Of a stretch of 61,940 bases of DNA, positions 1 to 61,940 are shown in pieces. Numbering within the stretch: the stretch's first letter is position 1; every line of letters begins with the position of its first letter. The notes under the pieces are model-generated. The model was not told the origin of the DNA. It saw nothing but the letters and a program-made list of their open reading frames with translations, and searched no databases. The position numbers and the translations under genes were made by a program. Origin of the DNA: Halorussus litoreus (GTDB taxonomy: Archaea > Halobacteriota > Halobacteria > Halobacteriales > Haladaptataceae); NCBI RefSeq assembly GCF_003382685.1, contig NZ_QLVG01000044.1:1-61940 (forward strand). The letters run 5' to 3'.

Positions 1-92
1 CCGCGGCCGCCCAATCGACTGGTGGAGCGTTCGTTGTCGCCCGGACTGGCTGGCGGACTGACCGTGGCCATCCGCGACTGCCCTCAAAAGGC

Positions 93-1895
93 CTACTTCC
101 CCCAGAACGGGTCGCGCTTGCGCTGCTTGTCGAGATACATGTTGAGCGTCTCCAGCTCGTCGACCGGGATGTCCTCGGAGAGTTCCTGCTCCAGGATCTT
201 CGCGTGCTTCTCCGGAATCTCGATCCATAGCTCGTCGCCCTCTTCGATCTGGCGGCCGACGGTCGGGCCGTCGATGGCGACGCTGACGCGATTGCCCCGG
301 CGGGCCTCGTCGACGTCCTCGCCTTGCTCCTGAATGCCTTTGACCTGACCGACACGATTCGGTTCGCCACCCTCGAACTTCGCGACGTTGGCGTTCGTCT
401 TGATGGTGCCCGAGACGACCTCGACTCCGACCACCGCGGGGTCGTTCTGTCGGAAGGTGTGGTCCGGGAGAATCTGGAACCGGGCGGGCCGGGTGATGTT
501 CTCGAGGATGGTCTCCTGCTGGGCCTGCTCGATGGCCTCGACGTGGTCCTCGTACTCTTCGACCAGCCGGTAGATGACGTCGCTCTCGAACAGGTTCACG
601 TCGTCCTGCTCGGCCTGTCGCTCGGCGTCGTCGAGCACGTCCACGTTGAACGCGAGGATGGTGCGGTGTTTGTCCTCCTCAGCGGTCGAAGCCACGCTCA
701 CGTCCCGCGGTGCCACGTCGCCGACCTCTGCGCGCATGATGGGGATCTCGGCCTCTTCGAGCGCGCTGGCGATGGCTTCGAGGCTCCCGAGCGTGTCGGC
801 CTTCACGACGAGGCCCTGCTCTGCCGTGCCGACCTCGATCTCGGAGAGTTCGGCCCGGACCTCCGCGATCACGTCGTCGAGGTCCCGGTCACGGACCACC
901 CGAACGGGCGCGCCCGCCATCGCCTCGTCGAGGTCGGGCGCGGCGATCTTGGCCCCGGCCGCGGCCCGGATCTCGTCGACCTTCTCGAAGCGGTCTTCGG
1001 TCCGGATCTCCGCGAGGTCGCGAGGTTTGAGCAGCGCGCGCACGTCGGTCACGATGGGGTCGTTCTTCGCGCCGACGACGATGGTCTCGTCCTCGCGGAC
1101 CGTCCCGTCGTACAGCACCACGTCGAGTGTCTTCCCGAACCCCTTCTCGTCTTTGACTTCGAGGACCGTGCCCGCGCCGGGCCCGGACACGTCGATTGCC
1201 ATGTCCTCCTTGAGGTAGCGCTGGGCCAGCCCCATCAGGACGGTCAGCACGTCCGGGACGCCCTCGCCGGTCTCGGCGCTGACGGGTACCACGCCGATGT
1301 TGCCCCGGAAGTCCTGGACGCGCCAGTACATGTCGGCGGAGAACCCCTCGTCGCTCAGCTCGCCGATGATCTCGTACAGCTGCTCGTCGAGCTTCGAGCG
1401 CGCCCGGTCGCTCTGGGCGTCGTAGGTCTGCTGGATGGGCGCGTTCTCGTTGGGCTTCCAGCCCGGCACGGTGTCGATCTTGTTCGCGGCGACCACGAAC
1501 GGCGTCTCGGTCCGCTTGAGGATGTCGATGGCTTCGAGCGTCTGGGGCTGGAAGCCGTCGTTCACGTCCACCACGAGGATGGCGATGTCCGCGAGCGCGC
1601 CCCCGCGCGAGCGCAACGTCGTGAACGAGTGGTGGCCCGGCGTGTCGATGAACAGCAGGCCGGGCAGGTCGAAATCGTCGGGGTTCACGAGGCTCCCCGC
1701 CACGGACGACACCACGTCGAGCGGGATGGCGGTCGCGCCGATGTGCTGGGTGATCGCGCCCGCCTCGCCCTCGATGACGGTCGAGCCCCGGATCTTGTCG
1801 AGAAGGCTAGTCTTGCCGTGGTCTACGTGACCCAGGACGGCGACGATGGGTGTGCGCAGACTTCGTTCGTTATCGCGTGCGTCGGTGTCTGACAT
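93..1895 (-). CDS. infB: Translation initiation factor aIF5B (IF-2 family GTPase)
   Basis: This cytoplasmic GTPase promotes initiator tRNA placement and ribosomal subunit joining. The 600-residue product has the GTPase motifs in order: GHVDHGKT at residues 22-29, DTPGH at 84-88 and NKID at 138-141. The domain II barrel, domain III and the domain IV barrel follow, ending near a PFWGK tail. The length is that of the compact archaeal/eukaryotic core without the long bacterial N-terminal extension. The start at 1895 gives MSDTDAR, a short acidic leader typical of halophiles. The product is complete. It is transcribed away from the PRC-barrel gene at 2076, so the 180-base gap between them must hold both promoters. 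Confidence 0.96.
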
Positions 1896-2075
1896 AGGCT
1901 ACCACCCGGAAAGAAGGTTTCTTACTCGGGAAGTGCCGGGCGCGGCATTTAACTCCATCGCACCGCTGCGGTGGAACGCCCGACCGATACGACATCGTCT
2001 GCGCGAGCCCTGACGACCGACGCGCGTCCGACGCGCCCCGTATCCTTTATGTAGAAGCGCTCAGTAACCACCCGT

Positions 2076-2321
2076 ATGTCGGAAATCCTCGCCGAAAATC
2101 TCTCGGGGAAGGCCGTCATGGGGTCCGACGGCACGGAGCTCGGGATGCTCTACAACATCACGATGGACCTCAAGACGGGCGAGCTCGCGGACCTGCTCGT
2201 CGAACCGGACGAACAGTTGAATAGAGACGCGGTGGAGTTCGACTCGGACGAACAGGGTCGATTCGAGGTCCCCGTGAAACGCGTGCAGGCGGTGAAAGAC
2301 TACATCGTCGTCCAGCGCTAA
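2076..2321 (+). CDS. PRC-barrel domain protein
   Basis: An 81-residue single-domain PRC-barrel protein. The haloarchaeal pattern is visible: MSEILAENLSGKAVMGSDG, then a strand ending LVEPDEQL, then a last strand with VPVKRVQAVKDYIVV. The family is a small beta-barrel linked to RNA processing and ribosome maturation, including RimM-like roles. The molecular function of stand-alone archaeal copies is unsettled. A TATA-like CTTTATGT at about 2045 sits some 30 bases ahead of the ATG, so the transcript is probably leaderless. The NOB1-like gene starts 18 bases after the stop, suggesting an operon devoted to ribosome or RNA maturation. Confidence 0.88.
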   Translation: MSEILAENLSGKAVMGSDGTELGMLYNITMDLKTGELADLLVEPDEQLNRDAVEFDSDEQGRFEVPVKRVQAVKDYIVVQR

Positions 2322-2339
2322 ATGCCCCTTCTACAGTAA

Positions 2340-2804
2340 ATGTACGTTCTCGACGCCTCAGCGTTCATCGACGAGTACCACACGACAGAGGACACTGCCA
2401 CCATCCCGATGGTGCGCGAGGAGCTCGAAGACGAGAGCGCGTACCGCTTCGACGCGATGGAGGGTTCGGGGATGCACATCCACATCCCGCAGGACGGTGC
2501 GGTCGAGCGCGTCCGCCGGGCCGCCGACGAGACCGGCGACCTCGCGGAACTCTCCCGGACCGACCTTCGGCTGATCGCCGCGGCCTTCGAACTCGACGCC
2601 ACGCTCGTCACCGACGACTACGCGATGCAGAACGTGGCCGAGCACCTCGACGTGAGCGTCGAGGTCATCGCCAAGGAGGGCATCGAACAGCAGCGCGACT
2701 GGCTGTTCCAGTGTCAGGGCTGCGGCCGCGAGTTCGACGAGAACAAGGACCGGTGTCCCATCTGCGGCAGCGAACTCACTCGCAAGAACCCCTCGAACGC
2801 CTGA
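2340..2804 (+). CDS. NOB1-like PIN endonuclease with zinc ribbon
   Basis: In archaea and eukaryotes NOB1 cleaves at the 3' end of 16S/18S rRNA during small-subunit maturation. The 154-residue product has an N-terminal PIN domain, beginning MYVLDASAFIDEY with the first acidic metal ligand at residue 5. A later acidic cluster lies in the VTDDYAMQNVA segment. A C-terminal zinc ribbon has two CxxC pairs (CQGC and CPIC, about residues 125-142). PIN plus C-terminal ribbon is the diagnostic layout of archaeal NOB1, and the length fits. The ATG at 2340 lies 18 bases after the PRC-barrel gene, so the two are probably co-transcribed. Confidence 0.9.
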   Translation: MYVLDASAFIDEYHTTEDTATIPMVREELEDESAYRFDAMEGSGMHIHIPQDGAVERVRRAADETGDLAELSRTDLRLIAAAFELDATLVTDDYAMQNVAEHLDVSVEVIAKEGIEQQRDWLFQCQGCGREFDENKDRCPICGSELTRKNPSNA

Positions 2805-2888
2805 CGCGAAAACGACTGCCTGACACCTCGAAACGACTGCCGGACTCCACTCTCGACTACCGGCAGGTCTGCCCAGCGGTCGCGGTTG

Positions 2889-3002
2889 CAGTCGGCAGTC
2901 CGCAGTCGGCGGCCGTGGTCGGCGGTCGTGGTCGGCGGTCGACAGTTGGCAGTCGGCGGTCGTGGTCCGTGGTCGGCAGTTGGCAGTCGGCAGTCCGCAG
3001 TC
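2889..3002. repeat. Degenerate short tandem array of GGCAGTC/GGCGGTC words
   Basis: About 114 bases are built almost wholly from the related words GGCAGTC, CGCAGTC, GGCGGTC and GTGGTC in direct order. The array abuts the homopolymer stretch that begins at 3003. It looks like a slippage-prone minisatellite in the gap downstream of the NOB1-like gene. Confidence 0.8.
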
Positions 3003-3113
3003 GGGGGGGGTGGGGGGGGGGGGGGGGGGGGGGCGGGGGGGCCCCCCCCCCCCCCCCGCGCCGCCGGGGGCGGGGGGGGGCCCCCGGGGCCCGGGCCCCC
3101 CCCCCCGCCCCCG
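3003..3113. other. Extreme G/C homopolymer stretch, likely partly an assembly artefact
   Basis: About 110 bases consist of near-pure G runs, then near-pure C runs, then mixed short G and C blocks. Homopolymers this long are rare in chromosomes and hard to sequence. The abrupt G-to-C switch resembles collapsed or mis-called reads over a hard structure. Length and base order should not be trusted. Confidence 0.6.
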
Positions 3114-3226
3114 CCGACCCGGCAATGGTGGACGTCGAATCAGGGATATCGGACGCCAGAACGTCGGAGGGGCGCGGCAGGTCACCGACTCGCCGGGACC
3201 GACCGCGTCGCTCGACGACCGGCGAT

Positions 3227-3376
3227 TCACGCCGTTTCGCAGTCGTCGACTTCTTCGAGCCCGAGCGCGACGAGTTGGTGGAGGACCTCCTGCGTGGTCA
3301 GATCGTACTCGCGGGCGAGCGTCTCGATGCGCCTCGCGAGCTCCTCGTCGCAGGTGATCGCGTAACGACGCTCCAT
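3227..3376 (-). CDS. Small ribbon-helix-helix (CopG-like) protein
   Basis: A 49-residue protein beginning MERRYAITCDEELARR, with the ribbon-helix-helix pattern: a short beta strand (RRYAITCD), helix A (EELARRIETLAREY) and helix B (TTQEVLHQLVALGLEEV). RHH proteins usually bind DNA as dimers, as repressors or antitoxins. The reading frame is open further upstream, but the extension is low-complexity and the start at 3376 gives the family start. A TTAAAT element lies about 25 bases upstream (3402-3407). There is no partner toxin next to it. Function beyond DNA binding is inference. Confidence 0.65.
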   Translation of the reverse strand: MERRYAITCDEELARRIETLAREYDLTTQEVLHQLVALGLEEVDDCETA

Positions 3377-3491
3377 GCGACTTTCACAAGTAGTTGAAGC
3401 TGTTAAATCTTCGTCAGACGCCGAGCGGACGCTGGGCCGACGCTCGACGGATCTGAACTCCAACTGGCTATCTCCGCAGTCTGATACGTCA

Positions 3492-4697
3492 TCACGCGCC
3501 GCCGGTCAACTGGACGTACATCTGGCCGAAGACGATGGCGTCGTAAGCTCCGTGGATGAGGACGGGCGCGACCAGATTTTCGGTCTTCAGGTACGCCGCA
3601 CCGAGGATGACCGAGAGGAAGAAGATGACTACCAGCGTGTTGAGCACGGACGCGAGACTGCCGCCCCCGGCGTACGCCGGGATGTGGGCCAGCGCGAACA
3701 CGCCGCTGCCGACCGCCACCGCGCCCCACTCGCCGAACGTCCCGTACAGGTCCTTCTGGATGATGTTGCGGTACAGGAGTTCCTCGCCCGGCCCGATGAC
3801 GAGGAACGCAAGGGGGATGAGCAGCAGGAGTATCTCGACGTTTCCGCTCGCGGCCTGCTGCTGGACGCTGTGCTCGGCCGTCGAGAGGCCGAGCTGGGAG
3901 AACACCTCCGAGACGGCAACCTGCAGGCCCAGTAGTGCGGCGACGCCGCCGACCGCGTAGCCCGCGTCGCGCCGGTCGGGCGTGCTCACGTCGAGATACG
4001 AGACGGTCCTGTCGGCCCACCGGAAGTAGATCAGCGCGATGGTGCCGGTGCCGAGGCCGAGCGCGACCGAACTGAGTGCGAGCTGGACCATCGCGCCGGG
4101 CTCGGTCCCCGTGACCCCGGCCACCCCGCTCACCAGGAGGCTTCCCCACGCCGCGATAGCGAACAGCCCGAGGAATCCGACCGCGAGCCCCCACGACGTA
4201 GCCCTGACTTGCTCCCCGAACGAAGCCGGGAGGCCCCGCCAGTCGCCGTACGCCGCGACCGCACCGCCGACGCCTCCGACGAGCGCGAGCCCCACGCCCC
4301 ACGGCGAGGTCGCGGCCGCGCCGTCGCCTCCGAGCGCGCTCGCGCTCGCGACCCCCGAAGCGGCGAGGCCGACGTATCCGACGACGCCGAGGCTGGCGAT
4401 TCCGGCGACCAGCGCTCCCGATTCCCGGGCGAGCACGCCGTGGCGGCGCAACGAGAACCCCAGCAGAGCGACGCCGGCCAGCACCGCGAGGGTCGCGTTC
4501 TCGACCGGGCCGACCCCCGCGGCGTCCCACGGGAGCCCCGCCGCGACGAGTGCGAGTCCAGCCAGCACGACGCCCGCGCCTGCGGTGGAACGGTCGCTTC
4601 CGCCCGCGGTGGCCCCGTCCTCCACGCCCGCGGTAGAGCGGTCGTCTACGGCCGCGGCGGAATCGTTCGCTGCGCCCGCGGTGGAACCGTCGTCCAT
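3492..4697 (-). CDS. CPBP family intramembrane metalloprotease (CAAX-like)
   Basis: A 401-residue multi-pass membrane protein. The N-terminal ~35 residues are a soluble low-complexity tail with repeated DRSTAG/DGSTAG words. Around ten hydrophobic segments follow. The catalytic CPBP motifs are near the C-terminus: EELLYR (EExxxR), FALAHI (FxxxH) and a later HGAYDA. The family resembles the Rce1 prenyl protease; archaeal substrates are unknown. Downstream, the PGF-CTERM surface protein gene lies on the same strand after a 46-base gap in genomic order, but it is upstream in transcription, so co-transcription is possible. Confidence 0.88.
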   Translation of the reverse strand: MDDGSTAGAANDSAAAVDDRSTAGVEDGATAGGSDRSTAGAGVVLAGLALVAAGLPWDAAGVGPVENATLAVLAGVALLGFSLRRHGVLARESGALVAGIASLGVVGYVGLAASGVASASALGGDGAAATSPWGVGLALVGGVGGAVAAYGDWRGLPASFGEQVRATSWGLAVGFLGLFAIAAWGSLLVSGVAGVTGTEPGAMVQLALSSVALGLGTGTIALIYFRWADRTVSYLDVSTPDRRDAGYAVGGVAALLGLQVAVSEVFSQLGLSTAEHSVQQQAASGNVEILLLLIPLAFLVIGPGEELLYRNIIQKDLYGTFGEWGAVAVGSGVFALAHIPAYAGGGSLASVLNTLVVIFFLSVILGAAYLKTENLVAPVLIHGAYDAIVFGQMYVQLTGGA

Positions 4698-4743
4698 GTC
4701 CGAACTGTGGGATGCCCCGGCTAAAGGCTCTGCGCTTGCGCGT

Positions 4744-5535
4744 TCACGTCGTTCTCCGGCGGGCGAGCGCGAGCACGCCGAGCAGTCCGACGAGCGCGAC
4801 CGGAACGCCGAAGCCGGGGATACCGACCCCGTCAGCCTGCTCCTCCGTCGGACTCCCGGCGGTCGTCGTTGGCGTCGTCGTCGCAGTTGCGGTGGTGGTG
4901 GTTGACCAGAATTCGGACTCGTCGTACGTGGTCGGAGTCGTCGTGGTCGGCCGCGCCGTGGTCCCGGAAATCGTCGTGACCGAAGTCGCTGTCCCGGATT
5001 CGGGGTCGATCACGACGCCCGGCGCTTCCGCGACCGTGGTTTGCTCGTGGCGGACGACGACTCGGACGTCGGTTCCAGCTTCGACGGTGGTGAGGTCGAG
5101 ACTGGCTACCGCGGTACCGTCCTCCGTCGCCGTGGCCTCGGCGAGCGAGTGGAAATTTCCGTTCGTCCGGAACACGATTTGGAACGTCGTGCCTGGACTC
5201 GCGTTCGTCCGAAGTCGGATCGTCTGATTCGGGGCGGCTCGGAGACCGAGCCGGTCGCCCTCGTAGACGACTGTCGCGGAGACGTTGCTCGTCGTGGCCG
5301 TATCGGTCGATGCGGCTGAGCGGTCGATTTCAGCCGCGGGTTGGCTTCCCGATGCGTCGATACTCTCGGCGTGCGTGCCGACCGGCGCACCGGCGTGCGT
5401 GGCGGCGGTCGTATCGGTGGCCACGCTCGGGCTGGCCGCGCTTGTACTCACGCACGAGAGCGCGACCGCGGCCAGCGCAAACGCGAGTACTATCCGTCGG
5501 TGGAAGCACCGCCGAGGGAGGGCTGATTCGAACAT
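4744..5535 (-). CDS. Secreted surface protein with C-terminal PGF-CTERM sorting signal
   Basis: A 263-residue exported protein. The start at 5535 gives MFESALPRRC followed by a hydrophobic signal segment (VLAFALAAVALSCVS). A beta-rich domain follows with YEGDRLGLRAAPNQTIRLR and TFQIVFRTNGNFH stretches, resembling the surface-glycoprotein BGTF type. A Thr-rich stalk (TTTTATATTTPTTT) follows, then the tripartite PGF-CTERM signal: GIPGFG, a hydrophobic helix (VALVGLLGVLALA) and an RRR tail. Archaeosortase ArtA processes such signals and attaches the protein to a lipid anchor. Longer in-frame starts run into pgi and are shadows of it. The Thr stalk is probably O-glycosylated. The ligand or role is unknown. 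Confidence 0.82.
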   Translation of the reverse strand: MFESALPRRCFHRRIVLAFALAAVALSCVSTSAASPSVATDTTAATHAGAPVGTHAESIDASGSQPAAEIDRSAASTDTATTSNVSATVVYEGDRLGLRAAPNQTIRLRTNASPGTTFQIVFRTNGNFHSLAEATATEDGTAVASLDLTTVEAGTDVRVVVRHEQTTVAEAPGVVIDPESGTATSVTTISGTTARPTTTTPTTYDESEFWSTTTTATATTTPTTTAGSPTEEQADGVGIPGFGVPVALVGLLGVLALARRRTT

Positions 5536-5660
5536 GACTGGAATGTACCGGAATTGAACTGCTCGGGTGACCGGAAAAAGTTTTGTGTCTCTTCGACAGC
5601 AGTCGTCGTGATCGACCGCTCTCGTCGGCGCTGCCGAGGCCTCTCGCTGCGTTCCGCTCG

Positions 5661-6953
5661 CTACTCCACGGTCAGCGTGGTCTTCTCGGCCACTGCGTCG
5701 GCCTCCTCGAAGTCCCCACCACCCAATAGCCCTCGCGCCGCCTTCTTGCCCCACTCGACCGCTGGCTGGGTGAACGTCGAGATCTCGGCGAGTTCGCCGT
5801 ACAGCACGCAGGCGGCCTCTATGCCGTAGAGGAGTTCGCCGAGTCCGCGCTCGTCCACGCGGTCGATCTCGATCCGGACGTTGGGCTGGCCCGCGGCCGC
5901 GAGGCTGGCCTCGGTCGCCTCGAACTCGGCGTCGAGCAGTTCCCCGAGGGTGGAGCCGCCGAGGTACGAGAGCCCCTCCAGATCGGTCTCCGGAATCGCC
6001 CGGTCGTCGCGCTCTGTCGGTCGGACGAGCGTGACCAGCTTGTCGCGCGGCCCGGCGCGGTAGAGCTGGAGCTGGGAGTGCTGGTCGGTCGCGCCGAGCG
6101 CCCTGGCGGGGGTCTGGCCCCGGCCGTCCTTCCCCAGACTCTCGGCCCAGAGCTGCGCGAACCACTCGGCGAACGTCTCCAGCGACTCGGCGTACGGCAT
6201 CATCGCGTTGACGGTCGCGCCGCGCTCTTCCAGCGCGTAGGCCGTCGCCCCGTAGGCGTACGCCGGGCTCTCGTACAGCGAGCCCGCGAGTCGGTCTGCC
6301 TCGTCGCGGGCCCCTGCCAGGATCTCGTCGAGATCGTGGCCCTGGATCGCTGCACACGCGAGCCCGACGGTCGAGAGCACCGAGAAGCGACCGGGCACGC
6401 CCGCGGGCACGTCGAGCGCGGGCAGGCCCTCGGAGTCGGCCAACTCGCGGAGGTTCCCCTCCTCGCCCGTGGTGACGAAGGTCCGGTCGGTCCAGTCGAC
6501 GCCGGCCGACGCCATCGCCTCGCGGACCACGAGGAAGTTCGCGAGCGTCTCGGCCGTGGTGCCCGACCGCGAGACGACGTTGACTGCGGTCGATTCGAGC
6601 GGGAGGGAGTCGAGCAGATGTGTGACCTGCTCGGGGTCGACGTTGTCGAGGAAGTACGCCGGGGTGTCCGAGGGCAGGGCGCTCGCGAGGGTGGCCGCGC
6701 CGAGCGCCGACCCGCCGATACCGACGGTCAGGACGGCCTCCGCGTCCGCGAACGGTTCGACCGCTCGCCGGATCGCGTCGACATCGACGGTGTCGGGCAG
6801 GTTCAGCGCGGCGTAGCCGTGTTCCGATTCCGCTCGCCCGCGCTGGATTCGCTCGTGGGCGTCGGCGACTCGCTCGTCGAGGTCGTCGAGCTCCGTGCGG
6901 GAGATGCCGGGGTCGCCCACGTTCGAGAGTGCGTTACCGAGGTCTACGCGCAT
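5661..6953 (-). CDS. pgi: Glucose-6-phosphate isomerase
   Basis: Interconverts glucose-6-phosphate and fructose-6-phosphate in the cytoplasm. In haloarchaea this serves gluconeogenesis and the glucose pathways. The 430-residue protein matches the PGI superfamily. A sugar-phosphate binding loop reads VGIGGSALGA near residue 80, the second SIS-type segment contains VVSRSGTTAET, and the C-terminal part keeps TQPAVEWGK with the catalytic lysine region. It is shorter than the ~550-residue bacterial enzymes, as usual for the haloarchaeal form. It is the first gene of a leftward run (pgi, the PGF-CTERM protein, the CPBP protease). The start at 6953 (MRVDLGNAL) is well supported. Confidence 0.95.
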   Translation of the reverse strand: MRVDLGNALSNVGDPGISRTELDDLDERVADAHERIQRGRAESEHGYAALNLPDTVDVDAIRRAVEPFADAEAVLTVGIGGSALGAATLASALPSDTPAYFLDNVDPEQVTHLLDSLPLESTAVNVVSRSGTTAETLANFLVVREAMASAGVDWTDRTFVTTGEEGNLRELADSEGLPALDVPAGVPGRFSVLSTVGLACAAIQGHDLDEILAGARDEADRLAGSLYESPAYAYGATAYALEERGATVNAMMPYAESLETFAEWFAQLWAESLGKDGRGQTPARALGATDQHSQLQLYRAGPRDKLVTLVRPTERDDRAIPETDLEGLSYLGGSTLGELLDAEFEATEASLAAAGQPNVRIEIDRVDERGLGELLYGIEAACVLYGELAEISTFTQPAVEWGKKAARGLLGGGDFEEADAVAEKTTLTVE

Positions 6954-7401
6954 AGTAGTCTGTTCGTACGCGCGACCGGGCGCAACAAAAATGGGTGTGT
7001 TCGACCCCTGCCGTCTCCTTCTCGACGTATCGCTGCAGTACTGTCTTCATTTCCGTTGGAACGACTGCAGTCGGTCTACAGGGACGTATCGTCTGTCCCG
7101 AAATTAGGTTGCAGATGATGGTTCGTTCACGACTACTCTCCGACGCCCGAAATCAAAATTCTAGAACGTCTGCGAGGTCCTCTTCCGTGGCTAGACGGCC
7201 TTCAACGACGTCTCGAATCCTACGAGTGACTCCCTCTGGAATCTCCTATTTCTCGCTCGGTCCCTACCGAGAGTTGGCTCTCATGCTCCTCTACCCTTGC
7301 TTGTAGCTTTCCTCGATCATTCGTGACTGTTGTGGAATCTCTGAAACCTTCCGTGAGCGCATCGCACCCCTTTTCACCTCGCCACTCCAACTCTCGGAGC
7401 G
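6954..7401. other. 448-base gap holding a gene remnant
   Basis: The gap between the divergent pgi and membrane-protein genes has slightly lower G+C than its flanks. The only coding-like signal is the fragment at 7153-7245 on the minus strand. Promoters for both flanking genes must lie at its edges. Confidence 0.6.
7153..7245 (-). pseudogene. Remnant of a small haloarchaeal protein gene (C-terminal 30 residues)
   Basis: A 30-codon open stretch encodes EIPEGVTRRIRDVVEGRLAT followed by EEDLADVLEF and a stop. Its composition is acidic and protein-like, unlike random frames in this G+C-rich DNA. It is blocked upstream by an in-frame TAG at 7246-7248, and no start codon lies between. The adjoining upstream sequence in other frames also looks like decayed coding DNA. 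I read it as the tail of a dead gene. Its family is not recognised. Confidence 0.4.
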
Positions 7402-7956
7402 ATGGCCGACGCGGAGACCGCGGGCGAGCGCGACAGTTCGACGACCGAAAGCGGCGCGTCCCGGAGTGTCGTCGTCGGGGCGTTCCGTCGGGCGTTCGCC
7501 GACTCGGACTCGTGGCTCCTCCGATCGTACGTCGTCGTGAGCGCGCTCGTCGGAGCGCTTCTCGGGCTCCTCCTGCTGCTCGCGCTCCCGGTGTGGATCT
7601 TCAACACCCTCGGCGGCTCCGAGTTCGCCACGTTTTCGCGGACGTTCCTCGTCGTCGGTGGCGTCCTGCTGCTCGTCGCGCTCGTCGCGCCCGTGCTCGC
7701 GTCCGCGCGTCGGCACGCCCGCGGGACCGCAAGCGCCCGGGTCGACCTGCTGCTGGGGCTCTCGGGCTACCTGTTCGTGCTGTCGCTGTACGTCTCCTTG
7801 CTCGTCTCCGCGCCGCCGGCCCAGCGCGAGACGCCGCCCGCCGCGATCGCGCCCGCGGTAGAGTTCCTCTACGGGCTGTCGCCGATGTTCGCTATCGCAC
7901 CACCGGTGCTCGCAGCCGCCCTCGTCGGCGTCGTCTATCGGTTCGTCGGGCGGTGA
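7402..7956 (+). CDS. Four-helix membrane protein of unknown function
   Basis: A 184-residue protein with a soluble N-terminal ~45 residues, starting MADAETAGERDSSTTESG. Four hydrophobic segments follow: about residues 47-70 (VVVSALVGALLGLLLLLALP), 80-100 (FLVVGGVLLLVALVAPVLA), 113-135 and 155-180. A basic turn (ASARRHARG) separates helices 2 and 3. I recognise no catalytic motif or named family. A perfect 20-bp palindrome lies 28 bases after the stop and could terminate its transcript before the DUF5812 gene. Confidence 0.75.
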   Translation: MADAETAGERDSSTTESGASRSVVVGAFRRAFADSDSWLLRSYVVVSALVGALLGLLLLLALPVWIFNTLGGSEFATFSRTFLVVGGVLLLVALVAPVLASARRHARGTASARVDLLLGLSGYLFVLSLYVSLLVSAPPAQRETPPAAIAPAVEFLYGLSPMFAIAPPVLAAALVGVVYRFVGR

Positions 7957-7983
7957 GCGGCCCAACCAGCGAGTTGTCGATAG

Positions 7984-8038
7984 GCCGGTTGCGCTCGCGC
8001 GCCGAGAGCGCCGCCGTCGGCGCGCGAGCGCAACCGGC
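7984..8038. terminator. Perfect 20-bp inverted repeat between two same-strand genes
   Basis: Arms 7984-8003 and 8019-8038 are exact reverse complements, separated by a 15-base spacer. The structure lies 28 bases after the upstream stop and 28 bases before the next ATG, directly ahead of a weak CAAAAG promoter-like element. A terminator or RNA-stabilising hairpin is likely. It belongs to a group of similar palindromes in this window (22318, 50725). Confidence 0.6.
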
Positions 8039-8065
8039 AAAAGCCCGGCCGTCCTACGCCGTCGT

Positions 8066-8593
8066 ATGGCTGACCCCGAATCCGATCCCGGATCGGAATC
8101 CGACTCCGAATCCGACCTCGACCCCGACGCCGACGAGAAGTCGAGCACGTTCCTCGTCACCCACGCCGAGGCCGATTCGGCGGTCCTGAAGGACGTCCAC
8201 GACGGGCAGGTCCACACGCTCTCGGGCAATCCCGGCGTCGAGGAGGCCGACGCCGTGGAGGCGACCGTCGCGCCGGACCCGCCGATGAACGTCACGTGGT
8301 CGGTGGTCGAGGTCGACGCGCGCCGCGAACTCTCGACAGAGCACAGCGAGGAACCGCCGACGAAGCAGGAGCGCGAACTCGTCGCCGAACAGGACGTGGG
8401 CGAGATCGCCCGCGAGGAGCGCGCTGGAACCGGCGAGATCCACGTCCTGACCGTGCCGCCTGCCGACACCGACGAGGCTGTCGCGGACGTGCTCGACGAC
8501 GAAGGCACCCTCTCGCGGGCCGCGCGCCTCGGCGTCTCCCGCGTCGAAGTTCGGTCGGAGGACGGGGTGGTGAGCGTTCGCTACATGCCCTGA
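8066..8593 (+). CDS. DUF5812 family protein
   Basis: A 175-residue haloarchaeal protein. An Asp/Ser/Pro-rich N-terminal tail with repeated SDSESDSE-like words runs to about residue 25. The conserved domain begins at STFLVTHAEADSAVLKDVHD and ends at SRVEVRSEDGVVSVRYMP. The family has no assigned function. The domain looks soluble and mixed alpha/beta. The start at 8066 follows a likely leaderless promoter just after the 7984-8038 palindrome. Confidence 0.85.
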   Translation: MADPESDPGSESDSESDLDPDADEKSSTFLVTHAEADSAVLKDVHDGQVHTLSGNPGVEEADAVEATVAPDPPMNVTWSVVEVDARRELSTEHSEEPPTKQERELVAEQDVGEIAREERAGTGEIHVLTVPPADTDEAVADVLDDEGTLSRAARLGVSRVEVRSEDGVVSVRYMP

Positions 8594-8659
8594 AATACGA
8601 GTTCATCCTACCGCTGTTCTCTCCTGCCCTGAGTCGTCTCCTGCAGAAACCTAGTTTTT

Positions 8660-8776
8660 GATTCGCGCGCGAGCAGTACGCGGCGCGAAGCGCCGCGACG
8701 AGCGAGCGGTGTCTTGGCGAGCAACGCGCGGTTGGGCGCGACCACGAGGGCCACGCCCGCACGCGCCGGGGTGGAA
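8660..8776 (+). repeat. Partial copy of the dispersed modular repeat (hairpin end)
   Basis: The stretch contains a perfect 8-bp hairpin CGCGGCGC/GCGCCGCG (8679-8697), then GGGCGCGACCACGA and a CGCGCCGGGGTGGAA end. These match the terminal module of the repeat family described at 32467-32701 and 59132-59342. The TTGAGC core end is not recognisable. The rest of the 8594-8853 gap shows nothing else. Confidence 0.5.
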
Positions 8777-8853
8777 CGCGGAAGATAGCTCACGCCAAAG
8801 TGGAAAGACGGCCCGTCCGACACGAATATCGAGCCCGAACTAGCGCGAAGAAG

Positions 8854-9210
8854 CTACACCTCGTTCGGCCCGCCCTGGCTCTGGACGTTCCAGCCGCCCT
8901 GCATCCCGCAGGCCTCGCGCACCTCGAACGCGACCTCGGTATCGGGACCGAAGGTGTCGCCGCCTTCGATGCGCTCGATGCGGAGCGGAACGTCCAACGT
9001 GCTCCCGCAACAGCCCACGCCGACGAACTCCTCCCACTCGTCGCCCTGCCGGACGCGGTCGGTCCGCGTCTTCCGGAGGTACGCCCGGAACGACGGTTTC
9101 TCGACCTGGAAGCGGCCCCAGTCGCTGAGGTCCTCCGGGTAGGAGACGACGACCCGGCCGGCCGGCGTGAGGTCCGCGTCGGCGTCGCGTTCGGCGTGAT
9201 TCGAAGCCAT
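8854..9210 (-). CDS. Conserved haloarchaeal hypothetical protein
   Basis: A 118-residue soluble protein starting MASNHAERDADADLTPAG. It shows VVVSYPEDLSDWGRFQVEKP, a GVGCCGSTLDVPLRIERI stretch with paired cysteines, and an ending GMQGGWNVQSQGGPNEV. The CC and Gly-rich end suggest metal or cofactor contact, but this is inference. I chose the start at 9210 because the open frame upstream is poor in acidic residues and overlaps the secF promoter. It is divergent from secF. Confidence 0.75.
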   Translation of the reverse strand: MASNHAERDADADLTPAGRVVVSYPEDLSDWGRFQVEKPSFRAYLRKTRTDRVRQGDEWEEFVGVGCCGSTLDVPLRIERIEGGDTFGPDTEVAFEVREACGMQGGWNVQSQGGPNEV

Positions 9211-9378
9211 GCGCTGGCGTACGCACGCGACGGGTTTGAGTCTTTCCGGCGTTCGCGAGTTGAGTTTTTGACCAGCCGTCCGCGACCGCACGACGCTTCC
9301 GTCTGCCGAACGCACGGTCTGCTGGCTCGAAACTGGATAAGAACACTTATTCACGGCCGAGACACAATCCACACCAAT

Positions 9379-10260
9379 ATGGTAGCGTTCGAAGTGCCGG
9401 AGGTGGACTACACCCAGTACACCAACCGGCAGTTGGCGGCGATTCCTCTCGCCCTGCTCGCCGTCGCACTGTTGGTCCTCGCCGGGTGGTACGTCGCCAC
9501 CGGTGCGCCGGTACAGCTCGGCACGGAGTTCACAGGTGGTACCGAGTTACGCGTTCAGACGTCGACGCCCGCGGCCGAAATCCCCGACCAGTTCGACGCC
9601 GAGGCGTCGGTGACGGCCGTTCGGACGAGCGCCGACACGTACATCGTGACGTTCCCGCCGGAGGCCGAAGACGTCGGCCAACAGGCGCGGAACAATCTCG
9701 CCCCGGTCGCGGGCCAGTCGGCGAGCGACGTCGTCCAGTCGAATCAGGAGACGTCCGCGAGCTTCGGTAGCGAGGCCCAGCGGACGGCGCTGCTCGGGCT
9801 CGGGATCGCGTTCGTCGGGATGAGCCTGCTCGTGTTCGTGCTGTTCCGAACGTTCGTCCCCTCCCTCGCCATCGTCATCTCCGCGTTCAGCGACATCGTG
9901 ATCCCGCTCGCGCTGATGAACCTGCTCGGCATCCCGCTGTCGCTGGGCACGGTCGCCGCGCTGTTGATGCTCATCGGGTACTCCGTCGACTCCGACATCC
10001 TGCTGAACAACCACATCCTCCGCCGGGGCGGCAGCTTCTACGAGAGCACTCACCGCGCGATGCGGACCGGCGTGACGATGACGGTCACGTCGCTGTCGGC
10101 GATGGCCGTGATGGCGTTCGTCGCGTTCCTCTTCCAGATCGAACTGCTGACCTCCATCGGCATCATCCTCGTGCTCGGCCTCGCGACCGACCTGATGAAC
10201 ACGTACATGCTCAACCTCAGCCTGCTTCGCTGGTACAAGTTCGAGGGGGTAGCGCGATGA
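9379..10260 (+). CDS. secF: Protein-export membrane protein SecF
   Basis: SecF works with SecD to drive late steps of Sec-dependent export. The 293-residue product starts MVAFEVPEVDYTQYTNRQL. It has TM1 at about residues 20-40, an external domain with GTEFTGGTELRVQTS, and the conserved TM2-TM5 block starting near residue 140. Motifs include ISAFSDIVIPLALMNLLGIP and the GYSVDSDILLNNHILR signature of the RND/SecF family. The start at 9379 follows a TTATTC-type box at about 9348-9353, suggesting a leaderless transcript. The stop overlaps the secD start by four bases (ATGA). SecF before SecD is the archaeal gene order. Confidence 0.95.
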   Translation: MVAFEVPEVDYTQYTNRQLAAIPLALLAVALLVLAGWYVATGAPVQLGTEFTGGTELRVQTSTPAAEIPDQFDAEASVTAVRTSADTYIVTFPPEAEDVGQQARNNLAPVAGQSASDVVQSNQETSASFGSEAQRTALLGLGIAFVGMSLLVFVLFRTFVPSLAIVISAFSDIVIPLALMNLLGIPLSLGTVAALLMLIGYSVDSDILLNNHILRRGGSFYESTHRAMRTGVTMTVTSLSAMAVMAFVAFLFQIELLTSIGIILVLGLATDLMNTYMLNLSLLRWYKFEGVAR

Positions 10261-11843
10261 TCGACTTGCGCGACAACTGGCGGCTGGTCCTGCTCGCACT
10301 GTTCATCTTCGCCAGCGTGTTCGCGCTGTTCGCGCCGGGCGTCGGCGGCGGCGCTCCCGACGCCGGTGCGAACGCCTCTGCCGTCGAACAGGGCGGTGGC
10401 GGCCCGACGAACCTCCAGTACGGCCTCGAACTCTCCGGCGGGACTCGGATGCGTGCGCCCGTGAACGGCGTGACTGCCGAGGGCGTCCAGATACCGCAGG
10501 GGACCCAGGCCGACGCCGTCCAGCGACAGGTGGCCGGCAACCTCTCGGCTGCCGATCTCGGCGACGTGAACGTCCGGTTCACCAACACGTCGACGACGGT
10601 CGAGGCGTTCAGCGAGAACGTCACCGCCGACGAACTCGGGGCGGCGCTCGACGCGGCCGGCTACGAGTACGAGACCGTTCGGCCCGGCGTCACGGACCAG
10701 ACCCGCACCGACATCGTGCGAATCCTCAAGGACAAGATATCGCGGGCCGGGCTCTCGGGCGGGCAGGTCCAGCAGGTGAGTACCGCGAACGGCGGGGACT
10801 TCGTCGTCATCGAGATGCCCAACGTCAACCAGTCGGAAGTCGAGACCCTCGTGACCGAGCGCGGGCAGGTCCAGGTCGTCGCGACGTTCCCGTCCGACAA
10901 CCAGTCGGCCAACGGAACCGAGTACAGACGGGTGCCCCTGCTCACGCAGGGTGACTTCCGGAGCGTCGGGACCGCCCAGGATACCAGAGGCACGGGACCT
11001 CACGTCCCGCTGACCCTGAACGACGAGGCCGCCCAGGAGTACACGCGGGCGATGAACGAGTACGGCTTCACGAGCAGCGAGGGCATCTACGCCTGCCGCC
11101 GGACCGCCGACAACCCCGGGTACTGCCTGCAGACCGTGGTCGACGGTGACGTCGTCTACTCGGCGGATATGAGCGACGGTCTCGCCGAGTCGCTCCGGAA
11201 CGCCGCCGCCAGAGGCGACTCCGTCAACAACTTCTTCATGACGACGACGAATATGTCGCAGGCGCGTGAGCTCCAGATCCACCTGCAAGCGGGTGCGCTG
11301 CCCGCCTCGCTGAACATGGACGAGGGGACCGCGTACTACCTCGCACCCAGCCTCGCCGAGGAGTTCAAGCTCTACTCGCTGATCACGGGCCTCATCGCGG
11401 CCGTGGCGGTCACCGTCGTGGTGTTCCTGCGCTACGGCGACCCCAAGGTCGCGGCTCCGATGCTGGTCACGGCGCTCTCGGAGGTGTTGATCCTGCTCGG
11501 GTTCGCCGCGGCCATCCGGCTCCCGATGGACCTGAGCCACATCGCCGGGTTCATCGCGGTCATCGGGACCGGGGTCGACGACCTCATCATCATCGCCGAC
11601 GAGGTGATGTCGGAGGGCGAGGTCAACTCCTCGCGGGTGTTCCAGAGCCGCTTCCGCAAGGCGTTCTGGGTCATCGGCGCGGCCGCCGCCACGACCATCA
11701 TCGCCATGAGCCCGCTGGCGGTGCTGTCGCTCGGCGACCTCCAAGGGTTCGCCATCATCACCATCCTCGGCGTGCTCGTCGGCGTGCTAATCACGCGCCC
11801 GGCGTACGGCGACATCCTGCGGAGCCTGCTGACGGACAAGTAG
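10257..11843 (+). CDS. secD: Protein-export membrane protein SecD
   Basis: The 528-residue partner of SecF. TM1 lies at about residues 8-25, followed by LQYGLELSGGTRMRAPV, the family's D1 motif region. A long external domain runs to about residue 360, with RAMNEYGFTSSEG and ELQIHLQAGALPASL. Five C-terminal helices contain FIAVIGTGVDDLIIIADE, the SecD/RND motif with the conserved Asp pair. The external part contains acidic linkers (AGANASAVEQGGG) usual in halophiles. It is translationally coupled to secF through the ATGA overlap. Confidence 0.95.
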   Translation: MIDLRDNWRLVLLALFIFASVFALFAPGVGGGAPDAGANASAVEQGGGGPTNLQYGLELSGGTRMRAPVNGVTAEGVQIPQGTQADAVQRQVAGNLSAADLGDVNVRFTNTSTTVEAFSENVTADELGAALDAAGYEYETVRPGVTDQTRTDIVRILKDKISRAGLSGGQVQQVSTANGGDFVVIEMPNVNQSEVETLVTERGQVQVVATFPSDNQSANGTEYRRVPLLTQGDFRSVGTAQDTRGTGPHVPLTLNDEAAQEYTRAMNEYGFTSSEGIYACRRTADNPGYCLQTVVDGDVVYSADMSDGLAESLRNAAARGDSVNNFFMTTTNMSQARELQIHLQAGALPASLNMDEGTAYYLAPSLAEEFKLYSLITGLIAAVAVTVVVFLRYGDPKVAAPMLVTALSEVLILLGFAAAIRLPMDLSHIAGFIAVIGTGVDDLIIIADEVMSEGEVNSSRVFQSRFRKAFWVIGAAAATTIIAMSPLAVLSLGDLQGFAIITILGVLVGVLITRPAYGDILRSLLTDK

Positions 11844-11886
11844 GCGGGGACCGAACCTTCTTGTACGACGCCGAATACGTTCGACC

Positions 11887-12183
11887 ATGACCTCCGACCT
11901 CCCTGATCCTTCCGACCCCTCCGACGAGCGGTTAGAGCGCGTGGTCCGACGGGCCGTCCGCGCGGAACTCGAACGCCTCGGCGTGCGCCTGTTCTGGACG
12001 CTGATCGCGGTGCTCGGCCTGTTCTGGGGCGTCTTCCTCGTCACGTCGGGCGTCAACGGTCGCGGGGCCGTTGCAGTCGGATTCGTCGTTCTCGGCGTTG
12101 CGATGTTCGCGGCGGCGATTCGGACGCTCCTGCTGAAGTGGGACCTGCCGCCGTATCGCCCCGAGAGCGGGCTTTCGTCGTAA
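11887..12183 (+). CDS. Small two-helix membrane protein
   Basis: A 98-residue protein. An acidic N-terminus (MTSDLPDPSDPSDERLE) leads to an amphipathic segment (RVVRRAVRAELERLG). Two hydrophobic helices follow, at about residues 35-55 (LFWTLIAVLGLFWGVFLV) and 60-85 (AVAVGFVVLGVAMFAAAI). The basic side flanking helix 1 suggests the N-terminus is cytoplasmic. No family is recognised. It lies 43 bases after secD on the same strand and could share its transcript, but a role in export is only suggested by position. Confidence 0.7.
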   Translation: MTSDLPDPSDPSDERLERVVRRAVRAELERLGVRLFWTLIAVLGLFWGVFLVTSGVNGRGAVAVGFVVLGVAMFAAAIRTLLLKWDLPPYRPESGLSS

Positions 12184-12549
12184 CATATTCTCGAAAATCG
12201 GCACGTATCCGCTCGACCGCCCGCGATGGGCCGCAGTCACGTTTTCGACCTCCATATCCCCTCGCGGTTTTATGTCCGGTATCACGATGTAGGACGCATG
12301 GTACCGACGTGAAAGCGATTCGAGCCGTCCGATACCCAGTTCTGGCCGCGCGTTATCTCGGCCACCGGCGTTCTGACCTTCCTCAGCCATCGTGGCGGAA
12401 CAGGTAGCGTTCGACGGCTTCCGCGTCGAACCGCTGTCACGGCCGGGTTCCTCCTCGGGGTCGGACTGACGACCGACGCACCGATTCCGACCCTGCCACG
12501 GCTACAGGGAGTTAAAACCCGGTTAGCCCACTGAAACTCGGTTAGTTCG
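12184..12549. other. 366-base gap, no clear gene
   Basis: A frame from about 12314 to 12533 on the plus strand reads like coding DNA (FWPRVISATGVLTFLSHRGG, then TAVTAGFLLGVGLTTD). It is blocked by a TGA at its start and overlaps a second, out-of-frame short reading frame from a GTG at 12309. It may be a decayed small membrane-protein gene. A short direct repeat (CGGTTAG) sits at about 12522 and 12540. I make no firm call. Confidence 0.3.
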
Positions 12550-13245
12550 CTAGAAATCGCCCAGCCCCGACTGTTCCTGTGCGGCCAGCACGTCGTCGCA
12601 GGTCGACCAGCTCCGACGCGCGCAGTCGGGGAGTTCCCCGAACTCGGCCACGAACGATTCGAGGAACTCGCGGGTGTTCGGGTCGCTGGGGTACCCCGAC
12701 CCGAGGTCGCCGAACGCCTCGCCGTATCGCTCGCGATACTCCTCGGCGAGCGACTCGACGTGGGCGTCGCGAGCGACCTTCGCCACGACGCTGGCCGCGC
12801 CGACGACCGCGTACGCCTCGTCGGCACCGTGTTCGGCGGTCAGATCCACCGCCGCGGACGCCCGGTCGGCGACCCGGCGGGCGAACCGCGATTCGCTGGT
12901 GTCACCGGCGTCGACCAACCCCTCCACGCCGCACTCCTCGGACTCGACGACTTCCGAGAGCGCTTCGGCGTGGGCCGCCACCGTCAGGCTGTTCATGTCG
13001 CTGTCGCCGTCGATGCGCGCGACCGGAATCTCGGCGACGCCGACCGTCACCCGGTCGTCCTCGCGAAGTGCCGCGGCCAGTTCGGTCCGTCGCGCTGGCG
13101 CGACGTTCTTCGAGTCGTCGATGCCTGCGGGGAGGGTTGCTGGGTCCGCGACCCGGACCGCGGCCGCGAACATCGACCCCAGCACCGGCCCCTTGCCCGC
13201 TTCGTCCACTCCGAACACGGCTGCATCCACACGGTGGGTTCTCAT
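12550..13245 (-). CDS. rnhB: Ribonuclease HII
   Basis: Removes RNA from RNA-DNA hybrids and single embedded ribonucleotides. The 231-residue protein opens MRTHRVDAAVFGVDEAGKGP, where VDEAGKG is the archaeal form of the DEAGRG catalytic motif. Further signatures are GIDDSKN, VDAGDTSESRFARRVADR and AVVGAASVVAKVARDAHV, then SGYPSDPNTREFLESF. The last catalytic acidic residues lie within these blocks. I chose the start at 13245 because the upstream frame is low-complexity. The gene stands alone, convergent with the small TM gene. Confidence 0.93.
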   Translation of the reverse strand: MRTHRVDAAVFGVDEAGKGPVLGSMFAAAVRVADPATLPAGIDDSKNVAPARRTELAAALREDDRVTVGVAEIPVARIDGDSDMNSLTVAAHAEALSEVVESEECGVEGLVDAGDTSESRFARRVADRASAAVDLTAEHGADEAYAVVGAASVVAKVARDAHVESLAEEYRERYGEAFGDLGSGYPSDPNTREFLESFVAEFGELPDCARRSWSTCDDVLAAQEQSGLGDF

Positions 13246-13350
13246 GGCTGTTTCCGTTCGTCGCGCGAGCCCGATTTTGACCGATTGAGAACGTGTGGGT
13301 GGTCTGCTGTTCGTGATCGTGATTCTGGTCGATGCAGTCGTCGTACGCTC

Positions 13351-13522
13351 GCTACTGCTTGCGCACAGGAGCCACCGCGACCGCCCCGCCCTGCAACCGC
13401 ACTGCACCGCAACAGCGGGCCTCACGCCTCCCCAGCCTCGTCACTCCCTCACTTCGTTCGGTCGTTCCTCCCTCTCGCAGCGCGCGCGGGAAAGAAAATC
13501 GAGTTAGCGCGTGCCGGTGGAA
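13351..13522 (+). repeat. Dispersed modular repeat, copy 1
   Basis: It opens with GCTACTGCTTGCGC, followed by CACCGCGACCGC-type hexamers. The box GGGCCTCACGCCTCCCC with CAGCCTCGTCAC comes next, then TCGCTC/CTCGCAG words, and the GCGTGCCGGTGGAA end at 13508-13522. This single copy fills most of the 387-base gap between rnhB and the MATE gene. The remainder holds the MATE promoter. Confidence 0.75.
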
Positions 13523-13632
13523 ACCGAATTTCCGACTCCGCGACCATCTGAAGGCCGGCACGACGCGCTCGACGACCCCGATTCGTCACAGATGGAAACC
13601 GTTTTAGTTTCGATTCGAAATAGGTTACCAAC

Positions 13633-15075
13633 GTGGTCCGACTTCCGAATCCGGTCCGGTTCGTCCTGCTCGCCGTCGGGCAGGCGCTGGCTCACGCCGG
13701 TCTCATCTCCGGCGAGCGCGTGCGCCGGACCACGGACCTCGCGTGGCCCCGCATCGTCACGGGCCTCGCACGCATGTCGAAAAGCGCCGTGGACGTGGCG
13801 CTTGTCGGGCTCGCGGTCGGCCCGGTCGCCATCGCCGGGGTCGGGTTCGCCAGCCCGTACTGGGGACTGGCGTTCACCCTCGGCGGCGGTATCGCGGGCG
13901 GCACCATCGCGCTGGTCTCCCAGCGCTACGGCGCGGAGGCGTTCGACGAACTCGGGCAGGCGGTCCGGGCCAGCACCGCGCTCGTCGTCGCCATCTCGCT
14001 CCCGGTCGCGGCCGCCTTCTGGCTCTTCCCGGCCGAACTCGTCGGGGTCATGACCAACGACCTGCGAGAGATCGAACTCGGCGCGGCCTACCTCGAGGTA
14101 CTCGCGCTCGGCGTCCCGTTCGCGGGGCTCAACCTCGTGGGGAGTCGGGTCTACATCGGTGCCGACGACGCGTGGACGCCGATGGTCGTCCGTGGCGGGG
14201 GCGCGGTCGCGAACATCGCGTTCAGCGCGATCCTCATCTTCGGCCTCGGTCTCGGCGTTACGGGAGCCGCCGTCGGGACCGTGCTGTCGAACGTCCTCGT
14301 GACCGCGACGTTCGTCGGCGGTCTCGTCGCCGGCCGGCTTCCCGGCGTCGGGGAACTCCCCGTGCAGATCGACCCGTTCGGCTCGTATCTCGACCGCGCG
14401 ACGTTGGCCGACCTGGTTCGCATCGGCGCGCCGGTCGTGGGGCGCAACGGCGTGTGGACGCTCGCCAAGTTCCCGATGCTCGCCATCGTCGGGCTGTTCG
14501 GCTCGAGCGTAGTCGCCGCGTACGTCATCGCGCGCCGGATTCTTGGACTGATGAACACGCCCGGCTGGGGATTCGGGCTGGCGTCCAGCAGCCTCGTCGG
14601 CCAGGAACTGGGCGACGGCGACGAGCGCGAGGCCGAGGCCTACGGTCGGGACATCGTGCGCTTCTCTATCGCGACCTACGTGCTCGCGGCGCTCGTCGTC
14701 GCCATCTTCGCCAAGCCGATCGTCCATCTGTTCGTCGGCGACCCGAGCGACCCCTCGGTTCCGGTCGCGGTGGCGCTGGTCTACGCGGCCTGTGTCGCGG
14801 TCATCCCGCAGGCCGTGAAGGCCGCGGCCGCGGGCCCGCTCGACGCCAGCGGCGACACCCGCTGGCCGTTCTACAGTCAGGCGCTGGGCATGTTCGGTGC
14901 CGCGATTCCGGTGGCGTACCTCGGCGCGACCACGTCGCTCGGCCTCGCGGGACTGTATCTCTCGTTCCTCGCCGAGTCGTCGATTCCGGCCGCGATCAAC
15001 TACTACCGGTTCTCGACCGGCAAGTGGAAGGCCATCAGCCGGGAGTTCCTGCCGGGGACTCCCGCCGACGATTGA
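13633..15075 (+). CDS. MATE family multidrug/sodium antiporter-type exporter
   Basis: A 480-residue integral membrane protein with about twelve hydrophobic helices, the MATE length and layout. Recognisable segments are AIAGVGFASPYWGLAFTLGG in the first bundle, GRNGVWTLAKFPMLAIVGLF at the start of the second bundle, and a conserved AKPIVHLFVGD stretch. MATE proteins export cationic drugs or metabolites using Na+ or H+ gradients; the substrate here is unknown. The start is a GTG at 13633 (MVRLPNPVRF). The gene is monocistronic. Confidence 0.88.
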   Translation: MVRLPNPVRFVLLAVGQALAHAGLISGERVRRTTDLAWPRIVTGLARMSKSAVDVALVGLAVGPVAIAGVGFASPYWGLAFTLGGGIAGGTIALVSQRYGAEAFDELGQAVRASTALVVAISLPVAAAFWLFPAELVGVMTNDLREIELGAAYLEVLALGVPFAGLNLVGSRVYIGADDAWTPMVVRGGGAVANIAFSAILIFGLGLGVTGAAVGTVLSNVLVTATFVGGLVAGRLPGVGELPVQIDPFGSYLDRATLADLVRIGAPVVGRNGVWTLAKFPMLAIVGLFGSSVVAAYVIARRILGLMNTPGWGFGLASSSLVGQELGDGDEREAEAYGRDIVRFSIATYVLAALVVAIFAKPIVHLFVGDPSDPSVPVAVALVYAACVAVIPQAVKAAAAGPLDASGDTRWPFYSQALGMFGAAIPVAYLGATTSLGLAGLYLSFLAESSIPAAINYYRFSTGKWKAISREFLPGTPADD

Positions 15076-15139
15076 TTTTCGGCCGGGACCTCGGCTGACG
15101 AGTGACCTTCGGCTAAGCGGGCCGAAAGCGTGACAGCGC

Positions 15140-15847
15140 TCACTCGTCCCACGGGTCGGCCCGCTCGCGTTCGTGGAACTCGCCGCTGGGTTCCCAGAAC
15201 AGGTAGTACACCGAGACGGCCGTCAGCGCGAGGTAGACCGCGGCCACGCTACCCACGACCACGACGCCGGACACGCCCGGTATCGCCGCGGTGGTCCGCC
15301 ACGGCTCGTCGGGCGCGAACGCGGTGATGCGGACCACCCACGCCGCGAGCAGGACGAGCAGGAAGGGGTAGTACACCCGGCTCAGCCGCCGGGAGAACGC
15401 GGTGAACAGCGTCACCTTCACCGCGGGGTTGCGCAGATCGTTGCCGATTCGCCGGCGCCACTCGCCGTGAGTCACCTCCTCGTCGGGGTCGAGCATCTGG
15501 GCGAACAGGTCCTGTTCCAGCAGTCGGATGCGCTCGCGCCACACGTCGTAGGCTCGGTACCGTCGGGTCTCGACGAACAGGAAGACGACGAGGATTCCCA
15601 TGCCGATGAGCAGCAGGTAGTGGGGGTTGTTCCGGCTGGAGAACGCCCACGTCAGGATGGCGGCCATAATGGTCACCGCCCAGTAGGTAGTCTGGTCGAG
15701 CCGGCTCCGCCACGAGGTTACGCGATCCATCTGCCCGCGGTAGAGATGTCCGAGCAGTCCGACCATGTCGCCGGGGTCGGCCGCGATCTCCTCGCCGACG
15801 TTCTCCTCGGGCGTCTCTCCGGCCCCTTCGCTGCTCGAATCCCCCAT
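15140..15847 (-). CDS. DUF2270 family membrane protein
   Basis: A 235-residue protein. The acidic N-terminus is followed by VGLLGHLYRGQMDRVTSWRS and two close hydrophobic helices (TTYWAVTIMAAILTWAF; YLLLIGMGILVVFLFVE). The charged RRYRAYDVWRERIRLLE block is the DUF2270 signature. Two C-terminal helices follow (YYPFLLVLLAAWVVRI; GVVVVGSVAAVYLALTA). The family's function is unknown. The start is uncertain: an ATG at 15871 (MLNRVSPN) is also possible. I prefer 15847 because the longer form adds poorly conserved residues next to the repeat field. Confidence 0.85.
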   Translation of the reverse strand: MGDSSSEGAGETPEENVGEEIAADPGDMVGLLGHLYRGQMDRVTSWRSRLDQTTYWAVTIMAAILTWAFSSRNNPHYLLLIGMGILVVFLFVETRRYRAYDVWRERIRLLEQDLFAQMLDPDEEVTHGEWRRRIGNDLRNPAVKVTLFTAFSRRLSRVYYPFLLVLLAAWVVRITAFAPDEPWRTTAAIPGVSGVVVVGSVAAVYLALTAVSVYYLFWEPSGEFHERERADPWDE

Positions 15848-15879
15848 ATTCGGAGAAACGCGGTTCAGCATCCTACGAG

Positions 15880-16545
15880 TTGTGGCGGTTGCGAAGGCGG
15901 TCGCGGTTGCGGAGGCGGTCGCGGTTGCGGAGGCGGTCGCGGATGCAGAGGCGGATGAGGTTCTCATTTGCTCAACGATAGTTGCGGCCGCAGTTGCTGT
16001 GGCGGTCCCGGAGGCGGCTGCGGTACTCCGACGCTCAAGCAGAAGTGCTGTCCCTGTTGCTGTGGCAGTAGCGGTCGTAGCGGTTGCGGTCGGTAGGGGT
16101 GCGGTAGCGGTCGATGGGGATGCGGTTGCGGTATTCCTATGCTCAAGCCGAACTGCGGTCGCGGTTGTTGTTGCGATAGTGGCTCTCGGTTGCGCACGTG
16201 TAACTTCAACTGCGACTACCGCCGCCGCGACCGCCTCTCTGCTTGAACAAGTGAGAACAGCAACCGCGACAGCGACCGCTCTTTAACTTGAGCCTCGGAG
16301 TACCGCAACCGCACCCGCCACCGTGACAGCGACAGCTTCAGCAACAGCTACTGCATCCGCAACAGCTACTGCATCCGCAACAGCTACTGCATCCGCAACA
16401 GCAACCGCTACTATTCTTGAACCTATGAGTACCGCACCCGCGACCGCATCCGAAACAGCAGCCGCGACCGCAACCGCCACCGCAACGAAAACCGCGACCG
16501 CAACCGCCACTGCAACGAAAACCGCCACCACAACAGCAGTCTCCG
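15880..16545. repeat. Hexamer field with six TTGAGC-type cores in dyad arrangement
   Basis: About 660 bases are built from GCGGTT/GCGGAG hexamers on the left half and their complements (ACCGCA, ACAGCA, ACCGCG) on the right half. The core TTGAGCNTANGAGWACC occurs six times: reversed at about 15960, 16022 and 16130, forward at about 16241, 16287 and 16416. The whole field is therefore roughly symmetric about 16195. Open frames through it encode only Thr-Ala or Val-Ala repeats and are not believed. It lies between the 3' end of pus10 and the 5' end of DUF2270. Confidence 0.75.
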
Positions 16546-16549
16546 CAGG

Positions 16550-17902
16550 TTACTCCTCGGCCTCCGCCAGATACTCCGGATCGGCGAACGGCTCGTCTTC
16601 GCCCTCGACCGCCAGCACGTCGAGCGCCGTGACCTCCGCGCCGACGCCGAGCAGTCCCGCGAGACTCGGGACCGTTCGGCCGTCGTCGCTGGAGACGAGT
16701 TCCTTGACGTAGAGGCCGCCCTCGCCGTGAACTTCGAGTTCGGCGTGGCGGGCGTCGAGGAGTTCGGCCTCGGCGTCGTACACGGTCCGGGTCCGGGTCA
16801 TGCTCGCGCGGCGGTGGTCGACGCGCTGGGGCGTCTCCTGCTCGACCGTGGTGCCCCGGAGTTCCTCGACCGCCTCCTGCAGGGCCTGCTCGGTCACGTC
16901 CGCGTCGAACGCCACGTCCATGCGGTAGGTCTTGCTCGCGTCGAGTTCCTTCACGCGCTCGACCATCTCGTGGGTCGCGGGCGCGAGGTCGGTCACCTCG
17001 GCGTTCCCGTCGGCGAACTCGTTGATCTCCGCCTGCAGGGCTTCGGCGTCCACGTCGCGCTGCCGGGGGCGCTTGACCTCGATGACGAACGGTCGCCCGG
17101 TCCCGAGCATGAGCGCGTCCACGTCCTCGCGGCCCGCGCCGTGGAACAGCGCTTCGTCGCCGTCCATCGCCGCGAGGACCGGCGGAGTGGTCAGTTCCTC
17201 GACGCTCTCTTCGTAGAGGTAGCCCGACCCGCCGCAGTGGTCGCAGGGCTCCTCGCCGCCGCCGTCGGCGAGCTGTTTGCCAGAGCCGCCACACTCCCGG
17301 CAGGGCCACTCGGTCTGGGGAATGTCGCGCTCCAGTTTCTTGTACCGGCCGTAGACGAACGCGGAGTTGATCTGCACCTCGACCGCGTGGTCGGAGATGT
17401 CGCCGTCCTCGTCGGCCCGTGGCGCGGCCTCGACGTTGAGCAGCGCCAGCACGTCGGGGCGCTCGAAGTCGACTTCGGCTCCCGTCAACCGGCCCACGCG
17501 CTTGCCCACCTCGCGGTTGAACTCCGACTTGAACGACTCGCCCGCGTCGTCGGGGAGGCCCGCCGATTCGCGGAGCAGCGCCTCGTTCTCCTCGATCAGC
17601 GGCGGCGTCCGCGTCCCGACCTGATACGTGTCGAACTTCCAGCCGTCGAGGGCGTCGACGACCCGCTCGGCCCACTCGTCGAAGCGCTGGCTCTCGCCCT
17701 CGCACACCCAACACTGGGCGTCCTCGTTCCCGTTTTCGGGGTCGTACGGTTCGTCGTCCTCGAGGGCGACCGCGGTCCGGAGCGAGCGCCCTCGCTCTTC
17801 GTTCGTCAGCCCGAAGCTCCGGTCGGCGAAACACCGGCCGAGACAGGCGTCACACACCGGGCCGTTCTCGGCTACCCGGCGGGCGTCGTCGAGGATGGTC
17901 AT
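16550..17902 (-). CDS. pus10: tRNA pseudouridine(54/55) synthase Pus10
   Basis: Makes pseudouridine 54 and 55 in the tRNA T loop in archaea. The 450-residue protein has an N-terminal zinc-binding THUMP-type domain with CDACLGRC at residues 17-24 and a CWVC pair near 64. An unusual zinc-finger-like insert follows, with CREC and CDHC pairs (about residues 202-225). The catalytic domain contains HGAGREDVDALMLGTGRPFV, holding the catalytic Asp and the GTGRPF signature. The C-terminal part (TYRMDVAFDADVTEQALQE; LYVKELVSSDDGRTVPSLAG) is typical Pus10. The gene is complete and ends a few bases from the hexamer repeat field. Confidence 0.93.
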   Translation of the reverse strand: MTILDDARRVAENGPVCDACLGRCFADRSFGLTNEERGRSLRTAVALEDDEPYDPENGNEDAQCWVCEGESQRFDEWAERVVDALDGWKFDTYQVGTRTPPLIEENEALLRESAGLPDDAGESFKSEFNREVGKRVGRLTGAEVDFERPDVLALLNVEAAPRADEDGDISDHAVEVQINSAFVYGRYKKLERDIPQTEWPCRECGGSGKQLADGGGEEPCDHCGGSGYLYEESVEELTTPPVLAAMDGDEALFHGAGREDVDALMLGTGRPFVIEVKRPRQRDVDAEALQAEINEFADGNAEVTDLAPATHEMVERVKELDASKTYRMDVAFDADVTEQALQEAVEELRGTTVEQETPQRVDHRRASMTRTRTVYDAEAELLDARHAELEVHGEGGLYVKELVSSDDGRTVPSLAGLLGVGAEVTALDVLAVEGEDEPFADPEYLAEAEE

Positions 17903-17998
17903 GTCCGAATCGTGGGGTTCGGTCGGTAAACGGGTTTCTCATTCGAGCTCGTCCGTCTCTCTCCGAGATGAAGACTTTCGATTTCCGAACGGGACCGG

Positions 17999-18334
17999 CT
18001 ACACCGTCTTGCTGTGGTCGAGCAGTTCGTGTTGGGCCTTCCCGAACGCTTTCGCGACCGGGCTCTCCTCGTTCAAGCGGTAGCGTTTCGCCCCCGCGAC
18101 CTCCTCGGCCTCCTCTATGACGCCCATCTCCTCGAAGACGTCGACGTTCCGGTGGAACGTACTTACGTCGATTCCCGCGAGATCGGCCGCCTTCGCGGCG
18201 GTGAGTTCGGTGTAATGCTTCCGGAGGAATACGTCGAGGATGCGGACGCGGCTCGATGTCTCGAGCAGGCGGACGAAAGTCGACGCGTCGGCGTAACTGC
18301 CATTCGCGTCGAGACGTTCGGTATGTTCGCTCAT
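17999..18334 (-). CDS. Winged-helix (ArsR-like) transcriptional regulator
   Basis: A 111-residue DNA-binding protein. The winged-helix domain runs from about residue 18: TFVRLLETSSRVRILDVFLR, then LTAAKAADLAGIDVSTFHRN as the helix-turn-helix, then VFEEMGVIEEAEEV with wing residues AGAKRYRLN. No metal-binding cysteines are seen, so it is not a metal-sensing ArsR. It is divergent from the gene at 18493. The three palindromic operators at 18381-18436 lie between the two promoters, so it very probably binds them and represses both. Its own TATA-like box (TTTATGA, reverse strand) is at about 18371-18377. Confidence 0.85.
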   Translation of the reverse strand: MSEHTERLDANGSYADASTFVRLLETSSRVRILDVFLRKHYTELTAAKAADLAGIDVSTFHRNVDVFEEMGVIEEAEEVAGAKRYRLNEESPVAKAFGKAQHELLDHSKTV

Positions 18335-18380
18335 CGGTGGACTCCGTGTTCCGTAATTAGTCGTCTTCCGTCATAAACTC

Positions 18381-18436
18381 TTGCACTGATGCAACGAACT
18401 CTTGTACTGGTGCAATGATCGGTTGCACCAGTGCAA
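18381..18436. promoter_or_regulatory. Three palindromic operators at exact 21-bp spacing
   Basis: Sites 18381-18394, 18402-18415 and 18423-18436 read TTGCACTGATGCAA, TTGTACTGGTGCAA and TTGCACCAGTGCAA. Each is a TTGCA-N4-TGCAA palindrome; the middle one has one mismatch. Centre-to-centre distance is 21 bases both times, two turns of the helix, so bound dimers would sit on one face. They lie between the TATA boxes of the divergent regulator (18334) and the gene at 18493. Confidence 0.85.
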
Positions 18437-18492
18437 CGACGTCGCGTTTGGCCGCGAAGGTTTATCAATCAGAACGGGACGAAAGTGACCTG

Positions 18493-18786
18493 ATGGACGG
18501 GCGAAATCCAAGGACGCGGACTCATCTGACGATTGACCTGCTCGATATGCTCTTGCAGTCCGATGCCGCGTGCCCTAACTCCGTCACCGTCTCCGAGGTC
18601 CAAGCGTGGTTCTCGACGCGTGAGCGCGAACTCGCCGCCGAAATCGTCATGGAACTCGCAGGAGCCTCCGGTGCGCCGGTCGAGTTCGTCACCGCAGAGC
18701 GTGTGAGCATCTGGCTCACCGACCGGGCCGCCGCGCAGGCGTACGTCGCGGACCTGCGCGAGAACCCACCGTGGTTCGATCCGTGA
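18493..18786 (+). CDS. Hypothetical protein divergent from a winged-helix regulator
   Basis: A 97-residue soluble protein starting MDGRNPRTRTHLTIDLLDML. Helical segments are TVSEVQAWFSTRERELAAEI and EFVTAERVSIWLTDRAAAQA, ending RENPPWFDP. The pattern could be a winged-helix-like fold, but I recognise no family. The ATG at 18493 lies about 30 bases after a GTTTATCAA TATA box (18458-18466). Longer in-frame starts would run into the operator array. Expression is probably controlled by the three operators upstream and the regulator on the other strand. Confidence 0.7.
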   Translation: MDGRNPRTRTHLTIDLLDMLLQSDAACPNSVTVSEVQAWFSTRERELAAEIVMELAGASGAPVEFVTAERVSIWLTDRAAAQAYVADLRENPPWFDP

Positions 18787-18934
18787 CTGGCGAACGATCC
18801 CTCCGTCGGACGACGCGGTGGCGTGGAAGAAGACGGCGCGCGAAGCCGAGTTTGGGACCGCCAGACCCGAATCATCGGAAACTGCCCGCTCGTGGATAAT
18901 CGGATTTTTACCGGCTCGGCGTCTCTCGTTGGAC

Positions 18935-19675
18935 ATGGACGAAGCTGAACTCGCCGCCGCTATCGACCATACCATCCTCGGCGGCGCCACGCGCTGGGAG
19001 AACGTCCGCCGGGTGATGGACGAAGCGGCCGACTACGGGATGAACGCGTGCATCCCGCCGTGCTACGTCGCGGACGCAGCCGAGTACGCGCGCTCGGCGG
19101 CTGACGCCGCCTCGACTGACCGTCCCGAGGGGGACGCTTCCGACGTCACTCTCGCAACGGTCATCGGGTTCCCCCACGGACACCACCACACGGAGATCAA
19201 GCGCCGGGAAGCCGAACTCGCCCACGAGGACGGCGCGGACGAACTCGACATGGTGATGAACGCCGGCCGTCTCAAGAGCGGCGACGAGGAGTTCGTCCTC
19301 GAAGACATCGAAGCCGTGGTCGACGCGACGCCGCTCCCGGTGAAGGTCATCCTCGAGACGGCCAACCTCAAGCACACCGAGAAGAAGCGCGCTTGCGAAC
19401 TCGCGGTCGAGGCCGGTGCCGAGTTCGTGAAGACCTCGACCGGGTTCGCCGACGGCGGCGCGACCCTGTTCGACGTGCGGTTCATGAACACCTTCGACAT
19501 CAAGGTCAAAGCGAGCGGCGGCATCGGCAGCTACAGCATGGCCAAGCAGTTTCTCGACATCGGCGCGGACCGCATCGGCGCATCGCGTGGCGTCAAGATA
19601 ATGGAGCAGTTCCGCGAAATGCAGGGCAAAGAGCCCAAGCGCGACACGGTCCGTGCGGGACGCCGGGTGTACTGA
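18935..19675 (+). CDS. deoC: Deoxyribose-phosphate aldolase
   Basis: Cleaves 2-deoxyribose-5-phosphate to acetaldehyde and glyceraldehyde-3-phosphate in deoxynucleoside breakdown. The 246-residue TIM-barrel protein opens MDEAELAAAIDHTILGGATR, with the AIDHTIL strand 1 motif. It continues with CIPPCYV, VIGFPHG, ELDMVMNAG, LPVKVILETANL and the Schiff-base lysine region EFVKTSTGF. The C-terminal phosphate site reads KASGGIGSY and GADRIGASRG. The start at 18935 follows a CGGATTTTTACC promoter-like stretch some 30 bases upstream. The gene stands alone. Confidence 0.94.
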   Translation: MDEAELAAAIDHTILGGATRWENVRRVMDEAADYGMNACIPPCYVADAAEYARSAADAASTDRPEGDASDVTLATVIGFPHGHHHTEIKRREAELAHEDGADELDMVMNAGRLKSGDEEFVLEDIEAVVDATPLPVKVILETANLKHTEKKRACELAVEAGAEFVKTSTGFADGGATLFDVRFMNTFDIKVKASGGIGSYSMAKQFLDIGADRIGASRGVKIMEQFREMQGKEPKRDTVRAGRRVY

Positions 19676-19738
19676 CTGACGGGCGTCTCCCGACTGCGGG
19701 AGGTTTTTCTCGACCGAGTCAGGCTTCTTCAGGCCGAA

Positions 19739-20509
19739 TCAGTCGTCGTCACCAGTCGGCGAGCCGCCGGTGTCGCCGGACTGGGTCGACATGCTGGACG
19801 CCTGAGTCCGGGCGTTGCCGGCCCAGCGGTTCATGTTGTTGGCGACGTAGTCGTGGCCGCCCCAGCCGAACGCGATGGCGATGGCGGCACCGGCGCCGAG
19901 CGCGAGCCCCCACGCGAGCGCGTTCGCGAAGACGTACAGGATCTCCACGTCGATACCCATCGTGTCGAGGCCGATGACGACCGCGGTGAAGTAGAGGAAC
20001 ATCCGGACGCCGGTGGCGAACCACGACGCGTAGGCCGTCTCGGCGGCCGCGCGGGTGCGCTCGATGGCGTCGCCGATGAAGTCCGCGACGATGAACCCGC
20101 CGATGATGACGAGCAGCCCAGCGACGAACGCCGGCAGGTACGACACCGCCGTGGCGATCCAGTTCGAGAGGATGGGGATGGCGAGCGTGTTCGCGGCCGC
20201 GAGGATGGCGAGCGCGTAGACGAACCACGCGGTCACCGTCCCGAGGAAGTTCGAGAGCGCGTTCGGCGAGTCGCCCATCATCCGCCCGATGGGAGTGTCG
20301 CCCGCGCTCCGGTCGATTCCGGCCCGGTCGGCGATCCGGGAGACGACCCCGCCGAGCGCCTTCCCGATAGCCCAGCCGATGAGCAGGATGACGATCGCGC
20401 CCAGCAACCGCGGCAGCGCGGCTACAATCTCCGACAGCGCGTTGCCCAGCCAGTCCGGGAGGTCTCCGAGGAATCCGTCCGCCTGTAGTGGTACGAAGTG
20501 TTCGTTCAT
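19739..20509 (-). CDS. MscS-like channel protein with conserved TM helix repeats
   Basis: A 256-residue membrane protein. A hydrophobic N-terminal helix (LLGAIVILLIGWAIGKALGG) is followed by DRAGIDRSAGDTPIGRM and four more helices, ending in LALGAGAAIAIAFGWGGHDY. This is the short 'conserved TM helix' type of mechanosensitive-channel relative. It has the pore-like Gly/Ala-rich last helix but lacks the large cytoplasmic MscS beta domain. A role in turgor release is inferred from the family. The C-terminal tail is Ser/Asp-rich. The start at 20509 (MNEHFVPL) faces the long structured gap before the methylthiotransferase gene. Confidence 0.8.
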   Translation of the reverse strand: MNEHFVPLQADGFLGDLPDWLGNALSEIVAALPRLLGAIVILLIGWAIGKALGGVVSRIADRAGIDRSAGDTPIGRMMGDSPNALSNFLGTVTAWFVYALAILAAANTLAIPILSNWIATAVSYLPAFVAGLLVIIGGFIVADFIGDAIERTRAAAETAYASWFATGVRMFLYFTAVVIGLDTMGIDVEILYVFANALAWGLALGAGAAIAIAFGWGGHDYVANNMNRWAGNARTQASSMSTQSGDTGGSPTGDDD

Positions 20510-21056
20510 GGTTTCTCGCCGGTGGTACCCGGCTACTCGTAGGAGTCGCCGCGGACAGTTTGTTGTTGGCCGCGTACCGCTGCGGTAGATTCCACCGGGA
20601 AACGGCCGTCTCGACGGCCCTCGCGAGTGTCCGGAGACAGACGTGTAGGTCTCCAGCCACGAGCTGGTCGCCGACGTGACGGCAAGCCGCAACGGGACGG
20701 AATGGACCACGGACTGAAACGTATCGACGAGCGCGGCTGACCGCGTCAGCCGCGCCGACGCAGTGTGGACCTTCGGTTCCAGAGCTGGCGGCAGGCCGAC
20801 CGGTCGGACCACGGACGGTTTCGGTCCGGCAGGTGCGCGGCCGTCAGCGGCCGCGCACCTGCCCGACGAACCGGTCCGCGTGCCGAGAGATGAAACGCCA
20901 CGTTTCATCGCGGTGGGACTTTCGACCGCCGATACACAGTCGTTGAGGCTGACTGCGTCTCGGCCGCGTCATCTGGACTCGCCCCACTGCAGTTTCGCGC
21001 GGCTGTCCCCAATCCGTCGCGTTTTTGCCCGCGTAGCCGCAAGTAGGTCTCAGCGA
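20510..21056. other. 547-base divergent gap, structured and non-coding
   Basis: The gap is unusually long between two divergent genes. Open frames cross it but are Arg/Ser/Pro-rich and lack a convincing start. The methylthiotransferase promoter is near GCGTTTTTGCC (about 21018-21028). The centre holds a cluster of hairpins (see 20604-20909). Confidence 0.7.
20604..20909. ncRNA. Candidate structured RNA: hairpin cluster
   Basis: Six inverted repeats follow one another: 20604-20619 (7-bp arms), 20633-20654 (6 bp), 20653-20667 (5 bp), 20731-20755 (perfect 11 bp, 3-base loop), 20828-20863 (perfect 16 bp, 4-base loop TCAG) and 20889-20909 (perfect 9 bp). GGACCACGGAC occurs twice (about 20704 and 20806). 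Signatures of RNase P RNA (GAGGAAAGUCC; AGAACCCGGCUUA) and of SRP RNA are not seen on either strand. The strand cannot be decided. It may be a stable RNA or a set of terminators. Confidence 0.3.
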
Positions 21057-22310
21057 ATGGCCCGGTATCACATCGAAACCTACGGCTGCACGTCGAACCG
21101 TGGCGAGAGCCGCGGCATCGAGCGACGGCTCCGCGACGCGGGCCACCGTCGCGTGGAGGGGCCCGAGGCGGCCGACGTGGCCATCCTCAACACCTGCACC
21201 GTGGTCGAGAAGACCGAGCGCAACATGCTCCGGCGCGCCGAGGAGTTAGACGACGAGACCGCCGACCTCATCGTGACGGGCTGCATGGCGCTCGCGCAGG
21301 GCGAGCAGTTCCGGGACGCCGAGGTCAACGCCGACGTGCTCCACTGGGACGAGGTGCCCGAGGCCGTGACGAACGGCGAGTGCCCGACCACGACGCCCGA
21401 CGCCGAGCCGGTGCTCGACGGCGTCATCGGCATCCTGCCCATCGCGCGGGGCTGCATGTCCGACTGCTCGTACTGCATCACCAAGCAGGCGACCGGTAAG
21501 ATCGACTCCCCGCCCGTCTCCGAGAACGTCGAGAAGGCCCGAGCGCTCGTCCACGCGGGCGCGACGGAGATCCGAATTACGGGCCAGGACACGGGCGTCT
21601 ACGGCTGGGAGGACGGCGAGCGCAAGCTCCCCGAACTCTTAGAGCGCATCTGCACCGAGATCGACGGCGAGTTTCGCGTGCGCGTCGGGATGGCTAACCC
21701 GAAGGGCGTCCACGGGATTCGCGAGGAACTCGCCGCGGTGTTCGCCGACAACGAGGAGCTGTACAACTTCATCCACGCGCCGGTCCAGTCAGGATCCGAC
21801 GACGTGCTCGGCGACATGCGCCGCCAGCATCAGGTCTCGGAGTACGTCGAGGTCGTCGAGACGTTCGACGAGTATCTGGACTACTGGACGCTCTCGACCG
21901 ACTTCATCGCGGGGTTCCCGACCGAGGAGGCGGCCGACCACGCCCAGAGTCTGGCGCTCCTGCGCGAGACCCGCCCGGAGAAGATCAACGTCACGCGGTT
22001 CTCGAAGCGACCGGGCACCGACGCCGCCGAGTTGAAGGGCCTGGGCGGCCAGACCAAGAAGGACCGCTCGAAGGAGCTGTCGGCACTCAAGCGCGAGGTC
22101 GTCGGCGAGGCCTACGACGCGATGGTCGGCGACACCCACGAGGTGCTGGCCGTCGAGCAGGGTACCGCCGACTCCGTGAAGTGCTACGACGAGGCCTACC
22201 GGCAGGTCATCGTCCAGAACGCGAGCGACCACGGCCTCGAACCCGGCGACTTCGTCGACGTGGAGATCACCGGCCACAGCACGATGTACGCGTTCGGCGA
22301 GCCGGTGTGA
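21057..22310 (+). CDS. tRNA (N6-threonylcarbamoyladenosine-37-C2)-methylthiotransferase
   Basis: A radical-SAM methylthiotransferase of the archaeal/eukaryotic CDKAL1 (MtaB-like) type, converting t6A37 to ms2t6A in tRNAs. The 417-residue protein starts MARYHIETYGCTSNRGESRG. The N-terminal UPF0004 domain supplies three cluster cysteines (YGCTSNRGE, LNTCTVV, VTGCMA). The radical-SAM cluster motif is ARGCMSDCSYC (CxxxCxxC) near residue 132. TGQDTGVYG, HAPVQSGSD and TDFIAGFPTE are family motifs, and a C-terminal TRAM domain ends VDVEITGHSTMYAFGEPV. The start at 21057 is 30-40 bases from a TTTTTGCC box. A perfect palindrome begins 8 bases after the stop. Confidence 0.92.
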   Translation: MARYHIETYGCTSNRGESRGIERRLRDAGHRRVEGPEAADVAILNTCTVVEKTERNMLRRAEELDDETADLIVTGCMALAQGEQFRDAEVNADVLHWDEVPEAVTNGECPTTTPDAEPVLDGVIGILPIARGCMSDCSYCITKQATGKIDSPPVSENVEKARALVHAGATEIRITGQDTGVYGWEDGERKLPELLERICTEIDGEFRVRVGMANPKGVHGIREELAAVFADNEELYNFIHAPVQSGSDDVLGDMRRQHQVSEYVEVVETFDEYLDYWTLSTDFIAGFPTEEAADHAQSLALLRETRPEKINVTRFSKRPGTDAAELKGLGGQTKKDRSKELSALKREVVGEAYDAMVGDTHEVLAVEQGTADSVKCYDEAYRQVIVQNASDHGLEPGDFVDVEITGHSTMYAFGEPV

Positions 22311-22317
22311 GGTCCCC

Positions 22318-22366
22318 GACGGTCGCGTGCGCGCGGACGCGGCGCGTCAGCGCGCACGCGACCGTC
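22318..22366. terminator. Perfect 17-bp palindrome between convergent genes
   Basis: Arms 22318-22334 and 22350-22366 are exact complements with a 15-base spacer. The structure begins 8 bases after the methylthiotransferase stop and 45 bases before the end of the convergent CDF gene. It could act as a bidirectional terminator or 3'-end stabiliser. Confidence 0.65.
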
Positions 22367-22410
22367 GCCTATCGTCATCGTTCTATCGCCACCGTTAGGA
22401 TACCCGGCTC

Positions 22411-23322
22411 TCACCGCCCGACGAGCTCGTCGACCGTCTCGTCGGCCTTCCACTCGCCGAGTTCCTTCGGATCGACGTGGACGAACACGTCGTCGACCTC
22501 GTCCAGTTCGCGGATGGACTCGATCACGGCCGTCTCGATGTCGTGGGCCTCACGGAGCGTGCGGTCGCCCTCGACCTCGACGTGGAGGCTCACGTCGATC
22601 TCCGGGCCGACGTAGTGGGCGATGACGTCGTGCGCGCCCTCGACGTCCGGGTGGGTGAGCGCGCGGCGGACGATCTCGGCCCGGAGGTCCTCGGGCGGCG
22701 CGCTCCCGACGAGATAGTCGACGTTGTCCTGGACGATCTCGTAACCGGTGTAGAGGATGCCGAGCGACACCGCGCCAGCAGCCACGGGGTCGAGAACGGG
22801 GACCCCGGCGTTCGCGCCCGCCACGCCGACCAGCGCGGCGCTCGCGGTCAACACGTCGATGCGGTTGTCGAGCGCGGCGGCCCGGACCGCGGGCGAGCGC
22901 TCGCGCTCGGCGACTCGGATGCAGTACCGGTAGAGGCCGAACTTCACGACCGCCGTGCCGCCGAGCACTGCGAGCGCGGCCGGGCCGGTCGTGACCGCCA
23001 CGTTGCCAGACAGGACGCTGGTCGCAGCGCTCCAGAGGACTGCACCGCCCGCGACGAACACTCCGACCGCGACGAACAGCGAGACGAACGGCTCGATGCG
23101 CTCGTGGCCGTGCGGGTGGCTGAAGTCCGGCGGTCTGGTCGTCAGGTAGAGCCCCGCGACCACGACCGCGCTGTAGGCCACGTCCGCGAGGCTGTTGACG
23201 GCCTCCGAACCCACCGCGAGGCTGCCGGATGCCCACCAGACGCCGCCCTTCGCCACGACCAGCAGGACGTTGACCGCCAGCACGAGCGCACCGACCCTGC
23301 GGACGGCCGCCCTTCGGTTCAT
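22411..23322 (-). CDS. Cation diffusion facilitator (CDF) family transporter
   Basis: Exports divalent metal ions, probably Zn2+, Mn2+ or Fe2+, in exchange for protons. The 303-residue protein has six TM helices: TM1 (GALVLAVNVLLVVAKGGVWW), TM2 with SLAVGSEAVNSLADVAYSAV, where the metal site reads SEAVNSLAD, and a cytoplasmic loop with HPHGHERIEP. TM5 carries DNRIDVLTASAALVG, with the second half of the site as DNRID. A C-terminal cytoplasmic ACT-like metal-sensing domain is present (EIDVSLHVEVEGDRTLREAH). Asn and Arg replace some classical His/Asp ligands, so the metal cannot be assigned. It may share a transcript with the HIT gene 54 bases upstream. Confidence 0.9.
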   Translation of the reverse strand: MNRRAAVRRVGALVLAVNVLLVVAKGGVWWASGSLAVGSEAVNSLADVAYSAVVVAGLYLTTRPPDFSHPHGHERIEPFVSLFVAVGVFVAGGAVLWSAATSVLSGNVAVTTGPAALAVLGGTAVVKFGLYRYCIRVAERERSPAVRAAALDNRIDVLTASAALVGVAGANAGVPVLDPVAAGAVSLGILYTGYEIVQDNVDYLVGSAPPEDLRAEIVRRALTHPDVEGAHDVIAHYVGPEIDVSLHVEVEGDRTLREAHDIETAVIESIRELDEVDDVFVHVDPKELGEWKADETVDELVGR

Positions 23323-23376
23323 CGTCTGGCTTTGGAACCGCCGGACTAAGGGCCTGTCGTTCGCCAGCGCGGACGA

Positions 23377-23913
23377 CTACGCGATTCGGACCGCGCTGTC
23401 CCCCGAGCCGTCGACGCCCGCTTGCTCGGCGAACGCCTCGCGCACGCGGTCGTACGTCTCGTCGAGCGCCTCCACGACGACCTTCGTGTCCGAGACGACG
23501 GGCATGAAGTTGGTGTCGCCCTCCCATCGTGGGACGACGTGGCTGTGGAGATGGTCGCCGATGGACCCGCCCGCGCCGCGGCCGAGGTTCAAGCCCGCGT
23601 TGAAGCCGTCGGGGTCGAGCGCGTCGTCGAGCGCTTCGAAGGTGCGCTGCTTGAGCCGAGCGTGGTCGAGCAGCGTCTCGTCGTCGAGGTCGCGGTAGTC
23701 CCCGGTGTGCTCGTCGGGAATCACCATCGCGTGGCCGGGATTGTACGGCGAGTTGTTCAGCATGACGACCGCGCGGTCGTTCCGGGCGAGGATGCGATGC
23801 TCGCGGTCGGCGTCGCGGTCGGGGAGTTCGCAGAAGACGCACTCCTCGACGTCCGGGTTCTTGTCGTCGCGCTCGACCCAGTCGATGCGCCACGGCGCGA
23901 AGATCTGGTCCAT
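23377..23913 (-). CDS. HIT family nucleotide hydrolase/transferase
   Basis: A 178-residue histidine-triad protein starting MDQIFAPWRIDWVERDD. It has a zinc-type CVFCELPDRDAD segment near residue 25, the nucleotide-binding HRILARNDRAVVMLNNSPYN and NPGHAMVIPDEH. The catalytic triad is in GDHLHSHVVPRW (HxHxH). It resembles archaeal AP4A-hydrolase/phosphorylase-like HIT enzymes, which act on dinucleoside polyphosphates or AMP conjugates; the exact substrate is unknown. The frame upstream of 23913 is open but not HIT-like, so the start at 23913 is preferred. Confidence 0.9.
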   Translation of the reverse strand: MDQIFAPWRIDWVERDDKNPDVEECVFCELPDRDADREHRILARNDRAVVMLNNSPYNPGHAMVIPDEHTGDYRDLDDETLLDHARLKQRTFEALDDALDPDGFNAGLNLGRGAGGSIGDHLHSHVVPRWEGDTNFMPVVSDTKVVVEALDETYDRVREAFAEQAGVDGSGDSAVRIA

Positions 23914-24370
23914 GTCGCCACAATGGACGCGGCGGGGTTTAGCCATTCCCGGTTCGGGCCGACGCGCCGCTCTACCTCCGCGCTGACGAACGATTACTGT
24001 CTGATCGAATATATTGTCAGGAGATGTGATGTTCGATCCCGTCGATCGACGCCGCTCGGCGCTCAGTTTCGTGACAGTGCGGGGCAACAGCCGGTCACAG
24101 GCTGATTTACCGACCTCCGACACTCACCACGGGGGTCTCCCGGTACCATAGCTCGCGTGACAGTAACGGGTATTTAAAATCTTCGGCCGTTTCAGCGTGT
24201 TTTTGTCTCATTACTATTTCTAAGCGGATAGTAAACTATCTCGGTGCTTCTCGACTGCTCTTATCCGAAAACCGCAAGCGGGCTATCGAATGAACGGTTC
24301 GAACACCGCCCAACAGAAGGGGGTTTTTATGCTCCTATCAACCCAAGGAGAGACCGAGAGGAAAGTCACG
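23914..24370. other. 457-base gap with a promoter-like element and no gene
   Basis: The stretch is less G+C-rich than its surroundings. A good TATA-like GGTATTTAAAATC at about 24169-24181 has no gene within 190 bases. A GATAGTAAACTATC dyad (about 24228-24241) follows it, so a small RNA or long leader is conceivable. A second TTTTTATG box at about 24324-24331 serves the gene at 24371. Confidence 0.4.
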
Positions 24371-24571
24371 ATGGCAACACAAAACCAGAGTTTCCAGGCG
24401 ATAACCGAGTCCTGCACCGAGTGCGAGCGCGAGACGCCACACGAGGTGACCGTCCAGATCCGGACCGAGAGCAAGAAGCGCGAGAACGCCGAGTTCTCCC
24501 GAGAGCCCTACCGCGTCGCCGAGTGTCAGATCTGCGGGTCGACCGCGACCCAGCGGATGAACAACGCGTGA
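24371..24571 (+). CDS. DUF7835-type small zinc-binding protein
   Basis: A 66-residue protein with two CxxC pairs forming a probable zinc ribbon: ESCTECERETPHEVTV near the N-terminus and AECQICGSTATQR near the C-terminus, with the basic RTESKKRENAEFSREPYRVA between them. This is the widespread haloarchaeal small zinc-protein type. A role in nucleic-acid binding is inferred, not shown. The start at 24371 is about 40 bases after a TTTTTATG box. An upstream in-frame ATG is unlikely because it precedes the expected transcription start. Confidence 0.8.
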   Translation: MATQNQSFQAITESCTECERETPHEVTVQIRTESKKRENAEFSREPYRVAECQICGSTATQRMNNA

Positions 24572-24934
24572 GGCCGCCGACGGTCCGTCCGCTTCGGCCC
24601 GCCACCTCGGGGTGAGTGCGGGGAGCGTCGCCCTCCGACGCTTCGGCCCGACCCTCCAACTGGCCCTGTCAGTCAACCGCTCCGATCAATCTCCGGCCGT
24701 GCGACCCCGCCGACCGACGCCCCGCTCCCGTCGTTCTCACGTCCGTTTCGCGACGGAGCGTCGGTCGAACGGCTACTCCCTTCCTCGCACGCCACACATA
24801 TCAGCCAACGATTAGGGCGGCCGTACCGACCGCATAAGTCGGCGGTAATGCCGGTAATACGCCGTCGAAAGCCCAAACGGAACGAAACGGTTGGTCCCGT
24901 TTATTGCCGACTCCAGCGACGTGTTGTGACGCAT
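24572..24934. other. 363-base gap, promoter only
   Basis: No gene or clear repeat is seen. A CGTTTATTGCC TATA-like box at about 24898-24908 lies roughly 30 bases before the ATG at 24935, giving a probable leaderless transcript for the secreted protein gene. Confidence 0.5.
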
Positions 24935-26632
24935 ATGCAACGAGAAACCGGCGTAGCGGTGATGGTCGTCGCCCTTTTGCTCGCCAGCGTTCCGCTGGTG
25001 GCCTTCGGCGACACGTCGCCGTCTACGCCCGCTGATGCGGGGGCAGAGGGTGTGACACTGCAGGACGTGACAGTCGAGCAGCTCCACGTGGAGAACGTCA
25101 CTGTCGAGAACGCGACGATCGAGCAGATGAACGTCGACACGGTCGAGCTGACGAACAAGAACGAGACGCTGGAGAACGCGACGCTGCGCAACGTCGCGCT
25201 GGGGAACCTCTCGCTGGACAACGTCTCGATGGAGAACCTCGAGACGGACCAGCAGAACCTCGCGGGTGCGATGAGCGACGACGCGTCGGTCGAGTCCGCG
25301 ACGGTGCAGGACCTGACCATCGAGGAGATGAACGTCTCCCAGCTGACCGTCGACCGGGTGAACGTCCAGACGGCCGGTGACGGCGCTGCTGCGGAGACGA
25401 CCGAGCAGGTGACCGAGGAGGAGACGACCACCGAAGAAGACGAGGGCATGGGTGCGGACGAGGAGACCACGACCGAAGACGAAGCCGCGTTCCAGGAGGA
25501 AACGACGACCGAGGAAGACGAAGCGGACGCAGAGGAGGACGCGCAGGAGACGACGACCGAGGAGGCCGACGGTCAGGAGACCACGATGGCCGACGGTCAG
25601 GAGACGACCACTCCGGCCGCTGACGGGGAGACCCCCGACGAGGTCACCATCGAGAGCGCGACCATCCAGACCGTGAGCGTCCAGCAGCTGAATATCGGAA
25701 CGCTCGTCGTGACCAACGTCCAGTTCAGCCCGGCCGAGGAGACCACGACGGAAGCGGACGACGGCGCTGACGAGGAGACGACGACCGAGCAGATGGCTGA
25801 GGAGACGACGACCGAGGAAGACGAGGGCATGGGTACGGACGAAGAGACCACGACCGAGGAAGACGACGGCCTCGGCGCGGATGAGGAAGAAACCACCGCG
25901 GAAGACGACGGCATGGGTGCGGACGAGGAGACCACGACCGAAGACGAAGCCGCGTTCCAGGACGAGACCACGACCGAAGAGGACGACGAGCAGGAGACGG
26001 CCGACGGTGACGACACCGTCGTCGAGAGCGTCTCCGTCGGCAGCGCGAGCGTCGACCGCGTGACCGCGGCCGCTCAGCCCGGCACTTCGGTCAACGTCGA
26101 GAGCGGCGGGGTCGCGCTCATCGCGATCCACAGCATCTCGGCACCTTCGGATGTTCAGACCGGCGACGAGTACACCGTCGAGGCGACGGTCGCGAACGTC
26201 GGTAACAGTCAGGGCGTCCAGCGGGTGTCGTACCGCATCGCGGGCAACGTCATCGACACGGAACTCGTGCAGGTGTCCGCCGGCGGGTCCGAGACGGTGA
26301 CGCTCAACGTCAGCCTCGGCCAGTTCCCGTCGGGGACCTACGAGCACGGCGTCTACACGCAGGGCGCGAACCAGACCGCCCAGCTCAACATCTCTCAAGG
26401 CGAGGAGACCGACGACGGGGAGATGAACGTCCAGGACGAGGAGACGACGACTGCCGCTGACGGCGGCGAAGAGACGACCGCAGAGGGCGATTCCGAAACG
26501 ACGGTCGAGGACGGCATGGAGACCACTGTCGAGGACGGCATGGAGACCACCGTGGAGGACGACGCTGCTGACGACGACGAAGAAGACGCTGCCGACGCGG
26601 ACGAGGAGGAGACGACCACGGCGGCCGAGTAA
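24935..26632 (+). CDS. Secreted, very acidic Thr/Glu-repeat protein
   Basis: A 565-residue exported protein. Residues 1-25 are a signal peptide (MQRETGVAVMVVALLLASV...). Residues ~36-150 form a regular array of five-residue-like units (VTLQDVTVEQLHVENVTVEN), suggesting a beta-solenoid. Residues ~155-215 and ~270-350 are EETTTEEDEG-type repeats rich in Thr, Glu and Asp. Between them a second solenoid piece appears (VTIESATIQTVSVQQLNIGT). A CARDB-like beta domain follows (residues ~385-490; GDEYTVEATVANVGNSQGVQ). The tail repeats VEDGMETT. There is no PGF-CTERM or other anchor, so the protein is released or held by ions or glycans. Thr clusters may be O-glycosylated. The start at 24935 fits the signal peptide. 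Confidence 0.8.
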   Translation: MQRETGVAVMVVALLLASVPLVAFGDTSPSTPADAGAEGVTLQDVTVEQLHVENVTVENATIEQMNVDTVELTNKNETLENATLRNVALGNLSLDNVSMENLETDQQNLAGAMSDDASVESATVQDLTIEEMNVSQLTVDRVNVQTAGDGAAAETTEQVTEEETTTEEDEGMGADEETTTEDEAAFQEETTTEEDEADAEEDAQETTTEEADGQETTMADGQETTTPAADGETPDEVTIESATIQTVSVQQLNIGTLVVTNVQFSPAEETTTEADDGADEETTTEQMAEETTTEEDEGMGTDEETTTEEDDGLGADEEETTAEDDGMGADEETTTEDEAAFQDETTTEEDDEQETADGDDTVVESVSVGSASVDRVTAAAQPGTSVNVESGGVALIAIHSISAPSDVQTGDEYTVEATVANVGNSQGVQRVSYRIAGNVIDTELVQVSAGGSETVTLNVSLGQFPSGTYEHGVYTQGANQTAQLNISQGEETDDGEMNVQDEETTTAADGGEETTAEGDSETTVEDGMETTVEDGMETTVEDDAADDDEEDAADADEEETTTAAE

Positions 26633-26683
26633 CGCCGCTTGGGTTCGGTTCGACTCTTTTTTGGAGGGCGCTGCCAGCAGCCG

Positions 26684-26767
26684 CGAGTCGCTACTGGGGT
26701 TCGGCGAGTCGCTACTGTGAATCCGCCAGCCGCTACTGGGACTCGGTGAGTCGCTACTGCGAGTCCG
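26684..26767. repeat. ~21-bp tandem repeat (4 units) at a stop codon
   Basis: Four imperfect units of CGAGTCGCTACTGNGANTCGG type run from 26684 to 26767. On the minus strand each carries CAGTAG, and the last copy supplies the TAG stop of the peptidase gene (26754-26756). The array is thus a duplicated gene end extending into the gap. Confidence 0.75.
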
Positions 26768-27683
26768 TCGTCTCGTCCGCGTGACCGCTACTCACTGCGG
26801 TCTGCATCAGCTCCGAGTTGAACGCGCTTCCGGCCGCTCCGTCACGGTCGAGGACGATGACGCCCGCCGAGGAGCCGGTGAGTTCCCCGAACTCCTCGAC
26901 GGCGCGGTCGGCGGCCGCCTGCGCGTCGTGGCCGGATTCGAGGTGCCGGACCGCGCGCCGGGTCAGTGTGGTCTTGGCGATGTCCTCGCCCGCGCCCGTG
27001 GCGCTCGCGCCGCCCGCGGGAGCCGCGAAGAAGCCGCTCCCGATCTGGGGCACGTCGCCGACCCGTCCGGCCAGCGCGAGCCATCGGCCGCCGGTCGAGG
27101 TCGCGGCCGCGAACGCGTCGTTTTCGGGGTCCCACGCAACCGCGCCCACGGTGTCGTGGTCCTTTGGATCGGAGTTTTCTTCGTCGGGGTCGTCCGGGTT
27201 CCCGCCGAACTTCGCTCGCAGCCAGTCGAGGTGTTCGCGCGGGGAGCCCTCGGGCGTCGAATCGAGGTCGGCCCATTTCTCGCGGGTGTCCGCGGACCGG
27301 AGGTCGACGCCCGTCTCGACGCCGAAGTCGGCCGCCAGGTCGACGGCGTGCTCGCCGGAGACCAGCACGTGGGGCGTCTCCTCCAGCACGACTCTGGCGG
27401 CGCTGACGGCGTGCTCGACGCCGGGCATCGAGCAGACCGCGCCCGCTTCGCGGTCGCTGGTCATCACGCCCGCGTCGGTGCGAATCTCGCCGTCGCTCTG
27501 GACCGCGCCGCCGACCCCGGCGTTGAACCGCGGCGACGATTCGAGGACGTGGATGGCACTTTCGACGGCTTCGAGGACCGACGATTCGCCTGCGCCGGCG
27601 TCGGCCGCCTCGTCGAGCACCGCCTGTCTCGGCTCGGGTTCGTCCGGGGCGCTTCCGGCCCCGCCGTGGACGATGACCTTCAT
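26754..27683 (-). CDS. Isoaspartyl peptidase / L-asparaginase (Ntn hydrolase)
   Basis: The precursor cleaves itself to expose a catalytic Thr, then hydrolyses isoaspartyl dipeptides or asparagine. The 309-residue protein starts MKVIVHGGAGSAP, the family opening. The alpha chain contains SSPRFNAGVGGAVQSDGEIR and DAGVMTSDREAGAV. The cleavage site is in KDHDTVGAVAWD (Thr of DTVGAVA, near residue 180). GRVGDVPQIGSGFFA and ASATGAGEDIAKT form the substrate site in the beta chain. A low-complexity acidic stretch (GNPDDPDEENSDPKD) lies just before the cleavage site, as in other halophiles. The C-terminal end overlaps a tandem repeat. Confidence 0.93.
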   Translation of the reverse strand: MKVIVHGGAGSAPDEPEPRQAVLDEAADAGAGESSVLEAVESAIHVLESSPRFNAGVGGAVQSDGEIRTDAGVMTSDREAGAVCSMPGVEHAVSAARVVLEETPHVLVSGEHAVDLAADFGVETGVDLRSADTREKWADLDSTPEGSPREHLDWLRAKFGGNPDDPDEENSDPKDHDTVGAVAWDPENDAFAAATSTGGRWLALAGRVGDVPQIGSGFFAAPAGGASATGAGEDIAKTTLTRRAVRHLESGHDAQAAADRAVEEFGELTGSSAGVIVLDRDGAAGSAFNSELMQTAVSSGHADETTDSQ

Positions 27684-27775
27684 GTCAGGGGTTGGTTCCG
27701 GCGACGGCTTAAATCCGCGTCAATCGGTCGTTTGGGAGCGCGTTTTATCTGCCTGCGCTGATTTACCCTCTCAGT

Positions 27776-28115
27776 CGGCGCGTGCTGGCGCGACCTCGTG
27801 TCGCGCCAAATCGCGCGAGGTCTGCAGGAGCGAAGTCGTTCGAAAATCGGAGATTTTCGTGATCACGAGAGAGCGAAGCTCTCTCGGACGACGACTGCAG
27901 GCTCGGAGGACGCGGTTTGTCCCCCGGTGGACGAGCATGGCGAGGCCCAGTGCGCCTCGCGTGCCGTGCGGGCGACTCGGGGATCGCCCGCAGACATCGC
28001 AGGGCGAAGCCCGAGACGCGCAGGAGGCTGGGGGGCGTGAGGCCCGCGGTAGCTGTACGGTGGCGGGGCTGTTGCGGTGCTGTGCGGTTTCTCATGTGCC
28101 TTGGCAATAGAGAGC
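27776..28115 (-). repeat. Dispersed modular repeat, copy 2 (reverse, long form)
   Basis: Read on the minus strand from 28115: an AGCTCTCTATTGCC lead, a GGCACATGAGAAACCGC core, ACCGCA/CAGCACC hexamers, a GGGCCTCACGCCCCCC box and a long CTCG-rich middle. The end hairpin TGGCGCGAC/GTCGCGCCA (perfect 9 bp, about 27786-27808) closes it, with CGCGCCG at the outer edge. The middle section (27830-27980) is longer than in other copies. Confidence 0.75.
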
Positions 28116-28142
28116 TTCTTGCTGATTTCACCACTTCGAGTA

Positions 28143-28281
28143 AGCTACCTACTGCTTGAGCCTAGGAGTAACCGCACAGCACCGCGACCGCCGCATCCTC
28201 GAACCTCCCCAGCCTCCTGCGGTCCTCGCTTCGCTGCGGTCCTCGTCCCTCGCGCGCGAGCAACGCGCGCGCCGACATTCC
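28143..28281 (+). repeat. Dispersed modular repeat, copy 3 (forward)
   Basis: It opens AGCTACCTACTGCTTGAGCC, with the core completed by TAGGAGTAACCGC, then ACAGCACCGCGACCGC hexamers. The CCTCCCCAGCCTCCTGCGG box, a TCCCTCGCGCGCGAGC stretch and a GCGCGCGCCGACATTCC end follow. It is head-to-head with copy 2. Confidence 0.8.
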
Positions 28282-28428
28282 AAAAATAGAATAGCGAAAC
28301 AGGTGGGCCACGACGAGTCTTCGATTCGAGGAAACCCCGACCCGCTCCGGTTCCTCTATAGACGATAGAATCCCAATTCCGAAAGCCAATCCCAGCAACT
28401 ACGTACCGCAACTACCCACGTCCCGAGC

Positions 28429-29156
28429 GTGCCAACCTACGTCAGAGATCACCCGGAAGAACTCCACGAGATCGACCGCTGGGAGGACGGGTACGGGTGG
28501 ATGGTCCACCCCGAGGAGGACGCGCGCCGGGCGAGCCACGCCGTCCGCGGCGAGGACGGTCGGGTCTGGCTGTTCGACCCGCTCGACGCGCCGGGCGTCG
28601 ACGACCTCGTGGCCGAACTCGGCGAGGTTGCAGGCGTCGCCGTGCTGTCGAACTACCACGCCCGCGACGCCGGGAAAATCGCCGACCGCCACGACGTGCC
28701 GGTGTACCTCCCCGAGTGGACCGACCGCATCGCGCCCCGAATCGCGGACGGCGCGATTTCCGGGACTCCTGATATCAGGCATTTCGCGACTGAGCTGAGC
28801 GACTCCGGCTTTCGCGTCCGGTGCACCGCGCCACTGCCCGGCTGGCGCGAGACGGTCGCGTACCGTCCGGCCGAGGGTCGCTGTACGTGCCGGACCTGCT
28901 CGGCACCGCCCCGCTGTACACCGTGGGCGACGAGCGACTCGGCGTCTACCTGTTTCGGCGACCGGTGCCGCCCCGCAAACTGTTCGGTGGACTGGCCCCC
29001 GGCCGAATTCTCGTCGGTCACGGCACAGGTATACTTGCCGATGCAACGAGCGCACTCTCGGGGGCACTCGACCGGGCGCGGGCCGGATTCCCGCGGGCGC
29101 TCGTCGAGAACGGGCCGACGCAGCTTCGGGCGTTCGCCGGGGCGGTGTGGGAGTGA
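28429..29156 (+). pseudogene. MBL-fold-like hydrolase gene with a one-base frameshift
   Basis: The first part (from a GTG at 28429) reads VPTYVRDHPEELHEIDRWED, then GRVWLFDPLDAPGVDDLVAE and LSNYHARDAGKIADRH, a haloarchaeal metallo-beta-lactamase-like pattern with one His-motif replaced by NYHARDA. At about 28875 the frame is lost inside a GGG run. The continuation (SLYVPDLLGTAPLYTVGDER to ALDRARAGFPRALVENGP) is in another frame up to 29156. Adding one G would join the halves as AEGSLYVPD. It is either a young pseudogene or a homopolymer sequencing error. The full product would be about 242 residues. Its substrate is unknown. Confidence 0.75.
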
Positions 29157-29254
29157 CTGCGCAAGCGAAGATACTAGGAATCTAAGGGGGTTTATGGCAC
29201 TCACGCGGCGAAACGGCAGGCCTTTTATCCTTCTCTCTCCCAGTTTCGGGTGTC

Positions 29255-30517
29255 ATGAACTACGAAAAGGTCGAAGTACCCGAAGGCGGGGCGAAGATCA
29301 CCGCCGAGGATGCCGAGAACGACGAACTCGACGTGCCACAGAACCCCATCATCCCCATCATCCACGGGGACGGAATCGGCGAGGACGTGGGACCGGCCGC
29401 CCAGAAGGTCCTCCAGAAAGCCGCGGAGGCGACCGGTCGGGAGATCCACTGGATGCGCGTGTACGCCGGCGAGAGCGCCCGGGAGATGTACGACGAGAAC
29501 CTGCCCGAGGAGACGGTCGAGGCCATCCGCGAGCACCGGGTCGCCATCAAGGGACCGCTCACGACCCCCGTCGGCGCGGGCTTCCGCTCGCTGAACGTCG
29601 CGCTGCGAAAGCGACTCGACCTGTACGCGAACGTTCGACCGACCTACCACCTCGACGGCGTCCCCTCGCCCGTCAAGGAGCCCGGCAAGATGGACATGGT
29701 AAACTTCCGGGAGAACACCGAGGACGTGTACGCCGGCATCGAGTGGGAGGAGGGCACCGAAGAGGTCGAGCAGGTCCGCGAGTTCGTCGAGGACGAGATG
29801 GGCTTCGACCAGACCATCCACGAGGGCGCGGTCGGCATCGGCGTCAAGCCCATCACCGAGTTCGGCACCAAGCGCCTCGTCCGGAAGGCCATCGACTACG
29901 CGCTGGAGAACGACCGCGACTCGGTCACGCTGGTCCACAAGGGTAACATCATGAAGTTCACCGAGGGCCAGTTCCGCGACTGGGGCTACGAGGTCGCAGA
30001 GGAGGAGTACGGCGACGAGGTCATCACCGAGGACACCCTCTGGGAGGAGCAGGACGGCGAGCAGCCCGACGACGCCGTGGTCGTCAACGACCGCATCGCC
30101 GACAACATGCTCCAGCAGCTGCTGACTCGGACCGACAACTACGACGTACTCGCCATGCCGAACCTCAACGGCGACTACCTCTCCGACGCCGCAGGGGCTC
30201 AGATCGGTGGCCTCGGCATCGCGCCCGGAGCCAACTTCGGCGACGGTCGCGTGCTGGCCGAGCCCGTCCACGGCTCCGCGCCCAAGTACGCCGGTCAGGA
30301 CAAGGTCAACCCCTCCGCGATGATCCTCTCGGGTCGACTCATGCTGGAGTACATCGGTTGGGAGGACGCCTCCCAGCTCGTCCGCGACGCTGTGGAGAAG
30401 ACCATCTCCTCGAAGAAGGTCACCTACGACATCGAGCGGCATATCGAGGGCGGCGAGAAGCTCGCGACCAGCGAGTTCGCCGACGAGGTCTGCCGGAACA
30501 TCGACGAACTGGCGTAA
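29255..30517 (+). CDS. icd: Isocitrate dehydrogenase (NADP-dependent)
   Basis: TCA-cycle enzyme converting isocitrate to 2-oxoglutarate. The 420-residue protein has the ICDH pattern: IPIIHGDGIGEDVGPAAQ near residue 35, GPLTTPVGAGFRSLNVALRK (with the substrate-binding Ser and Arg), and VNFRENTEDVYAGIEW. The catalytic region includes VTLVHKGNIMKFTEGQFRDW, and the metal/substrate Asp residues are in NLNGDYLSDAAGAQIGGLGI. AEPVHGSAPKYAGQDKVNPS completes the signature. A GGGGTTTATGG promoter-like element lies at about 29186-29196. The gene stands alone. NADP preference is inferred from family. Confidence 0.96.
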   Translation: MNYEKVEVPEGGAKITAEDAENDELDVPQNPIIPIIHGDGIGEDVGPAAQKVLQKAAEATGREIHWMRVYAGESAREMYDENLPEETVEAIREHRVAIKGPLTTPVGAGFRSLNVALRKRLDLYANVRPTYHLDGVPSPVKEPGKMDMVNFRENTEDVYAGIEWEEGTEEVEQVREFVEDEMGFDQTIHEGAVGIGVKPITEFGTKRLVRKAIDYALENDRDSVTLVHKGNIMKFTEGQFRDWGYEVAEEEYGDEVITEDTLWEEQDGEQPDDAVVVNDRIADNMLQQLLTRTDNYDVLAMPNLNGDYLSDAAGAQIGGLGIAPGANFGDGRVLAEPVHGSAPKYAGQDKVNPSAMILSGRLMLEYIGWEDASQLVRDAVEKTISSKKVTYDIERHIEGGEKLATSEFADEVCRNIDELA

Positions 30518-30640
30518 TCTCGCGGAAATCTTTTTCCCGTCCCCCGACCCGTGGCCCTGCCTGCCCCTTCTGAGCACGGCGACGAACGTAAAAATTCTCT
30601 GACGAAGAGATTTATAGAACTCTGCGAGAGTGTGTGACCT

Positions 30641-31576
30641 ATGAGCACCGACGACGTCGCGGGACCGACGGGCCGACTCGACCGCTGGCTCGACGAGTAC
30701 GCCGCCGGACTCCTCGAACGCAAGCGCCGACTCGAAGCGAGCTACTACGAGACGCGCGCGAGCCGCGCCGAGCGCCGGAGCGACCTCGACGCGGCACAGG
30801 CGTACTACGACCGGGCGCGGAGCCTCCGCGGCACGCTCGGCGACCGCGAAGCCGCGATCGAACTCGGGACGAAACAGGCCGCCGTCGCTCGGGCGAACGG
30901 GGACTTCGGGACGGCGCGCGAGCAGTTCCAGCGCGTGGTCGAACTCCATGCCCGGCGGGAGGACGCGGCGGGCGCGCTCGACGCGCTCGAACCGCTGCTG
31001 GAGATCCTCGAATCGCAGGGCGACGACGACGCGCTCCGGCAGTGGTGGGGCCACGCCATGATGGTCCTCGGAAAAGCGGAGGCGGGCGAGATTCCCCAGG
31101 AGCGCCGCGACGCGCTGGTCGACCGGTACGCCGAGCAGATACGGTCGGAGGACAGCGCTGGGCGACTCTACGGCTTCGCGCTCGACCGACTGCTGACGGG
31201 CGAGGACGACCGCGGCGTGGCGCTGCTCGACGCGACGTGGGATCGCCGGGAGGTGGTGCGTGAGCAGGTCGGCGCGTTCCGCGTCGTCCTCGCGGCGGGA
31301 GTCGCCCGCGTCGCTCACGCCGAAGCGGGCGACGGCGAGGTGTCGAGCAACGGATCGATGGCCGGCGACCTCGACCGCGAGGCGACGCTCGACTTCGTCG
31401 CGGACCACTGCGAACGCCTCTCGGACGCCGCGACCGCGCTGTTCGAGCGACTGCCCGAGGGCGAGACGGACGTCGACCCCGCGGCGCTCCGGTCCGACGT
31501 GGACTCCGACGACGAGGTGGAACTCCGGGACGTCGAAGCCGAGGTGTTCGGCCGACTGCTCGACGACCTCGACTGA
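30641..31576 (+). CDS. Helical-repeat (TPR-like) haloarchaeal protein
   Basis: A 311-residue, wholly alpha-helical acidic protein. Residues ~20-130 show paired helices with TPR-like spacing (AERRSDLDAAQAYYDRARSL; NGDFGTAREQFQRVVELHAR; DAAGALDALEPLLEILESQG). The remainder is helical with RLYGFALDRLLTGEDDRGVA and LDFVADHCERLSDAATALFE. TPR-type proteins act as protein-binding scaffolds; the partner is unknown. An AGAGATTTATAGAAC promoter box at about 30606-30620 lies 25-30 bases before the expected transcript start. The gene is alone downstream of icd. Confidence 0.75.
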   Translation: MSTDDVAGPTGRLDRWLDEYAAGLLERKRRLEASYYETRASRAERRSDLDAAQAYYDRARSLRGTLGDREAAIELGTKQAAVARANGDFGTAREQFQRVVELHARREDAAGALDALEPLLEILESQGDDDALRQWWGHAMMVLGKAEAGEIPQERRDALVDRYAEQIRSEDSAGRLYGFALDRLLTGEDDRGVALLDATWDRREVVREQVGAFRVVLAAGVARVAHAEAGDGEVSSNGSMAGDLDREATLDFVADHCERLSDAATALFERLPEGETDVDPAALRSDVDSDDEVELRDVEAEVFGRLLDDLD

Positions 31577-32043
31577 TTCTCGGCAGCTTCGCCCGCTTGG
31601 ATTTCTCTGGCTCTGATCTCGACACAGGCGTTCTACTCGCGCTAATCGACTCTTCCATCCCGGCGCGCGCTGCGCGGCCTCGTGCCGCGCTAAATCGTGC
31701 GAGGGACGAGGACCGCAACGGAGCGAAGCGGAGTGAGGACCGCAGGCGGCTGGGGAGGTCTGGGGCCCGTGCTGTGCGGTCGCGGAGCGGTGCCGTGCGG
31801 TCTCTCACATTCCTCGGCTATAGTTCGCTTCGTTCGACGTCAACTGAGCGCGGTCTATTTCACCATCAACAAATCGCGTTCGCGGTGCAGTGCCGCGCGG
31901 TCGCGGTGCCGTGCGGTCGCGGTCAAACCAACTCGATCTGAAATACGCTCTCACAGACCACCGACTCACTCCCAAAACTATCAGCGTAAGAACCTCCGGC
32001 AGTCGAACCTTTAGGTGACTGGCCGTCCTCGGTACTCGCACGC
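31577..32043. other. 467-base gap with a reversed repeat copy
   Basis: It holds modular repeat copy 4 (31654-31830), then a second short GCGGTGCAGTGCCGCGCGG hexamer-like field at about 31880-31926. The cupin promoter follows. No gene is seen. Confidence 0.65.
31654..31830 (-). repeat. Dispersed modular repeat, copy 4 (reverse)
   Basis: Read on the minus strand from 31830: AAGCGAACTATAGCCGAGGA leads into an ATGTGAGAGACCGCAC core, GCACCGC hexamers, a CCAGACCTCCCCAGCC box and CGCTTCGCTCC words. TCGTCCCTCGCACGATTTAG and the GCGCGGC/GCCGCGC hairpin end in GCGCGCGCCGGGATGGAA. Its core faces copy 5 at 32467, with the cupin gene between them. Confidence 0.75.
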
Positions 32044-32382
32044 ATGGAAGTCGTACCCAAAGACGCGGAGGAGTCCACCGAAGCCGTCGAGGGCGTCCAC
32101 CTCTCACTGCTCGCGGGCGACGAAGCGATGAACGTCCAGCACTTCGAGATCGAACCCGGTGCGGACGTGCCCGAGCACAGCCACGACAACGAGCAGACCG
32201 GCTACATCACGCAGGGCACGCTGACGTTCCTCGTGGACGGTGAGGAGTACGACGTGAGCGCGGGCGACTCCTACGCCATCCCCGGCGACGAACCGCACGC
32301 AGCCGAGAACCGCGGCGACGTACCGGTGGAGGGCGTGGACATCTTCAGTCCGCCTCGGGAGAACCCGGACTGGAAAGACTGA
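32044..32382 (+). CDS. Cupin domain protein
   Basis: A 112-residue single-domain cupin. Motif 1 is HFEIEPGADVPEHSHDNEQT, giving metal ligands His (two), Glu/Gln and the usual spacing. Motif 2 is GDSYAIPGDEPHAAENRGD, giving the last His. Cupins of this size bind a metal and act as small-molecule isomerases, oxygenases or sensors; none can be chosen from sequence. The ATG at 32044 follows a weak promoter in a gap of repeats. It lies between head-to-head repeat copies 4 and 5. Confidence 0.88.
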   Translation: MEVVPKDAEESTEAVEGVHLSLLAGDEAMNVQHFEIEPGADVPEHSHDNEQTGYITQGTLTFLVDGEEYDVSAGDSYAIPGDEPHAAENRGDVPVEGVDIFSPPRENPDWKD

Positions 32383-32843
32383 GTTCTCGGCGGTATCTGG
32401 GTTTCCTCTCGCGGGTCGGGTTCTGGAGTTTCGGTGTCGTGTTCGACGTTTTTTGGGTGGTAATGAGCTAGCTACTGCTTGCGCCTCGGCGTGACCGCCC
32501 CACCACCGAACGGCACCGCCACCGCACAGCACCGCCACCGCACGGCACCGCGACCGCACAGCACCGCGACCGCACAGCACCGCAACCGCGGGCCTCACGC
32601 CTCCCCAACCTCCTCGTTCGCTCCTTGCAGTCGCTCATTCGTCCCTCGCACGCTAGGGCGCGGCGCTCGTTCGCCGGGTCCAAACGCGCGCCGGGTGGAA
32701 TGTCCAAACCAGCGGGTGCTCCGGTGGAATATCGAATCCAGCGCACGCCGAGCGCCTCCGCCCCGAGCGAAGAGTCCTGGTGAAAAACCAAATCTCGACG
32801 AGGAGTCCGAAGATTCACGTACGAAAGCGCCCCACCGACGAGT
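32383..32843. other. 461-base gap with a forward repeat copy
   Basis: It is occupied mainly by modular repeat copy 5 (32467-32701). The last 140 bases hold the promoter of the DUF5817 gene. No gene is seen. Confidence 0.65.
32467..32701 (+). repeat. Dispersed modular repeat, copy 5 (forward, near full length)
   Basis: It opens GCTAGCTACTGCTTGCGCC. A TCGGCGTGACCGCC core variant is followed by eight or more CACCGC/ACAGCACC units, the GGGCCTCACGCCTCCCC box with AACCTCCT, and CGCTCCTTGCAGTCGCTC. TCGTCCCTCGCACGCTAGGG and a CGCGCGCCGGGTGGAAT end at 32701 complete it. This is the clearest full copy and a useful reference for the family. Confidence 0.85.
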
Positions 32844-33374
32844 ATGTACGCCGTCGTGGGGTGTAGCGACTGCGGGGCGCTCAAAATCGTCGAGGGTCGG
32901 CCCGAGACCACGCAGTGTCCCCGGTGTGGCAAGCGCCGGAAGTTCGCGAAGCTCAAGACGTTCGTCGAGACCGACGACGAGGACCACGCCCGCGAGGTCC
33001 GGTCGTCGATGCTGGCCAACCGGCAGGGCGAGGGCGACGCCTTCGCGGAGTTGGACACCTTCGCGGAGATGGACGAGCAGGTCGAGGACGTCGGCCCCTC
33101 CGACGAGGAGTATCTGGAGGCCGCGGGCATCGACAGCGACGAGGTCGCGGCGGCGGCCGACCGCGCGGAGAACCAGTCGGCCAGCACTCGCGGGCGCTCC
33201 CGCAAGGAGACGGTCAGGACGGCGCTGCGGGAACTCGATCGGCCGACCGAGGACGAGGTGGTGGAGTTCGCGGGCGAGCACGGCGTGCCCGCCGACTACG
33301 TTCGGACGGCGCTCGACAAACTCGTGCGGTCGGGCGAGGTCAGCGAGAGTCGCGGGCAGTACCGACTCGTCTGA
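32844..33374 (+). CDS. DUF5817 family protein: zinc ribbon plus winged helix
   Basis: A 176-residue haloarchaeal protein. A zinc ribbon at residues ~5-35 has VGCSDCGALKIVEGR and TTQCPRCGKRRKFAKL (two CxxC pairs). A charged linker follows, and a C-terminal winged-helix domain reads KETVRTALRELDRPTEDEVV and VPADYVRTALDKLVRSGEVS. This combination suggests a nucleic-acid-binding role, perhaps in transcription or RNA handling; no specific function is known. The start at 32844 (MYAVVGCSDCG) is supported by the family. Confidence 0.88.
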   Translation: MYAVVGCSDCGALKIVEGRPETTQCPRCGKRRKFAKLKTFVETDDEDHAREVRSSMLANRQGEGDAFAELDTFAEMDEQVEDVGPSDEEYLEAAGIDSDEVAAAADRAENQSASTRGRSRKETVRTALRELDRPTEDEVVEFAGEHGVPADYVRTALDKLVRSGEVSESRGQYRLV

Positions 33375-33816
33375 GGGCGAAGCGGTCTGGAAGGCGCGCG
33401 ACGAAGCGGTCGCGAGCCACTGCGACTCGGGACGAAAGTGCGGGTAGGGGTAGCTGATCGCGTCGGCGAACGCGAGGGGCGAGTCCCTCGCTTGCTGGGT
33501 CATGGCAGAACGGTCCGCGAGTGGCGCGCCCGGCAGGGCCGCGGCCGCGAGCGATGGCGCAGGACACGCGGGGGTTGGAGACCGAATCGAACTCGGCCGC
33601 GGCCCGTCCGAGCACGAGCGGTTACTTCGTGCAGGAACGTCCACCCTCTCCGGTGGGCCACTCCCGGACCGATTAGGACGACGCGCGATTCCACAATAAA
33701 CCTCGGCCATACCCGTGGTGAAACTAAAAGTGGTCGCGTCGGCCTTCGTCCTGCGGACGGTCCGTCGTCTCGCATCCGGTAGCCACAAGAGCGAGCGCTA
33801 CCAACGACCACCAACG
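33375..33816. other. 442-base gap, no gene supported
   Basis: Open frames run through the region on both strands but lack a plausible start, family resemblance or acidic composition. A CAATAAACC promoter-like element at about 33694-33702 and an AAACTAAAAG stretch at about 33721-33730 lie ahead of the membrane-protein gene. Confidence 0.4.
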
Positions 33817-34137
33817 ATGTCTCAGGCCGCGACGCTGTTCGGGTTCCTGCTCATCATCGTCGTCAACACCGTAGTCGCGTCGGTCGCCATCCGCTTTTTC
33901 AGGCTCCGGCTGTCGACCGACTGGGGCGCGGTGGTGTACACCGCCATCGTCGTCCCGCTGTTGTTCGCCTTCACCACCATCCTGCTGTCGGGCTTCATCG
34001 GCTTCGGCGGCAGCGGCCTCGACAGGGGGACCGCGCTTATCCTCGTCTGGGTCGTCCCGTTCACGCTCGCGGTGACTCTCGACGTGTTCTGGCTGCCGGC
34101 TCCCGAGGAGGTCGAACTCCCCGAGGAGACGCGGTGA
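33817..34137 (+). CDS. Three-helix membrane protein of unknown function
   Basis: A 106-residue protein with three hydrophobic helices: FLLIIVVNTVVASVAIRFF (about residues 10-28), AVVYTAIVVPLLFAFTTILL (about 38-57) and ALILVWVVPFTLAVTLDVFW (about 73-93). The tail is acidic (PAPEEVELPEETR). No catalytic residues or named family are recognised. I chose the ATG at 33817 because it places helix 1 close to the N-terminus. Longer starts add a basic low-complexity leader. Confidence 0.72.
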   Translation: MSQAATLFGFLLIIVVNTVVASVAIRFFRLRLSTDWGAVVYTAIVVPLLFAFTTILLSGFIGFGGSGLDRGTALILVWVVPFTLAVTLDVFWLPAPEEVELPEETR

Positions 34138-34245
34138 GGGCTCGTTCGTCGGCACGAACACGACTGGGCGAGCAGGTGTCGGTCGTCTACGGCGGAGAAA
34201 TTCGATGGTCGCGGAGCGTCGCTGGACGCAAGCGGTCGTTTCGGT

Positions 34246-34479
34246 CTACTCGTCGGCGAGCGCGTCGTAGATGTCGCGGTGTTGGTCGCGGTCGCGCTTG
34301 GCGACTCCGAGGATGATTTCTCGCCGTGCTTCTTCCATGAACTCGGCTGACGGCTCTGTACCGTGTTCTTCGACGTAGCTCTCTCTAATCGTGTCGAGTG
34401 CTCGTTCCATGGCGGTAGACTGCTGATTGGAGTTTTCGTCCTGCGATGCCATTCGTTCGTCGGAAATTTGGCTTCTCAT
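34246..34479 (-). CDS. Probable antitoxin partner of the Doc-type toxin
   Basis: A 77-residue hydrophilic, charged protein (MRSQISDERMASQDENSNQQ; RALDTIRESYVEEHGTEPSA; REIILGVAKRDRDQHRDIYD). An internal ATG (MASQDE) is an alternative start. No known antitoxin fold is evident. It begins 3 bases after the toxin stop, so the two are certainly co-transcribed. Toxin first is the reverse of the classic Phd-Doc order. Antitoxin status is inferred from position, size and charge. Confidence 0.6.
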   Translation of the reverse strand: MRSQISDERMASQDENSNQQSTAMERALDTIRESYVEEHGTEPSAEFMEEARREIILGVAKRDRDQHRDIYDALADE

Positions 34480-34482
34480 CGG

Positions 34483-34968
34483 TTAACTATTCGGGTCGCA
34501 TTGATTTACTTCGATGTCGAGCAGCGTTCGATTGTCGAAGACGTCTACGAGTTCGGTCGACTCAAGGTAGTTCGTCCGTTCGCTGAGGTAATCCACTGTG
34601 GCGGTTTGGTCAAGCAGGTCTTCCCGAACGGAGAAGAGTTTGAGAATAGAACGAACGTCCTCACCGTATTCGAGCCGAACCCCGTTCAGGGCGTAAAATA
34701 CGACGGTTGTGTTTAGAGCAGTTCGTTTGTTCCCATCTACGAACAAGTGGTTAGCGGCGAGTAAGCGCATCAGGTGGAAGGCCTTCTCGTGAATCGTTCT
34801 CGGAACACTACCGAAGTGGCCGTGCTCGATGTACTCGAGCACGAATTCTATCCGATCTTCATCTTCGATCCCCGGTTCGCTGTCCGGCTCTTCTTCGATG
34901 ATGTTGTCGTGAATGGATACAACATCTCCGACCGTTGGGTAGTGTATCTCGTCGTCCGAGTGTTCCAT
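34483..34968 (-). CDS. Doc/Fic-family toxin
   Basis: A 161-residue Fic-fold protein. The core motif HLFVDGNKRTAL (HxFxDGNKR) sits near residue 80, with the Doc form rather than the AMPylating HPFxxGNGR. Preceding helices read SVPRTIHEKAFHLMRLLAAN. Doc enzymes phosphorylate EF-Tu in bacteria; the archaeal target is unknown. The start at 34968 (MEHSDDEIHYP) follows a CTTAAAAG box at about 34997-35004 (reverse strand), suggesting a leaderless transcript. The gene is visibly less G+C-rich than its neighbours, pointing to horizontal transfer. It lies 58 bases from the end of the isomerase gene. Confidence 0.85.
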   Translation of the reverse strand: MEHSDDEIHYPTVGDVVSIHDNIIEEEPDSEPGIEDEDRIEFVLEYIEHGHFGSVPRTIHEKAFHLMRLLAANHLFVDGNKRTALNTTVVFYALNGVRLEYGEDVRSILKLFSVREDLLDQTATVDYLSERTNYLESTELVDVFDNRTLLDIEVNQCDPNS

Positions 34969-35026
34969 CTCTGAGACAATTTCGTTCGTAACTACTTTTA
35001 AGCCTTGGGTATATAGTCTTTTGAGA

Positions 35027-36022
35027 CTACTCCTCCCACGGCTCGCCGCCCTGCTGGTCACCGAACAGCTCGCGCATCAGCGTCACGACGCTCTCGGGCG
35101 GGAACTGCCCGCGCTCGGTCACGATGGCGTCGACGTATCTCGGTGGCGTCACGTCGAACGCGGGATTCTCGACGGTGAGTCCGTCGTCGCTCGCGGCGTC
35201 CGAGTCGCTCCCCTCGCCCTCGATCTCCGCCTCCTCGTCGAGCGTGAGCACCTCGCGCTCGTCGCGCATCTCGATCTCGACCGTGTGGCCCGTCATCGTG
35301 TCGGGATGGAGCTTGAGCGTCTGGGCCGCGACCATGACCGGGACGCCGCGCTCGCGGGCGTTGACCGCCAGCCCGGAGGTGCCGATCTTGTTGATGACCG
35401 AGCCGTCGGCCGCGATGGAGTCCGCACCCACGAGCACGTGGTCGGCCTCGTCGAGGTACCTGCGGGCCGCGTTGTCTACCACGAGCGTGACCGGCACGTC
35501 CCACTCGCGGAGCTGTCGGGCGGTGATGTGGCCCTGCTTACGCGGACGGGTCTCCTTCACGATGGCGTGGATGTCCTTCCCTTGGTCGAGCGCGGCCTCG
35601 ACGCAGGACAGCGCGTCGGTCGAGTGGCAGTGGGTCATCACGGTGTCGCCGTCCCGGAGGCGATTCGCGCCGATTTCGCCGAGGTTGTCCTGGGCCTGAT
35701 CGAGTTCTCGGCGGAACTCTGCGGCGCTCGCCCCAACGCTCTGGCGCAACTCCGCGACCGACTCGCCGTCCATCCCCCGGAGGACGTACCGCAGCGCGTT
35801 GGGCAGGCTGACCGCAGTGGGTCGGGTCTCCCGGAGGTGCCGGGCCGCGGCGCGCATCTCGGCCCGAAAGGCGTCGGGACTCTCGGCGTCGCTCTCCTCG
35901 GCCTGGACGGCCAGCGCCTCGGCCGCCGCGTCCGCGATGGTGGCCGCGCCCCGGATCTCCATCTCGGCGATGTCGTCGGCCACCGACTCCACGGTCGCGT
36001 GAATGGACTCGGTCTTCTCCAT
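35027..36022 (-). CDS. Ribose-1,5-bisphosphate isomerase
   Basis: Converts ribose-1,5-bisphosphate to ribulose-1,5-bisphosphate in the archaeal AMP/pentose-bisphosphate pathway. The 331-residue protein belongs to the eIF2B-alpha-like family. Motifs are EIRGAATIADAAAEAL near the N-terminus, TVMTHCHSTD with the catalytic Cys (near residue 130), KETRPRKQGHITARQL, and VLVGADSIAADGSVINKIGT with the catalytic Asp. The end VTPPRYVDAIVTERGQFPPE is diagnostic. An acidic insert (EIEGEGSDSDAASDDG) is a halophilic addition. No Rubisco or AMP phosphorylase gene is in this window. Confidence 0.92.
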   Translation of the reverse strand: MEKTESIHATVESVADDIAEMEIRGAATIADAAAEALAVQAEESDAESPDAFRAEMRAAARHLRETRPTAVSLPNALRYVLRGMDGESVAELRQSVGASAAEFRRELDQAQDNLGEIGANRLRDGDTVMTHCHSTDALSCVEAALDQGKDIHAIVKETRPRKQGHITARQLREWDVPVTLVVDNAARRYLDEADHVLVGADSIAADGSVINKIGTSGLAVNARERGVPVMVAAQTLKLHPDTMTGHTVEIEMRDEREVLTLDEEAEIEGEGSDSDAASDDGLTVENPAFDVTPPRYVDAIVTERGQFPPESVVTLMRELFGDQQGGEPWEE

Positions 36023-36434
36023 GCCTCTGACCTACGCACTGCGAGCGCAAAAGCAGACGGGGTGCGAGTCGAACTGAGATCGTCGAACGACTCGCGCTTG
36101 GTGATACAGACTACGGGACGCGCTCGGTGAGTCAATCACCACTGGCGCGGCGCTTTCATGCGCCCCGCCTATCCGCGCGAGGGACGACTGAGCGACCGCG
36201 GAATGAAGGAGGAGGAGGTTGGGGAGGTGTGAGGCTCACGCTCGGTGCCACTGACACCCGGGATTCGACCGGTGGAACAGCCACCGTGGGCGGGGGCTTT
36301 CTAAACGTTCTTCGCCGCGGTCGTCGTCACGACGAACAAATCAGTTCCGGCGTATCCGAATCTGCCGACGCACCCGAATACGCCTAGTTCCGCCACCCAC
36401 ACCTTCATGGTTACAGCCCCAACTACCACGTACC
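36023..36434. other. 412-base gap with one repeat copy
   Basis: It contains modular repeat copy 6 (36141-36255). The rest is non-coding and includes the M28 peptidase promoter; a GTCGTCACGACGA dyad is near 36324-36336. No gene is seen. Confidence 0.55.
36141..36255 (-). repeat. Dispersed modular repeat, copy 6 (reverse, short)
   Basis: On the minus strand from 36255: GTCAGTGGCACCGAGCGTGA gives a degenerate core, and the CCTCACACCTCCCCAACCTC box follows directly with no hexamer field. CTCCTTCATTCCGCG, TCGTCCCTCGCGCGG and a GGGGCGCATG/GCGCC hairpin relic end at 36141. It stands alone. Confidence 0.6.
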
Positions 36435-37823
36435 ATGACACGACTCCCCGAGGAGGTCGTCGGCGACGCCTACACCAGCACGTTCGCGTGGGAGACGCTC
36501 GAATCGCTCGTGGAGGTCGGCAACCGGATGGCCGGTCAGGAGGGCGAGCACGAGGGTGCAGAGGTCGTCGCGGACGCGTTCGCCGAGGCGGGCCTGCGCG
36601 AGGTCGAGATCGACGAGTTCGAGATTCCCGGGTGGTGGCGCGGGTCGTCGTCGCTGACCCTCGACGACCCCCACGCACGCGAGTACGAGGGCGACCACGA
36701 GGTCATCGCGCTGCCGGGAATCCCCGCGGGAGTGGCCGCGGGCGAGGTCGTCGACGTGGGCTACGGCACCCCCGAGGAGTTCGAGGCGGCGGACCTCGAC
36801 GGGAAGATCGCGATGGCGTCCAGTGAGACGCCCGACGACCACGACCGGTGGCTCCATCGGATGGAGAAGTACGTCGCGGCCGCGGAGGCCGGAGCCGAGG
36901 GGTTCGTCTTCCGGAACCACGTCGAGGGCTGTCTGCCGCCGACCGGCGAGGTGGGCTACCACAACCGACCGGGGCCCATCCCGGCGGTCGGCGTCTCGAA
37001 GGAGGTCGGCGCGCGCCTGGCGCGCTACTGCGAGGACGACGAAGCCAGCGCAACCCTTTCGGTGGACTGCCGGAACGAGCCCGCGACCTCCCGGAACGTG
37101 GAGGCCGTGGTGGGTCCGGAGACCGGCGCGGAGGACGACGCCGACCCCCGAGAAGTGCTCGTGACCGCGCACGTCGACGCCCACGATATCGCCGAGGGGG
37201 CCAACGACAACGGCGCAGGCTCCGCACTCGTCGCCGAGGTCGGCCGGCTGCTCGCCCGAATCGAGGACGACCTCGCGACGCGCATCCGGCTGGTCACGTT
37301 CGGCTCCGAGGAGATCGGCCTCTGGGGTGCGTACCACTGGGCCGACACCCACGACCTCGATTCAGTCAAGGCGGTCGTCAACGTCGACGGCGCGGGAGCC
37401 TCGCGCAACCTCGGCGTCGGCGCGAACCAGTTCGACGACCTCGCGGCGGCGTTCGAGGACGCGACCGACGCGCTCGACGTGCCCCTGTCGCGCCACGACA
37501 CCATCAGCCCGCACGGCGACCAGTGGGCGTTCGTCCAGGAAGGCGTGCCCGCGGTGATGTCCTACACCGAGTCCGACGGCACCGGTCGCGGCTGGGGCCA
37601 CACCCACGCCGACACGCTCGACAAACTCGACCCGCGCGACCTCCGGGCAGTCGCTGTCACCCTCGCGGAGTGCGTGCTCGAAGTCGCGGACCCCCACCGC
37701 GAGGTCGAACAGAAGTCCCGCGAGGAGATCCGCGACAGCATCGACGACGGCTACGTGGAGGAGCTCAAGCGCGGCGGCCGGTGGCCCTACGACGAGGATC
37801 CGCGGGCTGACGTTGGCGAGTGA
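36435..37823 (+). CDS. M28 family zinc aminopeptidase
   Basis: A 462-residue metallopeptidase. A PA-type insert (GTPEEFEAADLDGKIAMASS) interrupts the N-terminal half, up to about residue 190. The M28 metal site follows: VTAHVDAHDIAEGANDNGAG (first His and bridging Asp near residue 250-260), VTFGSEEIGLWGAYHW (catalytic/ligand Glu pair), VVNVDGAGASR (Asp) and GWGHTHADTLDKLD (last His). It lacks a signal peptide, so it is likely cytoplasmic and probably removes N-terminal residues from peptides. The start at 36435 (MTRLPEEVVG) is good. It faces the K+ channel gene convergently. Confidence 0.9.
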   Translation: MTRLPEEVVGDAYTSTFAWETLESLVEVGNRMAGQEGEHEGAEVVADAFAEAGLREVEIDEFEIPGWWRGSSSLTLDDPHAREYEGDHEVIALPGIPAGVAAGEVVDVGYGTPEEFEAADLDGKIAMASSETPDDHDRWLHRMEKYVAAAEAGAEGFVFRNHVEGCLPPTGEVGYHNRPGPIPAVGVSKEVGARLARYCEDDEASATLSVDCRNEPATSRNVEAVVGPETGAEDDADPREVLVTAHVDAHDIAEGANDNGAGSALVAEVGRLLARIEDDLATRIRLVTFGSEEIGLWGAYHWADTHDLDSVKAVVNVDGAGASRNLGVGANQFDDLAAAFEDATDALDVPLSRHDTISPHGDQWAFVQEGVPAVMSYTESDGTGRGWGHTHADTLDKLDPRDLRAVAVTLAECVLEVADPHREVEQKSREEIRDSIDDGYVEELKRGGRWPYDEDPRADVGE

Positions 37824-37844
37824 GGGCGGATGGCGCGTACCGGG

Positions 37845-39527
37845 TCACGCCAACTCACCTTCGAACTCCCGAATCGCGGCGTCGGTCCCGGCCACGACGA
37901 GTCTGTCGCCCTCCTCGATTCGGGTGTTCTCGTCGGTCAGGAACTCGTCGACCCGTTGGAGCCCGACGAAGACGCAGTTCGCGCCGGGTCCGGGCTGGGC
38001 GTCGCCGAGCCGCTGGCCCGCGAACTCCGCAGCCGGAACCCGGACGAGCCGGAGCTGATTGACCGGCGCGAGCACGTCCTCGCCGCGGATCTCGCGGGCC
38101 AGCAGCCGGGCGCTGACCCGCTGGATCGACAGCGCGTAATCGGCCCCGGCGTCGAACGCGCTCGGGGTCTTGGCCGTGTCGTTCACGCGCACGAGAACGT
38201 CGATGTCGTCGGTGAGCGACCGGACCACGGCGACCGCGAGCAGCGCGCTCGAGTCGTCGTCGACGGTCACGACCAGCGCGCTGGCCTCCTCGACGTCCGC
38301 GGTCTCGAACGTCTCGGCGTTCCTGATGTCGCCGACCACGTCGACGCCCGGCTTCTCCTCGGCGTCGATGGTCGTCGCGTCGACCGACTCGGACAACGCG
38401 TCGCGGGCCGCCTGGCCGCCGCTTCCCATCCCCGCGATGACGACGTTCGAGTGACGCTGGGGCGGCCGGACCCCCGCGGCGTGGTCGTGTAGCTCGTCGA
38501 TGGCCTCGCGCGGACCGGCAACGAGCAGGACCGCGTTCGGCGTGACGAACTCGTTCGAGTCGGGCGGGAGCCGGAGTTCGCCGTCGAGCCACGCGGCGAC
38601 CAGCGTGAGATTCGCATGGTCGGCGATGGTCGTGTCCGCGATTCGGCGGCCCGCCAGCGGGCTGTTCCGGCGCACTACGACCTCCCTGAGACAGACGTCG
38701 CCGAGCGCGGCGTCGTCGGGATGGGGCGCGTCGACCCACGCGTTCGTCTTCTGGCCCAGTCGGCGGCCGATGAGCGCGTGGGGTGCGACCACCCTGTCGA
38801 CGCCGACGTCCCGCAGCACTGCCTCGTGCTCGGGCGTGTTCGTGAGCGCGACGACCTCTATCGAGTCGTTGTGCCGGAGCGCGGTCAGCGTGACGTCGAC
38901 GTTGTCGTCGCCGGCGTCGGTGACGAGCAGCCGCGCGTCCTCGATCATCGCCCGGTCGAGCGCGTCGTCGTCCACTGGATCGCCGTGGATGACCTGATAC
39001 CCGTCGTCCGAGAGCCGCTTGGCGTCGTCCACGTCGGACTCAATCAGCACGTAGTCGATGCCGAGCCGTTCGAGTTCGTCGAGGAGCACGGCGCTGTCGC
39101 GGCGGTACTCCGCGACGACGACGTGGTCGTCCTTGGCGGTCAGTCGGTCGCTGAGGTCCAAGGGCGCGCGCTCGAACAGCGGGATGACGAGGACCCTGAG
39201 CGTGGCGAACCCGATGACCACGCCCGTCAACTGCATGAACGCCATGTAGACGTTCATGATGGGCGACGACCACGGCGAGTCCGCTCCGTAGCCGGTCGTG
39301 GTCATCGTCTCGACCACGGTCTGGAACGACCGGAAAATCGAGTGGTCGTGGCCTTCCAGCGTCCGCATCCCGTAGTTGTACAGTACGCTGTACAGCAGTA
39401 TGATGGCGACGACGACGGCGGCCCACGCCGTGACGAGACGCTGTCGCCGGGTCATCCACGGGAACAGTGGGTTCCGGTGGAGCCACTCGGTGTCGAACCA
39501 GTCGCTGTTGAACCAGTCTCGCTTCAT
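37845..39527 (-). CDS. Two-TM potassium channel with tandem RCK (TrkA-N/C) domains
   Basis: A 560-residue membrane protein. Two TM helices (AWAAVVVAIILLYSVLYNYG; MNVYMAFMQLTGVVIGFATL) flank the pore loop TVVETMTTTGYGADSPW, where TTTGYG is the K+ selectivity filter. The cytoplasmic part carries two RCK modules (about residues 135-350 and 350-560). The second keeps GxGxxG (VVIAGMGSGGQAARDAL). The first reads HVVVAEYRRDSAVLLDEL and has lost it. These modules gate such channels through NAD(H), ATP or Ca2+. The start at 39527 fits. It very probably controls K+ flux, central to halophile osmotic balance. Confidence 0.92.
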   Translation of the reverse strand: MKRDWFNSDWFDTEWLHRNPLFPWMTRRQRLVTAWAAVVVAIILLYSVLYNYGMRTLEGHDHSIFRSFQTVVETMTTTGYGADSPWSSPIMNVYMAFMQLTGVVIGFATLRVLVIPLFERAPLDLSDRLTAKDDHVVVAEYRRDSAVLLDELERLGIDYVLIESDVDDAKRLSDDGYQVIHGDPVDDDALDRAMIEDARLLVTDAGDDNVDVTLTALRHNDSIEVVALTNTPEHEAVLRDVGVDRVVAPHALIGRRLGQKTNAWVDAPHPDDAALGDVCLREVVVRRNSPLAGRRIADTTIADHANLTLVAAWLDGELRLPPDSNEFVTPNAVLLVAGPREAIDELHDHAAGVRPPQRHSNVVIAGMGSGGQAARDALSESVDATTIDAEEKPGVDVVGDIRNAETFETADVEEASALVVTVDDDSSALLAVAVVRSLTDDIDVLVRVNDTAKTPSAFDAGADYALSIQRVSARLLAREIRGEDVLAPVNQLRLVRVPAAEFAGQRLGDAQPGPGANCVFVGLQRVDEFLTDENTRIEEGDRLVVAGTDAAIREFEGELA

Positions 39528-39712
39528 GCGTGCGGTGATCTCGGTTCGTGCGGCGGTCCTGGACGCTCGTCATCGCTCGAATCGCACATCGCTGGCCGAG
39601 TTACGTCGTCTACCCCCAAGAGTCGTATGACCAACTGCGGGACTCGAAGCCCGCTGAGTTCGGCCGACGACCCCAACGGCGGGTCGAGACGACGGACCGG
39701 GGGTATCCGCCC

Positions 39713-40465
39713 TCAGAAGTCGGTCAGTTTCGCCTCGGTCGACCCCTTGGCGTCGGTCTCGAACTCCGGGAGCGCGACGAACTCCAGCCCGTTGTCCCGG
39801 AGCGCGCGCTTCACACGCTCTGAGGCCGCGGGCGCGACGAGCATCCCGCGGACTTCGTCGTTGGTGTTCTCGTACAGCGAGACGTACCGCTGGAGCTGGT
39901 CGAAGTGGTTCAGCGTCGCCTGGATGCGCTTGACCTCCACGACGACCGGGGTGCCCGACTCGTCGCGGGCGAAGAAGTCGACGAAGCCGTACTTGGTCTC
40001 GCGCTCGTGTTCGACGATCCGGAGGCCCGCCTCCAGTTCGTCCGGATTCGCCTCGATGTACTCGTGCATCTCGGCCTCGGTGCCCGACTCCTCGTAGGTC
40101 GCGCTGTCGGTGGCGTCGAACCGCGTGAGGCCGTGGGCCTCCAGAATCCGGGCCTCCACGCGCTCGCTCGGGTTGGTCCGCCGCGCGAGCAGCACTGCGT
40201 CTCCATCACTGATTCGCGGCGAGACGGTCCCGCCGCCGGGCATCCAGTTAACTGGCTTGTGACCGGTCGGCTGGTGGACGAGGAAGGTGCCGTCGGGCTT
40301 GGCGACGAGCGTCCGGTCGCCCGGCCCGAGGTGGCCCGAGGTCCGGCCCTCGTACTCGACCTCGCAGCGGGCCTGCACCGTCAGCATCGCGCCGTCGCGG
40401 AACGCGGCCTTGGCGGCTTCGACGACTTCTTCGGGGTCGGGCGCGGCGAGTTGGTCGACGCTCAT
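39713..40465 (-). CDS. nucS: Endonuclease NucS
   Basis: Cuts branched or mismatched DNA near single-strand/double-strand junctions and replaces MutS/MutL-type repair in many archaea. The 250-residue protein has an N-terminal OB/beta-rich DNA-binding domain (AMLTVQARCEVEYEGRTSGH; RTLVAKPDGTFLVHQPTGHK; PVNWMPGG) and a C-terminal RecB-like nuclease domain. The nuclease residues lie in TKYGFVDFFARDESGTPVVV and EVKRIQA, with Asp, Glu and Lys of the PD-(D/E)XK site. The last residues (TEAKLTDF) resemble a PCNA-interacting PIP motif. The start at 40465 (MSVDQLAAP) matches the family. Confidence 0.93.
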   Translation of the reverse strand: MSVDQLAAPDPEEVVEAAKAAFRDGAMLTVQARCEVEYEGRTSGHLGPGDRTLVAKPDGTFLVHQPTGHKPVNWMPGGGTVSPRISDGDAVLLARRTNPSERVEARILEAHGLTRFDATDSATYEESGTEAEMHEYIEANPDELEAGLRIVEHERETKYGFVDFFARDESGTPVVVEVKRIQATLNHFDQLQRYVSLYENTNDEVRGMLVAPAASERVKRALRDNGLEFVALPEFETDAKGSTEAKLTDF

Positions 40466-40601
40466 TCGTTGCTCGGTGGACAGCACCGGCGCAAAAAGGT
40501 GGTGATTCGGTCGGAACGGGCAGTCGCGTTCCGAAGCTATCGGGTCTCGAACGGTCGAGTTCCGAAGCGTCCAGAAGAGTGGCCAACGTTCCGGCCCGCA
40601 G

Positions 40602-41159
40602 TTACGGACGCTCAGAACTGCTCGGCGACCTGCTGAACTGCTCGGCGACCTGCTGGGTGGTCTCCTCGATGCCATCGGAGTTGTCCACGACCACGTGGTC
40701 GGCCGAGATGGGATCGAATCCGTCGCGGTACATCGTGTACACGTCGAAGTCGGCGTCGCTCGCGTCGTTCTCTCGCCGCCGGATGCGCTCGCGCACCACG
40801 CTCTCGGCGCACTCGACCTTCACCAGTCGGAAGCCGGCGTCCAGCGACTCCGAGAGGTCGACCGCGCGCTCGCGGTTCTCGGCCTCTCGGAACGTGCCGT
40901 CGAGGACGACGTTCTTGCCGTTTCGGATCGTCTCGCGCGTACGCTCGAACAGTTCTGCGTACACCCGCTGGGACTCCTCGTCGGTGTACTCGGGGTCGGG
41001 AAACAGGTCCTTGCGCACCACGTCGGTGCGGAGGAGTCGGCCGTCGACCCGCTCGGCGACGTCCTCGGCGACGGTGGTCTTGCCCACGCCGGGGAGCCCG
41101 CAGACGACGACCATCGTGGGCGTCGTGGCTCGCGAGTCGAGCACGTCCGTCTCAGACAT
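40602..41159 (-). CDS. P-loop kinase-like protein (AAA, zeta/adenylate-kinase type)
   Basis: A 185-residue small P-loop NTPase. Walker A is VCGLPGVGKTTVAED near residue 20-30. RLLRTDVVRKDLF and GKNVVLDGTFREAENRERAV are typical of the YjdA/chloramphenicol-phosphotransferase-like kinases, with a lid RIRRRENDASDADF. The substrate is unknown. The start at 41159 (MSETDVLDS) is preferred to a GTG at 41168. A 20-bp tandem duplication at 40616-40655 shifts the final frame. The ancestral end was QQVAEQF; the present end is QQVAEQFSRSPSSSERP. Confidence 0.85.
   Translation of the reverse strand: MSETDVLDSRATTPTMVVVCGLPGVGKTTVAEDVAERVDGRLLRTDVVRKDLFPDPEYTDEESQRVYAELFERTRETIRNGKNVVLDGTFREAENRERAVDLSESLDAGFRLVKVECAESVVRERIRRRENDASDADFDVYTMYRDGFDPISADHVVVDNSDGIEETTQQVAEQFSRSPSSSERP
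40616..40655. repeat. Perfect 20-bp tandem duplication in a gene's 3' end
   Basis: Bases 40616-40635 and 40636-40655 are identical. Twenty is not a multiple of three, so the duplication replaces the normal stop of the kinase-like gene and extends the protein by ten residues. Confidence 0.95.
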
Positions 41160-41416
41160 CGACACCACCGGCGTCCCCTCGAAACGCGTCGAACGCGTCG
41201 GCAGTTCTCCGCTCGTCCGCCCCTCGACGATTCGTTGCCGCGCAGGTCGGGGTCATCTCAACTACCATAACCAACGAAGCCAACGCCATATCAATGTAGG
41301 GTATCGGCGACGACCGGGACAATCGGTGACGAACTCGACCGGTCGCGCGTCGGTGACGAACTCGACCGGCCACCGTGACTTTCCCGCGTCGAGACGTAGC
41401 GAGTCGAACGCGCGAC

Positions 41417-42385
41417 ATGCTGGGGGGCTCCGACACCGACGAACTGAGAAGTTCCGACCCCGACGAACTGAGAGGTTCCGACCCCGACGAACTGGTCTCC
41501 GTAGTGGTCCCGACCTACGAGCGCAACCGGCGACTGCGGCAGACGCTCGAGAGCGTCGCCGCCCAGGAGTACGAGCCGATAGAGACGATCGTGGTCGACG
41601 GGGCCGACGACGACCGGGCTCGGCCGGTAGTCGCCGAGTTCCCGGACGCGACGTACGTCTCCCAGCCCGCTGGTGACGACGGCCCGCAGGCCGCCCGGAG
41701 CCTCGGCGTCGAGTTCGCCAGCGGCGAGTACGTCCAGTTGCTCGACGACGACGACCGGCTCGCGCCCGAGAAGATCCGCAAGCAGGTCGAGCTGCTGGAG
41801 CCGCCGGTCGGCGTGGTCTACTGCGGAATGATCGACGAAGACCGGGGCGAAATCCAGCCGAACCCCGCGGTTCGGGGGAACGTGATCGGGCACGCGCTGG
41901 AGATGCGGACGTTCCCCTGCATCACCTCCACGATGCTCGTCGACCGGGAGGTGATCGAGCGCGTCCATCCGTTCCGGCACCGTCACGGGGCCGACGACAC
42001 CGGCCTGAAGGTCGACCTCGCGCTGGCGGCCGCGTTCGACTTCGTGGACGAACCGCTGGTCGTCCGCGGGCGACCAGAGTCGTCGCTCTCGGAGTCGTGG
42101 GCGTACCTCGACGGTCGCGAGACGGTGGTGGCGACGTTCGACCGGCTGTACGACCGGTTCCCCGACCGGATTCGGCGGCGCGCGGTCCGGGAGACCCACT
42201 ATCAGGCGGGGCTGAAGCTCCTCGACGAGCGCGGCTGGTCGCCCCGAGCGACCGCGAAGTTCGCCCGCGCGACCCGGTTGACGCCCGACGACCGCGCGTA
42301 CCACCTCGCGACGTGTCTCGGGTCGACGCTGGGTCGGTCGGGCGTGGCCGCGGTCGACCGGCTGTTCGGCCGAGAGGGGGAGTGA
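41417..42385 (+). CDS. Family 2 glycosyltransferase
   Basis: A 322-residue GT-A enzyme, probably membrane-associated through its substrates. The N-terminus has an unusual tandem SDTDEL-RSSDPDEL-RGSDPDEL acidic repeat before the catalytic domain. Nucleotide-sugar motifs are VSVVVPTYERNRRLRQTLES, VVDGADDDRARP and the DxD-type metal site YVQLLDDDDRLAPEKIRKQ. A C-terminal region of unknown fold follows after about residue 210. The donor and acceptor are unknown; surface glycan assembly is the usual role in haloarchaea. A GTG at 41375 is another possible start. Confidence 0.85.
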   Translation: MLGGSDTDELRSSDPDELRGSDPDELVSVVVPTYERNRRLRQTLESVAAQEYEPIETIVVDGADDDRARPVVAEFPDATYVSQPAGDDGPQAARSLGVEFASGEYVQLLDDDDRLAPEKIRKQVELLEPPVGVVYCGMIDEDRGEIQPNPAVRGNVIGHALEMRTFPCITSTMLVDREVIERVHPFRHRHGADDTGLKVDLALAAAFDFVDEPLVVRGRPESSLSESWAYLDGRETVVATFDRLYDRFPDRIRRRAVRETHYQAGLKLLDERGWSPRATAKFARATRLTPDDRAYHLATCLGSTLGRSGVAAVDRLFGREGE

Positions 42386-42463
42386 GGGCTCGGGAACCGC
42401 ACATCTGAACGCGGCCGTCCGAGAGACAGTAGCTTTACGACGTGGTGTCGCCACTCTCCGACA

Positions 42464-43612
42464 GTGCCGACCGACACCCCTCTCCACGTGTACTGGCACC
42501 GCGAGACGACCGCCCACCGACCGCCGGGCGGTGCGTTCAAACTGCCGAGCACGGAACTGCTGGCGGTCGACGAGCCGCACCCCGACCAGCCCGCCCGCGT
42601 CCGCAACGTCAGGCGGATCCTGGCGGAGACGTTCGCGAGCGACGCCGCGTTCCGACCCGTCGACCGAGCCCCGCGCGACGCCGTCGAGCGCGTCCACGAT
42701 CCCGACTACGTCGCGTGGCTGGAGGAGTTCTGCGCCGACGGCGGCGGCCGAATCGACGGGACGACGACGGGGACCAGCCGGGAGACGTTCGCCGCGGCGC
42801 GGCGAGCGGCCGGTACCGCGCTGGCCGCGGTCGACCACGCGCTCGCCGACTCATCCGGGGCCGACGGTCGCTCCGGCGTGCCGTACGCGCTCGCGCGGCC
42901 GAGCGGCCACCACGCCCAGAGTGACCGCGCGGACGGCTTCTGCTTCTTCAACAACGCGGCCATCGCCGCCCAGCGCGCGCTCGACGCCGGACTCGACCGG
43001 GTCGCCATCGTCGACTGGGACGTCCACCACGGCAACGGCACGCAGGAGATCTTCGAAGACCGGGACGACGTGCTGCTCGTGAGCGCGCACAACGACCACG
43101 GCGCGTGGGACCCGACGTATCACCCGCAGACGGGCGGCCTCGACGAGGTCGGCGTCGGCGCTGGCGAAGGCTACACCGTCAACGTCCCTCTCCCGCCGGG
43201 GACGGGCGACGAGGGGTACGAACGGTTCTTCGAGCGAATCGTCGAACCGGTGGTCGCCGACTACGATCCGGATCTCGTCATCTACAGCGCCGGGCAGGAC
43301 CCTGGCGTCTCCGACCCGCTCGGGCGGAACCTCGTGACCCGCGGCGGGTTCAGAACGCTCGGCGAGCGCGCTCGCCGACTCGCCGAGCGAACCGCAGACG
43401 GGCGGTTTGTCGTCGTACAAGAGGGCGGCTACCAGATCAGCCACCTCGCGTTCGCGACGCTCGGCGTCCTCGAAGGCGCGACGGGTCGGACGTTCGACCT
43501 CGACGAGTACGGCGAGGCCGACCCGTTCGCGTGGCTGGAGGAGTCGGTCGGTCCGGCAGCGGACGCGCTCGACGAGGCCGTGGACTTCCACGGCGAGTAC
43601 TGGCCGCTCTGA
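42464..43612 (+). CDS. Histone deacetylase / acetylpolyamine aminohydrolase family protein
   Basis: A 382-residue zinc-dependent amidohydrolase. Motifs are RPSGHHAQSDRADGFCFFNN (active-site His pair), VDWDVHHGNGTQEIF (zinc ligands Asp and His), YSAGQDPGVSDPLG (third ligand Asp; the usual GFDAH is replaced by GQDPG) and VQEGGYQISH (catalytic Tyr). Haloarchaea have no classic histone tails, so acetylated polyamines or acetyl-lysine proteins are likely substrates. The start is the GTG at 42464. It lies 78 bases after the glycosyltransferase on the same strand. Confidence 0.9.
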   Translation: MPTDTPLHVYWHRETTAHRPPGGAFKLPSTELLAVDEPHPDQPARVRNVRRILAETFASDAAFRPVDRAPRDAVERVHDPDYVAWLEEFCADGGGRIDGTTTGTSRETFAAARRAAGTALAAVDHALADSSGADGRSGVPYALARPSGHHAQSDRADGFCFFNNAAIAAQRALDAGLDRVAIVDWDVHHGNGTQEIFEDRDDVLLVSAHNDHGAWDPTYHPQTGGLDEVGVGAGEGYTVNVPLPPGTGDEGYERFFERIVEPVVADYDPDLVIYSAGQDPGVSDPLGRNLVTRGGFRTLGERARRLAERTADGRFVVVQEGGYQISHLAFATLGVLEGATGRTFDLDEYGEADPFAWLEESVGPAADALDEAVDFHGEYWPL

Positions 43613-43681
43613 GAAACGTCGGCTGGTGAATCGAGAAGGACGAAGCAACTGGTGGAACGAAAACGAAACGAAAGAAGCGAG

Positions 43682-43755
43682 TGGGTTTGGGCAGATTTGA
43701 ACTGCCGGCCTCCTCCATGTCAAGGAGGTGTCATAACCAACTAGACCACAAACCC
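43682..43755 (-). tRNA. tRNA-Val (anticodon GAC)
   Basis: A 74-base cloverleaf on the minus strand. The acceptor stem is GGGTTTG/CAAACCC with discriminator A. The anticodon stem CCTCC/GGAGG holds loop TTGACAT, giving anticodon GAC. The T arm is GGCAG-TTCAAAT-CTGCC. No intron is present and CCA is not encoded. It lies in the gap between the deacetylase and the AstE/AspA-like gene. Confidence 0.95.
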
Positions 43756-43940
43756 GTTCTGTGCGGTCTTTCTCGGACGCAACTACGAGTTGTCCCGGGG
43801 GATAATTGAACCTTTCGGATTCGGGCGCGGTCTGGCGATTTTCCACGAGGGTCGGTGACGCGCTGGATTTCCACCGGTGAGGCGGGAATCTCCCGACCGC
43901 CACGCCCACCTTTTTCACGCCGCGCTGCAACCTCCAGCGC

Positions 43941-45062
43941 ATGCAAATCGGAACCGCCGAATCCGAACCCGGCGAACTCGTCACGGGCTGGCTCGACGTG
44001 ACCGACCTGCCGACCGGCACGCCCGAACGTCTCCCGGTCCTGATCGCGGAGGGCGAGGAGAGCGACGAAGAGGGTCCCACGCTCTGGATCACGGCCGCCA
44101 TCCACGGCAACGAGGTCACCGGCCTCGCGGTCGCGCAGGACGTGATGACCGACGAACTCGCGGGCGAGATCCGCGGCACGGTGGTCTGCATCCCGAACCT
44201 CAACCCGGCGGGCCTGCGCCGGAACTCACGGACCTCCTACTACGACGACGAGGACCCCAACCGCTACTTCCCGGACCCCGACGCCGAGAGCGCGCGCCCG
44301 CCGAGCGTCCAGCAGTTGATCGACGAGCGCGTCTTCGAGGCGTTCGCCGACTCGGCCGACGCCCTGGTGGACCTCCACACCGCTCACGTGGGCTCGATGC
44401 CCTTCCTCATCCGGGACCGGGTGCTGTACGGAGAAAAGCGAAGTGAGGACGACGCTCACGAGCTCGCAGACGACCTCGAAGCCATCGTCGACGCGTTCGG
44501 CATGCCGGTGGTCAACGAGTACGCCGCCGCGGAGTACACCGAGCAGAGCCTCCAGCGCTCGACCGCGGGCGCGGCGCTGAACAACGCCGGCATTCCGGCG
44601 TTCACCGCGGAACTCGGCGGCCACAACATCGTCGAGGAGGGCGTCCGCGAGGCGGCGATCACGGGCGTCCGGAACGTCATGCGCCAACTCGATCTCCTGC
44701 CGGGCGAGCCCGACCCCGGCGCTGTCGGCCCCGACGCGCCGGTCGACTTCCCGGTCAAGCGCGCGGTCCACCCGCACGCCGACGAGCCGGGCATCGCGCG
44801 CCACCGGGTCGAGCCCGGTGACGTGGTGTCGGAAGGCGACGTGATCGCCGAGATCTGCACGCCCCACGGCGACCGAAAAACCACCGTCGAGTCCGAGCAC
44901 GACGGCTACGTCCTCGGGCGGATGCACGGCGTCGCGGCCTACGAGAACGACCCGCTGGCGAGCATGGCGGTCCGCGACGACGGCGAGCTGGTGGTCCCGC
45001 GCGATGCAGAGGAGGGTGACGGCGAGGAGGAGGCTGACGGCGACGGGGAAGGCGACGACTGA
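43941..45062 (+). CDS. Succinylglutamate desuccinylase/aspartoacylase (AstE/AspA) family zinc hydrolase
   Basis: A 373-residue M14-type zinc carboxypeptidase relative. The metal site reads LWITAAIHGNEVTG (HxxE, near residues 52-58) and ADALVDLHTAHVGS (third ligand His). The Asn/Arg substrate pocket is in NLNPAGLRRNSRTSYYDDED. The C-terminal half is a barrel (KRAVHPHADEPGIARHRVEP) like that of bacterial EctD-neighbouring and DoeB enzymes. The substrate is an N-acyl amino acid or similar amide; it cannot be chosen here. The tail is poly-acidic (DAEEGDGEEEADGDG). Confidence 0.88.
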   Translation: MQIGTAESEPGELVTGWLDVTDLPTGTPERLPVLIAEGEESDEEGPTLWITAAIHGNEVTGLAVAQDVMTDELAGEIRGTVVCIPNLNPAGLRRNSRTSYYDDEDPNRYFPDPDAESARPPSVQQLIDERVFEAFADSADALVDLHTAHVGSMPFLIRDRVLYGEKRSEDDAHELADDLEAIVDAFGMPVVNEYAAAEYTEQSLQRSTAGAALNNAGIPAFTAELGGHNIVEEGVREAAITGVRNVMRQLDLLPGEPDPGAVGPDAPVDFPVKRAVHPHADEPGIARHRVEPGDVVSEGDVIAEICTPHGDRKTTVESEHDGYVLGRMHGVAAYENDPLASMAVRDDGELVVPRDAEEGDGEEEADGDGEGDD

Positions 45063-45119
45063 AACGAAGCGCTTAACTCGGGGACGGGCCTTCGTTCAAT
45101 CGCACGCGAAGTGCACTGC

Positions 45120-45190
45120 GGGACCGTAGGGTAGTGGTATCCTCTGCCGATGGGGTCGGTAGGACCTGAGTTCGAATCTCGGCGGTCCCA
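45120..45190 (+). tRNA. tRNA-Pro (anticodon GGG)
   Basis: A 71-base cloverleaf. The acceptor stem is GGGACCG/CGGTCCC with discriminator A. The anticodon stem TGCCG/CGGTA holds loop ATGGGGT, giving anticodon GGG. The T arm is CTGAG-TTCGAAT-CTCGG. No intron is seen and CCA is not encoded. Confidence 0.95.
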
Positions 45191-45303
45191 CTCACATTCT
45201 ACGCGGCGACATTGTACCTCGGGAACAGCTCTGGCGAGCCAGTTCTAAATTCACGAAACCCCAACTCGTCAGACAGACTTCGTGACGACCACGCGCCTAT
45301 CCG

Positions 45304-48021
45304 TTATGACGCCACCGGCTCGACGGCGTACACGCTCAGCCCGCCAGCGTAGTACACCCGCCCGTCCACGACGACCGGCGAGGTCCTGCCGAAGCCGTCG
45401 CGGTCGGCCTCGTGGGACCACAGCGTCGACCCGTCCGCGGCGTCGAGCGCGTACAGCGTTCCGGCGTCGCTGACGACGTACGCCGTCCCGTCGACCACGA
45501 CCGGGGAGCCGAGCTGGTCGTCGGCGGTGGCGTTCCAGACGCGCTCGCCGGTCGCGCGGTCGAGCGCGTACAGCGTCGCGGTGTCGGTGCTCACGATCAC
45601 GAGGTCGTCGGTGATCGCCATCGACGAGGGGTGTTCGATGTCGTTGGCCGGCCGGTCGTTCGGCAGTGGCTGGGAGGTCCACCGCTGCTCGCCGCCGTCG
45701 ACGGCCACCGCGTGGACGACGCCCGTCTCGCTTCGGACGTACGCAGTGTCGCCGCGGACCGAGGGCACGCCGAGCGTCTTCTCGCCGCGCGCGAGCCCGT
45801 TGCTTGTCGGCGTCCGGTACGACCAGTACTGGGCCTTCTCGGCCCCCGGCTCGAACTTCATCAGCATCCGGTCCTCGCCCGCCGAGACGTACAGCTTCTC
45901 GTCGTGGACCGCGACGCCGCCGACGTGGCCGGCCTCGCGCGTCCAGAGCACGCTCTGAGTCCGGAGGTCGAGCGCGACCAGCGAGTCGTCGTGTTGGCTG
46001 TCCTCGCGCTCGGCGAACGGGTCGTCGACGGGGACGTAGGCGACGCCGTCGAGTACCGCGAACGCCTCCTTGACGGTGGCCGTGGACTGGCCCGGTGCCG
46101 TGAGTTGTTTGCTCCAGCGTCGCTCGCCGGTGTCGGCGTCGAGGGCGTGGAAGGTCCCCTCGGAGTCGGCGACGTACAGCACCCGTTCGCCCGACCGATC
46201 CTGACCCGCGACGGGCGCGACCTCGATGGGAGCGTCGAGGCTCGCGTGCCACGTGATGTTGCCCGGGTCGGGGGCGTGTGCGCGCACCACCTCGCCGCTC
46301 GCGGTGTAGAGCGCGCCGCCGGCCATCACCGGCGAACTCCCGTAGCTCTGGGCGAACCGGCTCCAGTCGCGCTCGACCTCGCCCCGTAAGACCGTCCCGT
46401 CGGGCCGATAGCCCGACCGCGACTGCTCGCCTTGGAGTCCGGGCCACGTGCTCGCGGGGTCGGTTCCGCCGGTTTCGGCCCGGACGGTTATCTCCACGCT
46501 GTCGGCCACGTACCGGTTCCCGTCGTCTGCGGACTTGCGCGCGGTAGCGGTGTAGTTGCCCGGCTCGGTGAACTCGTAGGCGGCGGTCCCGTCGAACCCG
46601 GCGTCGACGGCGTTGCCGTCGATCTCGACGGTGGCGTTCTCGACGCCGAACCCGTCGGACTCGCGCGTGACCCGGAAGGTGACTGCGTCGCCCTCCGTCA
46701 CCGTGCGCTCGTCGGCAGTGAGGTTCATCGCCACCCGGTCGCGGGTGACCTCGACGCTCCGACGCTGCCCGTCGGCCCAGTCGCGGTACGTGACCAGTTC
46801 CTCGATAGTCACCGTGTAGTTCGTCCCGGCTTCGGCCTGCCGGTACGTCGCGGCGTACTCGAACCCGTCGCTGCCGTCGCCGGTCTCCAACTGGGATTCG
46901 TCGAACGTCTGGAGTACTTCCCCATCGGCCGAGACCGCGACCTCGACGCCTGCGAGCGCCTCGTCCGTGACTATCGAGACCCCCACGTCGGTTCCGGGGT
47001 CCGTGGCGGTGAACGACTCGATGGGCGAGCCGCCGACGGCGATCTCGAACGGGACCGTGTCGGTCTTCCGCGCGCCGTCGTCGTCGGTCACGCGATAGGT
47101 CACCTCGTGGCTTCCGCGGCCCTGAACCGTGACCTCGGGCCGGTCGGGATCGAGCGTCTCGAACTCGCCGCCGTCGACGCTGACCGCGACCGTCTCGACC
47201 GCGCCGTCGGCGTCGCTGGCCGCGAGGTCGACTGTCACCGGGCCGGCGTACGAGCCGTTCTCGAACTGTCGGGCGTCGAGCGTGACCTCGACCGTCGGCG
47301 GCTGGTTGGGGTCCGCGGTCGTCTCGTCTTGCGTCGTCTCATCGCTGGTAGTGGTGTCGCCGCCGGGAGTGGTGCTACCGGCCGTGGTGTCGTCCTCGGT
47401 GGTGGGCTCACCGCTCTCGTCGTCGCTCCCGCCGGTGACCGCCAGCGTCGCGTCCGGCGACCCCGTCACGGCGTACGCGTCGCCCGCCGGACTCCCGAGC
47501 GACTGGACCCGGAGCGCGAGGTCGGTGGTGCCGTCCCGTTCGCCCCGAACCGTCACCGTCGCGATCACGGTGTCGCGTCCGCCTTCGAGGTCGGCGGCCG
47601 CAGTCCGTATCTCCACGCGGTCCGCGCCGTCGCCGACCGGCGAGACGTCTGTCACGTCGGGGTCGCCCGACACCGCGGCGCTCACCACGTCGGCGACCGA
47701 GCCGTTCGCGACCGACAGCGAGAGCGCGGACGAGCCGACGCCTTTCCCGGGGTCGGCGACCACGATCTCGTACGTCCGCTTGCTTCCGGCTCGAATCGAT
47801 CCACTCGTCGCCCCGTCTGCCGGCACGACGCTGACCGCCGTGCGGTGGTCGCCACCCGCGTCGTCGGAACTGCCCGTGAGGTCCCCCGCGATACCGTCGA
47901 ACGGGGTGCCGTCGAGCGGCGTTCCATCGAGTAGCCCGCCGTCGAGCACGCCCGGCGTGGCGACCGCCATACCGCCCACCGCTAGCAGGACAACGACCGC
48001 GAGGGCCGCTCGTCCGTCCAT
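45304..48021 (-). CDS. Cell-surface PQQ-type beta-propeller protein with a cohesin-like domain
   Basis: A 905-residue exported protein. A signal/anchor helix (ALAVVVLLAVGGMAVA) starts it. A DGTPLDGTPFDG repeat follows. Residues ~63-197 look like a cohesin module (VSVVPADGATSGSIRAGSKR; VADPGKGVGSSALSLSV; TVIATVTVRGERDGTTDLAL). A Thr-rich linker (TTAGSTTPGGDTTTSDETTQ) comes next. Two Ig/PKD-type beta domains fill about 245-540. The C-terminal ~350 residues are a PQQ-like propeller with repeated units (LYVADSEGTFHALDADTGER; YALDAADGSTLWSHEADRDG). The dockerin-like gene lies immediately upstream in the same operon. Binding of that partner is inferred. Confidence 0.85.
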   Translation of the reverse strand: MDGRAALAVVVLLAVGGMAVATPGVLDGGLLDGTPLDGTPFDGIAGDLTGSSDDAGGDHRTAVSVVPADGATSGSIRAGSKRTYEIVVADPGKGVGSSALSLSVANGSVADVVSAAVSGDPDVTDVSPVGDGADRVEIRTAAADLEGGRDTVIATVTVRGERDGTTDLALRVQSLGSPAGDAYAVTGSPDATLAVTGGSDDESGEPTTEDDTTAGSTTPGGDTTTSDETTQDETTADPNQPPTVEVTLDARQFENGSYAGPVTVDLAASDADGAVETVAVSVDGGEFETLDPDRPEVTVQGRGSHEVTYRVTDDDGARKTDTVPFEIAVGGSPIESFTATDPGTDVGVSIVTDEALAGVEVAVSADGEVLQTFDESQLETGDGSDGFEYAATYRQAEAGTNYTVTIEELVTYRDWADGQRRSVEVTRDRVAMNLTADERTVTEGDAVTFRVTRESDGFGVENATVEIDGNAVDAGFDGTAAYEFTEPGNYTATARKSADDGNRYVADSVEITVRAETGGTDPASTWPGLQGEQSRSGYRPDGTVLRGEVERDWSRFAQSYGSSPVMAGGALYTASGEVVRAHAPDPGNITWHASLDAPIEVAPVAGQDRSGERVLYVADSEGTFHALDADTGERRWSKQLTAPGQSTATVKEAFAVLDGVAYVPVDDPFAEREDSQHDDSLVALDLRTQSVLWTREAGHVGGVAVHDEKLYVSAGEDRMLMKFEPGAEKAQYWSYRTPTSNGLARGEKTLGVPSVRGDTAYVRSETGVVHAVAVDGGEQRWTSQPLPNDRPANDIEHPSSMAITDDLVIVSTDTATLYALDRATGERVWNATADDQLGSPVVVDGTAYVVSDAGTLYALDAADGSTLWSHEADRDGFGRTSPVVVDGRVYYAGGLSVYAVEPVAS

Positions 48022-48022
48022 C

Positions 48023-48502
48023 TCAGCTCCCTCCGACTTCGTCGACCTGCTCGAACAACGCTCGAACGTCGTCGGCGTCGACGTCGCTGTCGACGTCGAA
48101 GTCGTAGCTGTCCGCGTCCGCTCCGGACACCTCGTCGTTTCCGACTCTGTGGGCGAGCGCGGTAGCGTCGGCCTCGTCCACGCGCCCGTCGTCGTTCACG
48201 TCTTCGGTGAGGCCGTCGTCGTCCGGGTCGCCCGAACTCCCGCCGAACGTCGTGCTGGCGAGGCTGGCGGTGCCGGTCGAGGCATCGACAGCGAGCGTCC
48301 ACACTCGGTACGGGCCGGCCCCCGACAGCGTGGGTGCGTGCGTGGCCGGACCGCCCTCGTCGTCGCGTCGGAGTCGCGGTGGCGTGTCCGCGTCGAAGCG
48401 GTCGTCTTCGGCCGGTGCGACGCCCCACACGAAGCTCGGACTGCCCGCACTCGCGGTCGACGCGGCGGCCTCGACGTCGTCGTGGGCGTCGTTACGGCTC
48501 AT
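48023..48502 (-). CDS. Dockerin-like domain protein
   Basis: A 159-residue acidic protein. Residues ~92-153 show two EF-hand-like dockerin repeats: DVNDDGRVDEADATALAHRV and DFDVDSDVDADDVRALFEQV, each with a Ca-binding loop and an adjoining helix. The N-terminal 90 residues contain PSFVWGVAPAEDD and GPYRVWTLAVDASTG. No signal peptide is evident, so export is uncertain. A longer in-frame start adds basic residues. It ends one base before the ATG of the cohesin-like propeller gene, so the two are translated together. Dockerins bind cohesins, which makes an interaction plausible. Confidence 0.7.
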   Translation of the reverse strand: MSRNDAHDDVEAAASTASAGSPSFVWGVAPAEDDRFDADTPPRLRRDDEGGPATHAPTLSGAGPYRVWTLAVDASTGTASLASTTFGGSSGDPDDDGLTEDVNDDGRVDEADATALAHRVGNDEVSGADADSYDFDVDSDVDADDVRALFEQVDEVGGS

Positions 48503-48855
48503 CGTGACGCCGGGAAATCTCGGGTGGCGCGTTCGTCGGTTCCGATAGCTGTGAACCCTCTCGAACGGGGGCTGACGGTGGTCTGCATGATCGATGTCCA
48601 GTAGATGGTCTGTCCCCCGTTTGTATTTTTCGGCGGATATAGTGGGGAACGAAACTGTGCTGGCCACGGCGCGACGCGAACGTGTCACAATGTCCGGAGC
48701 GTGTCGGTGATAGTCCTGTAGTTTTACGTCGGTTGCGGCAGGTGATTCTTACTGGTGCCTTTTCTTACCGATAGTTGATCTCTGTAATATTGTACACCGG
48801 TGACTTATTTCCACTAGAGGAAATATTTAAGTACAAACGTAACAGTCTGTAATAT
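48503..48855. other. 353-base divergent gap with two promoters
   Basis: A CGAAAAATACAAAC box (reverse strand, about 48624-48637) may start the dockerin-propeller operon. The right half is strikingly less G+C-rich. It holds a dyad and the TATA box of the gene at 48856. Confidence 0.6.
48806..48832 (+). promoter_or_regulatory. TATA box overlapping a 7-bp dyad upstream of the BKACE gene
   Basis: TATTTCC and GGAAATA (48806-48812 and 48819-48825) form a perfect dyad around ACTAGA. It overlaps the TATA-like AATATTTAAGT at 48822-48832, about 25 bases before the start. A repressor bound there would block the promoter. CTGTAATAT also occurs twice (about 48782 and 48847). Confidence 0.55.
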
Positions 48856-49923
48856 GTGATGTCCTCCTACAGTTCGGACCCCGACACCGCCACCGGATCG
48901 GAGGAGGTTCCGCTCCACAGGAACCTCTACGACGACCTCTTGTTCGACGAGCTGGACGCATCCGGCACGTTCACCGAGGAGGCCGCCAAGCAGTTCTTCC
49001 CGGTCCACGAGGACGAGCGCATCGAGACGATGGACAGTCCGGTGGTCATCGAGTGCGCGTACCCGGGGTGGCAGCCCGGCGGGGACCACTACCCGGCGGT
49101 CCCAGACTCTCGCGGCGAGCAGGTACAGGAGCTCGTCGACAGCGTGGAGGCCGGCGCCGCGGCGATCCACGTCCATCCACGCGACGAGGAGGGTCGCCCG
49201 CAGTGGAACGACAACGACCTGCTCGTGGATATTCTCGATCCCGTATTCGAGGAGTGTGGCGACGTGGTGACGTTCAGCCAGGGCTGGTCGACGGGTCCGC
49301 ACGCCGACTACGTGACCGGCGTTCACGACCTGCTCGAGCGCGGGGACGGCAACAAGTACTGTCAGGGCGGGGTTATCCTCCCGCCCGGCCTGTTCGGCGC
49401 GGGGTCGCTCCACTCGATGTCGACCATCAAGGAGGCGGTCCGCTACTACGAGGACAACGGCGTGAAACCGCTGTTCCAACTGTACGACACCCACGTCCTG
49501 CGGGACATCAAACACCACCTTATCGAGGACGACGAACTGGAGAACGAGCCGTACGTGATGAGCCTGCGGATGGGTGCCCACCACTCGACCACGACGAACA
49601 ACGACCCGTGGTCGCACTTCAAGGTCATCTCGGAGATCTACAACGTGCGCCAGACCATCGAGGACAGCGTGGTCGGGCTCTACCCCGGCGGACGCAACTG
49701 GCTCCCAACGCTGATGATGGGGCTGATCGCCGGTGCGAACGTCGTCCGGGTCGGCATCGAGGACGCCTACTGGATGTACCCCCACAGGGACGAACTCATC
49801 GAGAAGAACTCCGAGGTGGTCGAGACCGCGGTCGACATCGCGGAGACGCTCGGCCGCGAGATCATCACCGACCCCGACCGCGCGCGGGAGTTCCTCGGGA
49901 TGGAGTACACCTCGCCGCGATGA
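48856..49923 (+). CDS. Beta-keto acid cleavage enzyme (BKACE, DUF849 family)
   Basis: BKACE enzymes cleave a beta-keto acid with acetyl-CoA, giving acetoacetate and a new CoA ester; lysine-pathway 3-keto-5-aminohexanoate is the founder substrate. The 355-residue protein has the TIM-barrel signs: PVVIECAYPG early, AAIHVHPRDEEGRPQWND (metal-binding HxH, near residue 105), VVTFSQGWSTG, VKPLFQLYDTHVLRD and NWLPTLMMGLIAGANVVRVG, ending EDAYWMYPHRDE. The HxH motif is intact. The real substrate is unknown. A GTG at 48856 and an ATG at 48859 are both possible starts. Its own regulated promoter lies upstream. Confidence 0.87.
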   Translation: MMSSYSSDPDTATGSEEVPLHRNLYDDLLFDELDASGTFTEEAAKQFFPVHEDERIETMDSPVVIECAYPGWQPGGDHYPAVPDSRGEQVQELVDSVEAGAAAIHVHPRDEEGRPQWNDNDLLVDILDPVFEECGDVVTFSQGWSTGPHADYVTGVHDLLERGDGNKYCQGGVILPPGLFGAGSLHSMSTIKEAVRYYEDNGVKPLFQLYDTHVLRDIKHHLIEDDELENEPYVMSLRMGAHHSTTTNNDPWSHFKVISEIYNVRQTIEDSVVGLYPGGRNWLPTLMMGLIAGANVVRVGIEDAYWMYPHRDELIEKNSEVVETAVDIAETLGREIITDPDRAREFLGMEYTSPR

Positions 49924-50023
49924 CGGCAAATCCCGCCACGACGATGCAAATCGGATCGAACGCCGCGCAGTCCGGCGAAAATCTCTGATTAATTTTATAA
50001 CCAAGACTGTGGTACAAAAGCTC

Positions 50024-50722
50024 ATGAGTCGTTCTGATCGGTATGCGATAGACGACGTCGCCTTCATCGGCCGCACGGTGGCCGAGTACGAACGGATGTT
50101 CGACCTCGACCTCTCGGCGTGGTCGGGCGAGTCGGTGCTCGACTGCCCAGGCGGTGCGTGCGCGTTCGTCACCGCGGCCAACGCCAGCGGCGTCGACGCG
50201 GTGGGCGCGGACCTGCTGTACGACGTGCCGCCCGACGAACTCCGCGAGAAGTGCCAGCGCGACGTCGACACCGCCATCGCGGGCTTCGACGGCGTCGAGG
50301 ACCAGTTCGTCTGGGGGTACTACGACGGCGTGCCCGACGTGCGCGAGCACTGGACCGCGGCGTACGAGCGGTTCATCGACGATTACGAGGCCCACTACGA
50401 CACCGACCGCTACGTCCAGACCCAACTGCCGGACCTGCCGTTCGACGACGACTCGTTCTCGCTGGTGCTGTCGGCCCACCTGATGTTCCTCTACATCGAC
50501 ACGCTCGACCACGAGTTCCACGAGGCCAGCCTGCTGGAACTCGCCCGCGTGGCGACCGAAGAGGTCCGGGTGTACCCACTCGCGCGATTCGACGGGAAGC
50601 GGTATCCGCGACTGGACGAGTTGCGCGCGACGCTCGCGGACGCGGGCCACGCGACCGAGATCCGGTCGGTCCCGTTCGAGTTCCTGCGCGAGGAGCCCGA
50701 GATGCTGGTCGTCGAGCCGTGA
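50024..50722 (+). CDS. SAM-dependent methyltransferase-like protein
   Basis: A 232-residue class-I methyltransferase-like protein. Motif I is degenerate: SVLDCPGGACAFVTAANA (the usual DxGxGxG reads DCPGGAC). VDAVGADLLYD gives the acidic SAM-ribose residue. A motif IV-like DLPFDDDSFSLVLSAHLMFL follows, and a post-motif reads EEVRVYPLARFDGKRYPRLD. The substrate is unknown. Leaderless start: an AATTTTATAAC box at 49991-50001 is about 25 bases before the ATG. The gap to the BKACE gene (100 bases) contains this promoter, so it is separately transcribed. A 25-bp perfect palindrome lies right after the stop. Confidence 0.82.
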   Translation: MSRSDRYAIDDVAFIGRTVAEYERMFDLDLSAWSGESVLDCPGGACAFVTAANASGVDAVGADLLYDVPPDELREKCQRDVDTAIAGFDGVEDQFVWGYYDGVPDVREHWTAAYERFIDDYEAHYDTDRYVQTQLPDLPFDDDSFSLVLSAHLMFLYIDTLDHEFHEASLLELARVATEEVRVYPLARFDGKRYPRLDELRATLADAGHATEIRSVPFEFLREEPEMLVVEP

Positions 50723-50724
50723 GT

Positions 50725-50779
50725 CGACGTGTTGGCGAGCGCCGGTCGCTGTCGGCGACCGGCGCTCGCCAACACGTCG
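50725..50779. terminator. Perfect 25-bp palindrome right after a stop codon
   Basis: Arms 50725-50749 and 50755-50779 are exact complements with a 5-base loop. The left arm starts 2 bases after the methyltransferase stop (50722), in a convergent gap with ilvD. It is the longest perfect palindrome in this window and the best candidate for a bidirectional terminator. Confidence 0.75.
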
Positions 50780-50849
50780 CTGGTGGATAGTTGGTCCGTC
50801 GTCTCGGTCGCTCGCCCCCGTTTCATCACGACTGTACTGCTACCAGACT

Positions 50850-51058
50850 ACACGACAGCCGCGACAGCGACCGCAACAGTATCCGCGACCGCAACAGCAT
50901 CTGCGACAGCTACCGAGACCGCCAGTGCATCTTGAGCATATGAGAACCGCGACCGCACCGCAACCGCATTAGCTACCGCAGCCGTAACAGCGACAGCAAC
51001 CGCAACCGCGACAGCAACCGCAACCGCGACAGCAACCGCAACCGCGACAGCGTCCGAC
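50850..51058 (+). repeat. ACCGCA/ACAGCA hexamer field with one core
   Basis: About 200 bases of GCGACAGC, GACCGCAAC and AACCGCGAC hexamers. One CTTGAGCATATGAGAACCGC core (50931-50950) interrupts them. The field reaches the stop codon of ilvD. It is built like the array at 15880-16545 and the inner part of the modular repeats. Confidence 0.75.
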
Positions 51059-51060
51059 TG

Positions 51061-52785
51061 TTACTCCCCGTCCTGCTTCACGCCCGGGTTGGTGACCGCG
51101 CCGTTCGCGGCCGACCCGAACGACGCGCCGTACTTCGCCAGCACGCCGGTCTCGTAGTTCGGCTCGGGCTGGTCCCACGCCTCGCGGCGCTCGGCCAGTT
51201 CGTCCTCGGAGAGGTCGACGGACAGTTCGAGGTTCGGCACGTCGATGGTGACGGTGTCGCCGTCTTCCAGCAAGGCGATGGGACCGCCGACGAACGCCTC
51301 CGGGGCGACGTGGCCGATGGAGAACCCGCGGGTCGCACCGGAGAACCGGCCGTCGGTGAACAGCGCGACGTCCTCGGCGTGGCCCTGGCCCGCGACCGCC
51401 GAGGTGACCCCGAGCATCTCGCGCATGCCCGGGCCGCCGCGCGGGCCCTCGTTGCGGATGCAGAGCACGTCGCCGCTCTCGACGTTGCCCTCCTGGACGT
51501 ACTTCATGGCGTTCTCCTCGTTCTCGAACACGCGGACCGGCCCCTCGTGGCGCAGGTCCTCCTCGCCGGTCACCTTCAGCACCGCGCCGTCGGGCGCGAG
51601 ATTGCCCGACAGCACGCGGATGGCTCCCTCCTCGTTCTTTGGCTCGTCGACGGTGTAGAGGAAGTCGGCCTCGATCTCCTCGTCCGGCGGGAGTTCGCCC
51701 GCGGCTTCGAGTCGTTCGATCTCCTCGGCGACGGTGTTGCCCGTCACGGTCAGCGCGTCGCCGTGGAACAGCCCCGCGTCGAGCAGGCGGCGGACGACCA
51801 CCGGGACGCCGCCGACCTCGTGGAGGTCGTTCATCACGCGCTGGCCGCCGGGCTGGAGGTCCGCGATCTTCGGCGTCCGGCGACTGATCTCGTTGAACCG
51901 CTCAAGCGGAAGGTCGATGCCCGCCTCGGCAGCGAGCGCGGGCAGGTGGAGCACGGCGTTGGTCGAGCCGCCGATGGCGACCTGCAACGCGATGGCGTTC
52001 TCGAACGACTCCCGAGTGAGGAAGTCCGAGGGCCTGCGTCGCTGTTCGACCGCCTCGACTGCGAGTTCGCCCGCGCGCTCGGCGACCCCGTAGCGCTCCT
52101 CGCTCTCGGCCGGCGGGCTCGCGCTCCCGAGCGGCGCGAACCCGAGCGCCTCCGAGATGGAGGCCATCGTGTTCGCGGTGAACATCCCGCCGCAGGAGCC
52201 CGCGCCCGGGCAGGCGTGGCGTTCGAGGTCGTCGAGTTCCTCCTCGGACATCTCGCCCTCCGCGACCGCGCCGACACCCTCGAACACGTTCTGGACCGTC
52301 ACCTCCCGGCCCTCGTGCTCGCCGGGCATGATGGAGCCGCCGTAGAGGAACACCGAGGGCAGGTCCGTGCGGATCGCGGCCATCATCATGCCGGGCAGGT
52401 TCTTGTCGCAGCCCGCGACCGTCACGAGGCCGTCGACGCGCTCGCCGAACGCCACCAGTTCGACCGAGTCGGCGATGACCTCCCGCGAGATCAGCGAGGC
52501 CTTCATCCCCTCGGTCCCCATCGAGATGGCGTCGGAGATGGTGATGGTTCCGAACTCGATTGGCATCCCGCTCGCGTCGTCGACGCCGTCGTACGCCGCG
52601 GCGGCCACGTCGTCGAGGTGGACGTTGCACGGCGTGACGTCGGCCGCGGGGTTCGCCACCGCGACCATCGGCGAGGAGAGGTCCTCGTCGTCGTAGCCCA
52701 TCGCGCGGAACATCGCTCGGTGGGGAGCCTTGTCCCGACCCTTGGTGACTTCGCTGCTCGGGAGATCGTCCGGTTTCTCGGTCAT
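51061..52785 (-). CDS. ilvD: Dihydroxy-acid dehydratase
   Basis: Dehydrates 2,3-dihydroxy acids to 2-keto acids in valine, leucine and isoleucine synthesis, using an iron-sulfur cluster. The 574-residue protein contains TPCNVHLDDVAAAAYDG with the first cluster Cys, VTVAGCDKNLPGMMMAAIRT (second Cys) and ACPGAGSCGGMFTANTMASI (third Cys plus substrate loop). GPRGGPGMREM and RFSGATRGFSIGHVAPEA near the C-terminus complete the ILVD signature. The start at 52785 (MTEKPDDLPSSEV) is clear. It is an isolated ilv gene here, and its 3' end touches a hexamer repeat field. Confidence 0.96.
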   Translation of the reverse strand: MTEKPDDLPSSEVTKGRDKAPHRAMFRAMGYDDEDLSSPMVAVANPAADVTPCNVHLDDVAAAAYDGVDDASGMPIEFGTITISDAISMGTEGMKASLISREVIADSVELVAFGERVDGLVTVAGCDKNLPGMMMAAIRTDLPSVFLYGGSIMPGEHEGREVTVQNVFEGVGAVAEGEMSEEELDDLERHACPGAGSCGGMFTANTMASISEALGFAPLGSASPPAESEERYGVAERAGELAVEAVEQRRRPSDFLTRESFENAIALQVAIGGSTNAVLHLPALAAEAGIDLPLERFNEISRRTPKIADLQPGGQRVMNDLHEVGGVPVVVRRLLDAGLFHGDALTVTGNTVAEEIERLEAAGELPPDEEIEADFLYTVDEPKNEEGAIRVLSGNLAPDGAVLKVTGEEDLRHEGPVRVFENEENAMKYVQEGNVESGDVLCIRNEGPRGGPGMREMLGVTSAVAGQGHAEDVALFTDGRFSGATRGFSIGHVAPEAFVGGPIALLEDGDTVTIDVPNLELSVDLSEDELAERREAWDQPEPNYETGVLAKYGASFGSAANGAVTNPGVKQDGE

Positions 52786-52869
52786 ACCCGGGACTCGGAG
52801 TGGAGCGGCTTAAGTTACCCCCTCGAACAGACGCTGCTGTCGGACGGCGCAACCGACGGCCGCGATGGA

Positions 52870-52933
52870 CCGCCAGTAGTCGACATCACTGAGCCGCCAG
52901 CAGTCGACATCACTGAGCCGCCAGCAGTCGACC
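52870..52933. repeat. 24-bp tandem repeat (2.7 units) in the ilvD promoter gap
   Basis: Two full 24-bp units (52870-52893, 52894-52917) plus a 16-base part unit of the CCGCCAGCAGTCGACATCAC kind. They lie in the divergent gap between ilvD and the glycosyltransferase. A 24-bp period keeps reading frame, but no convincing gene crosses it. Confidence 0.8.
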
Positions 52934-52986
52934 GCGGAAATCCTAGAATGAGAACATACTTTTCGGGCGGCGGTCGAAAGACCCGC

Positions 52987-53946
52987 ATGGACCTGACGGT
53001 CGCCGTCGCCCACTACCCGGAAGGCGCTGGCCACGCCACCCGGATGCTCGCGGTGGCCCAAGCCTTCGAAGCCGAAGGTGCGGAGGTCGTCCTCGCGGGC
53101 GGCGGCCCGGGGTCGCGGTTCATCGAGCACAACGGCTACGACGTGTTCCGGGCCGCGCCGGTCGACTACATCGGCGACTACCAGCAGGGCTCGGTCGGGA
53201 GGGTCCTCACCAGGAGTCTGCCGTACAGCAGCAAGCGCGTGTTCGACTTCGTGCGCTGGCTCCGCCGGGTCGAGCCCGCCGCGCTGGTGACCGACGACAT
53301 GTTCGGCGCGATGGCGGCGTCGCTGACCGGGACGCCGCTGTACGTCGTCACGCACAACGCCGCCTCCTACTACGACGCGGCCGTCGAGCAGGTGTTCACG
53401 TGGCTGCTGAACCGCTACCAGCTCGGCGCTGCCAGGTCGTTCCTCTATCCCGCGGTGTGGCCGCCCGACGAGGGCGACCCGCCGGGCGTGACCCACGTGC
53501 CGCCCATCGCGCTCGATTCGGCGGACTGCCCGCCGCCCGACGAGGAGATCGGCGTGCTGGTCGTCCCGAGCGTCTACTCGGCGAACTTCGACGTGCTCGC
53601 CGAGACGCTCCGGACCGAGGGTCGCGAGGTGACGCTGGTGGGCGACGACGGCTGGGAGCCGGTGCCCGCCCTCCTGCCGTGGATTCGAGCCGCCGACGTA
53701 GTGGTCTGCTCGGGCTACTCGACCGTGATGGAGGCCGCGGTGGCGGGCACGCCGTGCGTGGTCTACCCGTTCACCGACGAGCAGCACGGCGTCACCCGCG
53801 TGCTCGAACGCCGCGGGGTTCGGGGGTTCCAGATCGAACACTCCATCGCCCACGTCGCGCGGGCGATCCGCCATCCGCCGCGCGAACCCGACCACGACAA
53901 CGGGACCGAGCACGTCGCGGACCACGTCCTCTCGGAACTCGTCTGA
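52987..53946 (+). CDS. GT-B glycosyltransferase (MurG/UDP-glucuronosyltransferase-like)
   Basis: A 319-residue two-domain enzyme. The N-terminal Rossmann half starts MDLTVAVAHYPEGAGHATRM, with the GHATR motif typical of MurG-like enzymes, then EGAEVVLAGGGPGSRFIEHN. ALVTDDMFGAMAASLTGTPL and VTHNAASYYDAAVEQVFTW follow. The C-terminal donor domain reads GVLVVPSVYSANFDVLAETL and VVVCSGYSTVMEAAVAGTPC, the UDP-sugar pocket. Donor and acceptor are unknown; membrane lipids are common for this type. The ATG at 52987 is the likely start. Longer starts run into ilvD shadow sequence. Confidence 0.85.
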   Translation: MDLTVAVAHYPEGAGHATRMLAVAQAFEAEGAEVVLAGGGPGSRFIEHNGYDVFRAAPVDYIGDYQQGSVGRVLTRSLPYSSKRVFDFVRWLRRVEPAALVTDDMFGAMAASLTGTPLYVVTHNAASYYDAAVEQVFTWLLNRYQLGAARSFLYPAVWPPDEGDPPGVTHVPPIALDSADCPPPDEEIGVLVVPSVYSANFDVLAETLRTEGREVTLVGDDGWEPVPALLPWIRAADVVVCSGYSTVMEAAVAGTPCVVYPFTDEQHGVTRVLERRGVRGFQIEHSIAHVARAIRHPPREPDHDNGTEHVADHVLSELV

Positions 53947-54077
53947 GTCTGGCGGCTCGTCTGACTGGCCCGGACGAGCGTCGCGTTCGGCGGGGCATCC
54001 GACAGCGCGACTGCTGAGACGCCTGACATTGTTGCCACTATCGGAACCCGCAACCCCCGACGGTTCGAACGCCACTC

Positions 54078-55061
54078 ATGGCACGGGTTGCGGTCGGAGC
54101 GCGGCTCCACTTCGGCTTCCAGAACCTCTCGCTGGCCCACGAGCGCCTTTACGGCTCGCTCGGGGTGGCGCTCGACGAGCCCCGCGTCGTCGTGACTGCC
54201 GAGTCCGCGGCGAGAGTCCACTGCGAACCCGACCCGAGCAGCGAGCACGCCGCGGCCGAGGAGTACACTCGGCGCGCGGTCGACCTCCTCGACGTTCCCG
54301 GTGTGCACGTGACGGTCGAGCGGACCCTGCCCCGGCACGTCGGACTCGGGAGCGGGACCCAGCTGGCGCTGACCGTCCTCGCCGCGGTCGCGCGCGCTCA
54401 CGACCGCGAGCCGCGGGTCCGCGAGCGCGCTCCGAAACTCGGCCGCGGCGGTCGGAGCGGCGTCGGGGTGGCGGCGTTCGAGTCCGGCGGTTTCGTCCTC
54501 GACGCCGGCCACCCGACCGAGCGGTTCACAGCCGACCGGCCGCCCCGCGGCGAGTGGTCGGTCCCGCCGGTCGCGGCCCGCCACGCGGTGCCCGACGACT
54601 GGCGATTCGTCGTCGTTCTTCCCGACGCGAAGCCGGGCCGGAGCGGCGAGGGCGAGGACGAAAGCATGCGGTCGGTGGTCGAGCGCGCGGACCCGGCGCT
54701 CGCCGACGAGATCGCCGCGGTGGTCGCCCGGCGCGTGCTCCCGGCGATAGCCGGGCGCGACCACGCGGCGTTCGGCGCGGCCGTCGCGGAGGTCGGCCGC
54801 CTCAACGGCGCGTGGTACGCCGACGAGCAGGGCGGCGTCTACCGCCCGCCGGTCGGCCGCATCGTCTCGCGACTCTCGGACTCGCCCGCGATAGCCGGCG
54901 CTGGCCAGTCCTCGTGGGGCCCCGCGGTGTACGGCGTGACCACTGCGGATCGAGCGGACGCCGCCCGTGAGGCCGCACACGCGGCGCTCGTGGGGGCGTC
55001 CGTCGACGGCGAGGTGCTGGTCGCCCGCCCCCGGAATCGGGGTGCTGAAGTCGAACGCTGA
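54078..55061 (+). CDS. Beta-ribofuranosylaminobenzene 5'-phosphate (beta-RFAP) synthase family protein
   Basis: The family catalyses the first committed step of methanopterin synthesis, joining p-hydroxybenzoate or p-aminobenzoate with PRPP. It belongs to the GHMP kinase superfamily. The 327-residue protein starts MARVAVGARLHFGFQNLSLA, with TLPRHVGLGSGTQLALTVLA as the phosphate loop (GLGSG) and GGRSGVGVAAFESGGFVLDA following. GAGQSSWGPAVYGVTT supplies the C-terminal substrate loop. Function in haloarchaea is inferred; the pathway product is uncertain. It sits 2.8 kb from mch. It may be co-transcribed with the glycosyltransferase 131 bases upstream. Confidence 0.85.
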   Translation: MARVAVGARLHFGFQNLSLAHERLYGSLGVALDEPRVVVTAESAARVHCEPDPSSEHAAAEEYTRRAVDLLDVPGVHVTVERTLPRHVGLGSGTQLALTVLAAVARAHDREPRVRERAPKLGRGGRSGVGVAAFESGGFVLDAGHPTERFTADRPPRGEWSVPPVAARHAVPDDWRFVVVLPDAKPGRSGEGEDESMRSVVERADPALADEIAAVVARRVLPAIAGRDHAAFGAAVAEVGRLNGAWYADEQGGVYRPPVGRIVSRLSDSPAIAGAGQSSWGPAVYGVTTADRADAAREAAHAALVGASVDGEVLVARPRNRGAEVER

Positions 55062-55387
55062 CGGGTTGGCACAGCCCTCTCGGGGTCGTCGGACTGGCGG
55101 TCACGGGGTGCGTCGGGTCGCCGTTGGCCCGGGACGGTGTACCCGGAGTCGGCGGCGCTGACTGACTCGCCAGCGACCTGCTCGCAACCGCCGGAAGCCA
55201 ACCCAGGTCTTCCGCGGTCACACTCGCTGGCTCGCGGCTCCGCCGCACACCTACCGCGGCGCTCCGCGCCGCGCACCGCTCGCGTGACCGCACGAGGCGT
55301 CCAGTCCTGTTTCGTCGCGCTCTCGTATTTGAATATTCGTATTCGAAATATAACTGCTTCTGTTGTGCCTTTCGAGGATTTATGTTT

Positions 55388-55492
55388 GACCCGGCGCGTG
55401 CGAGCAACGAGTGAGCGACTGCAAGGAGCGAACGAGGAGGCTGGGGAGGTGTGAGGCTGCGGCTTCTCACGTGCCTCGAAGGTAGCTAGCTT
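55388..55492 (-). repeat. Dispersed modular repeat, copy 7 (reverse, short)
   Basis: On the minus strand from 55492: AAGCTAGCTACCTTCGAGGC lead, a CACGTGAGAAGCCGCAG core and then directly the CCTCACACCTCCCCAGCCTC box. CGTTCGCTCCTTGCAGTCGC and a CGTTGCTCGCACGCGCCGG end follow. It lacks the hexamer field and the final hairpin. Confidence 0.75.
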
Positions 55493-55525
55493 CGTGTTGC
55501 CCTCTGCTTTGTCGGCGTATTCTGA

Positions 55526-55624
55526 CTAGCTACTGCCTCAACATAGGAGAACCGGGACCGCACCGCAACCGCGACAGCAAGCCTCACATCTCCCCAGCCT
55601 CCTCACTCCCTCGCGCGCGCCAGA
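55526..55624 (+). repeat. Dispersed modular repeat, copy 8 (forward, short)
   Basis: It opens CTAGCTACTGCCTCAACATA with core GGAGAACCGG. ACCGCACCGCAACCGCGACA hexamers, the CCTCACATCTCCCCAGCCTC box and CTCACTCCCTCGCGCGCGCC follow. It is head-to-head with copy 7. Confidence 0.75.
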
Positions 55625-55738
55625 GCGGGAAATCAATCTCGTGGATTCCTCGACGGTTCGCCATCCGACGAGCCAGTCTCGAACTTCCACAGACGAAAGA
55701 CCCAAGCACCCAGATTGTGACCCACCGAACGAGAAGCG

Positions 55739-56575
55739 ATGGATCGACTCCCCTTCGGCGTCTCTCGGCTCGACGACATCATCGGCGGCGGTGCCCCGCC
55801 CGGAAGCGTGGTCCTGCTGGCGGGCGACGCCGGTGCCGGTGCCCGCGAGTTCTGCTACACCGCGGCGACCATCAACGGGCTGGCCCACGCCGACCCCGAC
55901 CAGTTCGAGCTCCACTACGGCGAGGTGTCCGACCGCGCGGCCGTCCCGGAGGGCGTCCACTACGTGTCGTTCACCGCGAGCGGGGACGAACTCCGCCGGG
56001 AGTTCGAGTTCACGATGAGCGAGGAGATCGTCCGCGCGGGCGTCTCGCCCGTCGAGTTCGCGGACTTCAGTCAGGAGTACTTCCAGCTGTCGGCCATCCC
56101 GCGGGAGTGGTACACCCGCAAGACCCAGACCATCACGGACCTCGGGAAGGGCGACGGCCGCCGGGGCGTGCTGGAGGCGCTGGGCGAGTACCTCAACGAG
56201 CACGCTTCCGGGAACCTCGTCGTCATCGACTCGCTGACCGACCTCGCCCGCGCGCCCAGCGAGCACCTCGACTGGAGCGACATCACCCTGCTCGTCAAGG
56301 GCCTCCAGAAGGCCTCGCGGGCGTGGGACGGCCTCATCCTCGTGCTGGTGAGCCAGGAGGCGATGACCGACCAGCAGATGGGGAGCCTGATGGGCGCGGC
56401 CGACGGCACCCTCGCCTTCGAGTGGGAGACAGGCGGCAACGAGCGCGACCGCGTGATGTTCGTCCGGGAGTTCCGCGGCGTGCTGTCGCGACTGGAGGCT
56501 GAAGATATTATTCGGTTCGACACGGAGATCCACGACGGCGGGTTCGACATCAGCAACGTGCGGAAGATTCGGTGA
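55739..56575 (+). CDS. RAD55/KaiC-like protein with degenerate Walker A
   Basis: A 278-residue RecA-fold protein starting MDRLPFGVSRLDDIIGGGAP, as RAD55/KaiC relatives do. The Walker A position reads LLAGDAGAGAREFCYTAA: the GxxGxGK[TS] lysine and following Thr/Ser are replaced by Ala and Arg. The Walker B strand is intact (GNLVVIDSLTDLARAP). LVSQEAMTDQQMGSLMGAAD and GTLAFEWE resemble the RecA-like C-terminal part. ATP binding is doubtful, so a regulatory or scaffolding role is more likely. The GVSRLDDIIGGG start makes the ATG at 55739 firm. Confidence 0.82.
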   Translation: MDRLPFGVSRLDDIIGGGAPPGSVVLLAGDAGAGAREFCYTAATINGLAHADPDQFELHYGEVSDRAAVPEGVHYVSFTASGDELRREFEFTMSEEIVRAGVSPVEFADFSQEYFQLSAIPREWYTRKTQTITDLGKGDGRRGVLEALGEYLNEHASGNLVVIDSLTDLARAPSEHLDWSDITLLVKGLQKASRAWDGLILVLVSQEAMTDQQMGSLMGAADGTLAFEWETGGNERDRVMFVREFRGVLSRLEAEDIIRFDTEIHDGGFDISNVRKIR

Positions 56576-56604
56576 ATCGGTTCGGTAGTTGGGAATAGAA
56601 TCGA

Positions 56605-56727
56605 TTACTCGTCTTCGTCCTCGTCGCCACCGCTAGTTACCTTGCTGATAGCTTTGGAGACGATTTCCGAGCCCTTCCCGCTCTTCTGACCATTTTCCTT
56701 GGCTTTCTTTCGGCTCTCAGCACTCAT
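56605..56727 (-). CDS. 40-residue basic/acidic small protein
   Basis: A 40-residue protein: basic N-terminal half (MSAESRKKAKENGQKSGKGS), then EIVSKAISKVTSGGDEDEDE. It has the composition of a short nucleic-acid-binding or structural peptide. A TTATTTAAGCC box at about 56743-56753 (reverse strand) precedes the ATG by roughly 25 bases, which supports expression. It lies in a less G+C-rich patch next to the multi-TM gene. Its family is unknown. Confidence 0.55.
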   Translation of the reverse strand: MSAESRKKAKENGQKSGKGSEIVSKAISKVTSGGDEDEDE

Positions 56728-56750
56728 ACCAGAACGTACGCCCTTTTGGC

Positions 56751-57221
56751 TTAAATAACTACGGCTACAACGGCCGTGCCGATACCGAGAACCAGCGCAA
56801 TCTGCGTGGCAGTCAACCAATGGGAGTTTCGTCGGACGTCGTCGTAGTTTTCGGCTATCATTCCAGCCATCATTTCTAGCAAATCCTCCTCCCACGGTGG
56901 ATTCGAAAAATCGTCTCCAGCTAGATCTTCGATGTACCCGCCCTGTGGCCCTACATAGAGGTTCGATTCGTTGTAAGTGATGATGCCGAACACCGTCGAA
57001 CTGATGAGAAGTCCGAACGCTACTTTGATAGTGGTGTTGTGAAACATATCTGGTGCGAATTGTAGTCCTGTGACAAGTAATCCGAGTAGGACTGCGTTCA
57101 ACCGCACGGTTCGCATTGCCTTGTCGTCGATGTCGGTCATTGTGGCGTTCTGCGCGTCGATGACTGCCCGAGCCTCAGTGTAGGTTACCTCCCGGCGTTT
57201 GTCGGGCCAGTCGCCAGCCAT
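56751..57221 (-). CDS. Multi-TM protein, SLATT/Pycsar-effector-like layout
   Basis: A 156-residue membrane protein. The N-terminal ~42 residues are soluble, with RAVIDAQNATMTDIDDKAMR. Two close helices follow (VRLNAVLLGLLVTGLQFAP; IKVAFGLLISSTVFGIITYN), then a soluble loop with LYVGPQGGY and NPPWEEDLLEMMAGMIAENY, and a C-terminal helix (ATQIALVLGIGTAVVAVVI). The Q...D.KA element before a TM hairpin and a final TM resembles Pycsar/SLATT effector membrane domains. That is an inference; no cyclase is nearby. A TTATTTTAAC box at about 57248-57257 (reverse strand) precedes the start. G+C is lower than in neighbours. Confidence 0.6.
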   Translation of the reverse strand: MAGDWPDKRREVTYTEARAVIDAQNATMTDIDDKAMRTVRLNAVLLGLLVTGLQFAPDMFHNTTIKVAFGLLISSTVFGIITYNESNLYVGPQGGYIEDLAGDDFSNPPWEEDLLEMMAGMIAENYDDVRRNSHWLTATQIALVLGIGTAVVAVVI

Positions 57222-57361
57222 AGTAGTGGATGTATCCTATGATGTTAAAATAATTTATATCGACACTGTACCGATCCATGAAATGGGGTTGGAGGAGCTG
57301 AAGTGGAGTTGTAATCCGGAAGTACTCGGACGTTTTACAGCGTTCGAGTAGTGCAACGGAA

Positions 57362-57850
57362 TCACTCGACCGCGTACTCCCCGTCAACTTCCTCGACCAA
57401 TCCCAACAGCACTGCCCAGTCCAGCAGATACCCCACGCGCTCGCTCCAGATCTCTTCCCACGAGTTCGGATTCTTGTGGTGTTCCCACGTCGGCACCTCA
57501 CTCTTGAACTCGTCGAACACCTCCCCACTCGACAGCGGCCCCTCGGCCGCGTTCAGAATCTCCAGCACCGCCGGAACGCCGAAGACGTGGTCCCGAAATC
57601 GCTCGCGCAGGAACTCCGGGTCGGGGTCCCGTCGCGTCCTGGTGAAGCCCGAGGACTGCTCCTCGGCCAGCCCTAGTGCCCGGAGGAACGTCAGCCACGT
57701 TCTGGCGTCGTCCCGACTCGTCAGGTCGGTCCGGTCGAGCAGGCGGGCACAGCAGTCGTCCTCGCTGCCCGGTACGAGCGGGACCGCGCGCTGGGCGTCG
57801 GCCACGAAGTCGAGGTCGGCGGGGGGTTCCGGAACCAGTTTGAACTGCAT
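57362..57850 (-). CDS. Conserved haloarchaeal hypothetical protein (helical, winged-helix-like)
   Basis: A 162-residue acidic soluble protein starting MQFKLVPEPPADLDFVADAQ. It contains LTSRDDARTWLTFLRALGLA and FLRERFRDHVFGVPAVLEIL, ending VGYLLDWAVLLGLVEEVDGE. The alternating helices suggest one or two winged-helix units, but I recognise no family. Its ATG (57850) is just 17 bases downstream of the mch stop, so it is likely the second gene of an mch transcript. A functional link with mch is suggested only by position. Confidence 0.75.
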   Translation of the reverse strand: MQFKLVPEPPADLDFVADAQRAVPLVPGSEDDCCARLLDRTDLTSRDDARTWLTFLRALGLAEEQSSGFTRTRRDPDPEFLRERFRDHVFGVPAVLEILNAAEGPLSSGEVFDEFKSEVPTWEHHKNPNSWEEIWSERVGYLLDWAVLLGLVEEVDGEYAVE

Positions 57851-57867
57851 GCGTGGCGTCCTCGATT

Positions 57868-58800
57868 TCAGAAGCCGAAGCTCTCGGCCAGCAGTTCCTC
57901 GTCGCGCTCGCCCACGACGTGAGTGTCGCCGCCGATCACGTTGACGGTCGCCTGTGCCGGCGCGAACACGCTCTCGTCGACCTCGTAGAAGTCCCAGTCG
58001 ACCGACTCGAAGATGTCGGCGAAGTGGGTGCCGTACTCGTCGTTCGCGGTCGAGACGATCTCCTCGAAGCGGTCGAACTCCTCGCGGACCGTCAGATGGA
58101 CCTGCCCGCCGTACGCCAGCGCGTCGTTGGTCCGCGCGATGGCGGCCTCCTCGTCGCCGGCGACCGGCGCGACCGGAGCCGAACCAGTGACGCTGACCAC
58201 GTCGAGCGGGTCGTAGCCGAGTTCCGAGAGCCGGAACGTCGCCATCTCGGCGGCGCGAGCGGCCACGCTCACGCTCCCGGCGACGCTGGCGGTCGGGACC
58301 GACGGGAGGAAGACGCTGCTGGGCTCGACGCCCGCGAGGTCCGCGACGTGTTCGGCCACGCTCGCGGTCGGGTAGTCGTCGCTTTCGAGCGCCAGCACGC
58401 CGAACTCCGAGACGTCCTCGTAGCCCACGCGGGCGAACTCCTCCTCCTCGGCAACGAGCGCGCGGGCGGGACCGCTGCCCAGCCCCTCGAAGTCGTCGGT
58501 GGTGACCTCCCAGCCGGCCTTCTGCGAGCAGAGCAGCGCGAGCGCGGGGTGGTCGCTCGTGAGTTCGACGTGCTGGAGCGGCGCGCCCGCGATCTCGTCC
58601 ATCCGGGTCTGGACCGTGGCGAGTCCGGCGGTCTGCATCTCGGCCAGCAGGAGTCCGGCCTCGACGCCGCCCTCGAACTCGTGGCCGAAGTCGAGGACGG
58701 TCGCTCCGTTGTCGAGTTCGCGTGCGCCGATATCCAGCTCTTCGGCGAAGTCGAGCGCCTCGTCGGCGAGTTCCAAGGCGTTCCGATTGAGACTATCCAT
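57868..58800 (-). CDS. mch: Methenyltetrahydromethanopterin cyclohydrolase
   Basis: Mch interconverts methenyl- and formyl-tetrahydropterin in C1 metabolism. The 310-residue protein starts MDSLNRNALELADEALDFAE. It has ELDNGATVLDFGHEFEGGVE near residue 30-45, VELTSDHPALALLCSQKAGW, LGSGPARALVAEEEEFARVG and SVAARAAEMATFRLSELGYD. YGGQVHLTVREEFDRFEEIV leads to the C-terminal end. The motifs match archaeal Mch across its length. Haloarchaea lack methanogenesis, so it probably serves a tetrahydrofolate or related C1 carrier. It precedes the hypothetical gene at 57850. Confidence 0.93.
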   Translation of the reverse strand: MDSLNRNALELADEALDFAEELDIGARELDNGATVLDFGHEFEGGVEAGLLLAEMQTAGLATVQTRMDEIAGAPLQHVELTSDHPALALLCSQKAGWEVTTDDFEGLGSGPARALVAEEEEFARVGYEDVSEFGVLALESDDYPTASVAEHVADLAGVEPSSVFLPSVPTASVAGSVSVAARAAEMATFRLSELGYDPLDVVSVTGSAPVAPVAGDEEAAIARTNDALAYGGQVHLTVREEFDRFEEIVSTANDEYGTHFADIFESVDWDFYEVDESVFAPAQATVNVIGGDTHVVGERDEELLAESFGF

Positions 58801-58924
58801 GCGCGAGGGTTGGGCGTCGCACGGTAAACAGTTTATCAGTCGCAGTGAGTAGTGACGGACGAGCGTAGCGTGCGCTGATTTTCGCTTTTCCCCGGTACGC
58901 GCTGATTTCTCTTCCGACTGCGGT

Positions 58925-59098
58925 CGGCGCGCGCTGGCGCGAGTTGATCTCGCGCCAAAGCGTGCGAGGGCTGAGGACCGCAGGCCGGAGCGTAGCGGAG
59001 GCCGAGGACCGCAAGCGGTTGGGGGAGGACGAGGTTGCGGTCGCGGTTGCGGTGCTGTGCGGATGCGGTCACGCCTAGGCTCAAGCAGTAGCTAGCTT
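58925..59098 (-). repeat. Dispersed modular repeat, copy 9 (reverse)
   Basis: On the minus strand from 59098: AAGCTAGCTACTGCTTGAGC with CTAGGCGTGACCGC, then ACCGCAACCGCGACCGCAAC hexamers, a CCTCCCCCAACCGC box and CGGTCCTCGGCCTCC words. TCAGCCCTCGCACGCTTTGG and the TGGCGCGAG/CTCGCGCCA hairpin end in GCGCGCGCCGACC. Confidence 0.85.
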
Positions 59099-59131
59099 CT
59101 CCGTACTGTCCACATCTGTTTCAGGAGGATG

Positions 59132-59342
59132 AAGCTAGCTACTGCCTCGACATATGAGAACCGCAGCCGCGACAGCAACGCAGCCTCACACTTCCCCAGC
59201 CTCCTGCGTTGCTCGCTTCGTTGTCTCCGAAAATCCAGATTTTCGGGATGACGAGAGAGCTTCGCTCTCTCGAACCACGCTACTCGTCCCTCGCGCGGTT
59301 TGGCGCGACACGAGGTCGCGCCAGCGCGCGCCGGTGTGGAAT
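59132..59342 (+). repeat. Dispersed modular repeat, copy 10 (forward, full length)
   Basis: It opens AAGCTAGCTACTGCCTCGAC with ATATGAGAACCGCAGCCGC, then GCGACAGCAACGCAG, the CCTCACACTTCCCCAGCCTC box and CGTTGCTCGCTTCG. After an extra 60-base stretch, TCGTCCCTCGCGCGGTTTGG and the TGGCGCGAC/GTCGCGCCA hairpin (about 59299-59321) end in GCGCGCGCCGGTGTGGAAT. It is head-to-head with copy 9. Confidence 0.85.
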
Positions 59343-59522
59343 AGAGAGGTTAGCGCACGCCGGGATGCATGACAATTGAGTGTGCGCCGGTGGACCGTCG
59401 AACCGAGACCACCGCTGAACCACACGCGAACCTGAAATCTCCTCGAACCCGATTCCGAATCCTCGCAAGAAGAACCACCGGAGTCGGAACAAATAGTAGC
59501 CGGTCGCGTCTGGGTAGAGACG

Positions 59523-60770
59523 ATGACCGACGACCGAATCCTCTCTGACGTGACGGTGCTGGACCTCACGACGTTCGTCACCGGCGGGTTCGCGACCCTG
59601 ATGCTGGCGAATCAGGGCGCGGACGTGATCAAGGTCGAGCGACCCGGCGTGGGCGACGACAACCGCCACTCCGGGCCGCCGTTCGTCGACGGCGAGTCGC
59701 CGTACTTCTGGACCGTCAACTACGACAAGCGCTCGATAGAACTCGACCTCACCACCGAGGCGGGCCGCGAGGCGATCTACTACCTCGCCGAGGAGGCCGA
59801 CGTGTTCGTTCAGAACTACCGGCCCGGCACCGCCGAGAAGTTGGGCGTGGACTACGACGCGATCCGCGAGCGCAACGAGGACGTGATCTACTGCGCCATC
59901 TCGGCGTTCGGCCAGACCGGCCCGTGGCGCGAGCGACCGGGCTACGACCTGCTCGTCCAGGGAATGAGCGGCATCATGAGCGTGACCGGCGAGGCCGACG
60001 GCCGCCCGGTCAAGGTCGGACTGCCCCAGACCGACCTCATCACCGCGATGTGGGCGGGGTTCGGCATCGTGAACGCGCTCTACAAGCGCGAGCGGACGGG
60101 CGAGGGCGAGTACATCGACCTCGGGATGCTCGACTCGGCGCTGCCGTGGCTGACCAAGCAGGCCGGCAAGGTGTTCGCGGGCGAGCACCCCGAGCGCATG
60201 GGCACCAAGGACCCCGTGCTCGCCCCCTACCAGACGTTCGAGACCGCGGACGGCTACCTCAACGTGGCCTGCCTCAACCAGAAGCTCTGGCGGGGGTTCT
60301 GCGAGGCCATCGACCGGCCGGACCTGCCCGCCGAGTCGCGGTTCGAGACCAACGCCGACCGGGTCGAGCAGATGGACGAACTCGAAGCCGAGATCGAGGC
60401 CGAGCTCGCCGCGAAGACGACCGACGAGTGGATGGAGATCCTGGTCGAGGAGGCCGGCATCCCCGCTGGCCCGGTGTACGAGGTCGACGAGGCGCTGTCG
60501 AACCCGCAGGTCGAAGCCCGCGGGACCGTGACTGAACTCGAAGTCGAGAGCGGGGACGAGGACGGCGAGGACGGCGAGGACGGAGAAGGCGGCCGCGGAC
60601 CCATCCCTGTCATCGAGCATCCGCTGAAATTCCGCGGAGCCGAGAGCGGGTTCCGGTCGCCGCCGCCCCGCCTCGGCGAGCACAACCGCGACGTGCTCCG
60701 AGAAGCCGGCTACTCCGAGGACGAAATCGACGAACTGGTTTCGGAGGGGGCGTTCGGGGAGTCGGAGTAA
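59523..60770 (+). CDS. CaiB/BaiF (class III) CoA transferase
   Basis: Transfers CoA between acyl groups. The 415-residue protein starts MTDDRILSDVTVLDLTTFVT, the family opening, followed by LMLANQGADVIKVERPGVGD. The catalytic Asp lies in ERTGEGEYIDLGMLDSALPW. YYLAEEADVFVQNYRPGTAE and VIYCAISAFGQTGPWRERPG lead into GYDLLVQGMSGIMSVTGEA. An acidic repeat (GDEDGEDGEDGEGG) interrupts the C-terminal third. The substrate is unknown; fatty-acid or carnitine-like acids are typical. The ATG at 59523 follows a weak AACAAATAG box at about 59489-59497. No acyl-CoA ligase or dehydrogenase is adjacent. Confidence 0.9.
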   Translation: MTDDRILSDVTVLDLTTFVTGGFATLMLANQGADVIKVERPGVGDDNRHSGPPFVDGESPYFWTVNYDKRSIELDLTTEAGREAIYYLAEEADVFVQNYRPGTAEKLGVDYDAIRERNEDVIYCAISAFGQTGPWRERPGYDLLVQGMSGIMSVTGEADGRPVKVGLPQTDLITAMWAGFGIVNALYKRERTGEGEYIDLGMLDSALPWLTKQAGKVFAGEHPERMGTKDPVLAPYQTFETADGYLNVACLNQKLWRGFCEAIDRPDLPAESRFETNADRVEQMDELEAEIEAELAAKTTDEWMEILVEEAGIPAGPVYEVDEALSNPQVEARGTVTELEVESGDEDGEDGEDGEGGRGPIPVIEHPLKFRGAESGFRSPPPRLGEHNRDVLREAGYSEDEIDELVSEGAFGESE

Positions 60771-60805
60771 CGGTCACTCCCTCTTGCGCTCGCAATCGGT
60801 TCTGC

Positions 60806-61120
60806 TCACTCCCGCTCGCGCTTGGCCTCCCGTCCCAGCGCCTCTTCGACCGCCTCGACTTTCTCCCCGGCGCGCTGGTCGCGCGCCCGCTTGTCGTCGA
60901 TCTTCAGCACGGTACTCACGCGGTCGCCGTCGACCGCCTCGTGGGCGGCCTGCGCCGCGGCGAACAGCTCGCCCGCGGTGTCGGCCTCGATCACGGTGCC
61001 CATCGGGTTGGTCTCGTAGGACACGTCGAAGTCGTCGAGCGCGGCGACCGCCTTCGCCACCTCGTCGGCCATGCTGCCCTCGATCACCGGTGCGACGCTC
61101 AGGAGCGCGATAACAGTCAT
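60806..61120 (-). CDS. MTH1187 (thiamine-binding) family protein
   Basis: A 104-residue ferredoxin-fold protein starting MTVIALLSVAPVIEGSMADE, then VAALDDFDVSYETNPMGTVI, matching the MTH1187/YkoF family. Members bind thiamine or hydroxymethylpyrimidine and sit near transport or stress genes. The tail is charged (KAREQ-type helices). It is convergent with the CoA transferase and divergent from the GNAT gene. I chose the start at 61120 because it gives the conserved N-terminal strand. Confidence 0.85.
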   Translation of the reverse strand: MTVIALLSVAPVIEGSMADEVAKAVAALDDFDVSYETNPMGTVIEADTAGELFAAAQAAHEAVDGDRVSTVLKIDDKRARDQRAGEKVEAVEEALGREAKRERE

Positions 61121-61251
61121 TGCGAGTGGAGAGTTGGCCTCCGCACTCTTTGGCGTTTGGTCGTCTCTGGATGGTCCAGTTATCTCCGGACGGTCGGTCA
61201 CCGGACTCCCAGTGCGCAATCGCTAACACGCGCGCCGCCCAATCGACGACC

Positions 61252-61803
61252 ATGACCGACGAGTCGACGGACGACGCAGCCTTGCGAACTCGACCCTACG
61301 ACCCCGAACGCGACGCCGAGGAGCTATGGGACCTCAAGCGCGGTTTCGAACTGGGGCTGGGCTCCGGCACGGGCGGCGACGACAAGCAGGCCGAGTACGA
61401 GGCGAAGCTGACCGACGAGTACGCCGAGCGCTACCTCGACTGGGTGTTCTGGTGCACGAAGCACGACCCCCGATGCGTGACCGTCGCGGAAACGAACGAA
61501 TCGGAATCGGACGACGAAGACGACGCCCCGTCGCTCGCGGGCTACGCGTTCGTCCTGCCCCAGCAGCTCGCGATGATCTGGGACGCCGCGGTGCTGAACG
61601 AGATCTACGTCCGGCCCGAGCATCGCGGCACCGGCGTCGCCGACGACCTGATGGACGCCGCAATCGCGGTCGCCGAGGGACAGGACCTCCCGCTCGACCG
61701 GCTGGTGCTCGACGTGGACCGCGAGAACGACCGCGCCGGGGCGTTCTACGAGCGACACGGCTTCGAGCACTGGGGCGAGATGGTCGCGCGGAAACTGGAG
61801 TAG
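61252..61803 (+). CDS. GNAT family N-acetyltransferase
   Basis: A 183-residue acetyltransferase. The acidic N-terminus leads to RTRPYDPERDAEELWDLKRG. The central part includes SLAGYAFVLPQQLAMIWDAA. LNEIYVRPEHRGTGVADDLM (R-G-T-G, the acetyl-CoA loop) and LVLDVDRENDRAGAFYERHG (end GFEHWG) complete the GNAT fold. The substrate is not inferable; amines, peptides and antibiotics are all possible. The ATG at 61252 begins the acidic leader (MTDESTDDAALR). The stop TAG lies at the edge of a 19-bp tandem array. Confidence 0.9.
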   Translation: MTDESTDDAALRTRPYDPERDAEELWDLKRGFELGLGSGTGGDDKQAEYEAKLTDEYAERYLDWVFWCTKHDPRCVTVAETNESESDDEDDAPSLAGYAFVLPQQLAMIWDAAVLNEIYVRPEHRGTGVADDLMDAAIAVAEGQDLPLDRLVLDVDRENDRAGAFYERHGFEHWGEMVARKLE

Positions 61804-61894
61804 GGCCAACTACTGACGCAAGGGCCGACTACTGACGTAAGGGCCGACTACTGACGTAAGGGCCGACTACTGACGCAGGGACCGATAACTGACC
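61803..61894. repeat. 19-bp tandem repeat (about 5 units) starting at a stop codon
   Basis: Units 61803-61821, 61822-61840, 61841-61859, 61860-61877 (18 bp) and a 17-base relic to 61894 follow GGGCCGACTACTGACGTAA. The array begins on the last base of the GNAT stop codon. Each unit carries TGACG(C/T)A, which reads as a stop in one frame. Confidence 0.85.
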
Positions 61895-61918
61895 ACCGGT
61901 CCGGCGGCGAGCGCGCGG

Positions 61919-61940
61919 GCCGACCCGCCAGCGGGTCGGC
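61919..61940. repeat. Perfect 10-bp palindrome at the window edge
   Basis: GCCGACCCGC (61919-61928) is followed by CA and then its complement GCGGGTCGGC (61931-61940). The window ends there, so the structure may be longer. It could be a terminator or part of the next element. Confidence 0.5.

Follow-up and report, generated by a model that had tools for sequence, protein, structure and literature searches.

We asked what purpose might be served by three evenly spaced palindromes that lie between two divergently transcribed genes of Halorussus litoreus, and which of the two encoded proteins, if either, would be expected to read them. Throughout, the window refers to the whole stretch of DNA that was analysed, 61,940 nucleotides of contig NZ_QLVG01000044.1. 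Within it, the gap at 18335-18492 separates a gene on the minus strand, called the regulator here, from a gene on the plus strand, called the partner. The features of the locus are as follows:

17999-18334, minus strand: regulator gene, encoding a 111-aa ArsR-like winged helix-turn-helix protein
18377-18372, minus strand: TATA-like box of the regulator, TTTATG, by direct reading
18381-18394: site 1, TTGCACTGATGCAA, an exact TTGCA-N4-TGCAA with palindromic arms, 3 nt from the TATA-like box of the regulator
18402-18415: site 2, TTGTACTGGTGCAA, with one mismatch (TTGTA) to TTGCA-N4-TGCAA
18423-18436: site 3, TTGCACCAGTGCAA, with exact arms and 6-bp inverted arms
18461-18468, plus strand: TATA-like box of the partner, TTTATCAA, by direct reading, 32 nt before the partner ATG
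18493-18786, plus strand: partner gene, encoding a 97-aa protein that is winged-helix-like by predicted structure

A rare motif at an exact pitch

The three 14-bp palindromes form an array of 56 bp and follow one another at a pitch of exactly 21 bp, which corresponds to two helical turns. A preliminary description of this DNA had reported three TTGCA-N4-TGCAA sites starting at 18381, 18402 and 18423, each 21 bp from the next. Direct scanning returned the same three starts and the same pitch, and the motif is indeed exact at 18381 and 18423; the site at 18402 departs from it at one position. The G+C content of the gap is 51%, compared with 67% for the window, and at codon third positions it reaches 82% in the regulator gene and 78% in the partner gene.

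Matches to this motif are scarce outside the array. When up to one mismatch is allowed, the window contains three matches where 0.19 would be expected, and all three are in the gap. This number was attained in 0 of 100 shuffles, and when the gap was shuffled, at least one such site appeared in 10 of 3000 trials. The search of the genome that the preliminary description had proposed was also run: the exact motif has two copies in the 3.84-Mb genome, sites 1 and 3 of the array, with no exact copy elsewhere. With up to one mismatch there are nine matches genome-wide, three of which belong to the array. The six others all stand alone, with no further copy within about 150 bp, and four of them fall within open frames of 437-807 aa. 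This rarity of the site elsewhere in the genome suggests that the regulator acts locally.

We also scanned the window for evenly pitched triples of similar palindromes of any kind (pitch 14-59), which recovered the array and one other place, near 46581-46590. The even-pitch triple found there (46581-46632; 18 and 27 bp) is possibly a simple repeat.

Spacing of the palindromes in related genomes

The preliminary description had suggested that loss of the 21-bp spacing in orthologous gaps that keep both genes would speak against an operator of this layout. When this comparison was made, the spacing was found to be kept as the dominant lag. In 13 close gaps, pairs of similar palindromes were scored at each lag from 12 to 44, and lag 21 came out on top with a score of 170, against 132.7 ± 4.4 in shuffled gaps (maximum 147 in 400 shuffles; z = 8.5). 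The next lag was 42 (score 153), to which the three sites of the window contribute, and no other lag came near lag 21. The signal survives removal of the window (152 against 122.6 ± 4.2; z = 7.0) and restriction to 10 gaps with less redundancy among them (130 against 102.3 ± 4.1; z = 6.8). A fourteenth genome, from outside the 13-gap set (G335), likewise has its best lag at 21 bp, between TTCTATCCATGCAA and TTCCATCCATGCAA; the partner profile found no match there, and a 92-aa frame at that place may be a diverged partner. A scan of contigs turned up three named relatives, Halobiforma nitratireducens, Natronorubrum halalkaliphilum and Natrarchaeobius chitinivorans, whose gaps duplicate those of genomes already sampled.

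The number of sites is less constant than their phasing. Three sites are seen only in the window, and what is conserved is a pair of phased sites, so that the originally proposed three-site layout holds for its 21-bp phasing, which recurs in relatives, and gives way as to site number. Two genomes (G210 and G035) have a pitch of 20 bp instead of 21. One (G011) has a single clear site, the exact TTGCATCAATGCAA, and in four others (G182, G382, G231 and G093) the second site, read by eye, is degenerate or a half-site, at the expected place. That G011 is single-site, and that several second sites (G231, G182 and G093) appear by eye to be degenerate or halved, count against reading the array as a cooperative operator. 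In G092, G250 and halophilic archaeon DL31, a single palindrome of the form ATGCA-N4-TGCAT overlaps the TATA box.

The letters of the arms vary by lineage (TTGCA, TCCCA, TTTCA, CTGCA and TTCCA), and the core CA-N4-TG is common to sites 1 and 3 and most relatives. In the relatives, 8-10 bp separate the first site from the start of the regulator's TATA-like box, some of these distances having been taken by eye. Arms that change while the pitch and the distance to the TATA-like box stay are as expected if the operator and its regulator change together. We also considered a 21-bp rule for more distant pairs of the superfamily, a larger set of paralogous gene pairs, and rejected it: these showed no clear 21-bp signal, their best lags being 22 and 19, near background.

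The regulator and a candidate autoregulatory operator

The minus-strand neighbour had been described as an ArsR-like winged-helix gene, and structural comparison bears this out. The AF2 model of the regulator (pLDDT 86.8) consists of one winged helix and a C-terminal helix, ArsR-type folds are its best structural matches in Foldseek (E about 1e-4), and its profile matches in the PDB are SmtB and other ArsR-type chains. In a Pfam scan the regulator scores 25.7 bits for HTH_20, just below the cut-off of 27, and 24.6 bits for FUR, above the cut-off of 23.1, while HTH_5 is not listed and no Lrp match appears. The protein therefore has the ArsR-type winged-helix fold and falls short of the curated sequence-family score for ArsR/SmtB. 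It shares its fold with the ArsR/SmtB repressors but differs from them in that no metal gene adjoins it and none of its 111 residues is a cysteine; it consequently has no cysteine metal site, and nothing in it answers to a cysteine-based metal- or thiol-sensing site. The close relatives of the regulator are longer, with about 141-150 aa as counted from their profile match, and have a C-terminal tail that the regulator of the window lacks. Its close clade is small, comprising 14 of 392 genomes at E 1e-15, and a paralogue is present in the same genome (C37). In G035, the regulator is a protein of 446 aa with two tandem winged helices and a long C-terminal part (L057:448-1785).

Taking the position of the sites together with their conservation, we put the probability at about two in three that the array serves the adjacent 111-aa winged-helix regulator as a local autoregulatory operator with cooperative binding. 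In this model, we infer binding by the regulator, its dimerisation, cooperativity, the sign of control, the effect on the partner and the signal. Each regulator dimer would read one 14-bp palindrome, and the 21-bp pitch would set the dimers on one face of the DNA, an alignment that the preliminary description had predicted and that the exact pitch supports. Neighbouring dimers would then touch, resulting in cooperative binding and a steep response. Judging from its position, site 1 should overlap the BRE of the regulator promoter; once filled, it would most likely block TFB/TBP and so repress the regulator gene, giving negative autoregulation with a sharp threshold, and the upstream sites would stabilise site 1. 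Self-repression is our first choice over self-activation because site 1 touches the BRE/TATA region and because a palindrome lies over the TATA box in some relatives.

The partner may plausibly be controlled as well, though less directly, since its TATA-like box lies 24 bp past site 3. The upstream sites, at least 24 bp before that box, could tune the partner promoter up or down. Cooperative autoregulation of both promoters had originally been predicted. Because the array is asymmetric, adjoining the regulator promoter and standing off from that of the partner, equal control of the two is not implied, and autoregulation of the regulator's own gene is the part of that prediction we regard as likeliest.

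There is precedent in archaea for phased autoregulation by multiple dimers (PMC2995911, PMC4046817). Ss-LrpB of Sulfolobus solfataricus binds as three dimers, cooperatively, to juxtaposed palindromes in its own control region; its sites are 15 bp long with the consensus TTGCAAAATTTGCAA, its targets are mainly itself and neighbouring genes, and archaeal Lrp sites are generally two or three helical turns apart (PMC4046817, PMC2995911). The present array resembles this arrangement in the placing of its palindromes at whole helical turns within the control region of the regulator gene itself (21 bp, three sites) and in its TTGCA...TGCAA arms, a likeness that is likely convergent. Whereas Ss-LrpB belongs to Lrp/AsnC, carries a RAM effector domain and binds 15-bp sites, the regulator studied here has one ArsR-like winged helix and putative sites of 14 bp, and its divergent partner, which is conserved, is predicted to be winged-helix-like. 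Members of the Lrp/AsnC family combine an N-terminal HTH with a C-terminal RAM domain; because the 111-aa regulator is without the Lrp C-terminal domain, it is not a member.

In site geometry, the nearest haloarchaeal parallel is CsmR (HVO_1209) of Haloferax volcanii, which the passages on CsmR in PMC13286277 describe as a winged-helix protein of about 13 kDa with a TATCA-N4-TGATA site beside the TATA box. These passages give about 65 bound genes, including archaellum genes, and class CsmR as Lrp/AsnC-like (PMC13286277). The likeness in site geometry consists of the 5-4-5 arrangement and the CA-N4-TG core shared with most sites here: sites 1 and 3 and most relatives have the form NNNCA-N4-TGNNN beside a TATA box. 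CsmR differs in its broad regulon, and the passages on it do not report tandem phased sites (PMC13286277). A further parallel is OxsR, also from Haloferax volcanii, a single winged-helix haloarchaeal regulator whose effect is set by the position of the site relative to BRE/TATA: motifs 5' of BRE/TATA activate and 3' motifs repress (PMC9426492). Unlike the regulator studied here, OxsR has a CG-rich motif, an essential cysteine (C24) and an oxidative-stress regulon (PMC9426492).

These comparisons bear on the sign of control, as the position of site 1 just upstream of BRE/TATA might also fit an activator. The operator could be the same and the regulator could be an activator or a two-way switch, a reading that we consider unlikely but worth serious attention. 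As a switch, it would work as reported for Ss-LrpB: at low concentration a dimer at site 1 would recruit TFB/TBP, giving positive autoregulation, and occupation of every site would bring repression. Directly 5' of BRE/TATA is where archaeal Lrp-type activators such as Ptr2, LysM and Ss-LrpB bind, their distance from the BRE being constrained (PMC2995911), and it is also where OxsR motifs activate (PMC9426492). Recruitment is hinted at by G210, in which the regulator is fused, in one 414-aa open frame (L051:577-1818), to a complete TFB with a zinc ribbon and two TFIIB repeats, and in which phased sites (20 bp) lie in the same place, beside the fusion gene's own TATA-like box. A fusion in one genome may, however, be an exception, and activation is hard to reconcile with those relatives whose sole palindrome overlaps the TATA box.

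With self-repression as the preferred reading, the array is a computationally well-supported candidate operator for a haloarchaeal regulator family without described function. The array and its counterparts in relatives form a natural series (one, two or three sites; a pitch of 20 or 21 bp; placement upstream of the TATA box or over it) in which the effects of site position and helical phase on the sign of gene control in archaea could be tested. Paired changes of regulator and operator across lineages would likewise shed light on site choice by winged helices.

The divergent partner and other explanations

The partner has no Pfam family match. Its model (pLDDT 81.5) has the order helix-helix-helix-strand-strand-helix, and Foldseek returned weak matches, with a best E of 0.011, to the winged helices SqrR, SmtB and Cdt1; the partner is thus itself predicted to be winged-helix-like. 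Profile comparison detected no homology between regulator and partner (probability 0.7%). The divergent pair is widespread in haloarchaea. Across 392 genomes of the order, profile searches run separately for the two proteins gave 94 regulator-like and 65 partner-like places, and 58 of the latter are head-to-head with one of the former. We found no paper describing this gene pair in the open-access literature. A two-gene toxin-antitoxin module was considered and rejected: the genes are divergent, Pfam gives no credible toxin domain, and the partner is winged-helix-like.

No neighbourhood with Pus10 or deoC, within about 1.5 kb, is shared by the relatives that were checked. Replicons that carry relatives of the regulator include pNMAG01 of Natrialba magadii and the DL31 plasmid phalar01; the partner had no match in plasmid records. 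The regulator had no match in phage records, so a viral origin is not supported. Because the pair lies away from Pus10 and deoC in the relatives checked, and because relatives of the regulator are found on such replicons, we infer that the pair acts as an accessory unit and travels together with its operator. Beside Pus10, the window contains a long low-complexity stretch of short alternating repeats (15765-16531), which yield alanine/valine-rich or alanine/threonine-rich frames.

Most close relatives carry a further gene behind the regulator, at an offset of about -35 to +6 nt (L177-L190), which is apparently translationally coupled to it. These third genes include a group of 100-124 aa from nine genomes, with a motif common by eye, and a group of 206-246 aa from three genomes; no Pfam family was found in those scanned, and the window has no such gene behind its regulator. 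A broader proposal, which we regard as quite doubtful, is that a mobile haloarchaeal control cassette is formed by the regulator, the divergent co-regulator, often a third small coupled gene and a phased operator of its own. In this cassette, the regulator would deliver TFB to the neighbouring BRE, a mechanism suggested by its natural fusion to TFB in G210, with the partner serving as its antagonist or heterodimer mate.

The sites could instead be read by another protein, namely the partner, a regulator-partner heterodimer or a paralogue. Although the partner is predicted to be winged-helix-like and is nearly always linked to the regulator, and although the genome does carry a paralogue, we judge this improbable: conservation is much lower in the partner than in the regulator (mean column identity 36% versus 52%), its structural match is weak, and G335 keeps a 21-bp array by its regulator even though the partner profile found no match there.

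Finally, it is highly improbable that the array is a 21-bp unit recently duplicated in tandem, with no regulatory role, since, even though non-core positions of the three units are also more alike than chance (16/33 identical), 28/30 core positions are identical (Fisher p = 1e-4), orthologous gaps of other lineages have the equal pitch with different letters, and the array lies beside the TATA-like box of the regulator in nearly all lineages. The excess of identity in the core indicates that the sites have been kept beyond a bare duplication of 21 bp; the array may have grown by duplication, and the palindromes are the part that was retained.
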